This document shows positions 1 to 64,000 of a stretch of DNA of 64,000 nucleotides, one piece after another. The notes under the pieces were generated by a model that worked only from the letters and a program-made list of their open reading frames with translations, did no database searches and was not told the DNA's origin. This stretch comes from Microbacterium esteraromaticum (lineage in GTDB: Bacteria; Actinomycetota; Actinomycetes; Actinomycetales; Microbacteriaceae). Position 1 is the stretch's first letter; each line of letters begins with the position of its first letter. The stretch is taken from NCBI RefSeq assembly GCF_016907315.1, contig NZ_JAFBBS010000001.1:1922001-1986000 (forward strand), read 5' to 3'. Both the position numbers and the translations under genes were made by a program.

Positions 1-4
1 CGCC

Positions 5-2302
5 GTGCGGGTGCCGAGGCCGATCACGGTGGCCGACGTCGCGGTGGCTCCGGTGTCTGTGGGAGCCAGGGTGGCGATGCGCAGACCGGGCGGCGAGACT
101 CCGCTTCCCGAGGAACCACCGGAAGATCCGCCCGAGGTGCCGCCGGTCGGTGACCCGGTCCGGCCGCCGCGCACGGTGACCCGGTTCACGGTCGTGCGCC
201 CAGGGCCGATCGCGGAGGTCGTCCCCGGTGACGCGCGCATCACCTCGATCGCGTTCGACGATGTCGTCGTCGATCGCGTTCGGCTCGACCAGCCGGGGGT
301 GGCGGCCGAGGCGAGCACCTTCCTGGTGGCCGCGGGCACCGGGCAGGTGGACTTCCCGCAGGGCATCGCCGCGCGAGGCATCGACGCGATCCACGTGGCC
401 CGCGATTCGGCCGCTGCGGCTGAGGGGTCGATGGTCATCCGGTACGAGTCCGAGGGCCAGCAGTCGTTCGCCGTCGTGCCGATCGCCGTGCTCGCGACCA
501 GCGCCATGCAGAAGGTCTGCTTCCTGCACGGGGATGCTGTGGGGCGCCGCGCCGAGCTGCTCGCCCATCTGCAGGCGAACCGCAGCCACTACACCCGCGT
601 TGTGCTGGGGCGTCTGGATGCAGCATCCCTCGCCCTGCTGCTCGCCGATGTGTCGTGGCAGGGGAAGCCGCTCGCCGATCAGGTCGAGCCGAATCCGATC
701 GCGGTGTCGGGCAACTACCTGGTGCTGCGCGCACCGGCCGAAGACGGCGACGCCAGCGGACTCGCGCAGTTCGCGACGTGGGGTGAGCTGCTGCGCGACC
801 GCAGGATCGACTTCGGCACCCAGTCGACCCGGCTCGTGCCCATCCCCACCGCGGGCGTCTTCGCCGAGGCGGTGCTGGGCCGTTCGAACTCTGCCGAGAA
901 GCTGGACATCACCCGGTTCTGGAACTGGCAGGATTCGCCGATTCCGCTGCAGCCGCCCGAGATCTCCCCGGTCGCGACCGGGTCGCGCGGAACGACCGAC
1001 GACCTGAAGCCCGGGCAGCTGGGCGCACCGGTGCTGGGCATCTCGGCACCGACGGTGCTGCCCGAGCCGGCCGGGCTCTCGGCGGCGCTGAGCGCACTGG
1101 CGAACGGAAGTATGTTCCGCGACATGGCCGGCCTCGTCGGCACGCAGGACGTCGCGAAGGATGCATCCGCCGGCACCCTCAACGCCGCCACCGAGGCGGG
1201 GCGCATCGCGAGCACGAACTTCCAGACCGCCACCACTCAGGCCACCGAGATGGGCAAGGCCGCCGCGAACATGTTCACGGCGATCAAGTCGGGTGAGGCC
1301 GCCAAGGGACGCGAGGCGGGCATCTCGGGCGACGGCGCCCGGATCAACCACGGCCGCGACATGGACGAGCGCGGGGTGACGGCGGGTGGCTCTGGTGTCT
1401 CGCCGGGCGCAGGTGGTTCGCTGCTCGACGCGGTCGGCGGGTCCTCCGCCGACCCCTCCGCTGAGACAGGGACGTTCGACACGGCATCCGGCGGCTCGGG
1501 CGGAACCGATTTCATGCCGGGGCCGACGGGCTTCCCCCGCGAGCTCGGATTCGCCGATGACGCCTCGTCGGTCTCGCCCGACCGGCTGGGCGCTGCCGCC
1601 CGCCAATTGGGTGTGCCGATGATACTGGCCGACTTCACGACTCGCGGATCGAGCACGTCGATCCGCTCGTCGAAGACCCTGCTGCTGAAGACCCTGCGGA
1701 CAGACGCTCTGAACGCCGGGATCGCGCTGCGTGGCGTGACTCTGCGTGACCTGGCGACGCATCCGAACGGCAAGGCCTATGCGGCCGTGGAGTTCGGCGC
1801 GTGGACCGACGACGCGAAGAACATCTACGTGAATCTTTCGGCTCTGCAGAAGATGATCGCCGATGCGGTGGCGAACGGCGTGCTGCTCGCCGATGCCGAG
1901 GACTTCGTGCGAGGCGTGGGAGTGCTCACGCTGCGGCACGAGGTGCAGCACACCGTGCAGTTCACGACGCTCGCGTCGCGGGCGCCGACGTTCGCCGAGA
2001 TGATCACGGCCGAGGCGTCCGCGTACAAGGGCGATGTCACCTGGCTGGGCACGCCGGCCAGCAAGAATCTGCTGACGAACACGTATGGCTGGGATGCCGC
2101 GACGCTCGCCGACGCGACCACCTCGAGCGCCACGCGTCAGGCCGTATTCGATGCGTTTGCGGCCGACGCCTCGTTGAACGACGAAGCGAAGCGTCGCGAT
2201 GCGCTCAAGGCCGGTGCGAACGGAGAGGCCTTCCTGCCCGACGAGATCCTGGTGGGAGGCAAGAAGAAGAAGGACTACGTGGCGCGGCAGATGTACCGCT
2301 GA
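5..2302 (+). CDS. Large protein with HExxH metallopeptidase-like motif, 5' end probably outside window
   Basis: I do not recognise a named family. The frame is open to the window edge, so the GTG at base 5 need not be the true start. Numbering from there, residues 1-60 are proline-rich, about 280-320 form a conserved-looking block (AEAVLGRSN, then TRFWNWQDSPIPLQPPEI), 400-520 are Gly/Ser/Ala-rich and of low complexity, and the C-terminal third is folded. It holds H645-E-V-Q-H649 with a glutamate 21 residues after the second histidine (E670, in TAEASAYKGD), the spacing of a gluzincin-type zinc site. I infer a metallopeptidase or metallopeptidase-like effector domain behind a long structural N-terminus. 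No signal peptide can be judged because the start is missing. The basic tail GGKKKKDY is unusual. Confidence 0.75.
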   Translation: MRVPRPITVADVAVAPVSVGARVAMRRPGGETPLPEEPPEDPPEVPPVGDPVRPPRTVTRFTVVRPGPIAEVVPGDARITSIAFDDVVVDRVRLDQPGVAAEASTFLVAAGTGQVDFPQGIAARGIDAIHVARDSAAAAEGSMVIRYESEGQQSFAVVPIAVLATSAMQKVCFLHGDAVGRRAELLAHLQANRSHYTRVVLGRLDAASLALLLADVSWQGKPLADQVEPNPIAVSGNYLVLRAPAEDGDASGLAQFATWGELLRDRRIDFGTQSTRLVPIPTAGVFAEAVLGRSNSAEKLDITRFWNWQDSPIPLQPPEISPVATGSRGTTDDLKPGQLGAPVLGISAPTVLPEPAGLSAALSALANGSMFRDMAGLVGTQDVAKDASAGTLNAATEAGRIASTNFQTATTQATEMGKAAANMFTAIKSGEAAKGREAGISGDGARINHGRDMDERGVTAGGSGVSPGAGGSLLDAVGGSSADPSAETGTFDTASGGSGGTDFMPGPTGFPRELGFADDASSVSPDRLGAAARQLGVPMILADFTTRGSSTSIRSSKTLLLKTLRTDALNAGIALRGVTLRDLATHPNGKAYAAVEFGAWTDDAKNIYVNLSALQKMIADAVANGVLLADAEDFVRGVGVLTLRHEVQHTVQFTTLASRAPTFAEMITAEASAYKGDVTWLGTPASKNLLTNTYGWDAATLADATTSSATRQAVFDAFAADASLNDEAKRRDALKAGANGEAFLPDEILVGGKKKKDYVARQMYR

Positions 2303-2397
2303 GCCGCGGGCTTCGTCCCTCGGGTGGCGCGGCCGGCGTCAGTAGACACGCGTAGATCCGTGTCGGTCGTCGTGCGCGTGGATGATTGACTGCCCTC

Positions 2398-3333
2398 ATG
2401 CATTCCGACACCGAAGTCGATACCGCTGCGGCGCCGAGACCAGCCTGGATCTCTCTGGTCGTCGGCGTCGTGGCATCCGTCGTTCTGCTCTTCCCGTCGT
2501 GGGTGGGAGGCGGCCGGCTGCCGCTGCAGAACCTGTGGCACGAGCAGACGATGCCGGAGGACATGCCGTTCTCGCTGCTGCCGCTGAGTCAGTATTACGC
2601 GCTGAGCATCTTCGTGATGCTGCTGCTCGGCGGTGTGGTCGCCGGTCTTGTGGTGCGGACGCTGAGGGCGCGCGCCTGGCCGGCGGCGCTCGGCGTGCTG
2701 CTCGTGCACCTGATCGTGACCGTGCAGAGCTTCGCGGTGCTGGCGAACGGTCTGGGCATCGCCGACGGCTCGGCCGGTCCGCGCGAGATGCTCTATTTCG
2801 GAGGGATGCTCGGGGGCGTGCTGATCGGGACGCTGCTGGCGCAGGTCGGATGCTGGATGGCATCGCGCCCTGCCGTGCCGCTGCCCGCGCTCGCCGTCGC
2901 GCTCGCCGCGGTGCCGGTGCGCAGCTGGATCGGCTTTGTGATCGCGTCGTTCAACCCCATCACCGGTTACCCGCAGGAGGTCGGCATGGTGCTGCGGTGG
3001 GTGCCCGCGGTGATCGTCGCGGCTGCGTTGATCTGGTGCGGTGTGCGTCCGCTGTCGCGGCTGGTCGTGTGGGTAATGGGGCTGCTGACGCTGTGGGTGC
3101 TGCCCGCGGTGTTCACGGCTCTGAGCTACGCGCTCGGGATGCGGGTGCTCGACGGTGACGTGGGGGAGATGGCGCAGGCAGCGGCGCAGGTGTTCCCGAT
3201 GGCGCTCGGGGTGGAGGTGCTGCCGGTGGTGGTCGCGGCGGTGGGTGCGGGGGTCGGGACCGTGGTCAGAGCCGCGAGTGCGCGCCGAGTAGCTGCGTTC
3301 TCAGCTGAAGACCGGGCAGACGCCGTTCGTTAG
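2398..3333 (+). CDS. Polytopic membrane protein of unknown function
   Basis: About eight hydrophobic segments span the 311 residues (for example residues 15-40, 65-88 and the last around 275-300), with short loops, so it is an integral membrane protein. I see no transporter or enzyme motif. The ATG at 2398 is preferred over the in-frame TTG at 2386; neither has a strong ribosome binding site. It follows the HExxH protein by 95 bases on the same strand, so co-transcription is possible. The tail after the last helix is arginine-rich. Function unknown. Confidence 0.7.
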   Translation: MHSDTEVDTAAAPRPAWISLVVGVVASVVLLFPSWVGGGRLPLQNLWHEQTMPEDMPFSLLPLSQYYALSIFVMLLLGGVVAGLVVRTLRARAWPAALGVLLVHLIVTVQSFAVLANGLGIADGSAGPREMLYFGGMLGGVLIGTLLAQVGCWMASRPAVPLPALAVALAAVPVRSWIGFVIASFNPITGYPQEVGMVLRWVPAVIVAAALIWCGVRPLSRLVVWVMGLLTLWVLPAVFTALSYALGMRVLDGDVGEMAQAAAQVFPMALGVEVLPVVVAAVGAGVGTVVRAASARRVAAFSAEDRADAVR

Positions 3334-3432
3334 CACGCGCACCCCGTCGGCTGGGCTTGGGCGACTTCGTATTGCTGCGCACCGGAGCTCACCGTGAATG
3401 CCGATGATGTCGACGACCTCAGGGCCCTGGCG

Positions 3433-4179
3433 TCACCGGCGTGAGAGGAGAGACGTGACCTTCAGACGGCCGCTATGAATCCACACATCTGAGTATTCGA
3501 TCGGTCGACCATCGACGAGATACGTGACCTGCTGCATGTACTGAACAGGTTGACCGGGAGAGATCCGGAGTGCAGCGGCGATCTCGTCATCTGCTGCTTC
3601 CGCGCTGAACGTCCGTCGAGCAGTCCCGATCTTGAGTCCGTATCGGCCTTCGAGGGTGCCGAATAAGCTCTCCTCCGCAAAATCCGTGTCGATGATGCCG
3701 GGCGTGAGATCCAACCGAACGTAGTTCGTGAGCATCGTGACCGGCTCGCCGGCAGTTGACCGCAACCGTGACAGTCGGAGCACCTCGCCCCCGACTGGCA
3801 CATCTAGAAGCGCGGCGACCGGACGCGGCGGGCCGATCGCCTCTTTGGCTCGGACTTCGGTGTCAAAGACCACACCCTGATTCGCGAAGTCCTCCGACAG
3901 CGTGCTGAGTCGCTGCGCGATAGACGGTTCGAAGGTCATGGAGGTGACGAATGTCCCGCGTCCGCGGACCTGACGCAGAAGGCCTTCCTCGATCAGCGTG
4001 GTGAGTGCACGCCTGAGCGTGCCGCGGCTGACGCCCAGTTCGGCGGCGAGGTCCGGCTCGCTCTTGAGACGGTAATGGGCGGGCCAGTCTCCGGTCGCGA
4101 TGCGGTTGCGGATGTGCTCGGAGATCTGAGCGTGTATAGCTATGGGCGCGTCGCGGTCGATCGCGTGCTGGTCACTCAT
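3433..4179 (-). CDS. GntR-family regulator with UTRA domain (HutC type)
   Basis: The first 75 residues are a winged helix-turn-helix of GntR type (IRNRIATGDW, LKSEPDLAAELGVSRGTLRRAL, RGRGTFV). Residues about 90-245 are a UTRA ligand-binding domain (SRLRSTAGEPV, YVRLDLTPG, GRPIEYSDVWIHSGR). Proteins of this type are released from DNA by sugars or phosphorylated sugars. It is the last gene of a seven-gene minus-strand sugar operon, 83 bases after the aldolase gene, and is the obvious candidate repressor of that operon. The inducer is not predictable from sequence. Its base composition is less G+C-rich than the neighbours. Confidence 0.92.
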   Translation of the reverse strand: MSDQHAIDRDAPIAIHAQISEHIRNRIATGDWPAHYRLKSEPDLAAELGVSRGTLRRALTTLIEEGLLRQVRGRGTFVTSMTFEPSIAQRLSTLSEDFANQGVVFDTEVRAKEAIGPPRPVAALLDVPVGGEVLRLSRLRSTAGEPVTMLTNYVRLDLTPGIIDTDFAEESLFGTLEGRYGLKIGTARRTFSAEAADDEIAAALRISPGQPVQYMQQVTYLVDGRPIEYSDVWIHSGRLKVTSLLSRR

Positions 4180-4210
4180 ATGTCTTGTCCCCCCTCCTAT
4201 CGTCCCTCAC

Positions 4211-4257
4211 CGACACGGGTTGATGTGCGACCTGACGCCACACACCAACTCGTGTCG
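4211..4257. repeat. 12-bp inverted repeat between aldolase and gntR genes
   Basis: CGACACGGGTTG (4211-4222) is the reverse complement of CAACTCGTGTCG (4246-4257) with one mismatch, with a 23-base spacer. It fills the gap between the deoC-like stop and the gntR start. It could be an operator giving gntR its own control or an RNA hairpin; there is no U-tract, so it is not a typical terminator. Confidence 0.5.
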
Positions 4258-4262
4258 ACCGG

Positions 4263-4970
4263 TCAGTAGCTGACCGTGGAATCGTCTCCTGTGTCGTTGA
4301 TGATCTCGATACCGGCGCTGGTTCCCAAGAGCACCGCTCCGGCTTTCAGCAGCGAGACCGCCTGAGGGTAGGTCTTGATCGAACCCGATGCTTTGACCTG
4401 AACGCCAGCGTGGGCGCGGTCGACGAGGTATCGGATGCTATCCGGGTTGGCGGTTTCGATGGCGCCGCTGGACGCGTTCTTCAGATACGCCGCGCCCGCC
4501 TCCTGCGCGAGGTCCACGGCCGCTTCCTTCTCTGCGTCGGTCAGCCGTGGCAGCTCGAGCATGACCTTCACAGGGAGGCCGCTCGCGCGGACCACTCCGG
4601 CGATGTCTTCCCGGAACTCGTCGTACATGCCGCTCTTCAGCCATCCGACCTGCACGCCGATGTCGAGTTGCGTGGCGCCCAGGCGCGCGATCTCCGCGGC
4701 CTCCGCTGCCTTGCCTGCACTGGTCATCACGCCCACGGTGGGGAAGTCCAGCGCGGATGCGATTCCGATGCCGGTGCCCTTCAGCTCGCCGGCGACCAGC
4801 GGCACCCACGATGCGGGCACCATGGCGGCGTTGAATCCGTATTCGACGGTTTCACGGATGTGGGCGAGCATCTCATCACGGGTGGTGCCGAGCTCGATCA
4901 GCGTGTGCTGGATGAAGGGGGCCAGCTCGGCCGGCTTCAGTGTGGTCGGATCAATGGTGATATCGGTCAC
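4263..4970 (-). CDS. deoC: DeoC-family aldolase (deoxyribose-phosphate aldolase-like)
   Basis: A 235-residue class I aldolase of the DeoC/LacD fold. Aligned with DeoC, D103 sits in QLDIGVQVGWLKSG, the Schiff-base lysine is K164 in AYLKNASSGA and the second active-site lysine is K193 in VQVKASGSIKT. DeoC normally splits 2-deoxyribose-5-phosphate into glyceraldehyde-3-phosphate and acetaldehyde. Here the usual VKTSTGF around the Schiff base reads LKNASSGA, so the substrate may be a different phosphorylated sugar. The GTG at 4970 was chosen because it begins the conserved region; the frame runs open further upstream, into the RbsD gene. It sits between RbsD and GntR in the operon. Confidence 0.85.
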   Translation of the reverse strand: MTDITIDPTTLKPAELAPFIQHTLIELGTTRDEMLAHIRETVEYGFNAAMVPASWVPLVAGELKGTGIGIASALDFPTVGVMTSAGKAAEAAEIARLGATQLDIGVQVGWLKSGMYDEFREDIAGVVRASGLPVKVMLELPRLTDAEKEAAVDLAQEAGAAYLKNASSGAIETANPDSIRYLVDRAHAGVQVKASGSIKTYPQAVSLLKAGAVLLGTSAGIEIINDTGDDSTVSY

Positions 4971-5010
4971 TGGGGTTCTCTTTCTATGAGGTGGTCGGTG
5001 AGCGTCGCGC

Positions 5011-5466
5011 TCAGAGCTTGTCGGCGTAGTAGTCGGGAGCAACGACGCCGTCCCCGCCGAACCACTTGGGGACGTCGACGCCGCAGAACAAGCCGATGTT
5101 GCCCCAAGGCTCAAAAGCGCCGGTGCGGACGATGACTTTCGCCTGCTTCGCGAGGGCTCCGAGCACGTCGGCGTGAGTGCGAGTGCTGAACTCGGCGTCC
5201 GGGAACCGCTGGATCAGCCACTCGTCCAAGCGCGGGTTGTTGCTCGTGACGTCTTCCGCGCGCACCACTCCTTCAATAACGACCTCGTCTGCGATGAGCC
5301 CGATGACGGTGCGCAGATCGGGAAGGTTCTCGGCGACCGCGAGGTCCACGCGCTGAGCGTCTCGCGGGATCGGGAACCCCGCGTCCACGACGAGTATCAG
5401 GTCAGTGTGACCGAGGGTGGCAAGCGCTCCGCTGAGCTGAGCGTTCAGGATGCCGTGGCGCTTCAT
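5011..5466 (-). CDS. rbsD: RbsD/FucU-family sugar pyranase
   Basis: 151 residues, slightly longer than RbsD (about 140). Characteristic motifs are present: the N-terminal MKRHGILN, GHTD with the catalytic histidine, DAGFPIP, and the C-terminal VRTGAFEPWGNIGL, which replaces the canonical RTGEFTPYANV. The family interconverts pyranose and furanose (or anomeric) forms of ribose or fucose so that the kinase can use the sugar. It lies downstream of the ABC ATPase gene and upstream of the aldolase in the sugar operon. The altered tail motif leaves the exact sugar open. Confidence 0.9.
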   Translation of the reverse strand: MKRHGILNAQLSGALATLGHTDLILVVDAGFPIPRDAQRVDLAVAENLPDLRTVIGLIADEVVIEGVVRAEDVTSNNPRLDEWLIQRFPDAEFSTRTHADVLGALAKQAKVIVRTGAFEPWGNIGLFCGVDVPKWFGGDGVVAPDYYADKL

Positions 5467-5496
5467 AGTCTTTTCTCCTTCGGGTGGCGGATCTGG

Positions 5497-7026
5497 TCAG
5501 GCTGCGGAGCCGGCGCCCGTCGCAGCGGTCATGATGGACTCCTCCGTGGCGTCGACGGACTGCACGACGTCGACGACGCGCCCTTCGGCCATCACGACGA
5601 TGCGGTCGGTGACGGTGAGCAATTCGGGGAGATCGGAGGAGGAGCAGAGGATCGCGACACCGCGGTCAGCTAGCGCGAACAGCTGCTCGTAGATCTCGGC
5701 TTTCGCGCCCACGTCGACTCCGCGGGTCGGCTCGTCGAGAATCAGCACACCCGGATCGATGGCGATCCACCGAGCGAGCATCGCCTTCTGCTGGTTGCCG
5801 CCGGAGAGGTTCGTGATGGGCTGACTCATGGTCGCGGTCTTCACGCGAAGAGCATCCGCGAGCGAGCGGGCGTTCTTCTCGAACGCCCGCCGACGTACCA
5901 GGCCAATTCTCGTGAGTGCTTTGACTCCGAGCACGCCGATGTTCTCCGCGACGCTCATGGTGGTCAGCAGCCCTTGCGCGCGTCGCTCGCCGGGCACGAA
6001 GCCCAGTCGGCGGTCAACGCTGGCGATCGGATTTCGCTGCTCGTACGATTCGCCGAGCAGTTCGACGGCACCGCCGCCGCTCTTGTCGCCGCCGAAGATG
6101 TTGTGCAGCATCTCGACGCGGCCGCTGTCGGGAAGTCCTGCCACCCCGACGATCTCGCCTGGGTGGACTTCGAGGTCCACTCCCGAATGGCGCTTTCCAG
6201 AGAGGCCGCGGACCACGAGCGCAGGGCTTGTGGAGAGCGGCTCTGCACTCGCCGTTCCCCGCTGCTCGGCGCGAGAAGCGAACTGCCCGAGCTCACGACC
6301 GACCATCGCCGCGACTGCCTGGTCAGGCGTGACATCGTCGCGGCGCCAGGACGCTACGTGACGCCCATCGCGCAGAACTTCGATGCGGTCTGCGAGGTGG
6401 AATACTTCCGGCATCCGGTGCGAGACGTAGACCATCGTCGTCCCGCCCTCCCTGAGGGTGTTCATCAGCGTGAACAGCCGATCTGATTCCGCGGGTGTGA
6501 GCATGGCGGTGGGTTCGTCGAGGATGAGAACACGGCAGTCCCGCGCGATGGACCGTGCGACGACAACAAGCTGCTGGGTGGCGAGATCGAGCTCGCGCAC
6601 CGCCATGTTCGGGTCGATGTGCAAGTCGAGCTCGGCCAGCAGATCCACCGCGCGTGACAGCATGTGACGCCGTGACGGGAACATCCTGTTGCCGGGCTCA
6701 ATGCCCGCGAGGATGTTCTCGGCGACAGAGCGGTCGGGCAGAAGTGAGAGTTCCTGCGGCACGATTGCGATCCCGTGCTGGGAGAGCATGGCGGTGGGTT
6801 CGAAGGAGGTGACGGCCTCTCCGAAGACAGTGACGCTTCCTCCACTCGGCGGCTGCAGGCCGGCGAGAATCTTCAGGAGCGTGGATTTGCCCGCACCGTT
6901 CTCTCCGAGCAGCGCAGTCACCTCGCCCGCGGTGATGTCGAAGCTCACGTCCTGTAGAGCACTGACCGGACCGAAGTTGCGGCTGAGGTGCTCGATGCGG
7001 ACGGCGAGCGGAGGAAGCGTGCTCAT
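5497..7026 (-). CDS. rbsA: Sugar ABC transporter ATPase, two nucleotide-binding domains (RbsA type)
   Basis: 509 residues, the normal length for RbsA/XylG/MglA. The N-terminal domain has Walker A GENGAGKST and Walker B VLILDEPTAML. The C-terminal domain has a degenerate first ATP site (VAGLPDSGR) but an intact signature LSGGNQQK and Walker B VLILDEPTRGVD, the usual asymmetry of carbohydrate-uptake-2 ATPases. It drives the permease encoded at 8138-9139. Its ATG overlaps the stop of the binding-protein gene (TGATG), so the two are probably translationally coupled. Confidence 0.95.
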   Translation of the reverse strand: MSTLPPLAVRIEHLSRNFGPVSALQDVSFDITAGEVTALLGENGAGKSTLLKILAGLQPPSGGSVTVFGEAVTSFEPTAMLSQHGIAIVPQELSLLPDRSVAENILAGIEPGNRMFPSRRHMLSRAVDLLAELDLHIDPNMAVRELDLATQQLVVVARSIARDCRVLILDEPTAMLTPAESDRLFTLMNTLREGGTTMVYVSHRMPEVFHLADRIEVLRDGRHVASWRRDDVTPDQAVAAMVGRELGQFASRAEQRGTASAEPLSTSPALVVRGLSGKRHSGVDLEVHPGEIVGVAGLPDSGRVEMLHNIFGGDKSGGGAVELLGESYEQRNPIASVDRRLGFVPGERRAQGLLTTMSVAENIGVLGVKALTRIGLVRRRAFEKNARSLADALRVKTATMSQPITNLSGGNQQKAMLARWIAIDPGVLILDEPTRGVDVGAKAEIYEQLFALADRGVAILCSSSDLPELLTVTDRIVVMAEGRVVDVVQSVDATEESIMTAATGAGSAA

Positions 7027-8054
7027 CAGCCTTCCACCGTTGCTTCGTCGAGGTTGTCCGAGGTGATGAACTGCGCGCCGGTGTCGACGCCGGCGATCTC
7101 AGTGCCCTCAGCGAGGAAGTCGTGGAGCACCTTCACAGCCTGGTAGCCCTGCTCCTCGGGGTTCTGACTGATGGTGAAGGAAACCACGCCGTTGCGAACG
7201 AAATCGGCGGTCTGCGGGAGTAGGTCGAATCCGACCATCGCGATCTTTCCGGTGTTGCCGGTCTGCTGAACCCACGTTGCGGCGGCCGTCGTGCTGCAGC
7301 AGTCGAGCCCGGCGATGGCGACTACGTCGGACTGGCCGGACATCGTCGACTCGACGGTGTTGTATGCGGCGTTCGGCTCGTTGCCGACGTTCACGGGGCC
7401 GACGATCTCGAGACCGGAGCCTTCGAGGCCCTTCTCGAAACCACCGAACCGGTCGTTCGACCATCCCGCGCCGGTGTCAAGGGAGAAGACGACCACCTTG
7501 CCCGTCGCGCCTTCCCCGAGCACGGAGCGCAGTTCTGTCGCCTCGGCCTCCCCTGAACCCGCGAGATCCTGCCCGACGAAGCCCATCTGCTTCGAATCCG
7601 GGTTGTCGGTGTTGAAGGAGATGATAGGAATACCCGCGTCATAGGCCTGGGCGATGACGGGCTTGAGCGCGTCACTGGACGAGCTCGACACGGCCAGTGC
7701 GTCGACGGATTGCTGTTGGATGAGCGTCTGCAGCTCAGAAACCTGCCGAGCCGCGTCGCCTCCGGTCGGGCCGATGAGCTGCACGTCGGCACCGAACTCC
7801 TCGCCGGCACGCTCCATACCTGCCGAGATGGGTGTCGCAAACGCCAGCGAGGGGTCGTGGTAGCTGAGCTTGATGCGCAGCGGCTCGCCCTCGTCGACGC
7901 GCTTCTGGATGTAGTCGGCGAGCTGGAACCCGCCGCCCTTGGCCGGTTCGGAGTCGCCGGTGGTGATGGCGCCGCAGCCGCTGAGAGCGAGCGCGGCGGA
8001 AGCAACGAGCGCGCCAGTGGCGATGAGTCGCTTCGCGATGAGTGAGATGGACAT
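7026..8054 (-). CDS. rbsB: Sugar ABC transporter substrate-binding lipoprotein (RbsB-like)
   Basis: 342 residues with a lipoprotein signal: basic N-terminus, hydrophobic core, lipobox LSGC. The mature part is a periplasmic-binding-protein type I (Peripla_BP_4) domain, with motifs such as LIQQQSVDALAVSSSS, IPIISFNTDN and GFDLLPQTADFV. The ATG at 8054 begins the signal peptide; the frame is open far upstream but that part antisense-reads the permease. A cysteine pair occurs mid-domain (GLDCCSTT). It supplies the extracellular binding function for the RbsA/RbsC-type transporter; a ribose-like or deoxy sugar is inferred from the operon. Confidence 0.93.
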   Translation of the reverse strand: MSISLIAKRLIATGALVASAALALSGCGAITTGDSEPAKGGGFQLADYIQKRVDEGEPLRIKLSYHDPSLAFATPISAGMERAGEEFGADVQLIGPTGGDAARQVSELQTLIQQQSVDALAVSSSSSDALKPVIAQAYDAGIPIISFNTDNPDSKQMGFVGQDLAGSGEAEATELRSVLGEGATGKVVVFSLDTGAGWSNDRFGGFEKGLEGSGLEIVGPVNVGNEPNAAYNTVESTMSGQSDVVAIAGLDCCSTTAAATWVQQTGNTGKIAMVGFDLLPQTADFVRNGVVSFTISQNPEEQGYQAVKVLHDFLAEGTEIAGVDTGAQFITSDNLDEATVEG

Positions 8055-8094
8055 CGATACTCCTTCGTGTGTGTCCGTGAGTGCATGTGTCGAG

Positions 8095-8132
8095 TGGCGC
8101 TGAGGGGCGCCAAGGTCCGCGTGGTCCACGCG
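8095..8132. repeat. Two intercistronic hairpins between permease and binding-protein genes
   Basis: TGGCGC/GCGCCA (8095-8100, 8107-8112) and CGCGTGG/CCACGCG (8118-8124, 8126-8132) are perfect small inverted repeats in the 83-base gap downstream of the permease gene. Such hairpins often adjust mRNA stability so that the binding protein is made in excess. No U-tract follows. Inference only. Confidence 0.45.
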
Positions 8133-8137
8133 AAGAT

Positions 8138-9139
8138 TCAGGCCTTGGTCTTGCGACGTCTCTGCCAGGTGTCGGCGGCGACGGCGGCGACGATGACAAG
8201 ACCGGTGACGACGGTCTGCCAGAACGAAGAGATCCCGTTGATGTTGAGGATGTTCTGCAGCAGACCGATGAAGGTCACGCCGATGACGGTGCCCCACATC
8301 GTGCCTGAGCCGCCGAACAGTGCCGCACCGCCGATGATCACGGCGGAGATCACGGTCAGCTCCAGCCCGGTGCCGGTGACACCCTGCACATAGGACAGGA
8401 ATGACAGTCCGAGGACACCGGAGATCCCTGCGGTCAGTCCCGACAGAACGAACGCCGTGAGTTTGACGCTCTTCACGTTGATGCCGACCAGTCGTGCCGC
8501 CTCCTGATTGCCGCCGACCGCATAGGTGTTGAAGCCGAGGCGCGAACGCGACAGCAGGATGATGCCGATGGCGGCGATGACCGCGAAGATGATCAGCTGC
8601 ATCGGCACGACGCCGAAAAGCCGTCCCTGCCCGATGAGCGTGAACTCCGCTACGCCGGGCTGATTGCTGGAGAGCGAGATGGGGGCGCCATCTGAGATCA
8701 GCAGGGTGAGACCGCGGAAGACACTGAGGCTTCCGAGCGTGACGATGAAACTCGGAACTCCGAGAAGAACGACGGCGAGTCCGTTGAGCAGGCCAGCGAC
8801 CACCGCCACGGCGAGCCCGATGAAGATGGCGAGGGGCCAGGCGATCCCGGCGGTGATAGCCATTCCCGTCGTGATCGCGGACAACGCATAGATGGACCCC
8901 ACCGAGAGATCGATCTCGCCGTTGATGATCACGAAGGTGGCGCCGATGGCCATGATGCCGATCTGCGAGATCTGCTGACCGACTGACAGCAGGTTTCCAC
9001 TCTGAGCGAAGTTCGGCTGCAGTACAGCGCCGAGGATGAAGAGCAGCACGAGTGCGGCGAAGACCCCAGCTTCGCGGGCGTGAAGAAGCTTGCGCGGATT
9101 GAACTGGGCGGACCTCGTTGCGACGACGGTGGCACTCAT
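8138..9139 (-). CDS. rbsC: Sugar ABC transporter permease (RbsC type)
   Basis: 333 residues, about ten hydrophobic helices, and the conserved family core INGEIDLSVGSIYALSA followed by GGNQEAARLVGINV, the EAA-like loop that contacts the ATPase. This is the BPD_transp_2 family of ribose/xylose/galactose transporters. The ATG overlaps the kinase stop by ATGA, so translation is coupled. Basic C-terminus (TWQRRRKTKA) is cytoplasmic by the positive-inside rule. Confidence 0.95.
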   Translation of the reverse strand: MSATVVATRSAQFNPRKLLHAREAGVFAALVLLFILGAVLQPNFAQSGNLLSVGQQISQIGIMAIGATFVIINGEIDLSVGSIYALSAITTGMAITAGIAWPLAIFIGLAVAVVAGLLNGLAVVLLGVPSFIVTLGSLSVFRGLTLLISDGAPISLSSNQPGVAEFTLIGQGRLFGVVPMQLIIFAVIAAIGIILLSRSRLGFNTYAVGGNQEAARLVGINVKSVKLTAFVLSGLTAGISGVLGLSFLSYVQGVTGTGLELTVISAVIIGGAALFGGSGTMWGTVIGVTFIGLLQNILNINGISSFWQTVVTGLVIVAAVAADTWQRRRKTKA

Positions 9140-10056
9140 GAACGGGTTCCAATCGTGATGCTCGGGAGCTGGGCGCGGGTAGGAAGGGCCGGAATCACGC
9201 CGGCGATGGAGACGGCGTGCGCCCCGGCGTGCGCCGCGAAGCGGGCCGCCGAAGACAGGTCAGATCCTTCCGAGAGCGCAACGGCAAGCGCCGCTGTGAA
9301 CGAATCGCCGGCTCCGGTGGTGTCCACGACGTGCTCGACGGGAAGGGGCTCGATCTCTTCGATGCCGTCCGCGCTGCACAGCAGCGCGCCTTGACCGCCG
9401 CGGGTGAGGATCACTGCGCCGCCGGTGCGATGGCGCAGCAGTGTGGCGAGCTCAGCATCACTCAGGGCGTGATCCGGGCTGAGGCCGAGCAAGATAGGTG
9501 CCTCACTCTGGTTGGGTGTGATGACGTCGATCTGCGACCAGACCTCATCAGGCAGCGCCCTGGCCGGTGCGGGGTTGAGGAGGGTGCGGGTTCCGTGGGT
9601 GCGGCCCAACCGGAGCGCTTCAACGACCGCCTCTTCCGGGATCTCCATCGACACCACCAGCACGTCTGCCGCTGCGATGTTCTCGGCGAACGCTTGTACG
9701 TCCTGGGCCCCGAGCTCGTCCGACGCACCCGGCGCGATGCTGATGCGATTCTCGCCATCGGGCTCGACGAGAATGAAGCCGACCATGGTTGGCCGCTCCC
9801 CGATGATCACGTGTGATGCGTCGACCCGTTCCTGCATCCACAGTCTGCGGGCAGCTGCCCCGAACGCGTCGTCGCCGACCGCTGTGAGCAGAGAAACGTC
9901 GGCGCCGAGCCGGGCGGCGCCGATCGCTTGGTTCGAGCCCTTGCCACCGGGGCCTTCGGCGTACTCCCCGCCAGTAAGTGTTTCGCCGGGGCCGGGGGCC
10001 TTCGGTACGCGCATTGTGAGGCCGGCGCCGTAGCTGCCGACGACTGCGATCTTCAT
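9136..10056 (-). CDS. rbsK: PfkB-family sugar kinase (ribokinase-like)
   Basis: 306 residues, normal for ribokinase. Both family signatures are present: the N-terminal GPGGKGSNQAIGAARLG and the C-terminal VVDTTGAGDSFTAALAVALSEG with the catalytic aspartate in GAGD. It phosphorylates the imported sugar with ATP. It is the first gene of the operon. With a DeoC-like aldolase downstream, deoxyribokinase activity (2-deoxyribose to its 5-phosphate) is as plausible as ribokinase; the symbol is by family only. Confidence 0.9.
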   Translation of the reverse strand: MKIAVVGSYGAGLTMRVPKAPGPGETLTGGEYAEGPGGKGSNQAIGAARLGADVSLLTAVGDDAFGAAARRLWMQERVDASHVIIGERPTMVGFILVEPDGENRISIAPGASDELGAQDVQAFAENIAAADVLVVSMEIPEEAVVEALRLGRTHGTRTLLNPAPARALPDEVWSQIDVITPNQSEAPILLGLSPDHALSDAELATLLRHRTGGAVILTRGGQGALLCSADGIEEIEPLPVEHVVDTTGAGDSFTAALAVALSEGSDLSSAARFAAHAGAHAVSIAGVIPALPTRAQLPSITIGTRS

Positions 10057-10128
10057 CGCTGTCGACTCCCTTGTCTATGAACAACCCTGTACATGACGAC
10101 ACTACGACGATGGCTTGGGGTTTGTCAA
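10057..10128 (-). promoter_or_regulatory. Promoter and candidate GntR operators of the sugar operon
   Basis: On the minus strand TTGACA (10123-10128) and TAGTGT (10099-10104) are separated by 18 bases, a good sigma-70-type promoter. Between the -10 and the kinase ATG lie two sites with TGT...ACA symmetry: one spans the end of the -10 (TGT-N8-ACA) and the other reads TTGTTCATAGACAA on the minus strand. HutC/UTRA regulators usually bind GT...AC palindromes, so repression by the GntR protein encoded at the end of the operon is likely. Promoter is seen; the operator assignment is inference. Confidence 0.65.
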
Positions 10129-10195
10129 CGCTGCCGGGTCAGGGGCTGACGAGACAGGCCCGGGACTCTCGAGCGCTGGGTCGCTGGAAACATGC

Positions 10196-10230
10196 CTGCG
10201 CCCCGACCTCGCGGATAGGCCGGGGCGCAG
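10196..10230 (-). terminator. Terminator-like hairpin after the DUF2075 helicase gene
   Basis: CTGCGCCCCG (10196-10205) pairs perfectly with CGGGGCGCAG (10221-10230) across a 15-base loop. It begins 15 bases past the helicase stop codon on the minus strand. A clear U-tract is missing, which is common in actinobacteria. Confidence 0.6.
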
Positions 10231-10244
10231 CGTGTACGTGTGGA

Positions 10245-11978
10245 TCAGAGAACGGGGCGCGCTCCTCGGAGCAAGCGGCACAGATCCTCGTCGCACACAT
10301 ACACGTACGTCCCGAGCATTCCCCGCGTGAGCAGCACGCCGTAGATGTTCCGGATGAACACGAGCAGGTCGTCATCGCCGAACGCATCCTTCAGATGCCC
10401 GGTGTTCTCCTTGCCCTTCTTGTCGCGGTACGCCTCGCGATCAGCGACGATCACCCCAGACGGAGAGAGACGCAGGTCGGGCCCGATGATCACGCCGGCG
10501 TAGTTCAGGTCGTACCCCTGCACGGTATGGATCGAGCCGACTTCGTCCAGCGACCCGGGTGCGTTGATCCAGTCCCTATCGGTGCTGTTCCAGCGCATCC
10601 GCTCGCCGTCGATCTCGATGTCGAACGCCGACGGATCGCGGCGCGACACCCAGTCCCATGCGTACCCGGCGACGAGGCGTGACAGCCCGACTTCGCGGTC
10701 GCGAGCTCGTATCTCGCGACGCATCTCACCGAGATCGTCGAAGAAGCGCAGGTCGTAGTCGCCAAGATCGGGGCGCTCGGGATGCTCGCCACGAAGAAGC
10801 GCACGGATGTATTCGACGTAGTCCGCACCGGCGCGCACCCGCATCTGAGTGGTCAGCCGGAAGTGGCGGTGCGAGTCCTTGGCATTGCGAAGCTCCTGCT
10901 CAAGAGTCGCCGGTGCGAGGTCGTGCGGACGAACGCTCTGCGCCCCATCGACGAGCAGCAACTGGTGGCGGCTGCGCTCCTTGATCCAGTCGAGCTGGGT
11001 GCGCGTCGGATCGTCCCAGCCGAACAGCTGCTTGTTGATCTCGCGGAACTTCTTGTTCTGCATACCCGACGCCTGATTCGCACGCTGATTCAGCCGGTGG
11101 GTTTCATCGACCAGGATCAGGTCGAACATGGCATCCGACTCTCCGATCTGAAACGGCGTGAGAACCATCGCCGAATCGAGCTTCGGCGTCTTCTTGAACA
11201 CCTGCCGTACCGACTGGCGCAGCGACTGCTGCGGAATCACGAGCGCCATCTTCAGATCGCGCAGCAGCTCTCGATTCTCGGGAGTGAAGAACTCCGCGAA
11301 CATCGAGTCGGGTTGGATGTCATCGTGGTCCTGGTAGTCGCGGATATCGGCGAGCAGCTTCATGAGGAAGATCGCGATGATCGTCTTGCCGGTGCCGGGG
11401 TCGCCTTGCACGACGAGTGTTGACCGGACACCCTGATGCTGCAGATCGGCCAGCAGGCCTTCGACGATGTCTTCGATCGCAATGGCCTGGTCGTCGGTGA
11501 GCGCCTTGAACGGCGAGAGCTTGAACAGGTCGCTGTTCTCGATTTGCGGAATGCTGCGGCTGAACAGCCCTTCGGCGCGCAGGGCCTCGAAGACGTCGCG
11601 GAACGACTCGCGGTAGATCTCGCGGTCGTAGTAGCGCGCATCGCTGAGTCCGTCGTTGCCGTTCAGGATGCTGTACTGACCGTCACCATGGAACCAGCGG
11701 ATCAGATGCGATTCGAGGTCGAGGCAAACGGACTTGTTGAAGCGCTCGCCTATGACGACGCGGATCGAATCGAGGCCTTCGTCCTTCTTGGAGCTGGCGA
11801 GGTGCTGCCGCATCCGAGATGCCGCATTCACCGTTTCGCCGACGTACAGCTTCTTGCTTCGCCCGGAGCTGTCGAGCACGTACACCACAGGCCAGTCGGT
11901 GTGCTGCGTATCGCTGCGTCCCCACGCGTCGACGTGCTGCCGATCGAAGAGCAGACGCTCGATGCTGAACTCGGTCAC
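10245..11978 (-). CDS. GIY-YIG nuclease domain fused to DUF2075 (Schlafen-group-3-like) helicase
   Basis: 577 residues. Residues about 30-115 look like a GIY-YIG domain: VYV (32-34) and YVG (45-47) for the two signature tripeptides, R55/R57, E89 in DLESHLI and an NGNDG segment near 106. Residues 185 to the end are a superfamily-1-type P-loop ATPase: Walker A GDPGTGKT (192-199), Walker B LILVDETHR (288-295) and motif HTVQGYDL near 500. DUF2075 proteins are predicted nucleic-acid helicases common in defence loci. Its ATG overlaps the MazG stop (ATGA), so the two are expressed together. A nuclease-helicase acting on foreign or damaged nucleic acid is inferred. Confidence 0.88.
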   Translation of the reverse strand: MTEFSIERLLFDRQHVDAWGRSDTQHTDWPVVYVLDSSGRSKKLYVGETVNAASRMRQHLASSKKDEGLDSIRVVIGERFNKSVCLDLESHLIRWFHGDGQYSILNGNDGLSDARYYDREIYRESFRDVFEALRAEGLFSRSIPQIENSDLFKLSPFKALTDDQAIAIEDIVEGLLADLQHQGVRSTLVVQGDPGTGKTIIAIFLMKLLADIRDYQDHDDIQPDSMFAEFFTPENRELLRDLKMALVIPQQSLRQSVRQVFKKTPKLDSAMVLTPFQIGESDAMFDLILVDETHRLNQRANQASGMQNKKFREINKQLFGWDDPTRTQLDWIKERSRHQLLLVDGAQSVRPHDLAPATLEQELRNAKDSHRHFRLTTQMRVRAGADYVEYIRALLRGEHPERPDLGDYDLRFFDDLGEMRREIRARDREVGLSRLVAGYAWDWVSRRDPSAFDIEIDGERMRWNSTDRDWINAPGSLDEVGSIHTVQGYDLNYAGVIIGPDLRLSPSGVIVADREAYRDKKGKENTGHLKDAFGDDDLLVFIRNIYGVLLTRGMLGTYVYVCDEDLCRLLRGARPVL

Positions 11979-12301
11979 GGATGCAGATCCGTGTACTTGG
12001 TGATGCGGCCCTTCGACAGTTCGACCGGGTACTTCGCGCGCGTCTTCTCCAGCTTGCTCATCACGATCTCATCGATGTCGACCCCGAGCCGCGCCGCCAT
12101 CTGGAAGCAGTAGGTGAGCACGTCAGCGAGCTCTTCTTCTACGCGCGCCTGATCGGGCGTCTGGCCCCACTGGAATAGCTCGAGCAGCTCAGCCGCTTCG
12201 ATCGAGATCGACTTCGCAAGATTCTCGGGGGAGTGGAACTGATCCCAATCGCGCTCGATGGCGAAGTCGCGGAGGGCCTGCAGCGTTGCGGGGGACGGCA
12301 T
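11975..12301 (-). CDS. MazG-like nucleotide pyrophosphohydrolase
   Basis: 108 residues, single-domain all-alpha NTP-PPase. The metal-binding pattern is clear: EAAELLELFQW followed by VEEELADVLTYCF, that is ExxE...ExxD. Proteins of this type hydrolyse nucleoside triphosphates to monophosphates and pyrophosphate, often cleaning non-canonical nucleotides. It is the first gene of a two-gene unit and its stop overlaps the start of the GIY-YIG/DUF2075 gene (ATGA). The fixed pairing suggests nucleotide depletion or signalling linked to the helicase-nuclease, which is inference. Confidence 0.9.
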   Translation of the reverse strand: MPSPATLQALRDFAIERDWDQFHSPENLAKSISIEAAELLELFQWGQTPDQARVEEELADVLTYCFQMAARLGVDIDEIVMSKLEKTRAKYPVELSKGRITKYTDLHP

Positions 12302-12379
12302 GGGGAGAACGTAGCAGGCGAGTGCTCACGCAGAGGCGAACTGCTCGGACACGGCGGTGGTGTAGGTAGATTGAGCCGC

Positions 12380-13267
12380 ATGACCCGTCCGGCAGTTGAG
12401 CAGCAGGCGATCCGAGAAGATGTTTTCCGATGGCTCGATGAGCGACGTGCAGCCGGCGCGTACGAATTCAGCCGCGCGGAGCTGATTGGCTACACGTACC
12501 AGGGAGAGCGCATCCCACTGCTTGATACGGGCCGTGGTATCCGAAATCCAGCGGACTTCGACTCAACCCTGACCATCATGACGAGCTCGAAAAGGACCGA
12601 GTACTCCGACGGGATCAGCGCCGAGGGGCTCGTGCGCTACTCGTATCAATCGCGCGACGGCGGCGACAATCGAAAGCTCCGCAACGCGTACGAGAACGCA
12701 GACCCGCTGGTCTACTTCCTCGGCGTCCGCGCCGGGTTCTTCGTTGCCTTCTACCCGGCTTACGTCGTGCACGATGATCCGGTTCGGCGCGAGGTTCATG
12801 TCGCGCTTGACGAGTCACTGAGGTTCTTCGATGACCCAATGCACTTGAACGAGATGGAGCGTCGATATGCGCAGCGTCTGGTGAAGGCGCGCCTACACCA
12901 GCCCATGTTTCGTGCGCGAGTGCTGCGCGCGTATGCAACCGCCTGCGCGATCTGCGAGTTGAGGCATGCTGAGCTACTCGACGCGGCACACATCGTCCCC
13001 GACGCGAGTAGCCACGGCGTCGCGGAAGTCACGAACGGTCTCGCCCTGTGCAAGCTTCACCACGCTTCGTACGATCGAAATCTCCTCGGCATCACACCGG
13101 AGTATGAGGTCCGAATCGATCGAGCATTGCTCGAAGAAATAGACGGCCCGATGCTCCGGCACGGCCTGCAAGACATGCATGGTAGAGCGCTGACGCTCCC
13201 GCAGAAGAAGGCGGACTGGCCTTCGCGTGACCGACTCGCTGAGAAATACGCCCAGTTCGCCGCATAG
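12380..13267 (+). CDS. HNH endonuclease with N-terminal DNA-reader-like domain
   Basis: 295 residues. The C-terminal HNH_2-type site is intact: AAHIVPDA with H204, NGLALCKLHH with N219 and H227/H228, then YDRNLLGI. The N-terminal 150 residues carry a conserved pattern (GERIPLLDTGRGIRNP, YSDGISAEGLVRYSYQ, LVYFLGVRAGFFVAFYPAYVV) seen in front of HNH domains of putative modification-dependent restriction enzymes. It diverges from the MazG/helicase unit. I infer a restriction-type nuclease that recognises a DNA feature through the N-domain. No companion methyltransferase is present. Start ATG at 12380 gives the conserved N-terminus. Confidence 0.87.
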   Translation: MTRPAVEQQAIREDVFRWLDERRAAGAYEFSRAELIGYTYQGERIPLLDTGRGIRNPADFDSTLTIMTSSKRTEYSDGISAEGLVRYSYQSRDGGDNRKLRNAYENADPLVYFLGVRAGFFVAFYPAYVVHDDPVRREVHVALDESLRFFDDPMHLNEMERRYAQRLVKARLHQPMFRARVLRAYATACAICELRHAELLDAAHIVPDASSHGVAEVTNGLALCKLHHASYDRNLLGITPEYEVRIDRALLEEIDGPMLRHGLQDMHGRALTLPQKKADWPSRDRLAEKYAQFAA

Positions 13268-13696
13268 TCAGCGCGACGCTTGGGACTGTGAAATCACCTT
13301 GCGCACAGCAGGAACGTCTGCTGGCGCCCAGTTGAGCTCCATAAGCCTGCTAATCTCCACCCACTGCAGTGCGGCGTGTTCTGACGGCCTTGGGCGGCCC
13401 TGCTCGACGACCGCGTAGTAGGTTGAAAGGCGAACAGCCCCGAACGGGTAAGCATGAGTCGTCGTGACGATGTGATCACCGATCGTGATGCCGCAGCCGA
13501 GCTCTTCGAGAATCTCACGTTCGAGCGCCGAGCGGTGGGTTTCATTGGTTTCGACCTTGCCGCCGGGGAACTCCCACATTCCCTCGAGTGCCCTACCGTG
13601 CCCGCGCCGTGCGGCCAGCACAGTTGAGTCTCGCGCGATGACGGCGCCGACGACGTCGATGAGCCCGCTCGCGTGGTGCGGTGACCGTGCGTTCAC
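13268..13696 (-). CDS. NUDIX hydrolase, 8-oxo-dGTP diphosphatase (MutT) type
   Basis: 142 residues from the GTG at 13696. The NUDIX box is complete: GGKVETNETHRSALEREILEELGC fits Gx5Ex7REUxEExGU (G, E, RE, EE, G all present). The leader DVVGAVIARDSTVLAARRGHGRALEGMWEFPGG is typical of MutT proteins that remove oxidised dGTP. It converges on the HNH gene with almost no gap. In this setting it may be simple housekeeping or part of nucleotide-level defence together with MazG. Confidence 0.9.
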   Translation of the reverse strand: MNARSPHHASGLIDVVGAVIARDSTVLAARRGHGRALEGMWEFPGGKVETNETHRSALEREILEELGCGITIGDHIVTTTHAYPFGAVRLSTYYAVVEQGRPRPSEHAALQWVEISRLMELNWAPADVPAVRKVISQSQASR

Positions 13697-13874
13697 GACA
13701 CCTCCCTCAGGTTGCGCCTTAGGAAGACAGGCTATCCACCCGGCCACTCAGCTCTCTACGGTGCGAAGTCATCTACCCGGGTTGGCTCCGATAGGACCGC
13801 CTCCGCTATGGTCAAAATCAGACTCTCTGAGGGGAGGGTCGCCATCACTCAGTCAATGGAGATCGGAGCGACTG

Positions 13875-14957
13875 ATGGAGTTCGCGGAGCGCCTGGAATT
13901 ACTCGCCGTCAAAATTCGAAATCAGGCCACAGCAATCGGCACCGAGGAAGCGACGAAAAACGCGTTCGTGATGCCGTTCATCTCAACGATTCTGGGTTAC
14001 GACGTCTTCGATCCGCTGGAGGTGGTGCCCGAGTTCACCGCTGACGTCGGAACAAAAAAGGGCGAAAAGATCGACTACGCCATCATGCGAGAAGGCGAGG
14101 TTCAGATTCTCATCGAATGCAAGCCGTCGATGGGCTCCTTGAAGATTGAACACGCTTCGCAACTGTTCCGATACTTCTCGGTCACTAACGCACGGATCGC
14201 TGTGCTCACGAACGGCGTCGTGTGGCACTTTTATACCGACCTCGACGCCCCCAACCGGATGGATGCTAAGCCCTTTCTTGTGTTGGACCTGCTTGACATC
14301 GACGAGACGTTGATCGCGGAGATTCAGAAGCTCAGCAAGGACAGCTTCGACCTCGACTCGATCATTAGCGCCGCCGAGGAGCTGAAGTACATCGGGGCGC
14401 TGAAGCGTGAGATCGCTGCGCAGTTCCGAGAGCCCACAGACGAGTGGATCAAGTTCTTCACTTCTCGCGTGTACGACGGTGCGTTTACCCAGCGTGTGCG
14501 CCAGCAGTTCACGGGGCTCGTGGGTAAGGCTGCGCAACAATTCCTCACTGAGCGTGTGAACGACCGGCTCAAGGCCGCACTTGGAGTAGGCGGGGGCAGC
14601 CAGGTGATAACTGCTCCGTCGCCGTCGAGTGCGGAGGTGGCCGAAGCGGACCTCGATCGTGACACCGAAATTGAGACCACGCTGGAGGAACTGGAGGGGT
14701 ACCAGATTGTGAAGGCGATCGCATGCGGTGAGGTCAAGCCACAGCGGGTGACGCAGCGGGATGCCAAGAGTTACTTCGCCGTGCTGTTGGACGACAACAA
14801 CCGCAAGCCGATCGCGCGCCTCCACTTCAACGGTAAGCAGAAATACCTCGGGTTGCTCGACGAAGACAAGACCGAGACGAGGCACCCGATTGGGGATCTC
14901 GATGAGATCTACGTCCATGCGGAGTCAATTCGACAAGCGGTGCGTCGCTACGCATGA
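13875..14957 (+). CDS. Stand-alone HsdR-N-like restriction nuclease (COG4748-like)
   Basis: 360 residues. The N-terminal half resembles the nuclease domain of type I restriction R subunits: EFTADVG, then EKIDYAI with D67 and QILIECKPS with E81-x-K83, which make a PD-(D/E)xK core. There is no helicase motor and no hsdM or hsdS gene nearby. The C-terminal 110 residues form a separate domain (EELEGYQIVKAIACGEV, ARLHFNGKQKYLGL) that also occurs in such orphan proteins. Start at 13875 follows GGAG; the frame is open further upstream but there it overlaps the NUDIX gene. Likely a restriction-type DNase of unknown trigger. Confidence 0.82.
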   Translation: MEFAERLELLAVKIRNQATAIGTEEATKNAFVMPFISTILGYDVFDPLEVVPEFTADVGTKKGEKIDYAIMREGEVQILIECKPSMGSLKIEHASQLFRYFSVTNARIAVLTNGVVWHFYTDLDAPNRMDAKPFLVLDLLDIDETLIAEIQKLSKDSFDLDSIISAAEELKYIGALKREIAAQFREPTDEWIKFFTSRVYDGAFTQRVRQQFTGLVGKAAQQFLTERVNDRLKAALGVGGGSQVITAPSPSSAEVAEADLDRDTEIETTLEELEGYQIVKAIACGEVKPQRVTQRDAKSYFAVLLDDNNRKPIARLHFNGKQKYLGLLDEDKTETRHPIGDLDEIYVHAESIRQAVRRYA

Positions 14958-15622
14958 GTGGCTGTCTGGGAGTCGCAAGCTGAGAGCTGCATCAGCGTCG
15001 GGCGAGCGCCGCATGGCTCAGTTAGCAGGCGCGACCGGCTCATCACATTCTGTCCGAGTGATGTGAATCCACCTGACTTGGTCCTGCCTGTGGGTAATCG
15101 CCCCTCGGCTCGAAGCCACTCGTCGAAAGTAGGCGCCCAGGTCCCGTAGGCGTTCCGATCTCGCGCTTCGCGCCAACGCCGGAGTGCCTTGATCGCTACG
15201 TCGAGGTAGTCTCTGGCGTTCTCGGACCAGATCGGGTCAAACTCGGCGGGCTCCATCTCTTCCCGGATACGCACAAGGACCGGGACGGCAACTCCACCGA
15301 GGGCTTCGCCGCAGGCCTCCTGAATGCTTCGCCTGAGGTGCAGCATCCGGGGAGGAAGGACGGGTGTCGCGGCGTTGAGTGAGTCGTACATGGCGTTGAG
15401 GACGTTATGCCACTCGCGGCCGGTCCATCTCGGATCGCTGGTGTGTAACGCACCGCGTAGTGATTGCGCGGCAATGATCGCCGCGTCCGCCAGCGCATGT
15501 CGCCTGGCGCGCCGAGCCTCGGCCTCGGCGTAACGGTGCCCGATACGACCGCTGACATAAGCGCCCGACGCGGCAGCGATCACGGTTGCGATTGCGGTAA
15601 CCAGCACTGGCATATCGACCAT
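14948..15622 (-). CDS. Membrane-anchored protein of unknown function
   Basis: 224 residues with one N-terminal transmembrane helix (residues 4-24), then a basic helical region (HRYAEAEARRARRHALADA) and a mostly helical soluble part. I do not recognise the family. Its 3' end overlaps the end of the HsdR-N-like gene by ten bases in convergent orientation. The last 30 residues (polar, Ser/Thr/Ala-rich) may be a late addition. Confidence 0.6.
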   Translation of the reverse strand: MVDMPVLVTAIATVIAAASGAYVSGRIGHRYAEAEARRARRHALADAAIIAAQSLRGALHTSDPRWTGREWHNVLNAMYDSLNAATPVLPPRMLHLRRSIQEACGEALGGVAVPVLVRIREEMEPAEFDPIWSENARDYLDVAIKALRRWREARDRNAYGTWAPTFDEWLRAEGRLPTGRTKSGGFTSLGQNVMSRSRLLTEPCGARPTLMQLSACDSQTATHA

Positions 15623-15636
15623 CAGAGAACCCTGCC

Positions 15637-16467
15637 TCAGTCGCAGGCGATGCCGTTGCCGTCTCGATCAAGGTCGTAGATGTCAGACCCCACAACGCGT
15701 GCGCTGCCCGAGAGGTACTTGGGCCCGTCGCCGCTGCCGCCCGCACAGTCGACGTCACTGGCGACGGGAACGCAGGCGCCGGAGTAGTTCGGATCGCAGC
15801 CGTTTCCGCCTGTCTGCACGAGGGGCACCGGCTTGGCGACCGGCTGCGGCTTGAGGGTTCCGCGCGTGGTGACCTCGGTCACCGGTGCCACCGCCACAGA
15901 TTCGCGGACCACTTCACGAGAGATTTCTGTGCCTCCGACGTAGGTGACGCTGTACGTCGTCCGCAAGGTGCCCTCAACACCCGGCGTCGTGACTGTGGTC
16001 GTGCCCTCGGCGATCGCCGGGTCGTCGGCGACAGCCCGCTCGAACGGGATCGGTGTGTCGACGTTGACCTCTTCGAAGGTCGTCGGGGTCGGTGTCGGAG
16101 ACGGCGTGCGCTTCTCGGCCTGAGGCGCGGTGCTCGGTGCGGCGCTATCCGCCTGCAGCAGCGCGGAAGGGGCGTCGTTCGTGGTCGCGGGAGTAGCGCC
16201 TGCGGCACCGCCCACTAGAAGAAGCAGTGCGGCGCCGAGTGCACCGAGGCCCGACTTTCGTGAACGCATGCCCGCTATAGGCGTCGCTCCCTTGATCAGA
16301 GTGAAGATGCCGAGCGCGACCGCCACCAATACGGCGATGGCAAGCACAGGTGTCCCTGCGCGGCCGAGAAGGCCACCAACAATGAGAAATCCAACGATGA
16401 TCGCAAGAACCAGCCACACGCGGTTCCGCTTTCTCGTTCTTGCTACAGCGTTTCGAGTGCGAGCCAT
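15637..16467 (-). CDS. Cell-surface protein with G5 and excalibur domains
   Basis: 276 residues. Basic N-terminus and two to three hydrophobic helices (residues 16-60 and 73-92) suggest a membrane anchor. A Pro/Ser/Thr-rich stretch (about 95-130) is followed by a G5-like domain (EEVNVDTPIPFERAVADDP ... EISREVVRE). The C-terminus is an excalibur calcium-binding motif ending YDLDRDGNGIACD. G5 domains bind N-acetylglucosamine-containing polymers, so an extracytoplasmic cell-wall role is likely. The same domain pair occurs in many actinobacterial wall proteins. Confidence 0.88.
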   Translation of the reverse strand: MARTRNAVARTRKRNRVWLVLAIIVGFLIVGGLLGRAGTPVLAIAVLVAVALGIFTLIKGATPIAGMRSRKSGLGALGAALLLLVGGAAGATPATTNDAPSALLQADSAAPSTAPQAEKRTPSPTPTPTTFEEVNVDTPIPFERAVADDPAIAEGTTTVTTPGVEGTLRTTYSVTYVGGTEISREVVRESVAVAPVTEVTTRGTLKPQPVAKPVPLVQTGGNGCDPNYSGACVPVASDVDCAGGSGDGPKYLSGSARVVGSDIYDLDRDGNGIACD

Positions 16468-16781
16468 GGGTCACCTCAGACCATGAGTTGCGGCACGTAG
16501 ACCAGTAAAGGGCACCGCAAGAGTGAGCAGAAACCGGGGGAATGCTTACGCAGCCGAGCGGATCGGATGAACCAAGCCATAGCGGTGAACTCGCGATTCG
16601 CCCAGCGGAATACAAAATCCCGCTGTCGCCGCATCGACGTTCTTCCGCCGCCCCCACATCGGGCGGCTCACTGAGAGACCCTGAGTCTCGGCTCCCCAAA
16701 TGGTGCCGCCGACAGGAGACCCCGATCCCTGACCGGAGTCCCCTGCCGCGAGCATCCGCCTGCCAGCGAATGCGTCAGCAC
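16468..16781. other. Intergenic stretch without recognised feature
   Basis: 314 bases between two minus-strand genes. Short frames exist but lack coding character. I see no tRNA, promoter or clear repeat. It should contain the promoter of the G5-excalibur gene, which I cannot locate with confidence. Confidence 0.5.
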
Positions 16782-17681
16782 TTACGGCTTGACGAACACC
16801 TCGTCGGCGAACATGCCGGGCGTCACGCGCAGCAGCACGGTCTCACCGTCGGGCACGAGGAAGGCCTCGGAGCCGGTGGCGGAGGCGCCCTTGTACATCT
16901 CGTCGAGGCCGAAGCCGTCGTCGAGGATGACGAGGTTGTCGTACGAGTTCATGACGTTCCCGGCGCTGGTGACGGCGGCGATCTGCGCCTCAGCTGCCAT
17001 GCCCTTCTCAGCGCCGTTGTAGGTGACGGTGTAGTTCACGACCTCGTAGTGCGACCCGGCGGGGGCGGCGTCGTTGAAGCCGTTCTTCGCCACGATCGGG
17101 TTGCCGTCGACGGTGTACGAGTTGACAACGACGGTCCAGTCCTCGTTGCTGACGGCCGACTTCAGCGGGTACGGGTTCTCGCGGGTGCCCTCGGTGGCAG
17201 CATCCGCCGGCTCGTCGGCGTCAGCGGCCGGCTCGGCGTCTTCCTCGACAGGCTGCGAGACGGTGGTGTCGCCGCCGCCGACAGCCTCGTCGACCGCCCC
17301 AGCGATGAGGGCGAAGAACACGACGAAGCCGACGATGGTGCCGATGATCGACACGATGAGGCCGACGACGCCCATCCACTTGCGCTCACCCTTGAGGAAG
17401 AGCGACACGATGCTGAGCACGAAGGCGATCGGCAGGAGGATCCAGCCGACGATCAGTGCGCCGGGGATGCACGCGAAGATGAAGCCGACGATGGCGACGA
17501 TCATCGCGATCAGGGCAACGACGTTCTTCTTGCCGGGTACGGCGGCGGGCTGACCGACAGCCTCCGTGTAGGCCGGAGGAGGAGTGGTCGCATACGGCGC
17601 AGGCGTGACAGGAGCTGCGCCATCGGGCGCGGTGGGCGGCATCGGAGGCTGGTCAGGTGCGGGGGGAGGAGGAATCGACAT
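16782..17681 (-). CDS. Proline-rich two-helix membrane protein with DUF4352-like domain
   Basis: 299 residues. The first 50 are Pro/Ala-rich and cytoplasmic. Three hydrophobic segments follow (roughly 53-75, 78-95, 100-127), as in DUF4190-type anchors. An acidic linker (EEDAEPAADADEPADAA) leads to a C-terminal beta domain (about 170-299) like DUF4352/TolB-type immunoglobulin-like domains (HYEVVNYTVTYNGAEKG, ETVLLRVTPGM). Probably a surface-exposed anchored domain. The start ATG at 17681 was chosen for the MSIPPPP beginning common to such proteins. Function unknown. Confidence 0.75.
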   Translation of the reverse strand: MSIPPPPAPDQPPMPPTAPDGAAPVTPAPYATTPPPAYTEAVGQPAAVPGKKNVVALIAMIVAIVGFIFACIPGALIVGWILLPIAFVLSIVSLFLKGERKWMGVVGLIVSIIGTIVGFVVFFALIAGAVDEAVGGGDTTVSQPVEEDAEPAADADEPADAATEGTRENPYPLKSAVSNEDWTVVVNSYTVDGNPIVAKNGFNDAAPAGSHYEVVNYTVTYNGAEKGMAAEAQIAAVTSAGNVMNSYDNLVILDDGFGLDEMYKGASATGSEAFLVPDGETVLLRVTPGMFADEVFVKP

Positions 17682-17906
17682 GGATGTCTCTTTTCGGGGA
17701 GGGTGCGCAGCACCGGATTGCCCAACGGCGACTTGCCGTCGGAGCGCTCTGCATGCACGCCGAGTAACGCCCAGAAAAGACGGGCGTGAGACTCGGAACC
17801 CGGGGGAGTTCCTGTCGTCCGTGCGGAGCAACTGATCCAGATACTAGCGCTCGGGTGCGACATCAGAAGTCGCGGAATGGCAACGATCTACCCGGGTGGG
17901 GCTGAC

Positions 17907-19403
17907 TTACGCGAACCCCCCGCTCAACCGCCCATGGAACGCCCCGCTCGCCGCGTTCATCCCGACGATCTCGACCGACTTCCCGTACGCGGCGTACTTC
18001 GTCTCGATGGCATCCAGCGCAGCGACGGTCGACGCATCCCACACGTGCGACTTCGACAGGTCGATCACGACCCGAGCGGGGTCCGCCGAGTAGGAGAACA
18101 GCGTGGTCAGGTCGTTGCTCGACGCGAAGAACAGCTCGCCCTCCACGACGTACCGGGCGACACCGTCCGACTCCGACCGCGTGACGCGCACGACGTGTGC
18201 GACCCGCCGCACGAACAGCACCGACGCGACCAGAACGCCGCCGACCACGCCGACGGCGAGGTTGTGGGTGAGCAGCACGAGCACGACGGTCGAGACCATC
18301 ACGAAGGTCTCGCTCTTCGGCATCCGCTTCAGGGTCGACGGACGAACGCTGTGCCAGTCGAAGGCTCCGATCGCGACCATGACCATCACCGCGACGAGCG
18401 CCGCCATCGGGATCGTCGCGACGAAGTCCCCGAACACGACGACGAGCAGAAAGAGGAAGATACCGGCGCAGAAGGTCGAGATGCGGGTGCGCGCGCCCGA
18501 CTCCTTCACGTTGATCATGGTCTGCCCGATGACCGCGCATCCGCCCATGCCGCCGAACGCTCCTGACAGGATGTTCGCCACGCCCTGCGCCCACGCCTCG
18601 CGGGTCTTCCGCGAATGTGTGTCGGTGATCTCGTCGACGAGCTTGGCGGTCAGCAGCGATTCGAGCAGGCCCACCACGGCCACGGCGAGCGCGAACGGCG
18701 CGATGATCGTGAACGTCTCCCACGTGAGCGGCACGTCGGGCACGAACAGCGACGGCAGGCTGCGCGGCAGCTCACCCTGATCGCCCACGGTCGGCACGCC
18801 GATCGTGAACGCCAGCACGACACCGGTCACGATCACGACCGACACGAGCGGCGCCGGCACGACCTTCGTCAGCCTCGGCATCACGATCATGACGACGATT
18901 CCCAGCGCGACCAGCGGATACACCATCCACGGCACGCCGATCAGCTGCGGAAACTGCGAGCTGAACACGAAGATCGCCAGCGCGTTCACGAACCCGACCA
19001 TCACGCTGCGGGGGATGAAGCGCATCAGCTTCGCCACCCCCAGCACTCCGAGGACCACCTGGAACACGCCGGCGAGGATCACCGTCGCGATGAAGTAGTC
19101 GATGCCGTACGTCGGCGCGACGGGCGCGATCACCAGCGCTACTGCACCGGTGGCCGCGGTGACCATCGCCGGCCGGCCGCCGAGGAAGGCGATCGACACC
19201 GCCATGATGAACGACGAGAACAGCCCCACCTTCGGGTCGACTCCGGCGATCACCGAGAACGCGATCGCCTCGGGGATCAGCGCGAGTCCGACCACGAGAC
19301 CGGCGAGCACCTCGCGGGTCAGCATCCGGGGGCTCTTCAGCGCCGTCAGCACAGAGGGGTTGGCCCGATAGCGGGCACGGTCGTCGCCGGTCATGACAGA
19401 CAT
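17907..19403 (-). CDS. SulP-family inorganic anion transporter
   Basis: 498 residues. The N-terminus (VGLALIPEAIAFSVIAGVDPKVGLFSS) is the SLC26/SulP signature around helices 1-3, about a dozen hydrophobic helices follow, and the C-terminal 90 residues form a short STAS domain (VVEGELFFASSNDL, ARVVIDLSKSHVWDAS). SulP proteins carry sulfate, bicarbonate or dicarboxylates with sodium or protons. No adjacent carbonic anhydrase or sulfur gene helps to define the ion. It is transcribed away from the NAD-GDH gene. Confidence 0.93.
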   Translation of the reverse strand: MSVMTGDDRARYRANPSVLTALKSPRMLTREVLAGLVVGLALIPEAIAFSVIAGVDPKVGLFSSFIMAVSIAFLGGRPAMVTAATGAVALVIAPVAPTYGIDYFIATVILAGVFQVVLGVLGVAKLMRFIPRSVMVGFVNALAIFVFSSQFPQLIGVPWMVYPLVALGIVVMIVMPRLTKVVPAPLVSVVIVTGVVLAFTIGVPTVGDQGELPRSLPSLFVPDVPLTWETFTIIAPFALAVAVVGLLESLLTAKLVDEITDTHSRKTREAWAQGVANILSGAFGGMGGCAVIGQTMINVKESGARTRISTFCAGIFLFLLVVVFGDFVATIPMAALVAVMVMVAIGAFDWHSVRPSTLKRMPKSETFVMVSTVVLVLLTHNLAVGVVGGVLVASVLFVRRVAHVVRVTRSESDGVARYVVEGELFFASSNDLTTLFSYSADPARVVIDLSKSHVWDASTVAALDAIETKYAAYGKSVEIVGMNAASGAFHGRLSGGFA

Positions 19404-19579
19404 GGATGCTCCAGGGGAAGGTTCCTCAGAAATGAGGCAGACGTTCCAGGGTAGAGCGGTGGAGCGGATGCCGCACCCCGCGGCGACGTTCAGGCCAGGC
19501 TCATTACAAATCCCGACGAACTAGGCTTGTCCCAAGGTCGAAGCTGACCCAGAACGACCGCCGAAGGGGACGATCAGTC

Positions 19580-22500
19580 ATGGCGCACACCGTCGAATCC
19601 GCTGAACTCCGGGACATCATCGAGACACTCGACCCCGAGGTGAGGCCAGCCGTCGAGAGCCTCGTCTCCCGGCTTGATGCGGTCGATCTCGCCGAGCGCG
19701 AGCCGCGCGATGTCGTCGGCGCGGCCGTGGCGATGCGATCCCTGGCATCCCGGAAGCAGCGGGGCGAGACGCACGTCTCGGTCTTCACTCCCACGCTGAG
19801 CGAGCACGGCTGGACCTCCCGCCGCACGATCGTCGACATCTGCACCGACGACGCACCCTTCCTCGTCGACTCGATCACCGCCGCGATCGCAAGCCAGGGC
19901 CTCGCCGTGCACCTTCTTCTCCACCCGCTGGTCGCGGTGCGCCGCGGCGACGACGGAGAGCTTCTCGAGACGGATGCCCACGGCGGAGACCTCGAGTCCT
20001 GGATGCACCTCGAGGTCGACCGCGTCCCGACCGACGAGGGCCGCGACGCGCTCAGGCAGAGGCTCGAAGGGGTGCTCGGCGACGTGCACGCCGCGGTCAA
20101 CGACTGGACGGCCATGCGCCGCGCCTGCCTCGACCTCGTCACCGACCTGCGCACCGAGCCGCCCGCCACGGCCGACCCTGCCCACATCGGCCCCGCGATC
20201 GACTTCTTCAGCTGGCTCGCCGACGACAACTTCACCTTCCTCGGCTACCGCGAATACCTGCTCGAGACCCAGAACGGTGAAGACGTGCTGGTGCCCGTGG
20301 CAGGGTCGGGTCTGGGCATCCTGCGCAAACCCACCACGGCTGTCGCCCACCTGCGCCCCGAGGCGCAGCGCACCGCCCGCGAACCGCGTCTGCTCACGAT
20401 CACCAAGGCCAACTCGCGCGCCACCGTGCACCGCGACGTCTACCTCGACTACGTCGGCGCGCGCATGTTCGACGACGCCGGCAACGTGATCGGCGAGCGC
20501 CGCTTCCTCGGCCTGTTCACCTCCGGCGCCTACGCGGCCTCGGTCACGACCCTGCCGATCGCCGCCGACAAGGTGCGCGCCGTGCTCAAGGCATCCGGAT
20601 TCTCGCCGATGTCGCATTCGGGCAAAGACCTGCTGCAGATCCTCGAGCAGTACCCCCGCGACGAGCTCTTCCAGGACTCGGTCGAGCACCTGCTGAAGAT
20701 CGTCACCGAGGTCACCCGCCTGAACGAGCGCCGTCGCGCCCGCACCTTCCTGCGGCGCGACGAGTTCGGCCGCTTCGTCTCGGCCCTCGTCTACCTGCCG
20801 AAAGACCGGTACAACACTCCCGTTCGGCTGCGGATCGAGGCCGTGCTGCGCGAGGTCTTCGGCGCCGAGCACGTCGACCACGCCACGCGCGTCGTCGACT
20901 CGCCGCTCGCCCAGCTGCATTTCATCGTGCGCGTGCCCCGCGGCACATCGCTGCCCGACGTCGACGAAGACGAGGTGCAGGCCAAGCTCGCCGATGCCGT
21001 TCGGGGGTGGGACGAAGGGCTGGTGGATGCCCTGCACCACGCCCACGGCGATGACGAAGCCGCGCGCCTGCTGGCCGACTACGGCCAGTCGTTCCCCGCC
21101 GTCTACAAAGAGACGGTCACGCCCGAAGAGGCTGTCGACGACGTCGAGCTGCTCGAGAAGCTGCGCGACCAGGAGTTCGCGGTGCGGCTCAACGTGCCCG
21201 AGAAGGACATCCCCGGCAAGCGCGTGCTCACCCTCGTCTCGCACCGCGAGTACCCGCTGACCCGCGTGCTTCCGGTGCTCACCGACCTCGGCGTCGACGT
21301 CGTCGATGAGCGCCCGTACAGCGTCACGATGCCCGACGGCACCACCTGCCACGTCAGCGACTTCGGCCTCACCGCCGAGGGCATCGACCGCTGGACCGAC
21401 CCCGCCTGGGGCGCCCTTTTCGAAGACGCCTTCACCGCCGCGTGGACCGGCGCCGCCGAGAGCGACCGGCTCAACACCCTCGTGCTGCAGGGTGACCTCG
21501 ACTGGCGCCGCATCGTCATCCTTCGTGCCATCGCCATGTACCTGCGCCAGAGTGGGTCGGCGTTCTCGGTCGAGTACATCGAGAACGCGCTCGTCGCGAA
21601 CCCCGCGATCGCCACCTCCCTCGTGCGCCTGTTCGAGCTGCGCTTCGACCCCGCTGTCGAGGGCGATCGCGACGCGCAGGCCGAGACGGTCGAGGCCGAG
21701 CTGCTCGAGGCGCTCGACCAGGTCGCGAGCCTCGACGACGACCGCATCCTGCGCTCGATCGCCGGCGTCATCACCGCGACGTGGCGCACGAACTTCTACC
21801 AGACGGCATCCGACGGCTCTCCCAAGCCGTGGGTGTCGATGAAGCTCGACTGCGCCCGCGTTCCCGGCCTTCCCAAGCCCCTGCCGATGGCCGAGATCTG
21901 GGTGTACTCGCCCGAGGTCGAGGGTGTGCACCTGCGCTTCGGCAAGGTCGCCCGAGGCGGCCTGCGCTGGAGCGACCGCCGCGAGGACTTCCGCACCGAG
22001 GTGCTGGGTCTGGTCAAGGCGCAGATGGTGAAGAACGCCGTGATCGTGCCGACCGGATCGAAGGGCGGGTTCTACGCCAAGCGCCTGCCGTCGCCGGCCG
22101 ACCGCGGCGCGTGGCTCGAAGCGGGCAAGGCGGCGTACCGCACCTTCATCCGTGGCCTGCTCGACATCACCGACAACCGCGTCGGCGCCGACATCGTGCC
22201 TCCGGCCGACGTCGTCCGGCACGACGGCGACGACCCCTACCTCGTCGTCGCCGCCGACAAGGGCACCGCCTCGTTCTCAGACATCGCCAACGGCATCTCA
22301 GAGGAGTACGGATTCTGGCTGGCGGATGCCTTCGCCTCGGGCGGCTCGGCAGGTTACGACCACAAGGGCATGGGCATCACCGCCCGCGGCGCGTGGGAGT
22401 CGGTCAAGCGGCACTTCCGCGAGATGGGCGTCGACACCCAGAACGAGGACTTCACGGTCGTCGGCATCGGCGACATGTCCGGTGACGTGTTCGGCAACGG

Positions 22501-24352
22501 GATGCTGCGGTCGCGGCACATCCGTCTCGTCGCGGCGTTCGATCACCGTCACGTCTTCATCGACCCGAACCCGGATGCCGAGGCGACGTTCGTCGAGCGC
22601 GAGCGCCTCTTCGCCCTGCCCGGCTCGTCGTGGGACGACTTCGACCGCAGCATCATGTCGCCCGGCGGCGGCGTGTTCCCGCTGTCGATGAAGTCGATCC
22701 CGATCACGCCCGAGATCGCCCAGGCCTTCGGCCTTGACCCCTCGGTGCAGAAGCTCACCCCTCTCGAGCTGAAGAAGGCCATGCTGCTCGCGCCCGTCGA
22801 CCTGCTCTGGAACGGCGCCATCGGCACCTACATCAAGGCGAGCGATGAGACGGATGCCGAGGTCGGCGACCGCGGCAACGACGCCGTCCGCGTCAACGGC
22901 CGCGACCTGCGCCTGAAGGTCGTCGGCGAGGGCGGCAACCTCGGCGTGACGCAACGAGGACGCATCGAGGCGGCGCAGTCGGGCATCCGGATCAACACCG
23001 ACGCGATCGACAACTCCGCCGGCGTCGGCACCAGCGACCGCGAGGTCAACATCAAGATCCTGCTGGGCATCCTCGAGCGCGACGGGCGGCTCGACCGCGA
23101 GGCGCGCAATGAGCTGCTGCAGTCGATGACCGACGAGGTCGCGGTGCAGGTGCTGCGCGACAACTACGAGCAGAACGTGCTGCTCGGCAACTCGCGGGCG
23201 AACGCGGTGGTCATGCTGCCGGTGCACGAGCGGCTGATGGAGTGGCTCGAAGAGCGCGACGAGCTCGACCGCGAACTCGAGTTCCTGCCCAGCCGCGCCG
23301 AGGTGGCCGAGCGCATCGCCGACCAGCAGGGCCTCACCCGCCCCGAGTTCTCGGTGCTGGTCGCCTACGCGAAGCTGGCGCTGAAGACCGACCTCGCGGC
23401 GACAGGACTGGCCGCCGACCCGTGGTTCGAGCGCACTCTCGCCGAGTACTTCCCCGAGCCGATCCGTCGCGCCTACGCCGGTGATCTGGATGCTCACCCG
23501 CTGCGCACCGAGATCATCGTCAACTCGGTGGTGAACTCGATGGTCAACCGCGGCGGCATCACCTTCGCCTACCGGGCCGCCGACGAGACCGGAGCGTCGA
23601 GCGAAGACATCGCCCGCGCCTACGTCGCGGTGCGTGAGATCTTCGACCTTCGCGGGTTCGTCGTCGCCGTCGAGGCGACCGACAACGTCGTCTCGACCGA
23701 GGTGCAGACCAGCCTCTATCTGACGTTCCGCCGGCTGCTCGACCGCGCCACCCGCTGGTTCGTGCAGCACAGGCCCGACGGCGTCGACATCGGCGCCGAG
23801 ATCGAGCTGTTCACCGAGCCCGTCACGCACCTGTCGGCCAACATCGACCGGTGGATGCAGGGCGTCGACCTCGAGCGCTTCGAATCGCGCACCCGCGAGC
23901 TGCAGGAGGCCGGCGTCTCGCTCGAGCTCGCCCGCCGCGGCGCCGGCCTGCTCGACGTGCTCTCGCTGCTCGACATCGCGGAGTGCGCCCGCACCCACGG
24001 CTGGACGCTCGAAGGAGTCGCCGGACTCTACTTCGCCCTCTCTGCCCGCCTGTCGTTCGAGCAGACGCTGACGAAGATCACCGCGCTGCCGCAGACCGAC
24101 CGGTGGGGATCGATGGCGCGGGCGAGCATGCGCGACGACCTCTACGCCGTGATGATCGAGCTGACCGCGACGGTCGCAGCGGCGACCGATGACGGCACGG
24201 CCGATGAGAGGGTCGAAGCCTGGCTCGAGCAGGGCGGAGCATCGACCCGGCGCACGGTCGACGAGGCGATCGCCGCGGCGACCGCGCAAGACGGCGAGGG
24301 TCTCGCGACCCTCTCGGTCGCGGTGCGGAGGCTGCGCTCGCTCGTGCGGTGA
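19580..24352 (+). CDS. gdh: NAD-specific glutamate dehydrogenase, large (180-kDa) class
   Basis: 1590 residues, typical for the GDH-180 class known from Streptomyces, Mycobacterium and Pseudomonas. The long N-terminal part (about 1-700) contains ACT-like regulatory modules; the catalytic domain is at about 780-1260, with ARGGLRWSDRREDFRTEV, KNAVIVPTGSKGGF, and the Rossmann segment GIGDMSGDVFGNGMLRS. It oxidises glutamate to 2-oxoglutarate plus ammonia with NAD and is usually catabolic. The ATG at 19580 follows a GGGGAC-type binding site. Single-gene unit, divergent from the SulP gene. Two long antisense frames opposite it are shadows. Confidence 0.97.
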   Translation: MAHTVESAELRDIIETLDPEVRPAVESLVSRLDAVDLAEREPRDVVGAAVAMRSLASRKQRGETHVSVFTPTLSEHGWTSRRTIVDICTDDAPFLVDSITAAIASQGLAVHLLLHPLVAVRRGDDGELLETDAHGGDLESWMHLEVDRVPTDEGRDALRQRLEGVLGDVHAAVNDWTAMRRACLDLVTDLRTEPPATADPAHIGPAIDFFSWLADDNFTFLGYREYLLETQNGEDVLVPVAGSGLGILRKPTTAVAHLRPEAQRTAREPRLLTITKANSRATVHRDVYLDYVGARMFDDAGNVIGERRFLGLFTSGAYAASVTTLPIAADKVRAVLKASGFSPMSHSGKDLLQILEQYPRDELFQDSVEHLLKIVTEVTRLNERRRARTFLRRDEFGRFVSALVYLPKDRYNTPVRLRIEAVLREVFGAEHVDHATRVVDSPLAQLHFIVRVPRGTSLPDVDEDEVQAKLADAVRGWDEGLVDALHHAHGDDEAARLLADYGQSFPAVYKETVTPEEAVDDVELLEKLRDQEFAVRLNVPEKDIPGKRVLTLVSHREYPLTRVLPVLTDLGVDVVDERPYSVTMPDGTTCHVSDFGLTAEGIDRWTDPAWGALFEDAFTAAWTGAAESDRLNTLVLQGDLDWRRIVILRAIAMYLRQSGSAFSVEYIENALVANPAIATSLVRLFELRFDPAVEGDRDAQAETVEAELLEALDQVASLDDDRILRSIAGVITATWRTNFYQTASDGSPKPWVSMKLDCARVPGLPKPLPMAEIWVYSPEVEGVHLRFGKVARGGLRWSDRREDFRTEVLGLVKAQMVKNAVIVPTGSKGGFYAKRLPSPADRGAWLEAGKAAYRTFIRGLLDITDNRVGADIVPPADVVRHDGDDPYLVVAADKGTASFSDIANGISEEYGFWLADAFASGGSAGYDHKGMGITARGAWESVKRHFREMGVDTQNEDFTVVGIGDMSGDVFGNGMLRSRHIRLVAAFDHRHVFIDPNPDAEATFVERERLFALPGSSWDDFDRSIMSPGGGVFPLSMKSIPITPEIAQAFGLDPSVQKLTPLELKKAMLLAPVDLLWNGAIGTYIKASDETDAEVGDRGNDAVRVNGRDLRLKVVGEGGNLGVTQRGRIEAAQSGIRINTDAIDNSAGVGTSDREVNIKILLGILERDGRLDREARNELLQSMTDEVAVQVLRDNYEQNVLLGNSRANAVVMLPVHERLMEWLEERDELDRELEFLPSRAEVAERIADQQGLTRPEFSVLVAYAKLALKTDLAATGLAADPWFERTLAEYFPEPIRRAYAGDLDAHPLRTEIIVNSVVNSMVNRGGITFAYRAADETGASSEDIARAYVAVREIFDLRGFVVAVEATDNVVSTEVQTSLYLTFRRLLDRATRWFVQHRPDGVDIGAEIELFTEPVTHLSANIDRWMQGVDLERFESRTRELQEAGVSLELARRGAGLLDVLSLLDIAECARTHGWTLEGVAGLYFALSARLSFEQTLTKITALPQTDRWGSMARASMRDDLYAVMIELTATVAAATDDGTADERVEAWLEQGGASTRRTVDEAIAAATAQDGEGLATLSVAVRRLRSLVR

Positions 24353-24511
24353 GGGATGGTTCCGGATGCCCGGCCTCCGACTGCGTGAAATCAAGGTGCA
24401 CTGATGCACGTGGCTTTCGTGAGCAATTCGCTATATCGGAGCGCTCTTGACGTGTGCTGATTGCTCCGAGATTTGTCTGCGGATGCCCGGCGGGCGGATA
24501 CTCATGCCAGC

Positions 24512-25237
24512 ATGAGCGCCCGTCCCGAACCCCCCACGACCATCGCCGTCATCGGCGCCGGCCGTCTCGGTGGCGTGCTCGCGCGGGCGCTGATCGAGGC
24601 CGGATTCACGGTGCACGGCCCCCTTCGGCGGGGTGACGCGATTCCGGCATCCGATGTCGCACTGCTGGCCGTGCCGGATGCCGCCATCGCCGCCGCAGCC
24701 GACGCCGCCCGATCCCACGCACGCCTCATCGGTCATCTCTCGGGTGCGACAGGGCTCGATGACGTCGACCTCAGCGTCCACCCCCTGCAGACCTTCACCG
24801 GGGCGGAGGCACCCGACGTGCTCCACAGCATCGGCGCCGCGGTCGCCGGACGGACTCCCGAGGCTCTCGCCGTCGCGCAGCAGATCGCCGGAGCCATCGG
24901 CGCCAGCCCGTTCGAAGTCGACGACGCGCACCGTGCGGGGTACCACGCCGCGGCATCCATCGCCTCGAACCTGCTGCTCGCGGTGCTCGACGCCGCCGAA
25001 CGGGTCGCCACGGCCCAGGGTATCCCTGACCCGCGCCGCCTGCTCGAGCCACTCGTCGCCCGCTCGGTGCAGAACTGGGTCGAGCAGGGCGCGGCCGCCG
25101 CGCTCACCGGACCGATCGCCCGCGGCGACGAGCACACCGTCACCCGGCAGCGCGACGCGCTCGCCGCCTCGACTCCCGAGCTTCTTCCCCTGTTCGACCA
25201 GCTGTGCGACAGCGCCCGAGATCTCGCCCGAAAGTGA
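24512..25237 (+). CDS. Rossmann-like/DUF2520 domain protein
   Basis: 241 residues. The N-terminal half is a NAD(P)-binding fold (TIAVIGAGRLGGVLARALIEAG) and the C-terminal half is the all-helical DUF2520 domain (ASIASNLLLAVLDAAERVA, RGDEHTVTRQRDAL). The architecture resembles ketopantoate reductase and 6-phosphogluconate-dehydrogenase-like enzymes. It ends four bases before panC, and DUF2520 genes commonly sit next to panC, so a role in pantothenate synthesis (possibly ketopantoate reduction) is inferred. Start at 24512 chosen at the conserved N-terminus; TTGACG around 24447 is a weak promoter candidate. Confidence 0.87.
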   Translation: MSARPEPPTTIAVIGAGRLGGVLARALIEAGFTVHGPLRRGDAIPASDVALLAVPDAAIAAAADAARSHARLIGHLSGATGLDDVDLSVHPLQTFTGAEAPDVLHSIGAAVAGRTPEALAVAQQIAGAIGASPFEVDDAHRAGYHAAASIASNLLLAVLDAAERVATAQGIPDPRRLLEPLVARSVQNWVEQGAAAALTGPIARGDEHTVTRQRDALAASTPELLPLFDQLCDSARDLARK

Positions 25238-25241
25238 CCCG

Positions 25242-26117
25242 ATGAAGATCCTCCGCACCATCACCGAGATGCGCGCCGCCGTGCGCGAGGCGCGTGCCGC
25301 GGGCCGCACGGTCGGACTCGTGCCGACCATGGGCGCCTTCCACGAGGGGCACCTCTCGCTCATGCGCGCGGCCCGTGCCCAGAACGACCTCGTCGTCGTC
25401 TCGCTGTTCGTGAACCCCACCCAGTTCGGCCCGAATGAAGACCTCGCCGCCTACCCGCGCGACGAAGCCCGCGACGCGGCGCTCGCAGAGGCCGAAGGCG
25501 TCGACATCCTCTTCGCCCCCACAGCGAGCGAGATCTACCCCGACGGCTTCGCCACGAGCATCCACGTCTCGGGCATCACCGAGGTTCTCGACGGCGCCGC
25601 ACGTGGAGCCTTCCACTTCGACGGCGTCGCGACCGTCGTCACGAAGCTGTTCGGCATCGTCCGCCCCGATGACGCCTACTTCGGCCAGAAGGATGCCCAG
25701 CAGATCATGGTCGTGCGTCGCGTCGTGCGCGACCTCGACCTCGACGTGCGCATCGTCGCCTGCCCCATCGTGCGCGAACCCGACGGGCTCGCGATGAGCT
25801 CGCGCAACGTGTATCTCGACGAGCGCGCGCGCCGACGCGCCGTGGCGCTGAGCAGGGGACTCGACCAGGCATCCGCCCTGGCCGCCGACGGCTTCCGCGA
25901 CGCCCTCACCCTCACCGGCGCCGTGCGACGGATGCTCGCGCACGCCGACATCGAACCCGAGTACGTCGAGCTGCGCTCTCTCGACGACCTCAGCCCCGTC
26001 AGCGAACTCGACGGCGAGGCGCTGCTGGCGGTCGCCGCCCGCGTCGGCGGTGCCAGGCTGATCGACAACCACATCGTCCGATTCGAGGGCGAGCCGCCCG
26101 CAGGGGAGCAGTCATGA
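25242..26117 (+). CDS. panC: Pantothenate synthetase
   Basis: 291 residues, close to the family length of about 280. It joins pantoate and beta-alanine using ATP. The HIGH-type motif is PTMGAFHEGHLSLM and the KMSKS equivalent is AMSSRNVYL; NPTQFGPNEDLAAYPR and GQKDAQQIMVVRR are also diagnostic. Translation is probably coupled with the DUF2520 gene upstream and with panB downstream (ATGA overlap). No panD is in the window. Confidence 0.97.
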   Translation: MKILRTITEMRAAVREARAAGRTVGLVPTMGAFHEGHLSLMRAARAQNDLVVVSLFVNPTQFGPNEDLAAYPRDEARDAALAEAEGVDILFAPTASEIYPDGFATSIHVSGITEVLDGAARGAFHFDGVATVVTKLFGIVRPDDAYFGQKDAQQIMVVRRVVRDLDLDVRIVACPIVREPDGLAMSSRNVYLDERARRRAVALSRGLDQASALAADGFRDALTLTGAVRRMLAHADIEPEYVELRSLDDLSPVSELDGEALLAVAARVGGARLIDNHIVRFEGEPPAGEQS

Positions 26118-26971
26118 CCGAACGTCCGCTGACCATCGGCGACCTCGCCGCGAAGAAGCAGGCCGGCGACGCGATCGTCATGATCACCGCCTACGACTAC
26201 CCGAGTGCGCAGATCGTCGAAGAGGCGGGTGTCGACATGGTGCTCGTCGGCGACTCCGCCGCCATGACCGTGCTCGGCTACCCGTCGACCGTGCCCGTGA
26301 GCGTGGATGAGATGCTCATGCTCACCCGTGCCGTCCGGCGCGGACTCACCCGGCCGCTGCTCGTCGGCGATCTGCCGTTCGGCTCGTACGAGGCATCCGA
26401 TGCGCTCGCCGTCGCGACCGCGCAGCGCTTCGTGAAAGAGGCCGGCTGCGACCTGGTGAAGATCGAACGCGGCGGCACCACGGTCGACAGGGCACGTGCG
26501 ATCGTCGCCGCGGGCATCCCCGTCATCGGCCACATCGGCCTCACCCCGCAGACCGCCACCGCCCTCGGCGGCTATCGCGCGCAGGGGCGAAGCGCCGAAG
26601 CAGCTCTCGCGCTGATCGACGACGCCCTCGCACTGCAGGACGCCGGATGCTCGCTGCTCGTCATCGAGGCCGTGCCCGCAGAGGTGACGGCACACCTCAT
26701 GCCACTGATGCGCATCCCCGTGATCGGGATCGGCGCCGGGCCGGATGCCGACGGTCAGGTGCTCGTGCTGCACGACCTGCTCGGCATCTACGACGGCCCC
26801 GCTGCGAAATTCGTCAAGCGCTACGCCGACCTGCGTTCGGCCGCTGTCGCCGGCGTGGGCGAGTACGCCCGCGAGGTGCGTTCGGGGGCGTACCCCGCCG
26901 CTGAGCACGGCTACCGGATGCCCGAGGGCGAAGCCGACCGGCTGCAGGACCTTCTCGCGAAGGGGCGCTGA
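26114..26971 (+). CDS. panB: 3-methyl-2-oxobutanoate hydroxymethyltransferase
   Basis: 285 residues. PanB adds a hydroxymethyl group from methylenetetrahydrofolate to 2-oxoisovalerate, giving ketopantoate. Diagnostic motifs: VMITAYDYPSAQIVEEAG, VGDSAAMTVLGY with the magnesium-binding Asp, VKIERGG, and GHIGLTPQ. The gene overlaps panC by four bases and closes the operon; the convergent MarR gene follows after nine bases. Confidence 0.97.
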   Translation: MTERPLTIGDLAAKKQAGDAIVMITAYDYPSAQIVEEAGVDMVLVGDSAAMTVLGYPSTVPVSVDEMLMLTRAVRRGLTRPLLVGDLPFGSYEASDALAVATAQRFVKEAGCDLVKIERGGTTVDRARAIVAAGIPVIGHIGLTPQTATALGGYRAQGRSAEAALALIDDALALQDAGCSLLVIEAVPAEVTAHLMPLMRIPVIGIGAGPDADGQVLVLHDLLGIYDGPAAKFVKRYADLRSAAVAGVGEYAREVRSGAYPAAEHGYRMPEGEADRLQDLLAKGR

Positions 26972-26980
26972 CGCTGCGGC

Positions 26981-27553
26981 TCAGCTTCTCCTTCTCGCGG
27001 TGCTCAGGCTCGCTGCGAGTCGCGACAGTGCTGTCTTGATCACCTCGGCCTCTTCGGCGTCGAGCTTCGAGTACCAGACGCTCTCTCGCGCGTTGTAGTC
27101 ACGGTAGACCTCGGCCATCAGGGCGGCGCCCTGCGGGGTGGCTTCGATGAGAATGCTGCGCCCGTCGTTCTCGGCCCGGGTGCGGGTGACCGTGCCGTCG
27201 GCCTCGAGTCTCTTCAGCAGGGCCGACACTGCCGCGCGGCTCATCCCCGTCAGCTCCGCGACGCGCAGCAGGGTCATCTTGCCGGCTGATACGAGCACGA
27301 TGAGTACTCGGAGCCCGGCAGGGGTGAGGCGCTGCTCGAGCTCGCCGCGGATGTCGTAGACGATCAGCTCGAACGCACGGTGCAGCGTCATGAAGAAGGT
27401 CGCCGCTTCAAGGTCGAGCCAGGGCAGTCGCTCGCGGGCCGTTCTGTCGAAATGCTCGACGAACGACCAGTACGACACGTCGTCGACCGTCGCGTGGTGC
27501 GCGCCCGACGGGCTGCCTTCCGGTTCTTCTTCAGCCAAAACGGATTCCTCCAA
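26981..27553 (-). CDS. MarR-family transcriptional regulator
   Basis: 190 residues with the winged HTH at about 85-145 (LRVAELTGMSRAAVSALLKRLEADGTVTRTRAENDGRS), longer than usual at the N-terminus (first 50 residues acidic and polar). MarR proteins respond to small aromatic or similar ligands. It is divergent from the ABC transporter/aldo-keto reductase operon, and a near-perfect palindrome lies between them, so it probably controls that operon and itself. A later start inside the acidic leader cannot be excluded. Confidence 0.92.
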   Translation of the reverse strand: MEESVLAEEEPEGSPSGAHHATVDDVSYWSFVEHFDRTARERLPWLDLEAATFFMTLHRAFELIVYDIRGELEQRLTPAGLRVLIVLVSAGKMTLLRVAELTGMSRAAVSALLKRLEADGTVTRTRAENDGRSILIEATPQGAALMAEVYRDYNARESVWYSKLDAEEAEVIKTALSRLAASLSTARRRS

Positions 27554-27604
27554 CGCGCCGGTGAGTCAGATCGTGCATGAAGTCTAGCGAGATCCGATCA
27601 CCAA

Positions 27605-27645
27605 ATAGTTAATGTATTGACTATCTCATGAAACCGGGTTAGCGT
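27605..27645 (+). promoter_or_regulatory. MarR-type operator overlapping the ABC operon promoter
   Basis: ATAGTTAAT (27605-27613) and ATTGACTAT (27616-27624) form a palindrome with a two-base centre and one mismatched pair, a classical MarR site. The plus-strand -35 TTGACT (27617-27622) lies inside the right arm, and TAGCGT (27640-27645) follows at 17 bases. Binding would block polymerase. Confidence 0.72.
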
Positions 27646-27677
27646 GCTGGGCAACCCCTCCACCGAAAGGAGAAGCA

Positions 27678-28562
27678 ATGAGGCTTCGCACCACCCGAGC
27701 AGTCGTGATCACCGCCGCCCTCGCCCTGGCGGCCTCCCTCGCCGCATGCTCTTCGTCCCCTGAGACCGAGTCGGCCCCCGCCCCCGGCGCGGAAGGCAAA
27801 GCCGACCTCAGCAGCGCCCTCGGCGCTGCCGGCGTGCTCGTCGCGGCCGACAGCGGCAGCGTCAAGCCGCTCAAATACACCGAGGCCGGCAGCCCCGAGA
27901 TGCAAGGTCTCATCGTCGACCTCACCAAGGAGTACGCCAAGCGCCTCGGGCTCGACGTGAAGTTCGAGAAGGTCTCGTCAGATGCGGTCATCCCCGGCGT
28001 GCTGGCCAAGCGCTACGACGTGGCCCTCGCGGCGGGAGACTTCGCCGAACGCCGCAAGACGCTCGACTTCGTCGACCTGGTCGAGGGTGGAGTCGTGCTC
28101 ATCGTCCAGAAGGGCAATCCGGCCGGCATCTCGGGTCGCGACGATCTCTGCGGGGCGCGCCTGGCGATCGTCAAGGGCAGCATCCAGCAGGGTTACGCCG
28201 ACGAAGAGCAGAAGAAGTGCGCGGATGCGGGCAAGCCGCCCATCGATATCCAGGGCTACGCAGACGGCCCGACCGCGACCCTCGCCCTGCAGAGCGCACG
28301 AGTCGATGTCGAGTGGTCTGATCTCGCCGTCGCCAACCAGCTCGTGGCCGACGAGCCCGAGGAGTTCGAGCTCGCCGGCGAACCCGAGCATCTCGCGCCC
28401 TACGGCGTCGGCATCCCGAAGGACAACACCGCGCTTCGCGATGCCATCTTCGAGGCGCTCACCGAGATGAAGGAAGACGGCACCTACGACCGCATCCTCG
28501 AGGACTGGAACCAGTCCAGCCTCGGCCTGAAGAAGATTGAGATCAATGGCTCGAAGTTCTGA
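27678..28562 (+). CDS. ABC transporter substrate-binding lipoprotein (SBP_bac_3 family)
   Basis: 294 residues with signal peptide and lipobox LAAC. The mature part is a family-3 solute-binding protein (polar amino acids, opines and related compounds): GLIVDLTKEYAKRLGLDV, YDVALAAGDFAERRKTLDFVD, LCGARLAIVKGS, LQSARVDVEWSD. Strong binding site (AAAGGAG) before the ATG. Paired with the downstream permease and ATPase; ligand unknown. The gene ends inside the start of the permease gene. Confidence 0.93.
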   Translation: MRLRTTRAVVITAALALAASLAACSSSPETESAPAPGAEGKADLSSALGAAGVLVAADSGSVKPLKYTEAGSPEMQGLIVDLTKEYAKRLGLDVKFEKVSSDAVIPGVLAKRYDVALAAGDFAERRKTLDFVDLVEGGVVLIVQKGNPAGISGRDDLCGARLAIVKGSIQQGYADEEQKKCADAGKPPIDIQGYADGPTATLALQSARVDVEWSDLAVANQLVADEPEEFELAGEPEHLAPYGVGIPKDNTALRDAIFEALTEMKEDGTYDRILEDWNQSSLGLKKIEINGSKF

Positions 28563-29431
28563 AGTCGCTCTGCGCGCGCCGCAGGACGCCGAGGAAGTGA
28601 GCGTGGCGAGGCCCGTCTATAAGTTCGCCAAGCCACGGCGAACCTCCTGGTGGGTCGCCGGGATCATCGCGGCGGTCGTCGTGGTCGCAATCGCCGACTT
28701 CTTCGTCCGAGGCAAGAACTGGCAGTGGGATGTCGTGTGGGAGTACCTCTTCCATCCCGACATCCTCGGAGGTCTGCGCAACACCATCGTCCTGACGGTG
28801 GTGTGCGCCATCAGCGGACTGCTGATGGGGGCGCTGGTCGCATATCTGCGGATGTCAGCCAACCCTGTCTTCCAGGCGATCGGGGCGGTGTACATCTGGT
28901 TCATCCGTGCCATCCCTGCACTGGTGCTGCTGCTGTTCATCTTCTTCCTCTCGGCCCTGCTTCCGCAGATCCCGATCGGTCTTCCGTTCCTCCCGCCGCT
29001 GGCGTCGGTTCCGACCAACCAGCTGATCTCGCAGTCGACGGCGGCGATCCTGGGGCTCACGCTCATCCAGGGCGCATACATCGGAGAGATCTACCGAGGC
29101 GGCATCCTGTCGGTTCCCCGCGGCCAGCTCGAGGCCGCTCGCTCCATGGGCATGACCAACTGGCAGGCCATGCGACGCGTCATCGCACCGCAGTCGATCC
29201 GCGTGATCATCCCGTCGCTCGGAAACGAGATGATCACGCTGTTCAAGAACACCTCGCTCGTGTTCGTCATCGGATACACCGAGCTGCTCACCACGGTTCA
29301 GCTGATCTACGGGGTGACCTACCAGACGATCCCCCTGCTCGTCGTGGCGTGCATCTGGTATCTCGTGCTGACGAGCCTCGCGATGCTCGGGCAGCGACAG
29401 CTCGAGCGCAAGTTCGGAAAGGGGTTCCGCG

Positions 29432-29445
<14 letters not shown>
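28546..29445 (+). CDS. Polar-type ABC transporter permease (HisM/GlnP family)
   Basis: 299 residues from the ATG at 28546, overlapping the binding-protein gene by 17 bases. A cytoplasmic N-terminus of about 30 residues precedes TM1; the permease core has IWFIRAIPALVLLLFIFF and the EAA loop AYIGEIYRGGILSVPRGQLEAARSMGM. It forms the membrane channel of a family-3 amino-acid-type importer and probably works as a homodimer, since only one permease gene is present. Confidence 0.93.
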
Positions 29446-30220
<775 letters not shown>

Positions 30221-30223
30221 AAG

Positions 30224-31183
30224 ATGCGCAACATCGGAAAGAGCGACATCGCAGTCAGCGAGCTTTCCCTCGGATCATGGCACACGTACTCGCGTCTGTC
30301 GTTCGAAGCCAACGTCAGCCTGATCAATCACGCGTACTCGCGGGGCATCCGGTTCTTCGACGTGGCGTACTACCGCGACAAGCCGCACACCGAGGTGCTG
30401 TTCGGGCGCATGCTGCAGGAGGCCGACTTCTCGCGTGACGACATCGTCATCGCTGAGAAGGTCTGGTACTTCGACTACCCCGAACGGTCGCTGACCGCTC
30501 AGCTCGACGCATCCATGCGCCGCCTCGCGGTCGACGACGTCGACGTCATCATCGTCGAGCATCCGCGCGCCGAGATGGACGTCGAGCAGCTGACTCGGGA
30601 TGCTGCGGAGCTGGTGACCTCGGGTCGAGCTCGCGTCTGGGGTGGCCTGAACTGGCGCCCCGAGCTCATCCGCCGCGCCCACGACTACTGCGTCGCGGAG
30701 GGGCTGCCGACGCCGGAGATGGTGCAGCTGAAGTACTCGGTCGTGCGGCAGAACGTGGTCGACGGTGCCGACTACCAGTCGGTGCTCGCCGACACGGGGA
30801 TCACGGTGCACGCCTCCGACTCCCTGGAAGGAGGCATCCTGACCGGCAACCTGTCGCCGTCGCGCCATATCGGTCTCGACATCGGCGGTATCCGTGAAGA
30901 CATCAAGGCGCGTGTGCCGGCGATCGAAGAAGCCGCCGCATCGCTCGGCGTGACTGCGGCCGAATTCAGCATCGCATTCGCCGTCGGCAGCCCGAACGTC
31001 TGCTCGCTGCTGTTCGGGGCGACCCGGCCCGAGCAGATCGACTCCAACGTGCGCGGTCTCGAGCTCGCGCAGACGCGCGGCGACGAGGTGCGTGCGCTCG
31101 CGCGCGAACTGGGCGTCGACAAGCACGAGATCGACCCGCCCTACGGGCACGACGTGCCGCTCACGGCGGACTTCATCGCCTGA
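30224..31183 (+). CDS. Aldo/keto reductase family protein with shifted active-site tyrosine
   Basis: 319 residues, TIM-barrel AKR. D46, K79 (VIAEKVWY) and H113 (IIVEHPR) align with the catalytic tetrad. In most AKRs the tyrosine is five residues after the Asp; an ungapped alignment of FFDVAYYRDKPHTEVLFGR puts R51 there, with tyrosines at 49 and 50. Either the neighbouring Y50 serves or the chemistry differs. It follows the ABC ATPase by three bases and is the only enzyme of the operon, so it presumably acts on the transported compound. NADPH binding is inferred from the C-terminal LFGATRPEQIDSNV. Confidence 0.85.
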   Translation: MRNIGKSDIAVSELSLGSWHTYSRLSFEANVSLINHAYSRGIRFFDVAYYRDKPHTEVLFGRMLQEADFSRDDIVIAEKVWYFDYPERSLTAQLDASMRRLAVDDVDVIIVEHPRAEMDVEQLTRDAAELVTSGRARVWGGLNWRPELIRRAHDYCVAEGLPTPEMVQLKYSVVRQNVVDGADYQSVLADTGITVHASDSLEGGILTGNLSPSRHIGLDIGGIREDIKARVPAIEEAAASLGVTAAEFSIAFAVGSPNVCSLLFGATRPEQIDSNVRGLELAQTRGDEVRALARELGVDKHEIDPPYGHDVPLTADFIA

Positions 31184-31199
31184 ACGAAGCGCGAGCATC

Positions 31200-31230
31200 G
31201 AGGGGCGTCACCGGTTCGGTGGCGTCCCTC
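31200..31230 (+). terminator. Terminator hairpin after the aldo/keto reductase gene
   Basis: A 13-base stem (31200-31212 with 31218-31230), two G-U wobbles, loop GGTTC, followed by GTCTTCG. It sits 16 bases past the stop codon and can serve the convergent small gene as well. Confidence 0.65.
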
Positions 31231-31251
31231 GTCTTCGACGCCCGTCTGCGC

Positions 31252-31449
31252 TCAGGGGATGCGCGGGAACTCCTCGTGCGGGTTCTGCTCGTCGGCGGCG
31301 AGCTGATCGTGCTGCTGCTCTTCGAAGGTCGGCTCGCGGTCGTCAGGAGCGTCTTCATCGGTGTCCGGGGTCTGCGCGTCGGTGCTCAGGTCGGGGTCCG
31401 TGCCTTCGGCCTTGGTCGGGTCGGTCGGGAAGGGCGTGGGGTCAGACAT
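31252..31449 (-). CDS. Small acidic hypothetical protein
   Basis: 65 residues, rich in Asp, Glu, Pro and Gln, with no hydrophobic core, so probably disordered. The ATG at 31449 is preceded by GGAG at good distance, which supports it as a real gene. I do not recognise a family. Confidence 0.55.
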   Translation of the reverse strand: MSDPTPFPTDPTKAEGTDPDLSTDAQTPDTDEDAPDDREPTFEEQQHDQLAADEQNPHEEFPRIP

Positions 31450-31549
31450 GGTGGCTCCGATCGTCGGTGGACGTTCAGAATCGCATCCGGATTCCGGCGA
31501 GGGATGCCCGTTGACAAACCTCGTCCCGGGCATCCGTCCCGACGCACGG

Positions 31550-31620
31550 AGACAGGAGAGAACAGGAGAACAGGACGGATGCCGGGAAATCGTCCTGTTC
31601 TCGGGTGTTCTCCTGTTCTC
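31550..31620. repeat. Dispersed inverted-repeat element, copy A
   Basis: A long interrupted palindrome built on AGAACAGG/CCTGTTCT. The left arm (two AGAACAGG units then ACG) pairs with a right arm containing a six-base insert; the loop carries GGATGCCGGGAAAT. Related copies lie at 32425-32495 and 34265-34336. It is just downstream of the XRE gene stop on the minus strand and may act as its terminator. Confidence 0.65.
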
Positions 31621-31626
31621 GAATGG

Positions 31627-31845
31627 TCAGGCAGTCGGCTCGTCCGGCTCCCACCGCAGCAGGTCGCCCGGCTGGCACTCGAGGGCCTCGCACAGGGCAT
31701 CCAGAGTCGTGAATCGCACCGCCTTCGCCCGACCGTTCTTCAGCACCGCGAGGTTCGTCGGGGTTATGCCGATGCGCTCGGCCAGCTCGCCGACGCCCAT
31801 CTTGCGCCGCGCGAGCATGACGTCGATGTCGACGATGACGGGCAC
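31627..31845 (-). CDS. Small XRE-family helix-turn-helix regulator (YozG-like)
   Basis: 72 residues, just a Cro/CI-type HTH: LARRKMGVGELAERIGITPTNLAVLKNG, then FTTLDALCEALECQPGDLL. GTG start directly abuts the stop of the DUF2975 gene, so the two form one translation unit. HTH/DUF2975 pairs are common in Gram-positives; the membrane protein may sequester or sense for the regulator (inference). Confidence 0.9.
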   Translation of the reverse strand: MPVIVDIDVMLARRKMGVGELAERIGITPTNLAVLKNGRAKAVRFTTLDALCEALECQPGDLLRWEPDEPTA

Positions 31846-32331
31846 TCAGATCACCTCGCCCAGCTCGTCGCGCAGCGTGCGGGCCTCGTCTTCGCGCTCG
31901 ATCGCCTGCCGAAGCAGCGCCTTCATCACGACGACGAGCAGGGCGAAGCCGCCGAGCACGAGCCCGGCGCCTGCGATGAGGGCGACCACGCCCGGAGCCA
32001 TCTCACCAGGAGCGAGCAGCCCCGCGAGCAGGAAAGCCAGCACTGCCGCCGCGACGATCGTGCCGATGATGACGTTCACGAACCGGAACGACGAGACCTG
32101 GAAGATCGATCCGTGGCGCACGCGGGTGAGCAGCATCCACACGCAGACGGCGAAGACCTGCATGCTCAGCACGCCAAGCGCAGCGATGCTCACGAGGGCG
32201 ATGCGGCCCCACAGCGTCTCGCCTTCGAGATCACGCCAGACCGCAGGCAGGATCATGACCTGCACGACCAGCGAGCCCGCCAGTGCGAGTGCGATCACGA
32301 CCTTCAGAACGACGATGGTTCCCGTTCTCAT
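31846..32331 (-). CDS. DUF2975 membrane protein
   Basis: 161 residues with four hydrophobic helices (about 6-30, 45-70, 88-112, 118-142) and a charged C-terminal tail (KALLRQAIEREDEARTLRDEL). It matches the size and layout of DUF2975 proteins, always next to a small XRE regulator. Start ATG 32331 follows GAGAGG. Biochemical function unknown. Confidence 0.82.
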   Translation of the reverse strand: MRTGTIVVLKVVIALALAGSLVVQVMILPAVWRDLEGETLWGRIALVSIAALGVLSMQVFAVCVWMLLTRVRHGSIFQVSSFRFVNVIIGTIVAAAVLAFLLAGLLAPGEMAPGVVALIAGAGLVLGGFALLVVVMKALLRQAIEREDEARTLRDELGEVI

Positions 32332-32350
32332 GCTGCACCTCTCATTGACC

Positions 32351-32377
32351 AACGATAAGAATCTATCGTTAATCGTT
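32351..32377 (-). promoter_or_regulatory. AACGATA...TATCGTT operator of the DUF2975-XRE operon
   Basis: AACGATA (32351-32357) and TATCGTT (32364-32370) form a palindrome with a six-base centre; a further ATCGTT half-site follows. On the minus strand the series reads GAACGATTAACGATAGA, closely similar to the GAACGAT-N3-TTAACGATA upstream of padR (37947-37982). Probably an operator of the XRE protein, PadR or both. Confidence 0.55.
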
Positions 32378-32424
32378 CGGTAGCGCGAGGGGGTGAGTGC
32401 GGCGGAGCGCAGCCACCGCACCCG

Positions 32425-32495
32425 AGAACAGGCTCGTTCGCGAATCCAGGACGGATGCCCGCGAACCGCCCTGTTCTCGCGAACGGGCCTGTTCT
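32425..32495. repeat. Dispersed inverted-repeat element, copy B
   Basis: A 19-base left arm (32425-32443, beginning AGAACAGG) and right arm (32477-32495, ending CCTGTTCT) match at 18 of 19 positions. The loop holds CAGGACGGATGCCCGCG, shared with copies A and C. It lies between the DUF2975 promoter and the triple repeat. Confidence 0.7.
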
Positions 32496-32496
32496 G

Positions 32497-32607
32497 GCGA
32501 AGTCGCTACCTGGGCGAGCCGGCTCCGCCAAGGGCGAAGTCGCTACCTGGGCGAGCCGGCTCCGCCCAGGGCGAAGTCGCTACCTGGGCGAGCCGGCTCC
32601 GCCCAGG
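32497..32607. repeat. Three tandem 37-bp repeats, each an imperfect palindrome
   Basis: Units start at 32497, 32534 and 32571 and begin GCGAAGTCGCTACCTGGGCG; units 2 and 3 are identical and unit 1 differs by one base. Inside each, CCTGGGC-AGCC and GGCT-GCCCAGG can fold into a strong hairpin. The last unit overlaps the final codons and TAG stop of the SDR-DUF2867 gene, so on that transcript three hairpins follow the coding region. Confidence 0.85.
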
Positions 32608-34178
32608 ACGGAGTCGCCCCGCGCTGCCTCGGCCTCGGCCGTGATGCGGGCCGCCATGCCCGCGAAGATGAACCCGTGGAAGGGCAGCACCGCCAGCCAG
32701 TACAGCCGGCCGGTCAGACCCCGAGGGAAGAAGACGGCGCGCTGCTCGTAGCGGGTTCCCGTGGCATCCGGAATCGCGCGCAGCTCGAGCCAGGCCGAGC
32801 CGGGAACGATCATCTCTGCCCGCAGCCGTAGCAGCCCGCCCCGCGAACCCTCACCCGACTCGAGCACAAGCGGCTCTTCGACCGCCTCGACGCGCCAGAA
32901 GTCCACGGCATCGCCGGGGCGCACCTTCGAGCGGCTGCGCCGGCCGCGACGCAGTCCGACCCCGCCGATCACGCGATCCATCACGCCGCGCACGGCCCAC
33001 AGGAACCGCGATGAGTACCAGCCGTTCTCGCCGCCGATCCCCGTGATCACCCGCCACACGTCCCACACCGTCGCGTGGGTGTGCACCGAGCGCTCGTCGG
33101 TGAACGCGGTGCGGCCGGCCCAGTCGGGGTCGCTCGGCAGCGGTGCACTCGGAGCGCCCGACACCTCGGCATCCTGCCAGCTGGTCTCGACGCCGTCGGC
33201 ATCCACTCGCCCGAGCGCGAGCGCGACCGCCCGCCGGTACGGCGTCAGGCCGCCCTCGGGCTGCGGGATCAGATCATCGATCGCATGATTCTTCATCACG
33301 CACTCGTTCTGCAGCGACTCGACCAGCGGCCGGGCGATCGCCCGCGGAACCGGCGTCACGAGGTTCACCCAGTGTGAGGCGAGCCGCGGGGTCAGCACCG
33401 GAAGCGCGGCGATCGCCCGCTGTGGCAGGCCCGCTTCGACCGCGTAGCCGTTCATCATCTGCCCGTAGCGCAGCACGTCTGGGCCGCCGACGTCGACCGC
33501 GGTGTTCACCGACTCGTCGACCCGTGCGGAGCCGAGCAGATAGTGCAGCACGTCGCGGATCGCGATCGGCTGGATGCGATTGCGCACCCACTTCGGTGCC
33601 GGCATGTACGGCAGCACGTCGGTCAGGTGCCGGATCATCTCGAACGACGCCGACCCCGACCCGATCACGACACCGGCCTGCAGCACGAGCGTCGGCACGC
33701 CCGATTCGAGGAAGATCTCGCCCACGCGCACCCGCGACCGCAGGTGCGGCGACAGGTCGGCATCATCCGGATGCAGCCCGCCGAGGTACACGATCCGGCT
33801 CACGCTGGCTGCAGCGGCAGCATCCGCCACGGCATGCGCTGCTGCCGTGTCCTGCTCTTCGAAGTCCTTGCCGCCGGTCATCGAGTGCACCAGGTAGTAG
33901 ACGACGTCGATATCGCGCATGGCCTCGGCCACGGCATCCCGGTCCTGCGCCTCGCCTTCGACGATCTCGACCTCACGGCCCCAGCCGAATGACTCCGCGC
34001 GGGCGGCATCGCGCGCGAGCACCCGCACCCGGTATCCGGCGTTCAGCAGCCGAGGAGTGAGCCTGCCGCCGATGTATCCGGTCGCGCCGAACACCAGCGC
34101 GCGAGGCGCCGTGCCGTCGTCGTGGGGGATGGCGCGCAGCGCCGGTTCGCGCCCGGTCGGGGCGGTCAGCTCGCTCAT
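32580..34178 (-). CDS. NAD(P)-binding epimerase-like protein with C-terminal DUF2867 domain
   Basis: 532 residues. Residues 25-330 are an atypical SDR (ALVFGATGYIGGRLTPRLL; VYYLVHSMTGGKDFEEQD in place of the classical YxxxK region). The C-terminal 180 residues are DUF2867 (WRVITGIGGENGWYSS, LPFHGFIFAGMAARI), a START/SRPBCC-like domain. The two-domain form is common in actinobacteria, possibly acting on quinones or lipids, but unproven. The last eight or so codons derive from a tandem repeat unit. Start ATG 34178. Confidence 0.85.
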   Translation of the reverse strand: MSELTAPTGREPALRAIPHDDGTAPRALVFGATGYIGGRLTPRLLNAGYRVRVLARDAARAESFGWGREVEIVEGEAQDRDAVAEAMRDIDVVYYLVHSMTGGKDFEEQDTAAAHAVADAAAAASVSRIVYLGGLHPDDADLSPHLRSRVRVGEIFLESGVPTLVLQAGVVIGSGSASFEMIRHLTDVLPYMPAPKWVRNRIQPIAIRDVLHYLLGSARVDESVNTAVDVGGPDVLRYGQMMNGYAVEAGLPQRAIAALPVLTPRLASHWVNLVTPVPRAIARPLVESLQNECVMKNHAIDDLIPQPEGGLTPYRRAVALALGRVDADGVETSWQDAEVSGAPSAPLPSDPDWAGRTAFTDERSVHTHATVWDVWRVITGIGGENGWYSSRFLWAVRGVMDRVIGGVGLRRGRRSRSKVRPGDAVDFWRVEAVEEPLVLESGEGSRGGLLRLRAEMIVPGSAWLELRAIPDATGTRYEQRAVFFPRGLTGRLYWLAVLPFHGFIFAGMAARITAEAEAARGDSVLGGAGSPR

Positions 34179-34264
34179 GTGTCGAGAGTACGGGCGGATG
34201 CTCTGGCGGTCCGAACGGGTTGACGTGAGGGGCGCCGTCTGCCATCCGGCGCCGTTCAGGCATC

Positions 34265-34336
34265 CCGGGAACAGGACGGATGCCGGGAACAGGACGGATG
34301 CCGGGGAATCGGCCTGCCTGGCGAACCAGCCTGTTC
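34265..34336. repeat. Dispersed repeat element, copy C
   Basis: CCGGGAACAGGACGGATG occurs twice directly in tandem (34265-34282, 34283-34300), followed by CCGGGGAA and, after a spacer, AGCCTGTTCTC. Shares GAACAGGACGGATGCC with copy A and the CAGGACGGATGCC core with copy B. Lies between the malate synthase stop and the SDR-DUF2867 start. Confidence 0.7.
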
Positions 34337-34409
34337 TCGGACCGGGAGGAAGCACGCGGGAGACGGGGAAGGGGCGGATGCCGCAGCATCCGCCCCTCTG
34401 GAACCGCAC

Positions 34410-36587
34410 TCAGGCCGAGGCCTGCTCGGCCTTCTTCTCGCGGCGCAGGCCGTGCAGCAGCGGCTCGGTGTAACCGCTCGGCTGGGCTGTGCCCTCGACG
34501 ATCAGGCGGCGGGCCGCGGTGAACGCGATGCCCGGCTGCTCGCCCTCGGCGAAGGCGAGCTTCTCGTAGTTCGGGTCGCCGGCATTCTGCTGGTCGACCA
34601 CCGGCGCGTAGCGGCGCAGGCTGTCGTCGATCTGCTCTTCGGTGATCACGCCGTGCTGCAGCCAGTTGGCGAGCAGCTGGCTCGAGATGCGCAGGGTGGC
34701 GCGGTCTTCCATCAGGCCCACGTCGTGGATGTCGGGCACCTTCGAGACGCCGATGCCCTGGTCGATCCAGCGCACGACGTAGCCGAGGATCGACTGCACG
34801 TTGTTGTCGATCTCCTGCGCGACGACCTCGGGCGTGAGGTCTCCTTCGCCCGCGAGCGGCGGAACCAGCAGCGCGTCGAGGGCCTCGTCGCCGGTCGGAG
34901 TGAGGGTCGCGCGCACCGCCATCGGGTCGACCTGGTGGTAGTGCAGGGCGTGCAGGGTTCCGGCGGTCGGCGAGGGCACCCACGCCGTCGACGCACCCGA
35001 CTGCGGGTGCGCGATCTTCTTCTCGAGCATGTCGTGCATGAGGTCGGGCTCGGCCCACATGCCCTTGCCGATCTGCGCGTGACCGTCGAGGCCGCACTCC
35101 AGACCGATCGAGACGTTGCGGTCTTCATACGCCTTCATGAAGGGCTGCTGCTTGATGAGCGCCTTCGGCAGGAAGGGACCGGCGTGCATCGAGGTGTGGA
35201 TCTCGTCGCCCGTGCGGTCGAGGAATCCGGTGTTGATGAAGACGACGCGGTCGGATGCCGCGGCGATGGCCGCCTTGAGGTTCGCCGAGGTGCGGCGCTC
35301 CTCGTCCATGATGCCGACCTTCATCGTTCGGGCGGGAAGGCCCAGGAGCTGCTCGGCGCGGCTGAACAGCTCGGCGGCGAACGCGACCTCTTCGGGGCCG
35401 TGCATCTTCGGCTTCACGATGTACATCGATCCGGTGCGCGAGTTGCCGCCCCGGTTCGGGCCCTCGAGCTCAGGCAGCGATCCGAGCGAGGTCATGATGG
35501 CGTCGAGGATGCCCTCGAACACCTCCTCGCCGTTGCGGTCGAGAACCGCGGGGGTGCGCATCAGGTGACCGACATTGCGGATGAACAGCACGGCCCGGCC
35601 AGGAAGGGTGATCTCGCCGCCGTCGGCCGTCTTGTACGTGCGGTCCTCAGCGAGCGTGCGGGTGAAGGTGCGCCCGTTCTTGGTCACCGACTCGCTGATC
35701 GAGCCGTCCATGAATCCGCGCCAGTTGCGGTAGCCGAGCGCCTTGTCGTCGCCGTCGACGGCGGCGACCGAGTCCTCGAGGTCGAGGATCGTGGTGATCG
35801 CCGACTCGAGGATGATGTCCTGCACGCCCGCGGCATCCGTCGCGCCGATGCGGCCGGAGCGGTCGATGACGATCTCGGCGTGCAGGCCGTGGTGCACGAG
35901 CAGCACAGCGGTGGGGCCATCCGCCTCGCCGGCGTAGCCGACGAACCCGGCGGCGTCTGCCAGGCGGCGGTCGCCGCTCTCGGTGCGCACGATGAGGCCG
36001 TCGGCGTCGACGGCGTAGCCGGTGGCGTCGCGGTGCGAGCCCTCAGTGAGGGGAGCGATCTGGTCGAGCAGCTCGCGTCCGCGCTCGACGACGGCGGCGG
36101 CCCGCGTGAAGTTGAACTCCTTGCCCGGCGCGAGCTCGCCGGTCTGATCGATCGCGTCGGTGCCGTACAGTGCGTCGTACAGCGAGCCCCAGCGGGCGTT
36201 GGCGGCGTTGATCGCGAAGCGGGCGTTGAGCAGAGGCACGACCAGCTGAGGGCCGGCCATCGTCGCGATCTCGGGGTCGACGTTCTCGGTGGTGACGGCG
36301 ACGTTCTCGGGAGCCTCGACCAGGTAGCCGATCTCGGTCAGCAGCGCACGGTAGGCGTTCTTCTCGGGCACACCCGGGTTCTGGCGGTGGAACTCGTCGA
36401 TCTTCTGCTGCAGCTCATCGCGCTTCGCAAGCAGTTCTGCATTGCGGGGCCCGAGTTCGTGGATGATCGCACTGGCGCCGGCCCAGAACTCGTCGACGTC
36501 ACGCCCGCTCTCGGCGAGCGCCGCCTCGGCGAACTCGACGATGGGGGCGGCGACCGAGAGATCGGCGCGACTGAGGTGCGAGGTCAT
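34410..36587 (-). CDS. glcB: Malate synthase G
   Basis: 725 residues, matching the monomeric G isoform (about 723). Condenses glyoxylate with acetyl-CoA to malate. Visible motifs: TTILDLEDSVAAVDGDDK, SMYIVKPKMHGPEEVAFA, MDEERRTSANLKAAI, GFLDRTGDEIHTSMHAGP. AAGGA precedes the ATG. It is the second gene of a unit with the GlcG-like gene (ATGA overlap), divergent from IclR. No isocitrate lyase or glycolate oxidase gene is in the window. Confidence 0.97.
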   Translation of the reverse strand: MTSHLSRADLSVAAPIVEFAEAALAESGRDVDEFWAGASAIIHELGPRNAELLAKRDELQQKIDEFHRQNPGVPEKNAYRALLTEIGYLVEAPENVAVTTENVDPEIATMAGPQLVVPLLNARFAINAANARWGSLYDALYGTDAIDQTGELAPGKEFNFTRAAAVVERGRELLDQIAPLTEGSHRDATGYAVDADGLIVRTESGDRRLADAAGFVGYAGEADGPTAVLLVHHGLHAEIVIDRSGRIGATDAAGVQDIILESAITTILDLEDSVAAVDGDDKALGYRNWRGFMDGSISESVTKNGRTFTRTLAEDRTYKTADGGEITLPGRAVLFIRNVGHLMRTPAVLDRNGEEVFEGILDAIMTSLGSLPELEGPNRGGNSRTGSMYIVKPKMHGPEEVAFAAELFSRAEQLLGLPARTMKVGIMDEERRTSANLKAAIAAASDRVVFINTGFLDRTGDEIHTSMHAGPFLPKALIKQQPFMKAYEDRNVSIGLECGLDGHAQIGKGMWAEPDLMHDMLEKKIAHPQSGASTAWVPSPTAGTLHALHYHQVDPMAVRATLTPTGDEALDALLVPPLAGEGDLTPEVVAQEIDNNVQSILGYVVRWIDQGIGVSKVPDIHDVGLMEDRATLRISSQLLANWLQHGVITEEQIDDSLRRYAPVVDQQNAGDPNYEKLAFAEGEQPGIAFTAARRLIVEGTAQPSGYTEPLLHGLRREKKAEQASA

Positions 36588-37015
36588 AGTTCCATTCCTT
36601 CTGTTCGAGCGCCGATCCGGCGCAGGGTCTCCATGGCGATCTCCGCGTCTTGAGCGGGTGTGCCGCCGGCGACACCGAGTCCGCCGGCATGCTGATCGCC
36701 GAAGTAGATGGGGAAGCCGCCGTCGATCGTCGTGAGCAGGCCGCCCGTGCCGAGCGGCAGCGCGACGGCGACCGCTTCGGGGATGAGTGCGGTGCGACGG
36801 CGGGTGGATGCTGCGGTCGCGGCCTTGCGACGACTCGTCTCGACACTGTGGGGCGTCGCGCCGTCGGCCATGCCGAACGCGATGACGGTCATCGAGGGGT
36901 CGGCCACCGACACCACGGGGCGCACGCCGTGCTCGGCGCCGATCTGCATGGCGAGGTCGACTGCCTGTGCCGCCGTGGCATAGGTGATGGCGACGATCTG
37001 ACGTGTGCTCGACAT
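36584..37015 (-). CDS. GlcG/HbpS family protein
   Basis: 143 residues of the GlcG/HbpS (DUF336) fold: VVSVADPSMTVIAFGMADGA, RKAATAASTRR, IDGGFPIYFGDQHAGGLGVAGGTPAQD. Members bind haem or accompany glycolate/glyoxylate genes; the exact role is unknown. First gene of the unit with malate synthase, overlapping it by four bases, so a glyoxylate-linked function is likely. Start ATG at 37015, after GGGGAGAG. Confidence 0.9.
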   Translation of the reverse strand: MSSTRQIVAITYATAAQAVDLAMQIGAEHGVRPVVSVADPSMTVIAFGMADGATPHSVETSRRKAATAASTRRRTALIPEAVAVALPLGTGGLLTTIDGGFPIYFGDQHAGGLGVAGGTPAQDAEIAMETLRRIGARTEGMEL

Positions 37016-37028
37016 GTCTCTCCCCTCT

Positions 37029-37066
37029 AAAAGTGCAGTACCAGATTAGGCAGGCGTGCACCTTTT
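37029..37066. promoter_or_regulatory. IclR-type operator between glcG-like/glcB and iclR
   Basis: AAAAGTGCA (37029-37037) and TGCACCTTTT (37057-37066) form an inverted repeat, one base bulged, in the 67-base divergent gap. Position and symmetry fit an IclR regulator that controls both its own gene and the malate synthase unit. Confidence 0.65.
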
Positions 37067-37082
37067 GGAGCGGCGATTTCAT

Positions 37083-37913
37083 ATGATGGAACTCATGGAG
37101 GGAACAGCCGCAAACCCAGGTTCAGCCGCCGCAGCGACCGGTTCGACACCGGCAGGGACGGTGCAGTCCGTGACGCGTGCCTTCTCGCTGCTGGAGGCGC
37201 TCGCGGCATCCGGAGGAGAGGCGTCACTGGCATCCATCGCCGGCCGCACCGGCCTCGCCGTGCCGACCGCGCACCGCCTGCTCGGCACGCTCAACCATCT
37301 CGGCTACGTGCGACAGCTCGAAGACCGGCGCTACGCTCTCGGCGCGAGCCTGATCTCGCTGGGCCGGCACGCCGTGCCGCCGCTCGCCGACGCCGCGCTG
37401 CCGCTGCTGCGCCGGCTCGAAGACCAGTTCCACGAGACCGCGAACTTCGCCGTGCTCGACGGCGACCTCGTGCTGTACGCCGGTCAGGTCGCGTCGCGTC
37501 AGCGTATGCGCATGTTCACCGAGATCGGACGGCGTGTTCTGCCGCATTCGACCGGCGTGGGCAAGGCGATGCTGTCGACCATGCCCGAGCGGCAGGTGCG
37601 CGCGCTGATCACCCGCACCGGTCTGCCGCGGTTCACGCCGCAGACCATCACCGACGAAGAGGCGTTCATCGCCGACCTGCGCCGTGCGCGCGGGCGCGGC
37701 TTCGCCGCCGACGACAGCGAGCAGGAGGTCGGCGTGCGCTGCATCGCCGTCTCGGTGAAGGGCATCGGACAGCCGGCCGCCGTCTCGGTCTCCGGCCCTG
37801 CCGCTCGCATCACCGACGCGACGGTCGTCGAGGTCGTGCGGGCGCTGCGCGAGGCGGCCGAAGAACTCGCCGTGCTCGCTGCCGAGCGCGGCGTGGGAGA
37901 TCCGGGGTTCTGA
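37083..37913 (+). CDS. IclR-family transcriptional regulator
   Basis: About 276 residues. The N-terminal winged HTH (VTRAFSLLEALAASGGEASLASIAGRTGLAVPTAHRLLGTL) and the C-terminal IclR ligand domain (RVLPHSTGVGKAML, RGFAADDSEQEVGVRCIAV, AVSVSGPAARI) are complete. By analogy with glyoxylate-shunt IclR proteins it should sense glyoxylate, pyruvate or a related acid and control the divergent malate synthase genes. ATGs at 37083, 37086 and 37095 are all possible; the GTG at 37056 would lie in the operator and is rejected. Confidence 0.92.
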   Translation: MMELMEGTAANPGSAAAATGSTPAGTVQSVTRAFSLLEALAASGGEASLASIAGRTGLAVPTAHRLLGTLNHLGYVRQLEDRRYALGASLISLGRHAVPPLADAALPLLRRLEDQFHETANFAVLDGDLVLYAGQVASRQRMRMFTEIGRRVLPHSTGVGKAMLSTMPERQVRALITRTGLPRFTPQTITDEEAFIADLRRARGRGFAADDSEQEVGVRCIAVSVKGIGQPAAVSVSGPAARITDATVVEVVRALREAAEELAVLAAERGVGDPGF

Positions 37914-37946
37914 GAACCAGCCCTGAGCCGGGCGCGACCTCTTGTC

Positions 37947-37982
37947 TAACGACTGTCAGCGACATATCGTTAAGCATCGTTC
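37947..37982 (+). promoter_or_regulatory. Candidate PadR operator
   Basis: TAACGA (37947-37952) and TCGTTA (37967-37972) are inverted; next to them TATCGTTAAGCATCGTTC resembles the motif upstream of the DUF2975-XRE operon. An AGGAGG binding site follows before the padR ATG. Confidence 0.55.
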
Positions 37983-37999
37983 AGCAACAGGAGGTCATC

Positions 38000-38578
38000 A
38001 TGAACGGATCGTTCCCCTCCAGTGGGTTCACCTTCGGATCGAGCAACGGCGCGGGCAATCCGCTCGCCGGCGTGTGGGAGGCGGTCGAGCAGCTGCGCAA
38101 CGGCTTCGAGCAGCGCACGGGCGGCTCGCGCATGGCCCGCGGCGATGTGCGCGCGGCGGTCATCTCGCTGCTCGCCGAGCGCCCGATGCACGGCTACCAG
38201 ATCATCAGCGAGATCAGCGAGCGCTCGGGCGGCGCATGGAAGCCCAGCGCCGGCTCGGTCTATCCGACCCTGCAGCTGCTCGCCGACGAGGGCATGATCA
38301 CCGCCACCGAGCAGGGCGGTCGCAAGACCTACTCGCTGACGGATGCAGGCATCGCCGAGTCCGAGGAGCTCGCGGCGAAGCCCGCGCCGTGGGAGGGTGC
38401 AGGTCAGCGCAGCAGCACCGGCTCGGGTCATCTCGGCGGCCTGCCGAAGGCCGGGATGGAGCTCGCCAGCGCTGCCGCGCAGCTCGGTCGCACCGGCACT
38501 CCCGAGCAGGTGAAGGAGGGCGTCGAGATCCTCGAAGACGCCCGGCGTAGGCTGTACGCGATCCTCGCCGAGGGGTGA
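38000..38578 (+). CDS. PadR-family transcriptional regulator
   Basis: 192 residues. A Gly/Ser-rich N-terminal 40 residues precede the PadR winged HTH (VRAAVISLLAERPMHGYQIISEI, GSVYPTLQLLADEGMI, GGRKTYSLTDAG), and a long helical tail serves for dimerisation. Excellent AGGAGG binding site. It overlaps the UbiB-type gene by GTGA, so the two are coupled. PadR proteins are usually autoregulated through inverted repeats, which are visible upstream. Confidence 0.93.
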   Translation: MNGSFPSSGFTFGSSNGAGNPLAGVWEAVEQLRNGFEQRTGGSRMARGDVRAAVISLLAERPMHGYQIISEISERSGGAWKPSAGSVYPTLQLLADEGMITATEQGGRKTYSLTDAGIAESEELAAKPAPWEGAGQRSSTGSGHLGGLPKAGMELASAAAQLGRTGTPEQVKEGVEILEDARRRLYAILAEG

Positions 38579-40242
38579 TCCCGCACTCAGGGGGTTCTGT
38601 GCACCAGGCTCGCTATCGCCGCATCCTGCGCTTCGCCGCGCGTGCGTTCGCGCAGATCTGGTGGTTCGAGCTGGTGCTGCCGCGCCTCGGCCTCGGCCGG
38701 GTCGCGGATCGCACCCGGGATGCCAGGATGCTGCGCCTCGCGCGCCGCTTCCGCGGCCTCGCCGTCGAGCTCGGCGGCCTCATGATCAAGGTCGGGCAGT
38801 TCATGTCCTCGCGTCTTGACGTGCTCCCACCGGAGATCACCGCCGAGCTCGCGGGGCTGCAGGATGAGGTGCCCGCCGAGCGGTTCGACGACATCAGGGC
38901 GGCCGCAGAGGCCGAACTGGGGATGCCGCTCTCGCACGCGTTCGCCTCGTTCGATCCGGCGCCTGTCGCTGCGGCATCCCTCGGTCAGGCGCACCGCGCC
39001 ACCCTCTCGCCCACCGACGCCGCCGACACCGGACTCGACCGGGTGATCGTGAAGGTGCAGCGGCCGGGGATCGACGAGATCGTCGCCGTCGACCTCGCAG
39101 CCCTGCGGCGGGTGGCCAGGTGGGCGCAGCGCGTGCGCGCCGTCTCGTCGCGGGTCGACGCACCCGCCTTGGTCGAGGAGTTCGCCGAGACCTGTCACGA
39201 GGAGATCGACTACCTGCACGAAGCTGCGAGCGCCGAGCGCTTCGCCTCGGATTTCGCCGATGACGCCCGGGTCTCGGCGCCGGCGGTCGTCTGGGAGCGC
39301 TCCACGCGCCGCGTGCTCACGCTCGAAGACGTCACCGCGATCAAGATCAGCGACACGGTCGCGCTGCGCGCCGCAGGCATCGACCCCGCTGAGGTCGCGC
39401 AGGTCTTCGCGCAGGTCATGCTCGACCAGGTGTTCACGCACTCGTTCGTGCACGCCGACCCGCATCCGGGCAACATCTTCGTGACGCCCTCCGCGGATGG
39501 CGGATGGCGACTGACGTTCATCGACTTCGGGATGATGGCCGAGGTTCCTGACACGATCCGCGCCGGACTGCGCACTCTGGTGATCGCCGTCGCCTCGCGC
39601 GACAGTCACGGCCTGATCGTCGCTGCGCAGCAGATCGGCGTGCTGCTGCCGTCGGCGCAGACGGCAGAGCTCGAACGTGCGCTGACCATGCTGTTCGCGC
39701 GGTTCGGCGGCATGGGGTTCAACGAGCTGCGCGATGTCGATCCGCGGGAGTTCCAGGATTTCGCGCGGGAGTTCGGCGACACGGTGCGGGCGCTGCCCGT
39801 GCAGTTCCCCGAGAAGATGCTGCTGCTCATGCGCGCCGTGTCGCTGACCTCAGGCATGTGCAGCGCCCTCGATCCGACGTTCAACATCTGGGAGCCTGTC
39901 GAGCCGTACGCGACCAAGCTGCTGCGCGACGAGAGCGGCGGGATGCTGCGCGACCTCGGCGCGCAGAGCATGACGAACATGTCGACGCTCTGGCGCCTTC
40001 CGGCCCGCGTCGATGCGGCTCTCAACCGCCTCGACTCGGGGTCGCTCACCTTCGACATCTCGAGCCTCGAGCTGCGGCTCGACCGCATCATCCGCGTCGC
40101 CTACCGTGCGGTGTCGGCCGTGCTCTTCGGGGGGATGCTGATCGGCGGCGTTCTGCTGCTCGAACCTGCATCAGGGTGGGGCGTCGGTCTGATGTGCGCC
40201 TCGGTCGTGCCGCTGCTGCACGCCGTGTTCGGGCGGCGCTGA
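38575..40242 (+). CDS. ABC1/UbiB-family atypical kinase
   Basis: 555 residues. ADCK/UbiB motifs: the KxGQ-like LGGLMIKVGQFMSSR, A-rich loop VAAASLGQAHRA in place of a P-loop, VIVKVQRPGIDE with the lysine, EIDYLHEAASAERF, HADPHPGNIF and FIDFGMMAEVP (DFG). Two C-terminal hydrophobic helices anchor it to the membrane. Family members support quinone or lipid homeostasis through an ATPase activity. The GTG at 38575 overlaps the PadR stop; GTG 38599 is an alternative start. Confidence 0.93.
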   Translation: MIPHSGGSVHQARYRRILRFAARAFAQIWWFELVLPRLGLGRVADRTRDARMLRLARRFRGLAVELGGLMIKVGQFMSSRLDVLPPEITAELAGLQDEVPAERFDDIRAAAEAELGMPLSHAFASFDPAPVAAASLGQAHRATLSPTDAADTGLDRVIVKVQRPGIDEIVAVDLAALRRVARWAQRVRAVSSRVDAPALVEEFAETCHEEIDYLHEAASAERFASDFADDARVSAPAVVWERSTRRVLTLEDVTAIKISDTVALRAAGIDPAEVAQVFAQVMLDQVFTHSFVHADPHPGNIFVTPSADGGWRLTFIDFGMMAEVPDTIRAGLRTLVIAVASRDSHGLIVAAQQIGVLLPSAQTAELERALTMLFARFGGMGFNELRDVDPREFQDFAREFGDTVRALPVQFPEKMLLLMRAVSLTSGMCSALDPTFNIWEPVEPYATKLLRDESGGMLRDLGAQSMTNMSTLWRLPARVDAALNRLDSGSLTFDISSLELRLDRIIRVAYRAVSAVLFGGMLIGGVLLLEPASGWGVGLMCASVVPLLHAVFGRR

Positions 40243-40267
40243 AGCGCCGGCGGGCAGGGGGTCGAAG

Positions 40268-40298
40268 CGAGGGCGGCGGACACGACCCGCCGCCCTCG
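40268..40298. terminator. Strong bidirectional terminator
   Basis: CGAGGGCGGCGG (40268-40279) pairs perfectly with CCGCCGCCCTCG (40287-40298) around a seven-base loop, followed by CCGTCTTCTC. Lies between the convergent UbiB-type and MFS genes. Confidence 0.85.
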
Positions 40299-40334
40299 CC
40301 GTCTTCTCGGCTAGCGCACCATTCGCTCGGCGTC

Positions 40335-41768
40335 TCAACCGGCAGAGCGCCCGCGGAAGAAGATCATCGTGAGCAGCGCGCCGATCAGAGCCAGCGCGCC
40401 CGCGGCGATGAAGGCAGCCGAATAGCCCTGCGTGAGCGCTACCGGGTCGCCCAGTCGGCTGGCGCCGAACGCGGCGGCGATCGCCGACACGACGGCGAGT
40501 CCGACGGCCGAGCCGACCTGATAGCTCGTGTTCACGATTCCCGAGGCCAGTCCACCCTCTTCCGGCGGGGCCGCGGCGATCGCGGTCTGCAGCGACGGGA
40601 TGAATGCCAGTGCCTGACCGAAGGCGACGACCAGCGACGGCAGGAACGCGTCCACCCAGTAGCCCCCATCGGGGCTGACGAACGCCATCCACCCGAGACC
40701 AGCCGCGAGGACGAGCAGACCGACGACGATCGGCACCTTGGGGCCGAAGGCTGCGATCACCCGCGGCGCGAGCAGGATCATCCCGACCATGATGAGGGTC
40801 GTCATCGGCAGCAGAGCCGCGCCGGCGGGGAAGGCGGTGAAGCCCAGCACCTGCTGCAGATAGAGATTCAGGAAGAACCACATCGGAATCCACGCGGCTC
40901 CGAGCATGACCTGGGCGACGTTGGCGGCGCCGAGGTTCGGTGAACGGAAGATCGACAGGCGCACCAGCGGCTCGCGCTTCACGCGCTGGATGATCACGAA
41001 GAGCATCAGCAGCAGCACGCCCAGGCCCAGTGCGATCCACGGCTCGGCGGATGCCCAGCCGGCGGCCTCCGAGCGGATGATGCCGTACACGAGAGCCGCG
41101 AGACCCACCGTGACGGTGAGCGCGCCCATGGTGTCGACCGATCCGCGCGCCCCCACCTTGCCGCCGGGCAGCGCCTTCCACATGAAGATGAGGATGACGG
41201 CCGCGATCGGGATGTTGATGTAGAAGACCCACGGCCACGAGGCGAACTCGGTGATGACGCCGCCGAGGAACACGCCGGCGGTGCCTCCGGCGGGGGCGGC
41301 CGCACCGTAGAACGCCATGGCCCTGGTGAGCTCTCGGGGATCGGAGCCGAACAGCATCATCAGCATGGTGAGCGCCGCAGGGGCGATGAGCGCCGACCCT
41401 GCGCCCTGCAGCACGCGCCCGATCAGCTCGACGGGCACGTCGCCGGCGACCCCGGCCACGAGCGAGCCTATGCCGAGAATGACCCAGCCGAGGGCGAACA
41501 TCCGTCGAGGGCCGAACAGGTCGGACAGGCGACCGCCGAGCAGCAGCAGGCCTGCCAGTGCGATCACATAGGCGTTGAACACCCATGAGAGCGTGTGGGG
41601 GGAGAAGCCGAGGGCGGCCTGCATCTCGGGCAGGGCGACACCGATGATCGACGCGTCCATGATGACCATGAACTGCGCCAGGGCGATGATGGCGAGGCCC
41701 CACCACCGCGCGTTGCCACGCGGTGCGGCGGTGCTCGCCGTGGGGATGTCTCTGGTTGAGGTTGACAC
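40335..41768 (-). CDS. MFS transporter, DHA2 (EmrB/QacA-like) family
   Basis: 477 residues, about 14 hydrophobic helices. Motifs: ALAQFMVIMDASIIGVALPE at TM1 (the D1 motif of 14-TM drug:proton antiporters), GGRLSDLFGPRRMF (motif A), RVLQGAGSALIAPAAL (motif B), GGAVGGVFLGGVI-type motif C region. Exports drugs or metabolites against protons. The gene lies 40 bases behind the YHS-domain gene and probably shares its CsoR-type controlled promoter, suggesting induction by metal or reactive sulfur. Confidence 0.93.
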   Translation of the reverse strand: MSTSTRDIPTASTAAPRGNARWWGLAIIALAQFMVIMDASIIGVALPEMQAALGFSPHTLSWVFNAYVIALAGLLLLGGRLSDLFGPRRMFALGWVILGIGSLVAGVAGDVPVELIGRVLQGAGSALIAPAALTMLMMLFGSDPRELTRAMAFYGAAAPAGGTAGVFLGGVITEFASWPWVFYINIPIAAVILIFMWKALPGGKVGARGSVDTMGALTVTVGLAALVYGIIRSEAAGWASAEPWIALGLGVLLLMLFVIIQRVKREPLVRLSIFRSPNLGAANVAQVMLGAAWIPMWFFLNLYLQQVLGFTAFPAGAALLPMTTLIMVGMILLAPRVIAAFGPKVPIVVGLLVLAAGLGWMAFVSPDGGYWVDAFLPSLVVAFGQALAFIPSLQTAIAAAPPEEGGLASGIVNTSYQVGSAVGLAVVSAIAAAFGASRLGDPVALTQGYSAAFIAAGALALIGALLTMIFFRGRSAG

Positions 41769-41808
41769 GATGAATCCGTTCTGGGGGAGATGCGGGGGAT
41801 GGGGGAGG

Positions 41809-42078
41809 TCACGCCACGTGGGCGGCGTACCTGGCGGGGTCGGCGTCGAATGCGGGCGCGCAGCCGGCGCAGCAGAAGTGGTACCGACGGCCGTCGTGGT
41901 CGCGGAACAGTCCAGCCGCCTCGGCGGCCTTCCTGTCGACGGGCGTGCCGACCATGACCGGACAGGTGGTCGGTTCGTCGGTCGCGTGCAGCAAGCTCGG
42001 TCGGCCCTCGGCGGATGCTGCGGGATGGGGGGCTCCGGTGCTGCAGCAGGTGCCGGTGGCGTTCGTGTCTTCGGTCAT
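41809..42078 (-). CDS. YHS-domain metal-binding protein
   Basis: 89 residues. The C-terminal half is a YHS domain (TTCPVMVGTPVDRKAAEAAG, YHFCCAGCAPAFDADPARY) with cysteines suited to copper or another soft metal; the N-terminus has another CC pair (TGTCCSTGA). YHS proteins act in heavy-metal handling, often near copper ATPases. Here it heads an operon with an MFS exporter. ATG at 42078 chosen; an upstream in-frame ATG at 42123 would place the start inside the operator region. Confidence 0.88.
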   Translation of the reverse strand: MTEDTNATGTCCSTGAPHPAASAEGRPSLLHATDEPTTCPVMVGTPVDRKAAEAAGLFRDHDGRRYHFCCAGCAPAFDADPARYAAHVA

Positions 42079-42127
42079 TGTTCGTCGCGTGCCTTTCGCC
42101 TCGGGGTCGGATGCCGATGGCATCCTT

Positions 42128-42170
42128 GATACCCCCGGGGGGTACTAAGAATATACCCCCCGGGGGTATT
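42128..42170 (-). promoter_or_regulatory. Two mirror-image CsoR/RcnR-type operators
   Basis: TACCCCCGGGGGGTA (42130-42144) and TACCCCCCGGGGGTA (42154-42168) are exact reverse complements of each other, centres 24 bp apart. C/G-tract sites flanked by TA are the hallmark of CsoR-family repressors (copper, nickel, persulfide or formaldehyde sensors). They precede the YHS gene on the minus strand. No CsoR gene is in the window, so control is in trans. Confidence 0.85.
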
Positions 42171-42217
42171 CCCGAAGGCTCGGGATACGGCGCCGACGCT
42201 CGCGTCCCCGAGCGGGC

Positions 42218-44014
42218 TCAGCGCACGGTCAGCGGCGTGAGCAGTCCTGCAAGAACCTCGGCGTGCGTCAGCTGCGGGTGGTGTCCGGCCCCGGGCAGCG
42301 TGAGAAGCTCGACGTTCCCGGCCGACGCAAGCATCTCGATCGCATCGGGAGCGAGGGGGTCTCGGCTGCCGGTGATGATGCGGACGGGCCCGTCGAAGCG
42401 CATCAGAGCGGCGGTGAGCTCTGCCCGCCACCGCGCTGATCGCGTGCGTGCGAGGTGATCGGCCGCAGCGCCGCCCGTGCGCCTGCGCAGGTCGTCGGCA
42501 CTCGAGGCGAGTTCTGGAGCGCTGTGCGCGGACCCGGTCAGCCGCCGCGAGAGGCGCCTCGCGTCGGTGTGGCGCAGCGCGGTGCGCACGAGTGGTCGCA
42601 GAGCGGTCCAGCTGCCCGCGGGGCTCTGCAGGAAGAAGGGCGCGATCAGCGTGAGCGAGCCCACCCGGGCGGGGAACCGGTCGGCGGCGATCACCGCCGC
42701 CGCCGCGCCGAGCGAATGCCCGACGAGGTCGACGGGCTCGTCTCCCAGTACCGCCGGAAGCCACCGCCCCCAGTCCGAGATGCCCGCTCCGCCGCTGAGG
42801 CCGAGGCCCGGAAGGTCGACGATCCGCGCGCCCGTGGACGATGCGACCCCGCCCCAGGTGTCGGCGTTCACGGGCAGACCCGGGAGGATCAGGCTGCTCG
42901 CGCCCGGCGTGCCGAGCTCGAACGTCCTCACACCGGCGACGTCGACGAACCGGCGGGCATGACCCGCGGCTGCGCCGAAGCGGTGGGCGGCCATGTGGTC
43001 GGCCCATCTTTCGAGGGACGTCCCCACATCGGGCATCCCGATCCCGTGCCGAGCGGCGAGGTCAGCCGCCGGCCCGGTGGGATAGCGGTCGTCCGACATG
43101 AACGTGAGCGTCTCGGGGTCGGCCTTGGTGACCCACGCCGGCAGGCGGCGGATGACGCCGACCGGCATCCTCACGCGTGGCACGCGTGCGCCCAGGTGGC
43201 GACCGAGGTGAGCCAGCATCCGCGCCAGCGGTGGGGTGCTGTCGTCGAGGATCCAGTACGCCTGGCCGACGGCCGCTGGATCGACGGCTGCAGCGACCAT
43301 GAAAGCCGCAAGGTGGTCGACCGTGACCACGGGAAGGAACGTCGAGTCGTCTCCCGGCAGCGCGGTCATCGCGCCGTTCCAGAGCTGCTCGATGGTGGCG
43401 GCCAGACCCACCTGCTGGTCGGACTCACCGGTCGCGCTGTCGCCGATCACGGTCGACGGGTTGACGATGGTCCACGCGAGCCCGCGTTCGGTGGCGACCG
43501 CCTGGAAGATCGCGTCTGACTCCATCTTCGAAGCCTCATAGGCGCCGAGCTCTGCATAGAGGACATCACGATGCGCATCCGACCACGGAACTGCCGCAGG
43601 ATCCTGACCGCCCACCCGATATCCCGACACGTGGACTATTCGCTGCAGGTGGGGCAGCCCTGTCGCGAAGTCGATCAGCTTCTCGACGATGCCGACGTTC
43701 GCGCCGCGCGCCTCCTCTGCTGTCATCCCGAAGCGATACGAGCCGGCGCAGTTGTGGATCTCGGTGACCGAGCCGAATGAGGACGGGCCGCCGGGGACGA
43801 TCTCGGGGGCATCGAAGTCCACGATCACGATGCTCAGGTCGTGTGTCAGGCCCTGTCTGCGGAGCCACCGCTGCACGCGGGCTCCGGATTCTGCTGTCCG
43901 GACCGCGGCCGTCACGCTCGCGCCCTGCTGCGCGAGTGCCAGGATCACATGCCGGCCGATCAGCCCCGATGCTCCGAAGACCAGCGCGTGGCGGGGCGCG
44001 TCGTTCCCGCTCAT
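42218..44014 (-). CDS. Fusion of atypical SDR and alpha/beta hydrolase
   Basis: 598 residues. Residues 1-350 are an extended/atypical SDR (ALVFGASGLIGRHVILALAQQG; VSGYRVGG; YEASKMESD with the YxxxK pair). Residues about 355-598 are an alpha/beta hydrolase with nucleophile elbow VGHSLGAAA (Ser near 434), acid in GSRDPLAPD and base in GAGHHPQLTH near 580. The two halves would act in sequence, for example reduction of a thioester- or ester-bound substrate followed by hydrolysis; the substrate is unknown. It overlaps the tetR gene by four bases (ATGA), so both are expressed from one promoter. Confidence 0.88.
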   Translation of the reverse strand: MSGNDAPRHALVFGASGLIGRHVILALAQQGASVTAAVRTAESGARVQRWLRRQGLTHDLSIVIVDFDAPEIVPGGPSSFGSVTEIHNCAGSYRFGMTAEEARGANVGIVEKLIDFATGLPHLQRIVHVSGYRVGGQDPAAVPWSDAHRDVLYAELGAYEASKMESDAIFQAVATERGLAWTIVNPSTVIGDSATGESDQQVGLAATIEQLWNGAMTALPGDDSTFLPVVTVDHLAAFMVAAAVDPAAVGQAYWILDDSTPPLARMLAHLGRHLGARVPRVRMPVGVIRRLPAWVTKADPETLTFMSDDRYPTGPAADLAARHGIGMPDVGTSLERWADHMAAHRFGAAAGHARRFVDVAGVRTFELGTPGASSLILPGLPVNADTWGGVASSTGARIVDLPGLGLSGGAGISDWGRWLPAVLGDEPVDLVGHSLGAAAAVIAADRFPARVGSLTLIAPFFLQSPAGSWTALRPLVRTALRHTDARRLSRRLTGSAHSAPELASSADDLRRRTGGAAADHLARTRSARWRAELTAALMRFDGPVRIITGSRDPLAPDAIEMLASAGNVELLTLPGAGHHPQLTHAEVLAGLLTPLTVR

Positions 44015-44610
44015 CGATTCTGCTCCGCCGACTGGCAGCGCTGATCGATAAGGGTGGCGACGACGTCACCCGCCGCGATCAGCGGCTGCGTGCTGCGCAT
44101 CGCGCGAGACACGATGACCGCGCCTTCGATCGTCGACACGACCACGGTGGCGAGCGACCGGGCGTCCTCCGGCTCCAGGCCCTCCCTCATCAGGAGGGCA
44201 GCCGTCGGGGTGATCCACGACTCGAATGCCGACGCGCAGGCCGCGCGCAGACGCTCGCTCTCGGCGCCCATCTCGAGAGTGACGACCGAGACCGGGCATC
44301 CCAGCCGGTAGTCGCTGTCGGCGACGATCGCCGCGAGCGTCTCGATGACGGCGCGGGCGCCGCCCGCCGCGCCGCCCGCCGCGGCTGCGGACTCCGAGAT
44401 CAGCGACTCGAAGCGATCCGCGGCGAGCTCGACCGCCGCGACGCCGAGCCCCTCCTTGCCGTCGCGGAAGTGGAAGTACAGCGAGCCCTTCGGTGCTCCG
44501 GCATGGTCGATCACTGCATTCAGGCCGGTGCCGCTGTAGCCGCTGGTCTGGATGAGCTCGAGCATCGACTCCGCGAGTCGGCTTCTGGTGAGGGCGCCTT
44601 TTGAGGTCAT
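44011..44610 (-). CDS. TetR/AcrR-family regulator (LmrA/YxaF type)
   Basis: 199 residues. The N-terminal HTH (MLELIQTSGYSGTGLNAVIDHAGAPKGSLYFHF) is typical, with the KGSLYxHF signature; the C-terminal ligand domain (CPVSVVTLEMGAESERLR, EGLEPEDARSLATVVVSTIEGAVIVSRA) matches the LmrA/YxaF branch. First gene of a unit with the SDR-hydrolase fusion. A matching palindrome lies ten bases upstream of its start, so it should be autorepressed. Confidence 0.93.
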   Translation of the reverse strand: MTSKGALTRSRLAESMLELIQTSGYSGTGLNAVIDHAGAPKGSLYFHFRDGKEGLGVAAVELAADRFESLISESAAAAGGAAGGARAVIETLAAIVADSDYRLGCPVSVVTLEMGAESERLRAACASAFESWITPTAALLMREGLEPEDARSLATVVVSTIEGAVIVSRAMRSTQPLIAAGDVVATLIDQRCQSAEQNR

Positions 44611-44619
44611 GGTCCAAGA

Positions 44620-44633
44620 ATAGACCAGTCTAT
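44620..44633 (-). promoter_or_regulatory. TetR operator ATAGACCAGTCTAT
   Basis: ATAGAC and GTCTAT arms with a two-base centre form a perfect palindrome. It closely resembles the TAGACC/GGTCTA boxes of the LmrA/YxaF and NemR regulators. Position in the tetR leader implies autoregulation. Confidence 0.78.
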
Positions 44634-44666
44634 ATATTCGACGTGAATCGGCGCCGTTGCGAGCCG

Positions 44667-45806
44667 TCAGTCTGCGGGGGTCGAGAAGCCCGGACGGGTG
44701 CCGTAACGGGCGAGAGTTTCGTGGTCGAGCGTCACGCCGAGGCCGGGGGTGGACGGGATGTCGAGGAAACCCTCGTCATCCAATGTCCATCCGCCGAGGA
44801 TCAGGTCGTCGACGTACACCGAGCCCGTCTTGTACTCCACGAGGTCGGTCGATGACAGTGCTGACGCCAACTGCAGGTCTGCGGCGAGCCCGATGCCCGT
44901 GTTCCAGCCATGTGGAATGAGGCGGATGCCCCGGTCCTGAGCCATCCAGCCGATCCGGCGCGACTCGCTGAGGCCGCCGCCTTTCGTGGTGTCCGGCTGC
45001 ACGATGTCGAAAGCGTGCCGGTCTAGGTACGGCTGAAAGCTCTGCCGCCGGGTGAGCACCTCGCCGCCGGAGATCCGCACGGGAGAGGTGGCCCGCAGTT
45101 CGGCGAAACCGTCAAGATCATCGGGGGCGAGGGCTTCCTCGAACCAGGCGACGTCGTAGTCGGCGAGCATTCGCGCGGTCCGCTTCGCCCAGGCGAGGTC
45201 GCCGGGGAAGAACGCCTCGGACCCGCCGGCATCGACCGCGAGCAGGCGATCGCCGACCGCTGCCCTCGCCGCAGCGACGGTTGCTTCGTCGGTCGCCGCG
45301 TCCACACGGCCGAACTTCCACCAGCCGATCTTGAAGGCAGTGAATCCCGTGGTGACGAGTTCTTGGAGGTTGGCCGTCATCGGGTCGGCCTCGTCCATCA
45401 GCACAGAGGCGTACGGGCGAACCCGGTCGCGGTGCCGGCCGCCGAGGAGGCGGCCGACCGGCTGGGACCCGACCTGTCCAGCGATGTCCCAGAGGGCGAT
45501 GTCGATCGCGCTCGTCGCGTGAGTGAGCGAGCCCCCACGACCCATCCAGAAGGCCGTCTGGTGAAGGGTCTCGGTCAGGCGCTCCACCTCGCGGGGGTCT
45601 TCGCCGATGAGGTGAGGGGAGAGGAGATCGATTGCGCCGCGCACCAGATTCTCGGTGGTGAAGGCGCTGCCGACTCCCACTGTCCCCTCGTCCGTGTGGA
45701 CCGCGACAAGTGTGTGAACGATGTCGTCCGGCTGGAGTTCGTGCGACCACCCGCCCTCGGGCGTGGCGCCTCGCAGGCCGCAGGTGTCGATTCGAGTGAT
45801 GCGCAT
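44667..45806 (-). CDS. Enolase-superfamily enzyme (mandelate racemase/muconate lactonising group)
   Basis: 379 residues, ATG at 45806 after GGAAGG. Visible catalytic set: K159 in FKIGWW, metal ligands D192 (LAVDAGG), E223/E224 (WFEEAL) and E249 (ISGGEVL), and a D272/H299 dyad (QPDTTKGG, IPHGWNTGIG) as in mandelate racemase-like acid-sugar dehydratases. Such enzymes abstract a proton alpha to a carboxylate and either racemise or dehydrate. Dehydration of a sugar acid is my best guess. It is divergent from the ABC/D-aminoacylase operon and shares the TTGTCGACAA operator with it. Confidence 0.88.
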   Translation of the reverse strand: MRITRIDTCGLRGATPEGGWSHELQPDDIVHTLVAVHTDEGTVGVGSAFTTENLVRGAIDLLSPHLIGEDPREVERLTETLHQTAFWMGRGGSLTHATSAIDIALWDIAGQVGSQPVGRLLGGRHRDRVRPYASVLMDEADPMTANLQELVTTGFTAFKIGWWKFGRVDAATDEATVAAARAAVGDRLLAVDAGGSEAFFPGDLAWAKRTARMLADYDVAWFEEALAPDDLDGFAELRATSPVRISGGEVLTRRQSFQPYLDRHAFDIVQPDTTKGGGLSESRRIGWMAQDRGIRLIPHGWNTGIGLAADLQLASALSSTDLVEYKTGSVYVDDLILGGWTLDDEGFLDIPSTPGLGVTLDHETLARYGTRPGFSTPAD

Positions 45807-45863
45807 GAAGACCTTCCAGGGGTGATGGGGAAAGGCGGTCCATCCCCGGAAAGGACGATAGTC

Positions 45864-45897
45864 GATTGTCGACAAAGTGGCAAAGTGTGGGTAGTGT
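45864..45897. promoter_or_regulatory. Divergent promoter region with GntR-type operator GATTGTCGACAAAG
   Basis: The perfect palindrome TTGTCGACAA occupies 45866-45875. On the plus strand TCGACA (45869-45874), 17 bases and TAGTGT (45892-45897) form a promoter for the ABC operon. On the minus strand TTGCCA and TATCGT are also 17 bases apart with the operator in the spacer, serving the enolase-family gene. The same 14 bp recurs inverted at 52870-52883. Confidence 0.78.
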
Positions 45898-45988
45898 CTG
45901 TTCCGGCACCCAGCAGCGGTGCGACAAGCGATCCACGGCGTTGTGCTCGATAGCAGCGCCGGTGGCCCGAACCCGAAAGGCACGAACA

Positions 45989-46807
45989 ATGAAGTTGACG
46001 CGCATCCTGGCCGGCGTGGCGATGGCCACGACAGCCGCCATCGCCCTGACCGCGTGCACCTCGAGCGGCACCTCGGCAGCAGGGACGCAGAAGAGCACGC
46101 TCACGACGGTCCTCGAGAAGAAGACGCTCGTGGTCGGTGTGTTCGCCGACGCCCCGCCCTACGGAGTCCTGAAGAGCTCGGGCGAGTATGAGGGCTTCGA
46201 CATCGACGCTGCCCAAGCGCTCGCCGACTCCCTCGGCGCCAAGATCGAGTACGTCTCCACGACCAACGCCAACCGCATCCCGCTGCTCGAGACGGGCAAG
46301 GTCGATATCGTGATCGCCGCGCTCACCAACTTGAATGAGCGCGCCCAGAAGGTGGCGATGTCTCGTCCGTACGCGGCCGAGGGGCAGGTCGTGCTCGTGC
46401 CGTCGGACAGCACCATCGCTTCCTACGACGACCTCGCGGGACGCGCCGTCGCAGCGACTCGCGGCAGCGTGCCTGCGACCATCCTCGAGAACCGCTTCCC
46501 GGATGCGAAGGCCAGTCTGTTCGAAGCAGTCGCCGATTCGATTCAGGCGTTGCGCAGCGGCAAGGTCGACGCGCTCATGGAGAGCAACTCCGTCGCGCAG
46601 GGCATCCTCGCCGACTCCGGGGACGAGTTCGTGATCGTGGATGCCCCGCAGCTGAGCCCCTCTGTGGTCTCCATGGGGATGAGGCAGGGGGATCAGCTGT
46701 GGCTGAACTACGTCAACAACTTCATCCTCAACTACAACATCAGCGACGCCGCGAACGACTCATATAACGAGTGGCTCGGCACCGACGTCCCCGAGCTCAT
46801 CAAGTAG
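45989..46807 (+). CDS. ABC transporter substrate-binding lipoprotein (SBP_bac_3 family)
   Basis: 272 residues with signal peptide and lipobox LTAC. Family-3 solute-binding domain: VGVFADAPPYG, YEGFDIDAAQALADSLGA, GKVDIVIAALTNLNERAQKVAMSRPY, ALRSGKVDALMESNS. Normally binds amino acids or small carboxylated amino compounds. First gene of the D-aminoacylase operon. The 180-base leader from the promoter is compact and free of other genes. Confidence 0.94.
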   Translation: MKLTRILAGVAMATTAAIALTACTSSGTSAAGTQKSTLTTVLEKKTLVVGVFADAPPYGVLKSSGEYEGFDIDAAQALADSLGAKIEYVSTTNANRIPLLETGKVDIVIAALTNLNERAQKVAMSRPYAAEGQVVLVPSDSTIASYDDLAGRAVAATRGSVPATILENRFPDAKASLFEAVADSIQALRSGKVDALMESNSVAQGILADSGDEFVIVDAPQLSPSVVSMGMRQGDQLWLNYVNNFILNYNISDAANDSYNEWLGTDVPELIK

Positions 46808-46816
46808 CGACCTCCT

Positions 46817-46847
46817 CGGGTGCCCCGCCCGCGGGGCAGGGCACCCG
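46817..46847 (+). repeat. Intercistronic hairpin after the binding-protein gene
   Basis: CGGGTGCCC (46817-46825) pairs with GGGCACCCG (46839-46847); an alternative inner pairing TGCCCCGC/GCGGGGCA overlaps it. Such hairpins behind binding-protein genes typically protect that part of the mRNA and lower expression of the permease genes. Confidence 0.65.
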
Positions 46848-46860
46848 GATCGGACAACTC

Positions 46861-47523
46861 ATGCAACTCTTCTTCGGGGATCTGGTCCCCCACGCGCCCG
46901 CGTTGCTCGCCGGTCTCGGCGTCAGCGCGCTGATCACCCTCGCGGCCGTGCTCATCGGTTCGCCGCTCGGCGTCGTCGTCTACCTTCTGCGGGATTCGCA
47001 CAACGCGATCCTCCGAGCCGTCGGCGCCACATACGTCGAGGCGATCCGGAACACCCCCCTGCTGCTGCAGCTCTACCTCATCTACTTCGCGCTCCCCTCG
47101 GTCGGGGTCAACCTCGATCCGGTGACGGCGGGTGTCATCGCCCTGAGCGTCAACAACTCGGCATATCTCGCAGAGATCTACCGCGCCGGTTTCGAGGCGA
47201 TCCCCCGGGGGCAGATCGAGGCGGCGGACGCGCTCGGGTTGTCGCGTCGCACGACGTTCCTCCACGTGCGACTGGTGCCCGCGCTGCGCAACGTGCTTCC
47301 GTCGCTGACCAACCAGGTGATCCTGCTCTTCCTCGCCTCGTCGATCGCGTCCATCGTTGCCGTGCCTGAGCTCATGCACGTGATGATGGGCATCACGACG
47401 ACCACCTTCCGCACCATCGAGACGTTCGTCGTGGGCGGTCTCCTCTACTTCGTCGTCGCGTTCCTGATCGCGGGAGCGTCCCGTCTCATCGAGACGCGCG
47501 GCATCCGTTGGAAGGTGGCCTGA
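46861..47523 (+). CDS. Polar-type ABC transporter permease 1
   Basis: 220 residues, five hydrophobic helices, with [20 protein letters not shown] and EAA loop [30 protein letters not shown] at 46861, and the stop overlaps the next permease start (TGATG). Forms a heterodimeric channel with permease 2. Confidence 0.94.
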
Positions 47524-48230
47524 TGTTCACGTCCTTCGACCTCCCCGACCTCCTGCTGATCCTGCAGGGCGCCTCTGTGACGCTGCAGATCTGCGTCCTG
47601 TCCGTGCTGCTCGGCGGCGCCGTGGGCATCGTGTCCGGCATCCTCGCTGCGAGCCCTTACGCCCCGCTGCGCTGGATCAGCGCGATCTGGGTGGGCGCTA
47701 TTCGCGGGGTTCCCGTGCTGCTCATCATCTTCTTCGTCTACTTTGCTCTGCCGCTGATGTCGGCCGGAAGCAACGTCCCCGACTACTGGGCCGCGGTGCT
47801 CGCCCTCACCATCTTCGCGTCGGCGTACATCAGCGAGATCGTCCGCGGAAGCATCCAGGCGATCCCGCGCGGGCAGTTCGAGGCGGCACAGGCGCTCGGA
47901 CTCTCATGGCCGCAGCAGCTCAGCTACGTCGTGATGCCGCAAGCCGCGCGCATCATGGTGCCACCAGGGATCGGCTTCCTGGTCGTGCTGATCAAAGACA
48001 GCTCGCTCGTGGCCGTGATCGGCCTGATCGAGCTGACCAGGGCCGGCAACATCGTCGCCTCGCAGACCGGGCAGCCGATCCTCGCCTACCTGGTCGTGGG
48101 TGCGTTCTACTTCGTCATCTGCTTCGCCCTCTCCATCGCCGGTCGGCGATACGAACGTCGACTCACCGTCCATGCGCGAGCCCCCCGGGTGGAAGACGCG
48201 CTCACCCCTTCACGAGGAGACTCGAAATGA
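47523..48230 (+). CDS. Polar-type ABC transporter permease 2
   Basis: 235 residues; [23 protein letters not shown] and EAA loop [27 protein letters not shown]. Partner of permease 1. The C-terminal tail after the last helix is long and basic. Overlaps the ATPase gene by four bases (ATGA). Confidence 0.94.
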
Positions 48231-48955
48231 TCACCGTCACCGATCTGCGGCTCAGCTTCGGGCCCACCGAAGTGCTTCACGGCATCACCTGCGACGTTGC
48301 GGAGGGCGAGGTCGTCTGCATCATCGGTGCCTCCGGATCAGGCAAGAGCACACTGCTGCGGTGCATGAACGGCCTCGAGACCCCCAGCTCGGGGAGCGTG
48401 GAGGTGAACGGTCACGTGCTCACCTCGAAGGAGCGGCGGTCAGACCTCGCGGCCGTCCGACGGGATGTGGGCATGGTGTTCCAGCAGTTCAACCTGTTCC
48501 CGCACCTGACGGCCAGGGAGAATGTCACGCTCGCCCCGCGCAAGGTGCTCGGGCTGAGCGCTCAAGAAGCCGGCGCCCGCGCGGACGCCCTCCTCGCGAA
48601 GGTGGGTCTTGCCGCGAGAGCGGATGCCTTCCCAGGGAACCTCTCCGGCGGACAGGCGCAGCGCGTGGCGATCGCGCGGGCTCTCGCGATGCAGCCAGAC
48701 GTGATGCTCTTCGACGAGCCGACCTCGGCGCTCGATCCGGAGATCGTCGGCGAGGTTCTGTCGGTGATGAAGGGACTCGCCGCGGAGGGCATGACGATGG
48801 TCGTCGTCACTCACGAGATCGGGTTCGCGCGCGAGGTGGCCGACCGGGTGATCTACATGGATGACGGGCGGATCGTCGAGAGCGGGACTCCGAACGAGCT
48901 GCTGTCGAACGCGCAGACCGAGCGTGCCCGCGCGTTCCTCGGAAAGGTGCTCTGA
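48227..48955 (+). CDS. Polar-type ABC transporter ATPase
   Basis: 242 residues: Walker [11 protein letters not shown]-loop [13 protein letters not shown], signature LSGGQAQR, Walker [23 protein letters not shown]. Completes the importer together with 45989-48230. The start is coupled to permease 2. Confidence 0.96.
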
Positions 48956-48959
48956 GCTC

Positions 48960-50555
48960 GTGATCGACGTCGTCATCCGCGGTGCGCGCGTCATCGACGG
49001 CTCTGGCGCCCCGGCCTTCACGGCGGACATCGGCGTCGCCGGTTCCCGCGTCGCTTTCGTCGGGCGCGCTCCGGGCGCCGCGCCCGCAACGGAGATCGAA
49101 GGGGATGGCCTGCTGCTCACGCCCGGCCTGATCGACCCGCACAGTCACAGCGATTGGTCGATCCTCTCCAATCGGGATGCGCTGAGCACGGTGCACCAGG
49201 GGGTCACAACCGAGATCGTGGGGAACTGCGGCGTCACGTACGCGCCGATCGCGAAGGGCGACGAAGAGACCGCTCGCCGTGCGCTGGCCGCATTCGGGTA
49301 CCAGGGCGACGTGCGGTGGCGGTCGTTCGCGGACTTCCTCAGCGTCGTCCACGACGGGGGGACGGCGCAGAACCTGGCGTGGTTCGTCGGCCACACGGCT
49401 CTGCGGCGGGCGGCCGAACGCGAACAAGGCGACCTCATCGCAGGGATGGAGAAGCACCTGCATGGGGCCTTGGAAGCCGGGGCGCTCGGCTTCACCTCCG
49501 GACTGGAGTACGGAGCGGGGCGCACCGCCACGACGGGGGAGCTGGAGGCGCTCGCCCGTGTGGCGGGACGCTACGGCGCGATGTACGCCAGTCACATCCG
49601 CAACCGCGACGCGGCGCTGGCAGAGGCCGTGGACGAGTTCTTCCGCGTGGTGCACGCGGGAGAGGTGCGCGCACAGCTCTCGCATCTCAACGTCCGCCAC
49701 GGCACCGGTGCTGCCGAAGGCGCCTGGCTGGACGCGGTGGCGCGGCTGGAGAGCGAACTGCGCTCCGGGGTCGATGTGCTGGCCGACATGACGCCCTATC
49801 CGCACGGGATCGGTCTCGCTGCCGGGTTGTTGCCCGACTGGCTGCTCTCCGCAGGCGAGGGAGCCGCAGCGGAGGCCCTCAGAGATCCCGCCGTGCGCAG
49901 GCGGGTGCGCGAGGACTTCGACCGGTACTGGCGGTTCGTGCACCGCGGCCAATGGGATCGGGTGCGCCTGGCTGTCAGCCCCGCCACTCCCGAGTGGGAG
50001 GGGATGGTCTTCCCCGACATCGCCGCCGCCAACGGCACAGACGAGTGGGATGCCTACTTCGACGTCATGGCCGCGGCAGGAGGCGATCTGGGAACCGTCC
50101 AGCTCATGGGCTCGCTGTTCGAGCCCGAGCACGTGGCGGAGGCCGTGCACCATGACCGCTTCCTGCTCGGCGTGGACGGGTTCACATCGCGGCGTGACGG
50201 CGTTCTCGGCGCGCGCACACCGCACCCACTGTTCTTCCACGGCTCGCAGCACTTCCTGAGCCATCACGCGCTGCGTGTCGGAACGCTGACTCTGGAGGCC
50301 GCCGTGCACAAGATGACGGGAGCGGTCGCGGCGCACTTCGGCCTCCGTGACCGGGGGCTCGTCGTCGAGGGCGCCTTCGCCGATCTGGTCCTCTGGGATG
50401 AGGCGCTGCTGAGGGATACCGACACCTTCGTCATGCCCGAGAGTTACGCCACCGCAGCCCGTCACGTCTGGGTGAACGGCGTGCCGGTCGTCTCGCACGG
50501 AAGTCGCACCGTGCACCGCCCAGGAACCCGATTGGAAAGATCAGATGTCCACTGA
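48960..50555 (+). CDS. N-acyl-D-amino-acid deacylase-like amidohydrolase
   Basis: 531 residues, similar in length and layout to D-aminoacylase. Metal-site motifs: PGLIDPHSHSD after beta-strand 1, TTEIVGNCGVT, the SHIRNRD and QLSHLNV strands, and LLGVDGFTS near the end (Asp). The family removes acyl groups from N-acyl-D-amino acids or cleaves related D-aminoacyl or isoaspartyl amides. It sits between the amino-acid-type ABC transporter and a sugar-type MFS, so the substrate may be an acyl- or sugar-modified amino acid. GTG start at 48960, five bases after the ATPase gene. Confidence 0.87.
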   Translation: MIDVVIRGARVIDGSGAPAFTADIGVAGSRVAFVGRAPGAAPATEIEGDGLLLTPGLIDPHSHSDWSILSNRDALSTVHQGVTTEIVGNCGVTYAPIAKGDEETARRALAAFGYQGDVRWRSFADFLSVVHDGGTAQNLAWFVGHTALRRAAEREQGDLIAGMEKHLHGALEAGALGFTSGLEYGAGRTATTGELEALARVAGRYGAMYASHIRNRDAALAEAVDEFFRVVHAGEVRAQLSHLNVRHGTGAAEGAWLDAVARLESELRSGVDVLADMTPYPHGIGLAAGLLPDWLLSAGEGAAAEALRDPAVRRRVREDFDRYWRFVHRGQWDRVRLAVSPATPEWEGMVFPDIAAANGTDEWDAYFDVMAAAGGDLGTVQLMGSLFEPEHVAEAVHHDRFLLGVDGFTSRRDGVLGARTPHPLFFHGSQHFLSHHALRVGTLTLEAAVHKMTGAVAAHFGLRDRGLVVEGAFADLVLWDEALLRDTDTFVMPESYATAARHVWVNGVPVVSHGSRTVHRPGTRLERSDVH

Positions 50556-52059
50556 ATCGTCGATCGCCAAGGATGATGGCCCGTCTCGCAGGACGCGTCG
50601 CGGCGCTCTCTGCAGCACACCATCCGGCCCCGCTGAGCACGGCCGGCTGACCCCGGCGGTGACGTGGTTCGCCGTCGCTGCTGCCGTCGGCGGGTTCCTC
50701 TTCGGCTTCGACACAGCGGTGATCAACGGCGCGGTCACGGCGCTCGAAAGCAACCTCGGCCTCGACGCGGTCGGCCTCGGCGTGGTCGTCGCGGTGACGC
50801 TGCTCGGTGCAGCGCTCGGGGCGCTCGGCGCCGGGTGGCTCGCCGACCGGATCGGGCGACCCCGCACGATGCTGGCTGCAGGCGTGGTGTTCTTCGTGGC
50901 GGCGATCGGCTGCGGACTCGCGCAGGGCGTGATCGATCTGGCCGCCTGGCGTCTCGTGACAGGCATCGCGGTCGGTTTCGCCACCGTGCTCGGCCCGTTG
51001 TACATCTCGGAGATCACCCCCGCGCACGCCCGCGGACGGCTGGCGTCGATGCAGCAGATGGCGATCGTGCTCGGGATTTTCGCAGCGCTCCTCTCCGACA
51101 GCGGCATCGCCCTGTCGCTGGGCGGTGCGGATGCAGAGGTGTTCCTCGGGCTCCCGGCGTGGCGCTGGATGTTCATCGCCGGGGTCGTCCCCGCCCTGAT
51201 CTACCTGATGCTGGCCCTCGTCGTCCCGGAGTCCCCGAGGTACCTGGTCGCTCGTGGGCAGGTGAGCGCGGCCCGGCGGGTGCTCATCCGCCTGCAGCGC
51301 GTCGACGAGACGGAGGCGCGCGTCCTCACGGATCGGATCGCGGAGACGCTGCAGCACAGGGAGTCCGGACGCTTCCGCGACCTGCTGCACAAGCGGCACG
51401 GGCTTCTCCCCGTGGTGTGGGTCGGCATCGGCGTCGCGGCCCTGCAGGCTCTCGTCGGCATCGATGTGATCTTCTACTACTCGACCTCGCTCTGGGAGTC
51501 GGTCGGATTCGAGGAGTCCGCCGCATTCGGGCTGTCGGTGTTCAGTTCCTTCATCAACGTGGCGGCGACGGTGGCTGCGATAGTGCTGATCGACCGGGTC
51601 GGTCGACGCGTGCTGCTGCTCACAGGGTCGGTCGGGATGTTCGTCAGCCTCGTGCTCGTCAGTATCGGGTTCTCGACCGCGCGCATCGTGGATGGTGCAC
51701 CCCAGCTGGGAGGGGTGTGGGGGCCGATCACCCTGATCGGTGCGAACTTGTTCGTCGTCGCGTTCGCCGTGTCCTGGGGGCCGGTGGTGTGGGTGCTGCT
51801 GGGCGAGATGTTCCCGAACCGCATCCGCGCGGTCGCGCTCTCGGTGTGCGCCTCGGCGAACTGGCTCGCTGGCGTGGCGCTGAACTTCTCCTTCCCCAGC
51901 CTGCGGGATGTTTCCCTTCCCGGTAGCTACGCGCTGTACGCGGTGACGGCGGCGCTGTCGTTCGTGCTCGTCTACTTCGGCGTCGAGGAGACCAATGGGC
52001 GCTCCCTCGAGGAGATGCCCGCGAGCGCCGGCAGCGCCGAGGCGGAGGGGACGGCGTGA
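50545..52059 (+). CDS. MFS sugar porter
   Basis: 504 residues, 12 helices. Sugar-porter motifs: GGFLFGFDTAVINGAV, GWLADRIGRPRTM, PESPRYLVARGQ, VGIDVIFYYS, LLGEMFPNRIRA and VEETNGRSLEEM (the usual PETKGRSLEE altered to EETN). Takes up a hexose, pentose or polyol with protons. Overlaps the amidohydrolase gene by 11 bases. Its presence beside an amino-acid-type ABC importer is unusual and hints that the operon handles two pools, the conjugate and a free sugar. Confidence 0.93.
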   Translation: MSTESSIAKDDGPSRRTRRGALCSTPSGPAEHGRLTPAVTWFAVAAAVGGFLFGFDTAVINGAVTALESNLGLDAVGLGVVVAVTLLGAALGALGAGWLADRIGRPRTMLAAGVVFFVAAIGCGLAQGVIDLAAWRLVTGIAVGFATVLGPLYISEITPAHARGRLASMQQMAIVLGIFAALLSDSGIALSLGGADAEVFLGLPAWRWMFIAGVVPALIYLMLALVVPESPRYLVARGQVSAARRVLIRLQRVDETEARVLTDRIAETLQHRESGRFRDLLHKRHGLLPVVWVGIGVAALQALVGIDVIFYYSTSLWESVGFEESAAFGLSVFSSFINVAATVAAIVLIDRVGRRVLLLTGSVGMFVSLVLVSIGFSTARIVDGAPQLGGVWGPITLIGANLFVVAFAVSWGPVVWVLLGEMFPNRIRAVALSVCASANWLAGVALNFSFPSLRDVSLPGSYALYAVTAALSFVLVYFGVEETNGRSLEEMPASAGSAEAEGTA

Positions 52060-52904
52060 CGCTGCCCCGGCATGTGCTCCGCGTCGGCGGTGCCCGGGCG
52101 ACGGTGGCGCCTGCGCACGGTTGCCTGATCGCCGAGATCGATCCCGGGCCGGGGAGTCTGCTGTGGGCGGACGGCCGGCAGCCCCGCCTGCTGGAGGCGT
52201 CGAGGACTGTCGGCGAGGCATCGGCGCGCGAGTTCGACGATGAGGTGCTTGTGGGCGGCTGGTTTCCCATGTTCCCCAGCGCGGGGATCCCGACTGCGAC
52301 CACGCAGCAGCACGGCTGGGCGCCCCGGGTGGCCTGGACGGTGCTCGATAGCTCGGAAGCGCACGTGGTGTGCACTGTCACCGGGCGCTTCTTGGATGGG
52401 GGTGTCGCGGAGCTGACGCGGATCGTGACGCTAGAGACGGACGCCCTCACAGTCGCCACCACCGTCCGGAACGCGGGGAGCGGTCTGCGGTCGTTCACGT
52501 GGGGTGAGCATCCGTGCTTCTCGCGTGACATGTTCGCGGACGGGCACGTTGTCTTCGCGGGAGAGCGGGTGGCCGCAGTGCCGCGTCGCGCGGACGAGAG
52601 CGAGGGGCATCTGTGCCGCCAGGGGCACGGGGCGTCGGCATCGGTGATCGGCGCGAAGCTGACCGTCTCGCTCATCGACGAGGCGGGGACCCTGCCGCAC
52701 TGGCTGCTCTGGCACAACTACACCGCGGACGAGCTGCCGCGCGCCGACACGCTCGCGTGGGAGCCATCGACGGCGCCTGGCCTCGGCTTGGGAGACGCAC
52801 TCGCCACCGACACACTGCAGCGTTTGGGCCCGGGAGAGACCTTCCACGCGACTCTCCGATGCGAATGGACTTTGTCGACAATCTCTCGATCGTCGGTACG
52901 ATGA
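52056..52904 (+). CDS. Aldose 1-epimerase (galactose mutarotase)-like protein
   Basis: 282 residues, shorter than GalM. Beta-sandwich family pattern: VGGWFPMFPSAG near the active-site start, TVRNAGSGLRSFTWGEHPCFS with the catalytic-type histidine, LAWEPSTAPGLGLGDA and the C-terminal glutamate in GPGETFHATLRCEW. Interconverts anomers of a free or modified sugar. GTG start overlaps the MFS stop (GTGA). It supports the idea that a sugar moiety is released or imported. Confidence 0.85.
   Translation: MTLPRHVLRVGGARATVAPAHGCLIAEIDPGPGSLLWADGRQPRLLEASRTVGEASAREFDDEVLVGGWFPMFPSAGIPTATTQQHGWAPRVAWTVLDSSEAHVVCTVTGRFLDGGVAELTRIVTLETDALTVATTVRNAGSGLRSFTWGEHPCFSRDMFADGHVVFAGERVAAVPRRADESEGHLCRQGHGASASVIGAKLTVSLIDEAGTLPHWLLWHNYTADELPRADTLAWEPSTAPGLGLGDALATDTLQRLGPGETFHATLRCEWTLSTISRSSVR
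52870..52902 (+). promoter_or_regulatory. Operator and promoter of the gntR gene, probably leaderless
   Basis: CTTTGTCGACAATC (52870-52883) is the exact reverse complement of the sequence at 45864-45877. TCGACA (52875-52880) and TACGAT (52897-52902) are 16 bases apart, so transcription should begin at about 52908-52910, right at the ATG (52906 or 52909). The element lies inside the end of the epimerase gene. Confidence 0.72.
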
Positions 52905-52908
52905 CATG

Positions 52909-53583
52909 ATGACCGGACTCTCCTCGCTCCCCTCCGTGCCTGCCGCTTCGCGCCGCGAGCGTGTCGCCGAGATACTCCGAGAGGCGATCACCACCGCCGA
53001 TCTCGAGCCGGGGCAGAAGCTCACCGAGCTCGAGCTCGCCGCACAGCTGGGCACGAGCCGCGCGCCCGTGCGCGAAGCGCTTCGTCAGCTCGAGCAGGAG
53101 GGGCTGGTCGTGTCGTATCCCTACCGGGGAACCGAGGTCCTCGGCGTCTCGCAGGAGGAGATCGAGAATGTGCTGGTGCCCATCCGCATCGCGCTGGAGC
53201 GCTTCGCCTTCGACAAGGCGATGTCGGCGGTGGCCGACGAGGACGTCGCCGGGCTGAACGCGATCATCGAGAGCATGGACGAGGCGGCGTCGGCGGGAGA
53301 CCTCGCCCGTCTCGCCGACGACGACATCCGCTTCCACGAGGCCATCGTCGTGCTGTCGGGCCAGCAGCACTGCCTGCAGATCTGGCGCACGATCCAGCCG
53401 CGCGTCCGGGCGTACTTCCGGCGGGATGCGAAGTACCACGGCGATTCCCACGCGGTGGCGGAACAGCATCGGGACCTCCTCCGCGCGCTGCAGAGCGGGG
53501 ACAGCGAGCTCGGACGCCAGGCGATCACCGAGCACATCCGCACCCACTTCTCGTCGACCGCGGCCCGGGGGTCCGACCGGTGA
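52909..53583 (+). CDS. GntR-family regulator, FadR subfamily (FCD domain)
   Basis: 224 residues. HTH (ERVAEILREAITTADLEPGQKLTE, LGTSRAPVREALRQLEQEGLV) followed by a helical FCD ligand domain (RIALERFAFDKAM, DIRFHEAIVVLSGQQH, AVAEQHRDLLRAL) with Asp/His metal-site candidates. FCD regulators sense organic acids or amino-acid derivatives. The TTGTCGACAA palindrome occurs before this gene and in the divergent promoter of the cluster, which makes it the operon's own regulator. ATG 52906 is an equally possible start. Confidence 0.93.
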   Translation: MTGLSSLPSVPAASRRERVAEILREAITTADLEPGQKLTELELAAQLGTSRAPVREALRQLEQEGLVVSYPYRGTEVLGVSQEEIENVLVPIRIALERFAFDKAMSAVADEDVAGLNAIIESMDEAASAGDLARLADDDIRFHEAIVVLSGQQHCLQIWRTIQPRVRAYFRRDAKYHGDSHAVAEQHRDLLRALQSGDSELGRQAITEHIRTHFSSTAARGSDR

Positions 53584-54365
53584 CCACGGTCGTCGTCACC
53601 GGAGCCGCCTCTGGGATCGGCCGTGGCATCGCGCTCGGCGCGGCGAAGCGCGGCCGGCACGTCGCCCTGCTCGACATCGATGAGCGGGCGCTCATGGAGA
53701 CCGCGGCGGCCGTCGCCACCGCGGGCGCAGAGATGGCGCTTCCGCTGGTGTGCGATGTGAGCGATGAGCAAGCGATAGGCGCCGCGTTCGCATCGATCGC
53801 TGCGCAGCTTCCCCCGATATCGGGGGTCGCGGCGAACGCCGGGATCGAAGTGAGCGAACCTCTTGTGTCCGCGAGCGTCGAGTCGTGGGATCGCGTGATG
53901 GCCGTGAACCTCCGCGGAACCTTCCTGACATCGCGGGCGGCGGTGAACTACTGGCGCGCCCGAGGAGAGGGCGGGTCGCTCGTATGCGTCTCGTCGCCGT
54001 CGGCATTCGTCGGCTTCGCCGGTGGCGCCAATACCGCGTACGGAGCGTCGAAGGGCGGGGTCTCGGCGTTCGTGCGGGCGGCCGCGCTGGATGCCGCACC
54101 GGATGGCGTGCGCGTGAACGCCGTCGTTCCCGGAGCCACGGACACCGACATCCTCTACTTCGGTCTGGAGGGGGCGGCGTTGCTCGATCGGCGTGTGGAG
54201 CTCGAGGAAGCCGCGAAGGCGCAGATTCCTCTGGGGCGGATGGCGCGGCCGGAAGAGATAGCGGATGCGGTGCTGTGGCTGCTCTCCGCAGAGAGCGCCT
54301 ACGTCACAGGCAGCCACCTGATCTGCGATGGCGGCCTGCTGGCGAAAAGCGCGAACACCTTCTAG
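53580..54365 (+). CDS. Short-chain dehydrogenase/reductase
   Basis: 261 residues, classical SDR: TGAASGIGRG, LLDIDERA (acidic residue after beta-2, so NAD(H) is preferred), ANAG, VSSPSAF with Ser, AYGASKGG with Tyr and Lys, and VVPGATDTD. GTG start overlaps the gntR stop by four bases. Last gene of the cluster; it probably oxidises the hydroxyl group of the pathway's sugar or sugar-acid intermediate. Confidence 0.93.
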   Translation: MTTVVVTGAASGIGRGIALGAAKRGRHVALLDIDERALMETAAAVATAGAEMALPLVCDVSDEQAIGAAFASIAAQLPPISGVAANAGIEVSEPLVSASVESWDRVMAVNLRGTFLTSRAAVNYWRARGEGGSLVCVSSPSAFVGFAGGANTAYGASKGGVSAFVRAAALDAAPDGVRVNAVVPGATDTDILYFGLEGAALLDRRVELEEAAKAQIPLGRMARPEEIADAVLWLLSAESAYVTGSHLICDGGLLAKSANTF

Positions 54366-54520
54366 GCGCGTTGGGGACCCGGGTCCTCGCCGCGTCCCGC
54401 CATCTGCCTGTCCTTCGTCCTCGCAGACGACGCGAATGGTCGCGGCTGCTGCGGCGCGTACCGCTATGCGTCGATCAGCGGGAGAGCGATCCCGCGGCTG
54501 GTCCGCAGCGGGGAATCCGC

Positions 54521-55585
54521 TTACGCCGAGAGAAGCGCGACCGTCTCGGATTCCTGCCGCCGACTCGGGGCGCCGGTCGCCGAGCCCTTTTCGGCGTACA
54601 TCGCTCTGTCGGCACGGTCGAGCGCGCCCTCGATCGTGTCGCCGGGGTGCACCTGCGTGACGCCCCACGACCAGGAGTGGCTCGCGTACTCACGCAGCCG
54701 CGCCATCACGACGCGCGCCTCATCCTCATCGGTCTCGGGAAGCAGCATGGCGAACTCGTCACCACCGAGACGGCCGACGATGTCCGTCTGGCGCGACAGC
54801 GACATCCACTGCGCGGTGAGCGAGCGCAGCACGTAGTCGCCGGCGGCGTGACCTCCGCCGTCATTGATCGACTTGAACTTGTCGAGGTCGAGCACGGCGA
54901 TGGCGAGCGGCCGCTGATGGCGGGTCGCGCGACGCATCTCGAGCTCGGCCTTGGCGATGAATCCTCGACGGTTCAGCGCACCGGTCAGAGGGTCGGAGTG
55001 CGATTCCAGCCGGATGCGGTGACGCACGAAGAGCCCCGCTTCGAGGCACAGCCAGGTGAAGAGTGCGGCGCCGATGATGTTCGCGGGGCCGAACACACCA
55101 CCCGCCGCCGCGGCGAACGGGCCGACGGCCGTCGCGACGCCGAGGACGACGAGGAGGGCGAACTCACCGGCGCGGGCGATTCTGGCGCCGTAGAACCAGG
55201 AGAAGAACATGGCCATGAGCGGCAGCTCCTGCAGCGCTGCGATCGCGTTCTGCTGCTCGTCGGAGAAGCCGAGGTAGTACACCGAGACGAGGGCGTGCGC
55301 GACGACGAGCGCCATCCCGACCCAGTGCGGCAGTTCGATGCCGATGAGCGCGACGAGCGCGAAGACCCCCAGGCCGATCAGCGCCGTCCCGCCCGAGAGC
55401 ACTTGCTCCCACAGCGTGATGTCGGTCTCGAAGAGCTCGATGATGCCGAGCACGCCGAACAGCAGGAAGAGGCTGGCGGTGACGACGGAGTATGTCGACG
55501 TGCGCTCGCGGACGTGCTTCAGCCAGCCGGCACGCAGCCAGCGCAGCTCTTCTGCGTCCTCGACATGGATCGCTTGAGTGACCAT
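54521..55585 (-). CDS. Membrane diguanylate cyclase (GGDEF)
   Basis: 354 residues. About six hydrophobic helices (residues 33-185) form a membrane sensor, then a GGDEF domain: DPLTGALNRRGF, AVLDLDKFKSIND, GGDEF at 274-278 exactly conserved and an inhibitory I-site RQTD (265-268) five residues before it. It should make cyclic di-GMP from two GTP with product inhibition. No EAL domain or neighbouring effector is seen. The ligand of the membrane part is unknown. Confidence 0.95.
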   Translation of the reverse strand: MVTQAIHVEDAEELRWLRAGWLKHVRERTSTYSVVTASLFLLFGVLGIIELFETDITLWEQVLSGGTALIGLGVFALVALIGIELPHWVGMALVVAHALVSVYYLGFSDEQQNAIAALQELPLMAMFFSWFYGARIARAGEFALLVVLGVATAVGPFAAAAGGVFGPANIIGAALFTWLCLEAGLFVRHRIRLESHSDPLTGALNRRGFIAKAELEMRRATRHQRPLAIAVLDLDKFKSINDGGGHAAGDYVLRSLTAQWMSLSRQTDIVGRLGGDEFAMLLPETDEDEARVVMARLREYASHSWSWGVTQVHPGDTIEGALDRADRAMYAEKGSATGAPSRRQESETVALLSA

Positions 55586-55975
55586 GGTTCCCTCCCGTTG
55601 GTCCCGCCTTCAGTCGCGGCGCGCTCGGCGCTTCGGATTCCGACGAAGGTGGCTGTGCTTGACGGCGCCGCCAGGGCGGCGCGCTTCGTTTCCGTTCACA
55701 ACGACCGCCCCCGAGGACGCGGTTTCCCCATGCCGCATCCCCGAGGCGGTGACATCACTGGGGGGAGTGATGTCCTGTCCTCAGCTCGTGGCGGTCCCCC
55801 ATGTCCCGTCGAGCCGAGTTCCCCAGGTACCCAAGCAATATATCAGGATTTCATCTCTCTTGTCCCCCTTTTGGGGGACAAGATTGTGGACAGGATTCCG
55901 GTGTCGCTCAGCGCGTGCGCCCGGCCGACAGGAACCTCTTGACACAGGCATCCGCCTCGCATAACGTACAACCAA
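55586..55975. other. 390-base non-coding region with two perfect stem-loops
   Basis: Lies between divergent diguanylate cyclase and ArsR genes. Stem 1: GACATCACT/AGTGATGTC (55751-55759, 55766-55774) with a G6 loop. Stem 2: CTTGTCCCCC/GGGGGACAAG (55859-55868, 55873-55882) with a T4 loop. Neither precedes a gene closely. They could be operators, a small RNA or leader structures of the cyclase mRNA. No open frame here looks coding. Confidence 0.6.
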
Positions 55976-55985
55976 ATGGTTGTAC
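55939..55985 (+). promoter_or_regulatory. Promoter and ArsR operator covering the start codon
   Basis: TTGACA at 55939-55944, a weak -10 (ATAAC region around 55961-55967), and the palindrome GTACAACCA-AA-TGGTTGTAC (55966-55985). The ATG at 55976-55978 is inside the palindrome, so transcripts would be leaderless or nearly so and repressor binding would block the -10 and start. Confidence 0.7.
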
Positions 55986-56338
55986 AAACAGAACTCAGCG
56001 AAGCGGAGATCGATCGTGTGTTCCATGCACTCGCGATCTCGACCCGGCGCGACATCCTGCGCCGGACGATCGAGCGCGAGCAATCCGTCTCCACCCTCGC
56101 GAGCGACTACGAGATGTCGTTCGCGGCGGTGCAGAAGCATGTCGCCGTCCTCGAAGAGGCCGGCCTCATCGTCAAGCGCGCCGAGGGACGCGAGCGGCTC
56201 GTCCGCGCGAACCCCGAGATGATCGCCCGTGCGCGGGCGCTTCTCGCCCGATACGAAGAGCTCTGGCGAGCACGCATCGCCCGGCTCGACGACCTGCTGG
56301 CCGAATCAGCATCCGACACCTCCAACGAAGGAATGTGA
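55976..56338 (+). CDS. ArsR-family regulator without metal site
   Basis: 120 residues. Winged HTH of the ArsR/SmtB type (VFHALAISTRRDILRRTIEREQSVSTLASDYEMSFAAVQKHVAVLEEAGLI). No cysteines, so not a metal sensor of the classic kind. ArsR members paired with SRPBCC proteins are common in actinobacteria. One base separates the stop from the SRPBCC gene, so the two are one operon and the regulator likely represses both. Confidence 0.92.
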   Translation: MVVQTELSEAEIDRVFHALAISTRRDILRRTIEREQSVSTLASDYEMSFAAVQKHVAVLEEAGLIVKRAEGRERLVRANPEMIARARALLARYEELWRARIARLDDLLAESASDTSNEGM

Positions 56339-56339
56339 A

Positions 56340-57320
56340 ATGCCTGTCACCGACATCATCACCGACCACGAGAACCTGACGATGACCGTCGTCGCCGACC
56401 TCGCGGCCCCCATCGAGCGGGTCTGGGGCGTCTACAGCGACCCCGAGCAGCTCGGCCGGTTCTGGGGCCCTCCCGGCTGGCCCGCGACCTTCACCTCGTG
56501 GAACCACGAGGTCGGCGGCCGCGCCACCTACACGATGCACGGTCCGCGCGGCGAGATCTCCTCGGGCTACTGGGAGTTCCTCGCCATCGAGAAGCCGCAC
56601 CGCTTCGAGGTGCTCGACGGATTCAGCGATGAGCAGGGCAACCCCAACGAGGACTTCCCTGCGATGCGCATGGAGTTCACCTTCGAGTCGACCGCGACCG
56701 GCACCCGGATGCTGAACACCAGCCACTTCGTCTCGCTCGAGGCGCTCGAGCAGATCGTCGCCATGGGCGCGGTCGAGGGCACCCGCATGGCGATGGCACA
56801 GCTCGATGCTGTGCTGCAGGACCTGCGCGACTACGCCCAGGGCAAGGGCACCGAGGTCGAGATGCTCGACGACACCCACGTGCGCATCACGCGCCTGGTC
56901 GAGGGATCGCGGGACCTGGTCTGGCGCGCCTACACCGAGCCCGAGCTGATCAAGCGGTGGATGCTCGGACCCGACGGCTGGGAGATGACGGAGTGCGAGG
57001 TCGGCCTGAACGCGGGCGACCGCTACCGCAACTCCTGGGCTACGGTCGGCGACACCGAGGGCGAGCCGTTCGGCTTCGAGGGCGAGATGCTGCTCGTCGA
57101 CGCACCGCGTCGCGCCGTGCAGCTCGAGCGGATGCAGGGAACCGATGGACCCGACATCCTCAACGACGTCAGCTTCTACGAAGAGGACGGCGCGACGCTC
57201 ATCACCGTGCTGATGGAGTTCCCCGACAAGGAGACCCGAGACATGGTCCTCGCCACCGGCATGGCCGACGGCATGGAGGCCTCGTACCAGCGGCTCGAGT
57301 CGGCGGTGCTCACGGTCTGA
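56340..57320 (+). CDS. Double SRPBCC (AHSA1/ActivatorHsp90-like) domain protein
   Basis: 326 residues with two tandem SRPBCC/AHSA1 domains: the first about 10-165 (APIERVWGVYSDPEQLGRFWGPPGWPATF), the second about 180-320 (EGSRDLVWRAYTEPELIKRWMLGPDGWEM). Each has the W-G-P motif of the family, forming a hydrophobic pocket for a small ligand. Normally these are separate 150-residue proteins; here they are fused in one chain. Function is unknown; co-expression with ArsR suggests a stress or xenobiotic role. Confidence 0.9.
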   Translation: MPVTDIITDHENLTMTVVADLAAPIERVWGVYSDPEQLGRFWGPPGWPATFTSWNHEVGGRATYTMHGPRGEISSGYWEFLAIEKPHRFEVLDGFSDEQGNPNEDFPAMRMEFTFESTATGTRMLNTSHFVSLEALEQIVAMGAVEGTRMAMAQLDAVLQDLRDYAQGKGTEVEMLDDTHVRITRLVEGSRDLVWRAYTEPELIKRWMLGPDGWEMTECEVGLNAGDRYRNSWATVGDTEGEPFGFEGEMLLVDAPRRAVQLERMQGTDGPDILNDVSFYEEDGATLITVLMEFPDKETRDMVLATGMADGMEASYQRLESAVLTV

Positions 57321-57324
57321 CCGT

Positions 57325-57406
57325 CACAACTCCGGAGAAACCGGCCGATCCGTGTGCGGATCGGCCGGTTTCTGCCGTTCTATGGCCGGATCTTCGGAGT
57401 TGTGAA
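57325..57406. terminator. Nested inverted repeat and bidirectional terminator
   Basis: Inner stem of 16 perfect base pairs (57338-57353 with 57358-57373) and a TGTG loop, flanked by the outer repeat TCACAACTCCG/CGGAGTTGTGA (57325-57335, 57396-57406). It separates convergent SRPBCC and DoxX genes. The outer repeat recurs in altered form at 58284-58385. Confidence 0.85.
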
Positions 57407-57423
57407 CCGCTGGAGGGCCGGAC

Positions 57424-57807
57424 TCAGCCGCGCCGGGTGCTCCAGAGCGCCAGCAGCACGAGCACCGGCTGGAAGAACAGCCGAGCGAAGCGCTTCATGT
57501 CGGTGTCGAGCCCGAACCCGTCGCGGCGGTGTGTCCACTGCGACACGTTGCCCGGGAAGATCGCGATGAAGAACAGCGCGGTCAGCACGCCGACGAGGCG
57601 CCGCTGCCGCCAGGCGAACAGCAGCGCCGTGCCGAGGCCGACCTCGGCCACCCCGGATGCCACGACCGTGGCGTCAGGGTCGAGCGGAACCCAGTCGGGA
57701 ACCTGTGCCTGGAACTCACGGCGTGCGACCGTGAGGTGGCTGACTCCCGCGAAGGCGAGGAAGCCGCCGAGGGCGATGCGGGTGAGCGTGCGAGCGGTGC
57801 TGGCCAT
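57424..57807 (-). CDS. DoxX-like small membrane protein (paralogue 1)
   Basis: 127 residues with four hydrophobic helices in the DoxX/YphA pattern: LGGFLAFAGVSHLTVARREF, VASGVAEVGLGTALLF, FFIAIFPGNVSQWTH, FFQPVLVLLALWS. Related to quinol-oxidase subunit-like DoxX proteins, of uncertain function. Very similar along its whole length to the product of 57877-58257, so the pair arose by tandem duplication. Confidence 0.9.
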   Translation of the reverse strand: MASTARTLTRIALGGFLAFAGVSHLTVARREFQAQVPDWVPLDPDATVVASGVAEVGLGTALLFAWRQRRLVGVLTALFFIAIFPGNVSQWTHRRDGFGLDTDMKRFARLFFQPVLVLLALWSTRRG

Positions 57808-57876
57808 GCCCCGATGCTACGTGTGCTGCGGGCCGCAGGGGCCGCGAACCCCGGATCACGTACGAGAGCGGAGGGG

Positions 57877-58257
57877 TCAGCGCCGCGTCGACCACAGGGC
57901 GAGCAGCATCAGCACCGGCTGCAGGAACAGTCGCCCGAACCGCTTCATCTCGGTGTCGAGGCCCGGGGCGCTGCGGTGGTGCGTCCACTGCGAGACGTTG
58001 CCGGGGAACACGGCCGCGAGGAAGATCGCGACGAGCCGGCCGACCGCGCGCCGACGCCGACGGGCGAACAGCATCGCCCCGCCGAGGGCGATCTCGACCA
58101 CTCCGGATGCCACCACGGTCGTGTCGGGGTCGCCAGGCACCCAGTCCGGCACGGCGACCTGGAATCCGCGCCGGGCGAAGGTGAGATGCGCGACACCGGT
58201 GAACACCAGAGCCCCGCCGAGGACGGCACGCGTGAGCGATCGAGAGGTGGATGCCAT
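57877..58257 (-). CDS. DoxX-like small membrane protein (paralogue 2)
   Basis: 126 residues; aligns without gaps to its neighbour (ARRGFQVAVPDWVPGDPDTTVVASGV versus AREFQAQVPDWVPLDPDATVVASGV), with FPGNVSQWTHHRS and LFLQPVLMLLALWSTRR conserved. ATG at 58257 chosen to match the other copy's MASTxR start. Both are on the minus strand with 69 bases between them. Confidence 0.9.
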   Translation of the reverse strand: MASTSRSLTRAVLGGALVFTGVAHLTFARRGFQVAVPDWVPGDPDTTVVASGVVEIALGGAMLFARRRRRAVGRLVAIFLAAVFPGNVSQWTHHRSAPGLDTEMKRFGRLFLQPVLMLLALWSTRR

Positions 58258-58283
58258 TCGGCGAGTGTACGCACGGCGGGCGC

Positions 58284-58385
58284 TCACAATTCAGGACCGA
58301 GCCGGCCGGCCTTGCGCAGCGGCGCCGATTCTCGCGCGTGCGCGGGACTTCTCCTGAGTTGCGCGGGACTTCTCCTGAGTTGTGA
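58284..58385. repeat. Inverted repeat with an internal 21-bp tandem duplication
   Basis: TCACAATTCAGGA (58284-58296) and TCCTGAGTTGTGA (58373-58385) are inverted with one wobble. Within it, a 21-bp unit (GCGCGGGACTTCTCCTGAGTT) is repeated exactly at 58340 and 58361. Same family as the outer repeat at 57325-57406. Confidence 0.78.
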
Positions 58386-58478
58386 ACGGGCGCCGGCGCA
58401 GCCCGTCAGGAATCGAGAAGCGCCCGCCGGGTGGCGCTGGATATCGTGACGGTGACCGAACGGACGAAGGGCATCACC

Positions 58479-58928
58479 ATGTCAGACAGCAGCGGGTCGG
58501 GATTCTCGGCACGGGAGCGGGCGGCCATGAAAGCCCGCAACGCCGAGCTCAAGGCAGAGGCGAAGCGGGCGAAGACGGCCGAGAAGGCGGCGGCGGAGGC
58601 GGCTGATGTCGTCGCGAAGATCGAGACCATGCCCGACGGCGATCGCGAGATGGCCGAGCGCCTTCACGCGCTGGTCGCCGAGGTCGCTCCCGGTCTGTCG
58701 CCCAAGCTGTACTACGGCCAGCCCGGCTACGCCCGCGGCGGCAAGGTCGTCGTCTTCTTCCGCAGCGGGCAGCAGGACAAGCTGCGCTACTCGACGTTCG
58801 GGCTCAGCCCCGAGGCGGCGCTCGACGTCTCCGACGGCCTCTGGCCCACCTCGTACGCGCTGATCGACCCGACTGAGGCGGCCTGGACGCAGATCGAGGA
58901 CATCGTGCGGCGCGCCGCCGCAGACTGA
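58479..58928 (+). CDS. DUF1801-like (YdhG-type) protein
   Basis: 149 residues. The first 45 are a charged, Ala/Lys/Glu-rich coiled segment; the rest matches the small DUF1801/YdhG iron-chaperone-like fold (LVAEVAPGLSPKLYYGQPGYARGGKVVVFFRSGQQDKLRYSTFGLSPEAAL). AAGGG precedes the ATG at 58479. Biochemical role unknown. Confidence 0.82.
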   Translation: MSDSSGSGFSARERAAMKARNAELKAEAKRAKTAEKAAAEAADVVAKIETMPDGDREMAERLHALVAEVAPGLSPKLYYGQPGYARGGKVVVFFRSGQQDKLRYSTFGLSPEAALDVSDGLWPTSYALIDPTEAAWTQIEDIVRRAAAD

Positions 58929-58950
58929 ACCGGGATGGCCGACCCCGGGG

Positions 58951-59829
58951 CTACCAGGCCAGCTTGACCTGGTTCGCGTAGGCCACGTACCCGCTCGCGT
59001 TCGGGTGGAACCCGGCCGAGACGTTCAGCCAGCTCCAGTCGTTGATCCACGGGCTCGAGCTGCCGATGCTGTGCCCGGCGAAGGCCGTCTCGACGTCGAC
59101 GAACCTCGCTCCTGCCGCTACCGCCCCGGCGCGGATCGCGGCGTTCAGCGCCGTCGTGCCTGCGTTGACGTCCTGCGCATGAGCCCGCGTCACGCTCGGT
59201 TCGAACAGCCGCGGATACCCGGTGACGATGACGACCGCCTGTGGAGCGCGCGCCCTGATCGCGGCGACGGTCGCCGTGATGCGCGGGGCGAGCTCGCCAC
59301 TGGCGACCAGCGCGTTGCCGGCATCGATCGCCGCCTGGCAGTCGGTCTCGCTGACGAACACGAAGCAGTCCTCGACGACCGTGCCGAAGCCGACGTCGTT
59401 GCCGCCGGCGGTCAGGGTGACCCGCGTGGTGGTCGTCGCGATCTGCCCGACCTGCGACCCGATGACCTCGGAGGTCGACGCGCCCGAGCATGCCGGCCGG
59501 GCGGTCAGCGTGATCTTGCGATCGGCGTCGATGAGCGCGGGATAGCCCTTCGAACTCACGTAGCAGGTGGTGTTCAGGTAGCTGCCGGCACCCTGCCCCG
59601 CGGCGTAGGAGTCGCCGAGTGCGGCATACGAGGTAGAGGCGCTCGGCTTGCCGCCGCCCCCGCCGCCCTTGCCGTTTCCGGCGGCGGATGCGGGCGCCGC
59701 GACGCCCGCGGCCAGGAGGACCGCTGCGAGCATCGCGGACAGGAGCAGGAGCACCCGACGGGCGGGTGGGAGGGCGGGGTCGGTCGCGTGGCTCAGCGCG
59801 CGGTCGTTTCGGGTGGAGATGGCGCTCAT
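58951..59829 (-). CDS. Secreted SGNH/GDSL hydrolase
   Basis: 292 residues. Twin-basic N-terminus and hydrophobic helix (residues 25-45) ending APASAAG suggest a Sec signal peptide; a glycine-rich linker follows. SGNH blocks are all visible: YAALGDSYAAG (Ser), LTAGGND (Gly and Asn), and FHPNASGYVAYA (Asp replaced by N-x, His present). Six cysteines could form disulfides, as in Streptomyces-type lipase/esterases. Acts on extracellular esters or lipids. Confidence 0.93.
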   Translation of the reverse strand: MSAISTRNDRALSHATDPALPPARRVLLLLSAMLAAVLLAAGVAAPASAAGNGKGGGGGGKPSASTSYAALGDSYAAGQGAGSYLNTTCYVSSKGYPALIDADRKITLTARPACSGASTSEVIGSQVGQIATTTTRVTLTAGGNDVGFGTVVEDCFVFVSETDCQAAIDAGNALVASGELAPRITATVAAIRARAPQAVVIVTGYPRLFEPSVTRAHAQDVNAGTTALNAAIRAGAVAAGARFVDVETAFAGHSIGSSSPWINDWSWLNVSAGFHPNASGYVAYANQVKLAW

Positions 59830-59908
59830 GGCCAGACGCTAGACCCGTCGGTGCCGGCCCACAATACGGGAGAACACCGAGATTCCTCGAGGAGTCCGCC
59901 CTCGTCGA

Positions 59909-60676
59909 TCAGATCAGACGGCGCAGCGCGTCTTCGAGCGAGATGCCCTGCGCGTCGGCGCGGTCGCGCAGTCGTGCATGCTCTGCTGCGCTGAGTGAGA
60001 CGGTGAGCTCGATCGGGGTGGATGCCGTGGAGCCGTCGAGTCCGTCGAGGAGATCGGCGGGCTCGGCCCAGAGGAGGGCGGCGTCGTGCTGGCGCTCCGC
60101 CGACGTAGGCCCCGCAGCCGCCGCAGCCGGCGCATCCCCGGACGACGCCGCCGAGGACGCCGCGGACGCCGTGACGGCCATGGCTCCGGCGAGAGCCGCC
60201 CCTGCATGCGCCGCCGAGGCGAAGCCGGGCCCGCGACGCGGTTCCTGCTTCTGCTGGTACGCCTTCGCAGCCGCGTTCGCCCGCTCGTCGGCAGCTTCGT
60301 TGAGCGGATGCCCTGCATGCCCCTTCACCCATGAGAACTCGACGTCGCGCCCGCGGATCGCCTCGTCGATGGCCTCGAGCAGGTCGCGGTTGAGTACCGG
60401 GCCGCCGTCGGACTTGCGCCAGCCGCGGCGCTTCCAGCCGGGCATCCACTTGGTCACGGAGTCGATCACGTACCGCGAGTCGCACTCGATCACGAGCTTC
60501 TCGTCGACCCCCGCTGTGGCGCGCAGCAGCTCGAGCACCGCCTGCAGCTCGCCCTGGTTGTTCGTGCCGTGCGGTGAGCCGCCGGCGGCCCAGCGGTCGT
60601 CGTCGATGTACCAGGCCCAGCCGTTCGGACCCGGATTGCCGAGGGCGGAGCCGTCGGCTGCGGCGGTGATCGTCAT
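59909..60676 (-). CDS. rnhA: Ribonuclease HI with ribbon-helix-helix-like C-terminal extension
   Basis: 255 residues, about 100 more than RNase HI. The catalytic domain is complete: D8 (AADGS), E43 (NNQGELQAV), D66 (ECDSRYV), H120 (WVKGHAG) and D130 (EAADERANAAA). It cleaves the RNA strand of RNA-DNA hybrids. An Ala-rich linker (about 150-215) leads to a tail, PIELTVSLSAAEHARLRDRADAQGI... to the end, which has the strand-helix-helix pattern of a CopG/Arc ribbon-helix-helix DNA-binding domain. Confidence 0.93.
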   Translation of the reverse strand: MTITAAADGSALGNPGPNGWAWYIDDDRWAAGGSPHGTNNQGELQAVLELLRATAGVDEKLVIECDSRYVIDSVTKWMPGWKRRGWRKSDGGPVLNRDLLEAIDEAIRGRDVEFSWVKGHAGHPLNEAADERANAAAKAYQQKQEPRRGPGFASAAHAGAALAGAMAVTASAASSAASSGDAPAAAAAGPTSAERQHDAALLWAEPADLLDGLDGSTASTPIELTVSLSAAEHARLRDRADAQGISLEDALRRLI

Positions 60677-60730
60677 GCTTCAACCGTAGGGCGTCGGTAC
60701 GACACCGCCCGCAGTCGGTACGCTCGACGA

Positions 60731-61042
60731 GTGACCGGACTCGCCCTGAAGACCGTGATCATCGTGGTCGTCATCGCGGTGGTCGTGGTCGTCATCGCGC
60801 GCATGTTCCACCGACCGGCCCCCGGCAAGAGCCCGGCGCAGAGCGGCCCTGCTCAGCGCATCCCGCTGCTTGCCTGGCTGGGAGCCGCCGTGCTGCTCGC
60901 CGCCGGCTTCTTCCTCGCGCTGGTCTCGTTCACCTCGCGCTACACCGAAGACCTGCTGCCCATGCGCATCGCGGCCGTCGTGGCTCTGCTCGCCGGTGGG
61001 GCGGTGCTGTTCATCGCATCCCGCCGGGCCCGCAAGCGCTGA
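60731..61042 (+). CDS. Small membrane protein of unknown function
   Basis: 103 residues with an N-terminal helix (6-23, Val/Ile-rich) and two further helices (45-65, 78-95) and a basic tail. GTG start without strong binding site. Divergent from the RNase HI gene. No family recognised. Confidence 0.65.
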   Translation: MTGLALKTVIIVVVIAVVVVVIARMFHRPAPGKSPAQSGPAQRIPLLAWLGAAVLLAAGFFLALVSFTSRYTEDLLPMRIAAVVALLAGGAVLFIASRRARKR

Positions 61043-61050
61043 CCGGCCGG

Positions 61051-61263
61051 CTACTCGCCCGAGTCCTCGACCTCGGCGGCTTCCGGGGCCGGCGCCTTCA
61101 CCGGGAAGACGATCGTCGAGTACTGCGCGCTGAGCCCGACGTCCATCAGATCGAGCGACGGCGCCTCGTCGAGTCGCTCGGTCGGACTCGTCTCGTCGAG
61201 CGGCTCGCCCGGCAGCGCGGCCCATGCGCTGGGCTCCTGCGGCTTCTGCGTGAAAAGTCCCAT
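61051..61263 (-). CDS. Small conserved-looking acidic protein
   Basis: 70 residues, no membrane helix; begins MGLFTQKPQEPSAWAALPGEP and ends in an acidic tail. The compact N-terminus (WAALPGEP) looks like a conserved actinobacterial short protein, but I cannot name a function. A binding site (GGAACGA) precedes the ATG. Confidence 0.6.
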   Translation of the reverse strand: MGLFTQKPQEPSAWAALPGEPLDETSPTERLDEAPSLDLMDVGLSAQYSTIVFPVKAPAPEAAEVEDSGE

Positions 61264-61296
61264 GATCTCGTTCCTTCGATCTGAGGGGTCGGCGAC

Positions 61297-62199
61297 TCAG
61301 AAGTCGGCGATGACCAGCTTCTTCATGCCCAGCATCCGCTGATACGCGCCGGGCTTCGCCAGCAGCTCGCCCATGTTCTCGGGCACGACCTGCCAGCTCA
61401 CGCCGTAGCGGTCGACCAGCCAGCCGCACTGCTCGGCCTCGGGAACCGCCGACAGGGCATCCCAGAAGTGATCGACCTCGGCCTGGCCCTTGCAGCGGAT
61501 CTCGAGCGAGACGCCGGGGGTGAAGCCGAACTCATGCGTGACGTTCGAGTCCATGAACGTGAACCACTGCTCGCCCACCCGGAACTCGCCGAACATGACG
61601 CTGCTGGCCGCCGCTGTTCCCGACGCCTCGGGATACCTCATCACCGTGCCGAAGGCGGCGTCGTCGAAGAGCGAGGTGTAGAACTCGGTCGCCTCGCTCG
61701 CCTTGTCCTGAGCGTCGCCCGAGAAGAGCAGTTGCGTGATCACGAACGGACGCGGGTCGCCGGCCGGATCCGTGAGCATCAGCTGCCAACTGACGCCGTA
61801 CCTGTCCTGCACCCACCCGTAGTAAGGGCTGAACGGGTACTCGCCGAGCGGCATGAGCACCTCGCCGCCGTCGCCCAGCGCCGACCAGCTCGCATCGAGT
61901 GCGGCGCGGGCGGCCTCCGCGTCGCCGTCGAACAGCAGCGGATCGAAGTTGAGCATGAACGAGATCGCCGGCGTGGGTCTATAGGTGTCATCGGAGTTGA
62001 TCATCGTGATGCGGAAGCCGGCGACATCGAGGTCGACGACGACGGGCTCGCCCTCGAGGCCCTTCTGGAAGTCGGGCAGCTCGTCGGGATACCTCATGGC
62101 CACGCGCGCGCTCGTGAACGGCAGCGCGGCACTGTAGAACTCGCCTGCCTCGCCGGCGTTGCGGGCGAACCAGAGGTTGGGAACGATCTTCTGCGTCAT
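61297..62199 (-). CDS. Two-domain VOC (PhnB-like glyoxalase) protein
   Basis: 300 residues with two tandem VOC domains of the PhnB type: IVPNLWFARNAGEAGEFYSAALP / YYGWVQDRYGVSWQLML and ITQLLFSGDAQDKASEATEFYTSLF / GWLVDRYGVSWQVVPE. Usually such proteins are single-domain dimers. The enzymatic activity is not defined from sequence. AGGAGAG before the ATG. Separate unit after the small acidic gene. Confidence 0.92.
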   Translation of the reverse strand: MTQKIVPNLWFARNAGEAGEFYSAALPFTSARVAMRYPDELPDFQKGLEGEPVVVDLDVAGFRITMINSDDTYRPTPAISFMLNFDPLLFDGDAEAARAALDASWSALGDGGEVLMPLGEYPFSPYYGWVQDRYGVSWQLMLTDPAGDPRPFVITQLLFSGDAQDKASEATEFYTSLFDDAAFGTVMRYPEASGTAAASSVMFGEFRVGEQWFTFMDSNVTHEFGFTPGVSLEIRCKGQAEVDHFWDALSAVPEAEQCGWLVDRYGVSWQVVPENMGELLAKPGAYQRMLGMKKLVIADF

Positions 62200-62214
62200 G
62201 CTCTCTCCTGTCCT

Positions 62215-62574
62215 TCAGGCGCCGGACTCGGCGTCGGATCCGGTGTCGGCCTCGCGCACGGCGTCGACGAGCTCCCGCCATGCGCCCTCGAGGCGCGTGT
62301 CGGGAACGACCTGCTCCAGCTGCTCATCGCGCACGCGGACGTGGATGCTCCACACGAAGCGGTCGGCGCCGCGAGCATCCGGATCGAGCTGCTCGTCCCA
62401 GGGGCACCGCTCGACCAGCTCGAGCCACGTGGGCGCCTGATCCGGGGCCGGTTCGGCCCGCCAGCGACGGCGGAGTCCGGCGATGCCGCCGGTGCGCACG
62501 ACGGCGATGACGATGCGATCCTGCGCATCGCCCGACCCCGCGTCGTCAGCGGGGTTCTCGATCTCGTGCACCAT
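62215..62574 (-). CDS. Emfourin-type inhibitor of the M4 peptidase
   Basis: 119 residues, acidic. Resembles the protealysin inhibitor emfourin: RIVIAVVRTGGIAGLRRRW, the polar middle, and FVWSIHVRVRDEQLEQVVPDTRLEGAWRELVDAV. The gene overlaps the 3' end of the M4 peptidase gene by 29 bases, as in known peptidase-emfourin operons, so the two are made together. Expected to block the peptidase active site in the cytoplasm. Confidence 0.8.
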   Translation of the reverse strand: MVHEIENPADDAGSGDAQDRIVIAVVRTGGIAGLRRRWRAEPAPDQAPTWLELVERCPWDEQLDPDARGADRFVWSIHVRVRDEQLEQVVPDTRLEGAWRELVDAVREADTGSDAESGA

Positions 62575-63625
62575 CGATGACTCCGACCGCGATCCACGCG
62601 TCGCGGACCGCTGACTCAACGGTAGCCCCGATCCCGGCTGCAGCGGAGATCGTCTTCTGAGCGAACTCCATGAAGTCGGCCGTCGACGAGAGATCGCCCG
62701 TCAGAGCGCGATACCAGGCGAGCCCCGCTCCCTCCCACGCCGGGCCACCGATGCTCTTCGCCGCCAGCGCGAACGCGCGATTCGGGATGCCCGAATTGAT
62801 GTGCACGCCGCCGTTGTCTTCCACCGTCTGCACGTAGTCGCGCATGTGGGCGGGCTGCGGATCCTTGCCCAGCTCGTCGTCGTCGTACGCGGTTCCCGGT
62901 TCGATCACCGAGCGCAGTGCGCGCCCCTGCACCGCATCGGTGAAGATGCCCTCGCCCACCAGCCACGACGCGTCTTCTGCCGACTGGCCGAGCAGATGCT
63001 GCTCGGTGAGCGCGCCGAGCACGTCGGCGATCGACTCGTTGAGAGCACCGGACTGGTCGCGGTAGACCAGACCCGCCGTGCTCTGGATCACCCCGTGGCC
63101 GAGTTCGTGCCCGATCACCGACACCGAGCGCGTGAAGCCCACGAACACCTCTCCGTCGCCGTCGCCGAACACCATGCGAGAGCCATCCCAGAAGGCGTTG
63201 TCGTAGTCTTCGCCGTAGTGCACGGTGGCGTTCAACGGCGCTCCCGCACCGTCGAGCGAATCGCGCTCGAACGCCTCGAGCAGCATGCGGAACGTGGCAC
63301 CGAGCCCGTCGAAGGCCTCGTTGACGGTCGCGTCGGCGACCGGCTCATCGTCTTCGGCGCGCACGATCAGGCCGGGCAGAGTCTCGGTGTTCTGCGCGTC
63401 GAAGATCGTGCGGGTGGGGGCCGAGGTGACCTCGGCGACCAGCGCCCCGCTCTCATCGATCGACAACTCAAGCGCCGAATGGAACGCCGGGCGGCCGGCG
63501 ATCAGCGTCTGCCGCGCCGCCTCAGCGGCCTTCGGATAGCGCTCGGATCTCGCCAGGCGCGCCAGCAGATAACCCGGCACGATGCCCTGGTGGATGGACG
63601 TGTACGCAGCTTCTCCGGTGCTCAT
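62546..63625 (-). CDS. Protealysin-like M4 metallopeptidase
   Basis: 359 residues without signal peptide, hence cytoplasmic or non-classically released. A short propeptide (about 1-45, IHQGIVPGYLLARLA, like the protealysin PPxL-type precursor) precedes the M4 catalytic part: zinc site HELGH (173-177), E197 in GALNESIAD, and H275 in DNGGVHINSGI. Much shorter than thermolysin precursors, as in protealysins. The overlapping inhibitor gene supports the assignment. Targets unknown; actin-like or bacterial defence roles have been discussed for relatives. Confidence 0.93.
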   Translation of the reverse strand: MSTGEAAYTSIHQGIVPGYLLARLARSERYPKAAEAARQTLIAGRPAFHSALELSIDESGALVAEVTSAPTRTIFDAQNTETLPGLIVRAEDDEPVADATVNEAFDGLGATFRMLLEAFERDSLDGAGAPLNATVHYGEDYDNAFWDGSRMVFGDGDGEVFVGFTRSVSVIGHELGHGVIQSTAGLVYRDQSGALNESIADVLGALTEQHLLGQSAEDASWLVGEGIFTDAVQGRALRSVIEPGTAYDDDELGKDPQPAHMRDYVQTVEDNGGVHINSGIPNRAFALAAKSIGGPAWEGAGLAWYRALTGDLSSTADFMEFAQKTISAAAGIGATVESAVRDAWIAVGVIDGARDREPR

Positions 63626-63694
63626 GTGCCGACCCTACGCCGGGGCGCGGACAACGCCCAGGGGGTCACAGGTGGGCCGCGTAGAATCGGCCCA

Positions 63695-64000
63695 ATGACC
63701 GATGCCCCTTCGCTGCCCGCCTCCGGCATCGACCCCGACGACCTCGCGACCACCCTGCGCGTGCTCGCCTCGCTCGATGAGGTCGACCAGCAGCATCCGG
63801 ACTATCTCGCCGTCCGCCGCGCCACCGCGAACATGTTCAAGGCGGTCAAGCGCGCACGTCGCAAGGAGATCCGCGACGCCATCGCCGAGGCGGACAAGGC
63901 CGTCGTCGCACGAACGGCCACCGGCGCTCCCGACCGCATCGATGACGAGACCCGAGGGCTCGACCTCGCATCCAGCGTCGTCGACGCACCCATCGCCGGC
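63695..64000 (+). CDS. N-terminus of a probable SDR-family protein, cut by the window edge
   Basis: 102 residues are visible from the ATG at 63695. The text (TTLRVLASLDEVDQQHPDYLAVRRATANMFKAVKRARRKE, then VVARTATGAPDRIDDETRGL) is the helical leader that I associate with a family of long actinobacterial short-chain dehydrogenases. The Rossmann part would lie beyond the edge, so this remains tentative. Confidence 0.65.
   Translation, partial: MTDAPSLPASGIDPDDLATTLRVLASLDEVDQQHPDYLAVRRATANMFKAVKRARRKEIRDAIAEADKAVVARTATGAPDRIDDETRGLDLASSVVDAPIAG

Follow-up and report, generated by a model that had tools for sequence, protein, structure and literature searches.

RESULTS

Gene content and layout of the islet

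The window analysed here, a stretch of 64,000 nucleotides, holds five genes at positions 10245 to 14957 (Table 1), each over its Pfam cut-off in a profile scan. They are arranged as A< B< >C <D >E, so that C and D are convergent; the starts of C and E were corrected to positions later than those of the longest open reading frames. Catalytic motifs are complete (Walker A/B, ExxE...ExxxD, Nudix box, HNH and D...ECK). As the earlier note had stated, no methyltransferase, integrase or transposase was found over curated cut-offs among the islet proteins scanned. The low G+C content that it described was borne out: 0.610 within the islet, whereas 12 non-overlapping windows of equal length elsewhere in the 64 kb averaged 0.681 (sd 0.016, minimum 0.649).

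Table 1. Genes and noncoding features of the islet
Feature	Position	Strand	Description
Inverted repeat	10196-10230		14-nt arms, 93% complementary, 7-nt loop; just beyond the end of A
A	10245-11978	-	GIY-YIG + Schlafen-group-3 (DUF2075) helicase, 577 aa
B	11975-12301	-	MazG-like pyrophosphatase, all-alpha, dCTPP1/RS21-C6 family, 108 aa; 4-bp overlap with A
B-C gap	12302-12382		Between divergent B and C
C	about 12383-13267	+	Reader with predicted SRA fold + HNH nuclease, 294 aa
D	13268-13696, alternative start 13747	-	NUDIX hydrolase, PADLOC PDC-S07 group
E	about 13875-14957	+	Orphan HsdR-N (PD-(D/E)xK) nuclease, 360 aa

Judged from the layout, the gap between B and C is probably the promoter region of both genes; a sigma-70 consensus scan of this gap gave no match. 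The inverted repeat past A is a possible terminator and was not among the terminator-like matches of a terminator scan. A repeat search around the islet revealed no convincing terminal repeats of a mobile element. Comparison at the islet's own site yielded no clean empty site, because the immediate flanks are themselves variable in relatives: the best matches listed there for the flanking ribokinase were at most 42% identical, and the flanking gene at 14948-15622 gave only partial matches, in 2 of the 57 other genomes.

The presence/absence check among relatives that the note had proposed showed a patchy distribution, with the genes absent from many genomes of the genus. With the own genome counted, full-length A occurred in 19 of 59 genomes, full-length C in two (the own genome and G021), and E in eight. 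Because A, C and E differ in distribution and E lies mostly away from A to D elsewhere, the reading of all five as one compact, co-inherited unit had to be abandoned: two gene pairs stand here next to a separate neighbor, E.

E matched HSDR_N (PF04313; 41.3 bits, cut-off 25.1), and PF13588 was also over its cut-off. A PADLOC model for a fused REase-MTase scored 15.2 bits, below threshold and through the nuclease part only, and no solved relatives were found by sequence profile at 0.1. Having only the HSDR_N domain, E does not qualify as type I restriction-modification; a scan of eight surrounding proteins gave no match to HsdM or HsdS. Of 10 further loci examined, 9 had E somewhere other than beside A-B, and it is probably a neighbor outside the recurring core D-X-B-A (X, a nuclease) described below.

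A is paired with B

A carries both a GIY-YIG domain (PF01541; 27.3 bits, cut-off 22.6) and an SLFN-g3_helicase/DUF2075 domain (PF09848; 218.4 bits, cut-off 24). Its YVGE, R, E and Walker residues are invariant across 14 homologues, and with both domains and these catalytic and Walker residues it falls among GIY-YIG + Schlafen-group-3 helicases. The structure model of A (mean pLDDT 82.4) gave SLFN11 as the first PDB match in Foldseek, at a low TM of about 0.32; a sequence-profile search for solved relatives returned none at 0.01. B scored 72.5 bits against MazG-like PF12643 (cut-off 27) and has the ExxE...ExxxD metal motif, as expected for the dCTPP1/RS21-C6 type; its best PDB sequence matches were dCTP pyrophosphatase 1 and RS21-C6 chains (E 1.7e-23).

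B adjoined A in all 30 genomes tested, a count that omits eight partial matches to A (L023-L030) and two short matches without a locus, and in 30 of 31 GTDB loci. Of 12 distant plasmid loci encoding an A-like helicase, 8 showed no B. Only 9 of 37 loci had a reader nuclease at 5 kb or less from A, and A-B stands alone in L087; the pair may thus act on its own.

C is a predicted SRA-HNH protein and D a NUDIX hydrolase

C matched HNH_2 (PF13391; 39 bits, cut-off 21) with an intact HNH motif (CxxC, DAAHI, N...HH). Its predicted model has an N-terminal SRA fold, as in 5-methylcytosine readers, and TagI was its first Foldseek match. The Pfam SRA model did not match C, and the NCBIfam phosphorothioate-DNA restriction equivalog NF045808 reached 71.2 bits, short of its cut-off of 180 and over the HNH part only. 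By its model, C is a divergent SRA-HNH protein. Six homologues in other families (L124-L129) are 39-52% identical to C. Their stretches held no D-type NUDIX match, so that the pairing of D with C itself is confined to the window and G021.

Set against type IV restriction, the islet offers a reader-nuclease by predicted fold and no methyltransferase; the own genome had no C5-methyltransferase match. The earlier note had been unable to name the combination. Its view of a defence-like islet free of methyltransferases held, while the combination can in part be named after all, as SRA-HNH modification-dependent restriction with a NUDIX partner.

D has a complete Nudix box (GX5EX7REUXEEXGU) and scored 59.8 bits against NUDIX PF00293 (cut-off 21.1), which identifies it as a NUDIX hydrolase. 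It matched the PADLOC model PDC-S07 with 157.9 bits; at 1e-30 this model also matches 5 of 14 named control genomes. From its naming, we take PDC-S07 to have been entered in PADLOC as a single-gene candidate. PDB sequence matches of D include MutT proteins, MutT2 and a CTP pyrophosphohydrolase. Against the NudG/Orf135 CTP pyrophosphohydrolase equivalog NF007834, D scored 101.1 bits (cut-off 156), so its substrate may differ. On sequence grounds, D belongs to a group related to NudG/Orf135 but separate from it, and is related to 5-methyl-dCTP hydrolases. Passages in PMC10742078 and PMC7162842 report hydrolysis of 5-methyl-dCTP by Orf135, RS21-C6 and DCTPP1, and name it as the compound on which MutT2 has its highest activity.

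Another possibility is an abortive response: upon infection, B and D would degrade dCTP itself and so deprive phage replication of it, A and C having sensing or helper roles. dCTP-deaminase and dGTPase are known nucleotide-depletion defences, and the constancy of B beside A would suit such a role. That dCTPP1 hydrolyses dCTP itself is likewise stated in part of PMC7162842. However, B and D resemble house-cleaning enzymes in that their catalytic motifs are intact and no extra domain was matched in them, and two unrelated folds whose relatives both lean to C5-modified dCTP argue for cleaning; we consider depletion quite improbable.

D-type NUDIX genes adjoin modification-dependent-type nucleases

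Within the genus, the D-type NUDIX adjoined a modification-dependent-type nuclease in 11 of 13 cases. At the class level (197 genomes), 6 of 9 D-type matches adjoined such nucleases and 3 did not directly, versus none of 21 lower-scoring NUDIX genes (Fisher 1.4e-4); these 21, the ones with loci among 39 (18 had none), were compared only with a set of 13 reference nucleases, which would miss readers of other kinds. All five intact SRA-PD-(D/E)xK genes in the 59 genus genomes adjoin a NUDIX gene; one broken copy (G007) does not. Fusions were also observed, of NUDIX to ZacC in G021 and to HNH in a Paenibacillus plasmid.

On plasmids, 15 of 18 judged D-type NUDIX records had a nuclease adjoining or fused and three had none directly beside the NUDIX, counts that leave out records H19, H28, H32 and H34 and five unlisted A records. 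Ten of the 15 were of modification-dependent type, SauUSI itself among them. The other five (H4, H7, H8, H12, H14) were HNH nucleases of unproven type, counted apart because HNH alone is no proof of modification dependence. In the Staphylococcus record, a D-type NUDIX lies directly before SauUSI, a link counted from the NUDIX side. Three records (H9, H15, H16) are called McrA-like because L255, one of the three, matched PADLOC mREase_IV and because their starts and lengths are nearly identical. The HNH neighbors in Priestia (H7, H8, H12) and Sphingomonas (H14) are similar to C in the HNH part only. An EVE domain, which their appearance had suggested, gave no Pfam match in the three scanned (L243, L254 and L257), and we do not assign one.

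These pairings also bear on an offensive reading, in which B and D destroy modified phage precursors such as hydroxymethyl-dCTP, exposing unmodified phage DNA to other restriction while C cuts the modified DNA that remains. Enzyme families and gene pairs are equally compatible with it, and a section of PMC3874153 describes the phage as first converting the dCTP pool, with hm5C incorporated thereafter. Fusions of NUDIX to nuclease or helicase, in contrast, point to a set stoichiometry between NUDIX and cutter. 5-Methylcytosine is mostly added after DNA synthesis, which also weighs against offence. NUDIX partners extend to 5mC-acting readers such as SauUSI (table in PMC3874153), and we regard the offensive reading as unlikely.

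The four genes recur together with exchanged nucleases

The pairs A+B and D+modification-dependent-type nuclease are separable, yet they also occur side by side at other loci where a different nuclease takes its place. In the order D-X-B-A, X is SauUSI-like in Microbacterium (L059) and Lactiplantibacillus (L235), and an MrcB_N protein, a type that reads modified DNA, in Priestia (L237). Bacillota plasmids thus carry the four genes together in a phylum other than Actinomycetota. Within Actinomycetota, we found D-X-B-A (L059, L061, L070, L071), X-D-B-A (L065, G022) and B-A-D-X (L084, G069).

Joint recurrence on plasmids of another phylum and in three actinomycetotal gene orders speaks against a mere hotspot of unlinked defence genes, where A-B, C-D and E would act separately and share only the site. 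Such a hotspot would fit the occurrence of A-B without C or D, the six order-level loci with C homologues and no D, and the mostly separate location of E. It would also fit a SulP gene that marks a variable region, lying close to A-B in L065, L066, L070 and L087 and, in G005, a genome without A, close to a C5-methyltransferase. It leaves unexplained the NUDIX-nuclease pairing across phyla and the fusions, and we consider it unlikely.

C5-methyltransferases in the genus

C5-methyltransferases were found in none of 8 genomes with NUDIX and an SRA nuclease other than SauUSI-like, versus 27 of 51 (p 0.006), a split made after the data had been seen. All three genomes with NUDIX and a SauUSI-like nuclease had C5-methyltransferase matches, and with both groups pooled the counts were 3 of 11 versus 24 of 48 (p 0.20). 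A simple rule that a reader nuclease excludes C5-methyltransferases, holding in the eight and failing in the three SauUSI-like genomes, was rejected; the counts for the eight serve as no more than partial support for the reading proposed below.

DISCUSSION

We favor, with somewhat less than even confidence, the reading of A-B-C-D as a modification-dependent (type IV-like) restriction cassette that protects its host through a cleaned nucleotide pool, with E as a neighbor. The SRA domain of C would read C5-modified cytosine and the HNH domain would cut the DNA. D would hydrolyse C5-modified dCTP (5-methyl- and 5-hydroxymethyl-dCTP), and B likewise by analogy, as judged from the substrates of relatives. 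Modified cytosine from salvage or phage, which in the host chromosome would make the host itself a target, would thus be kept out of it, and the clean pool would substitute for the methyltransferase of conventional restriction-modification. The GIY-YIG nuclease and Schlafen-like motor of A may provide a further means of degrading DNA, linked to B.

More generally, it is possible, if on balance doubtful, that many unrelated modification-dependent nucleases share one dedicated NUDIX for C5-modified dCTP in place of a methyltransferase, of which the array NUDIX - reader nuclease - dCTPP - GIY-YIG/Schlafen helicase in Actinomycetota and Bacillota would be the fullest form. The nuclease builds named under this principle are SRA-HNH, SRA-PD-(D/E)xK, SauUSI/DUF3427, McrA-like HNH, MrcB_N and GmrSD/AspBHI-type.

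Modification-dependent restriction enzymes have no methyltransferase, and modified nucleotides can reach the pool through salvage or through phages that make hydroxymethyl-dCTP. The recurrence of D-type couplings in other bacteria suggests how such cutters might leave their host unharmed, by a simple means that can be tested. If true, a pool enzyme tied to nucleases including SauUSI would answer how the host escapes its own cutter. It would also explain the lone NUDIX defence candidate PDC-S07, provide a substrate hypothesis for the MazG-like companion of the GIY-YIG/DUF2075 helicase, and yield a rule for finding new modification readers, namely to look among the neighbors of D-type NUDIX genes.

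Among published accounts, we found the NUDIX-nuclease pairing in one figure legend, in part of PMC7641849, which places MutT homologues beside SauUSI homologues in Streptococcus and proposes no function there; for the TagI paper (PMC6212794), the search listing counted the word "nudix" zero times.

Several known systems resemble parts of the islet. The modification-dependent SRA-HNH endonucleases TagI, ScoA3IV and ScoMcrA share with C an SRA-type fold before HNH, predicted in C; C differs in lacking a Pfam SRA match and in its subthreshold NF045808 score. SauUSI (type IV, DUF3427) shares the D-type NUDIX neighbor, and SauUSI-like proteins take the place of X in L059 and L235, whereas X in the islet is the predicted SRA-HNH protein. 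B resembles dCTP pyrophosphatase 1/RS21-C6 by PF12643 and its PDB chain matches, but is shorter, bacterial and overlapped by a GIY-YIG helicase gene. With E. coli Orf135 (NudG) and mycobacterial MutT2, D has the Nudix box and a sequence match in common, but it lies below the NudG equivalog cut-off and in a separate high-scoring group in the PDC-S07 search. A shares the PF09848 domain with Schlafen-type helicases such as SLFN11, its first Foldseek match; A has its GIY-YIG nuclease domain in place of the Schlafen core. Finally, D matches the PADLOC model PDC-S07, but its group here partners modification-dependent-type nucleases.

The islet and the A-B pair

In the M. esteraromaticum genome (3.24 Mb, single contig), the compact five-gene islet of low G+C content described in an earlier note was borne out in its genes, domains, motifs and composition (G+C of 0.610; the rest of the 64 kb, sampled as 12 windows of this length without overlap, averaged 0.681 with a standard deviation of 0.016). 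The closest named matches to helicase A came from Microbacterium, and comparison of its model with the PDB ranked SLFN11 first, with a low TM score. Among solved structures, the MazG-like protein B was best matched by chains that bear the names dCTP pyrophosphatase 1 and RS21-C6 (E 1.7e-23).

A was matched in 31 of 98 genomes, own included. We looked for B beside A in the loci of 21 relatives (L002 to L022) and in 11 loci from a 296-genome class sample. Every locus tested carried a B homologue no farther than ~1.5 kb from A (30/30 distinct genomes, own included, two repeats removed), including three class loci that matched the A profile only from position 333 on. Among the GTDB loci with A, 30 of 31 contained B, the sole one without it being L076; in L088, A precedes B. 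A and B thus are a pair. The link weakens at long distance: B was present in 4/12 plasmid loci with an A-like helicase of 25 to 30% identity. Nine of 37 loci (window not counted) had a reader nuclease no more than 5 kb from A, and most A-B loci were without one.

A SulP transporter gene of the window has close orthologues near A-B in four loci (L065, L066, L070 and L087); in G005, a genome without A, one lies near a C5-methyltransferase gene. The SulP site is possibly a genus-wide insertion hotspot.

Coordinates of the islet genes and of features in other loci
Feature	Position	Remarks
A, GIY-YIG + Schlafen-group-3 (DUF2075) helicase	10245-11978 (-)	Islet 10245-14957, layout A< B< >C <D >E; all five genes with Pfam matches and catalytic motifs, some also with matches to PADLOC and NCBIfam models
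B, MazG-like	11975-12301 (-)	
C, SRA-fold reader + HNH	12383-13267 (+)	
D, NUDIX (PDC-S07 group)	13268-13696 (-)	
E, orphan HsdR-N nuclease	13875-14957 (+)	
SulP transporter	17907-19394	Window
ZacC homologue + C-terminal PDC-S07 NUDIX, ZacB beside	L123:10281-15489	Convergent with C-type SRA-HNH
D-like NUDIX (141 bits)	L213:6515-7966	Divergent from a gene thymidylate-synthase-like by eye
SRA-PD-(D/E)xK copy split over two frames	L232:5891-6860	G007, beside A-B
NUDIX, GmrSD_N, AspBHI_N-Mrr_cat, GIY-YIG/Schlafen helicase in one run	L236:6941-12985	Lactobacillus amylolyticus plasmid; without B
HNH then NUDIX in a single polypeptide	L241:4921-6384	Paenibacillus polymyxa plasmid
MazG-like + DUF2075 pair	L251:4925-7167	Plasmid of the archaeon Halalkalicoccus jeotgali; one of the 4/12 plasmid loci with B

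D-type NUDIX genes pair with nucleases of modification-dependent type

D-type matches numbered 13 in 12 of 59 genus genomes, own included. Inspection of the neighbours of all 13 revealed an adjoining modification-dependent-type nuclease in 11; the two without one were a second copy in G010 and a truncated gene in G036. The NUDIX of G021 forms the C-terminal part of a fusion with a ZacC homologue, and ZacB adjoins. Members of the SRA-PD-(D/E)xK family, which some sources call ScoMcrA-like SRA domain proteins, share a conserved core PD...EAK...Q; the family's precomputed Pfam label is PF26348. Conversely, a NUDIX accompanied 5/5 intact genes of this family in the 59 genomes; no D-type NUDIX was found in G007, the genome of the split copy. 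Six other-family loci with C homologues of 39 to 52% identity (L124 to L129) gave no D-type match, so the link between C and D was seen only twice.

A search of 197 class genomes with the PDC-S07 model yielded 48 matches at 1e-30 or better, whose scores showed a gap between nine of at least 141 bits and the others at ~120 or below. A reader nuclease adjoined six of the nine high scorers (four SauUSI-like, one SRA-PD-(D/E)xK, and C), two of which (G000 and G045) belong to the genus set too; G140, G283 and G187 were without one. By tblastn with 13 reference nucleases, none adjoined the 21 lower scorers with a locus (18 more had no locus; Fisher exact, 1.4e-4 for 6/9 versus 0/21).

Nineteen plasmid records matched D, of which 18 were judged, 17 by locus and H5 from its listing (nudG with ynjH); H19 was left out. 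A nuclease directly adjoined or was fused to the NUDIX in 15/18, the exceptions being H3, H5 and H13. These 15 cases are not independent, since they include six Priestia megaterium plasmids and one of P. aryabhattai. In H1 (Staphylococcus aureus), an open piece downstream of the NUDIX matched solved SauUSI (7clg) with 1094 bits, its frame being interrupted. The first 300 residues of the P. polymyxa HNH-NUDIX polypeptide had no Pfam match at 0.001.

Genomes (G), loci (L) and plasmid records (H) by gene context
Context	Records
C-type nuclease beside D-type NUDIX	G000 (own), G021
SRA-HNH beside D-type NUDIX	G031
SRA-PD-(D/E)xK beside D-type NUDIX	G008, G010, G022, G045, G053
SauUSI-like beside D-type NUDIX	G026, G033, G042
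SauUSI-like beside plasmid NUDIX	H1, H2, H6, H10, H17
McrA-like HNH beside plasmid NUDIX	H9, H15, H16
MrcB_N beside plasmid NUDIX	H11
GmrSD_N + AspBHI-type gene beside plasmid NUDIX	H18
HNH of unproven type with plasmid NUDIX	H4 (fused), H7, H8, H12, H14
Array NUDIX, SRA-PD-(D/E)xK, B, A	L061, L070, L071, G010
Array X-D-B-A, nuclease outside NUDIX	L065, G022
Array B-A-NUDIX-SauUSI-like	L084, G069
C5-methyltransferase or Vsr gene within 5 kb of A-B	L060 and L074 (by eye); L064, L066, L067, L069, L075, L081, L141, L148, L151 (motif search)

Four-gene arrays share an exchangeable nuclease slot

In the window, the order is D-X-B-A, with C in slot X. Locus L059 reads NUDIX (found by tblastn), SauUSI-like, B, A, and a Lactiplantibacillus plantarum plasmid carries the same four genes, alike in order and domains, with A at ~30% identity. 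In Priestia aryabhattai, the run is NUDIX, MrcB_N, B and a DUF2075 helicase without a Pfam match to GIY-YIG. Comparison of these arrays with the others tabulated shows that the occupant of slot X changes, with D, B and A constant.

E is an HsdR-N-only protein, with Microbacterium copies 80 to 93% identical to the window's. Its neighbours in ten further loci were mostly ordinary by eye, and among these it lay beside A-B only in G085. It stands next to the four genes in L059, L061, L070 and the window, and with another NUDIX in L089. We treated it as a frequent neighbour.

Distribution of C5-methyltransferase genes

At a cut-off of 1e-15, a C5-methyltransferase was matched in 0/8 genus genomes with NUDIX and a non-SauUSI-like SRA nuclease, versus 27/51 others (p 0.006), a split from SauUSI-like genomes that was made after the data had been seen; for all 11 genomes with NUDIX and nuclease versus the others, p was 0.20. 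The absence in the eight is consistent with a clean nucleotide pool. It fails as a general rule, since each of the three genomes with NUDIX and a SauUSI-like nuclease had a match. A motif search of 37 loci placed methyltransferase or Vsr genes no more than 5 kb from A-B in 9, and inspection by eye added two; none of these loci had an SRA-type nuclease. With so few slots, this pattern is only suggestive.

Discussion

The islet itself looks ordinary and exposes a recurrent, little-noticed coupling of nucleases with nucleotide hydrolases. Nucleases reading modified cytosine adjoin D-type genes, and the four-gene arrays include B as well. Gene context supports well a coupling of modification-dependent nucleases with modified-nucleotide-hydrolase families. 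Hydrolysis of 5-methyl-dCTP is reported for E. coli Orf135, mouse RS21-C6 and human DCTPP1, and mycobacterial MutT2 is described as most active on this nucleotide, though not selective (PMC10742078); the substrates given for DCTPP1 are dCTP and C5-modified dCTP (PMC7162842). Hydrolysis of 5-methyl-dCTP is thus known for two enzyme groups of unrelated fold, and B and D belong to these groups or lie near them. In the simplest joint reading of B, D and the reader nuclease, the nucleotide pool would be kept clean, so that the mark would be carried by foreign DNA only. Self-protection is the most likely use of the coupling, a function that we put forward as a proposal.

In the accessible portions of the open-licence literature, we found little on NUDIX with DUF3427 or with modification-dependent or type IV restriction, or on DUF2075 with GIY-YIG or defence; the single relevant remark on such a coupling was a figure legend in Bell et al., which places MutT homologues next to those of SauUSI in Streptococcus (PMC7641849). 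Among related predictions, DUF3427 is expected to bind modified DNA (PMC7159879), and MazG is listed among the defence domains predicted by DefensePredictor (PMC13092281).
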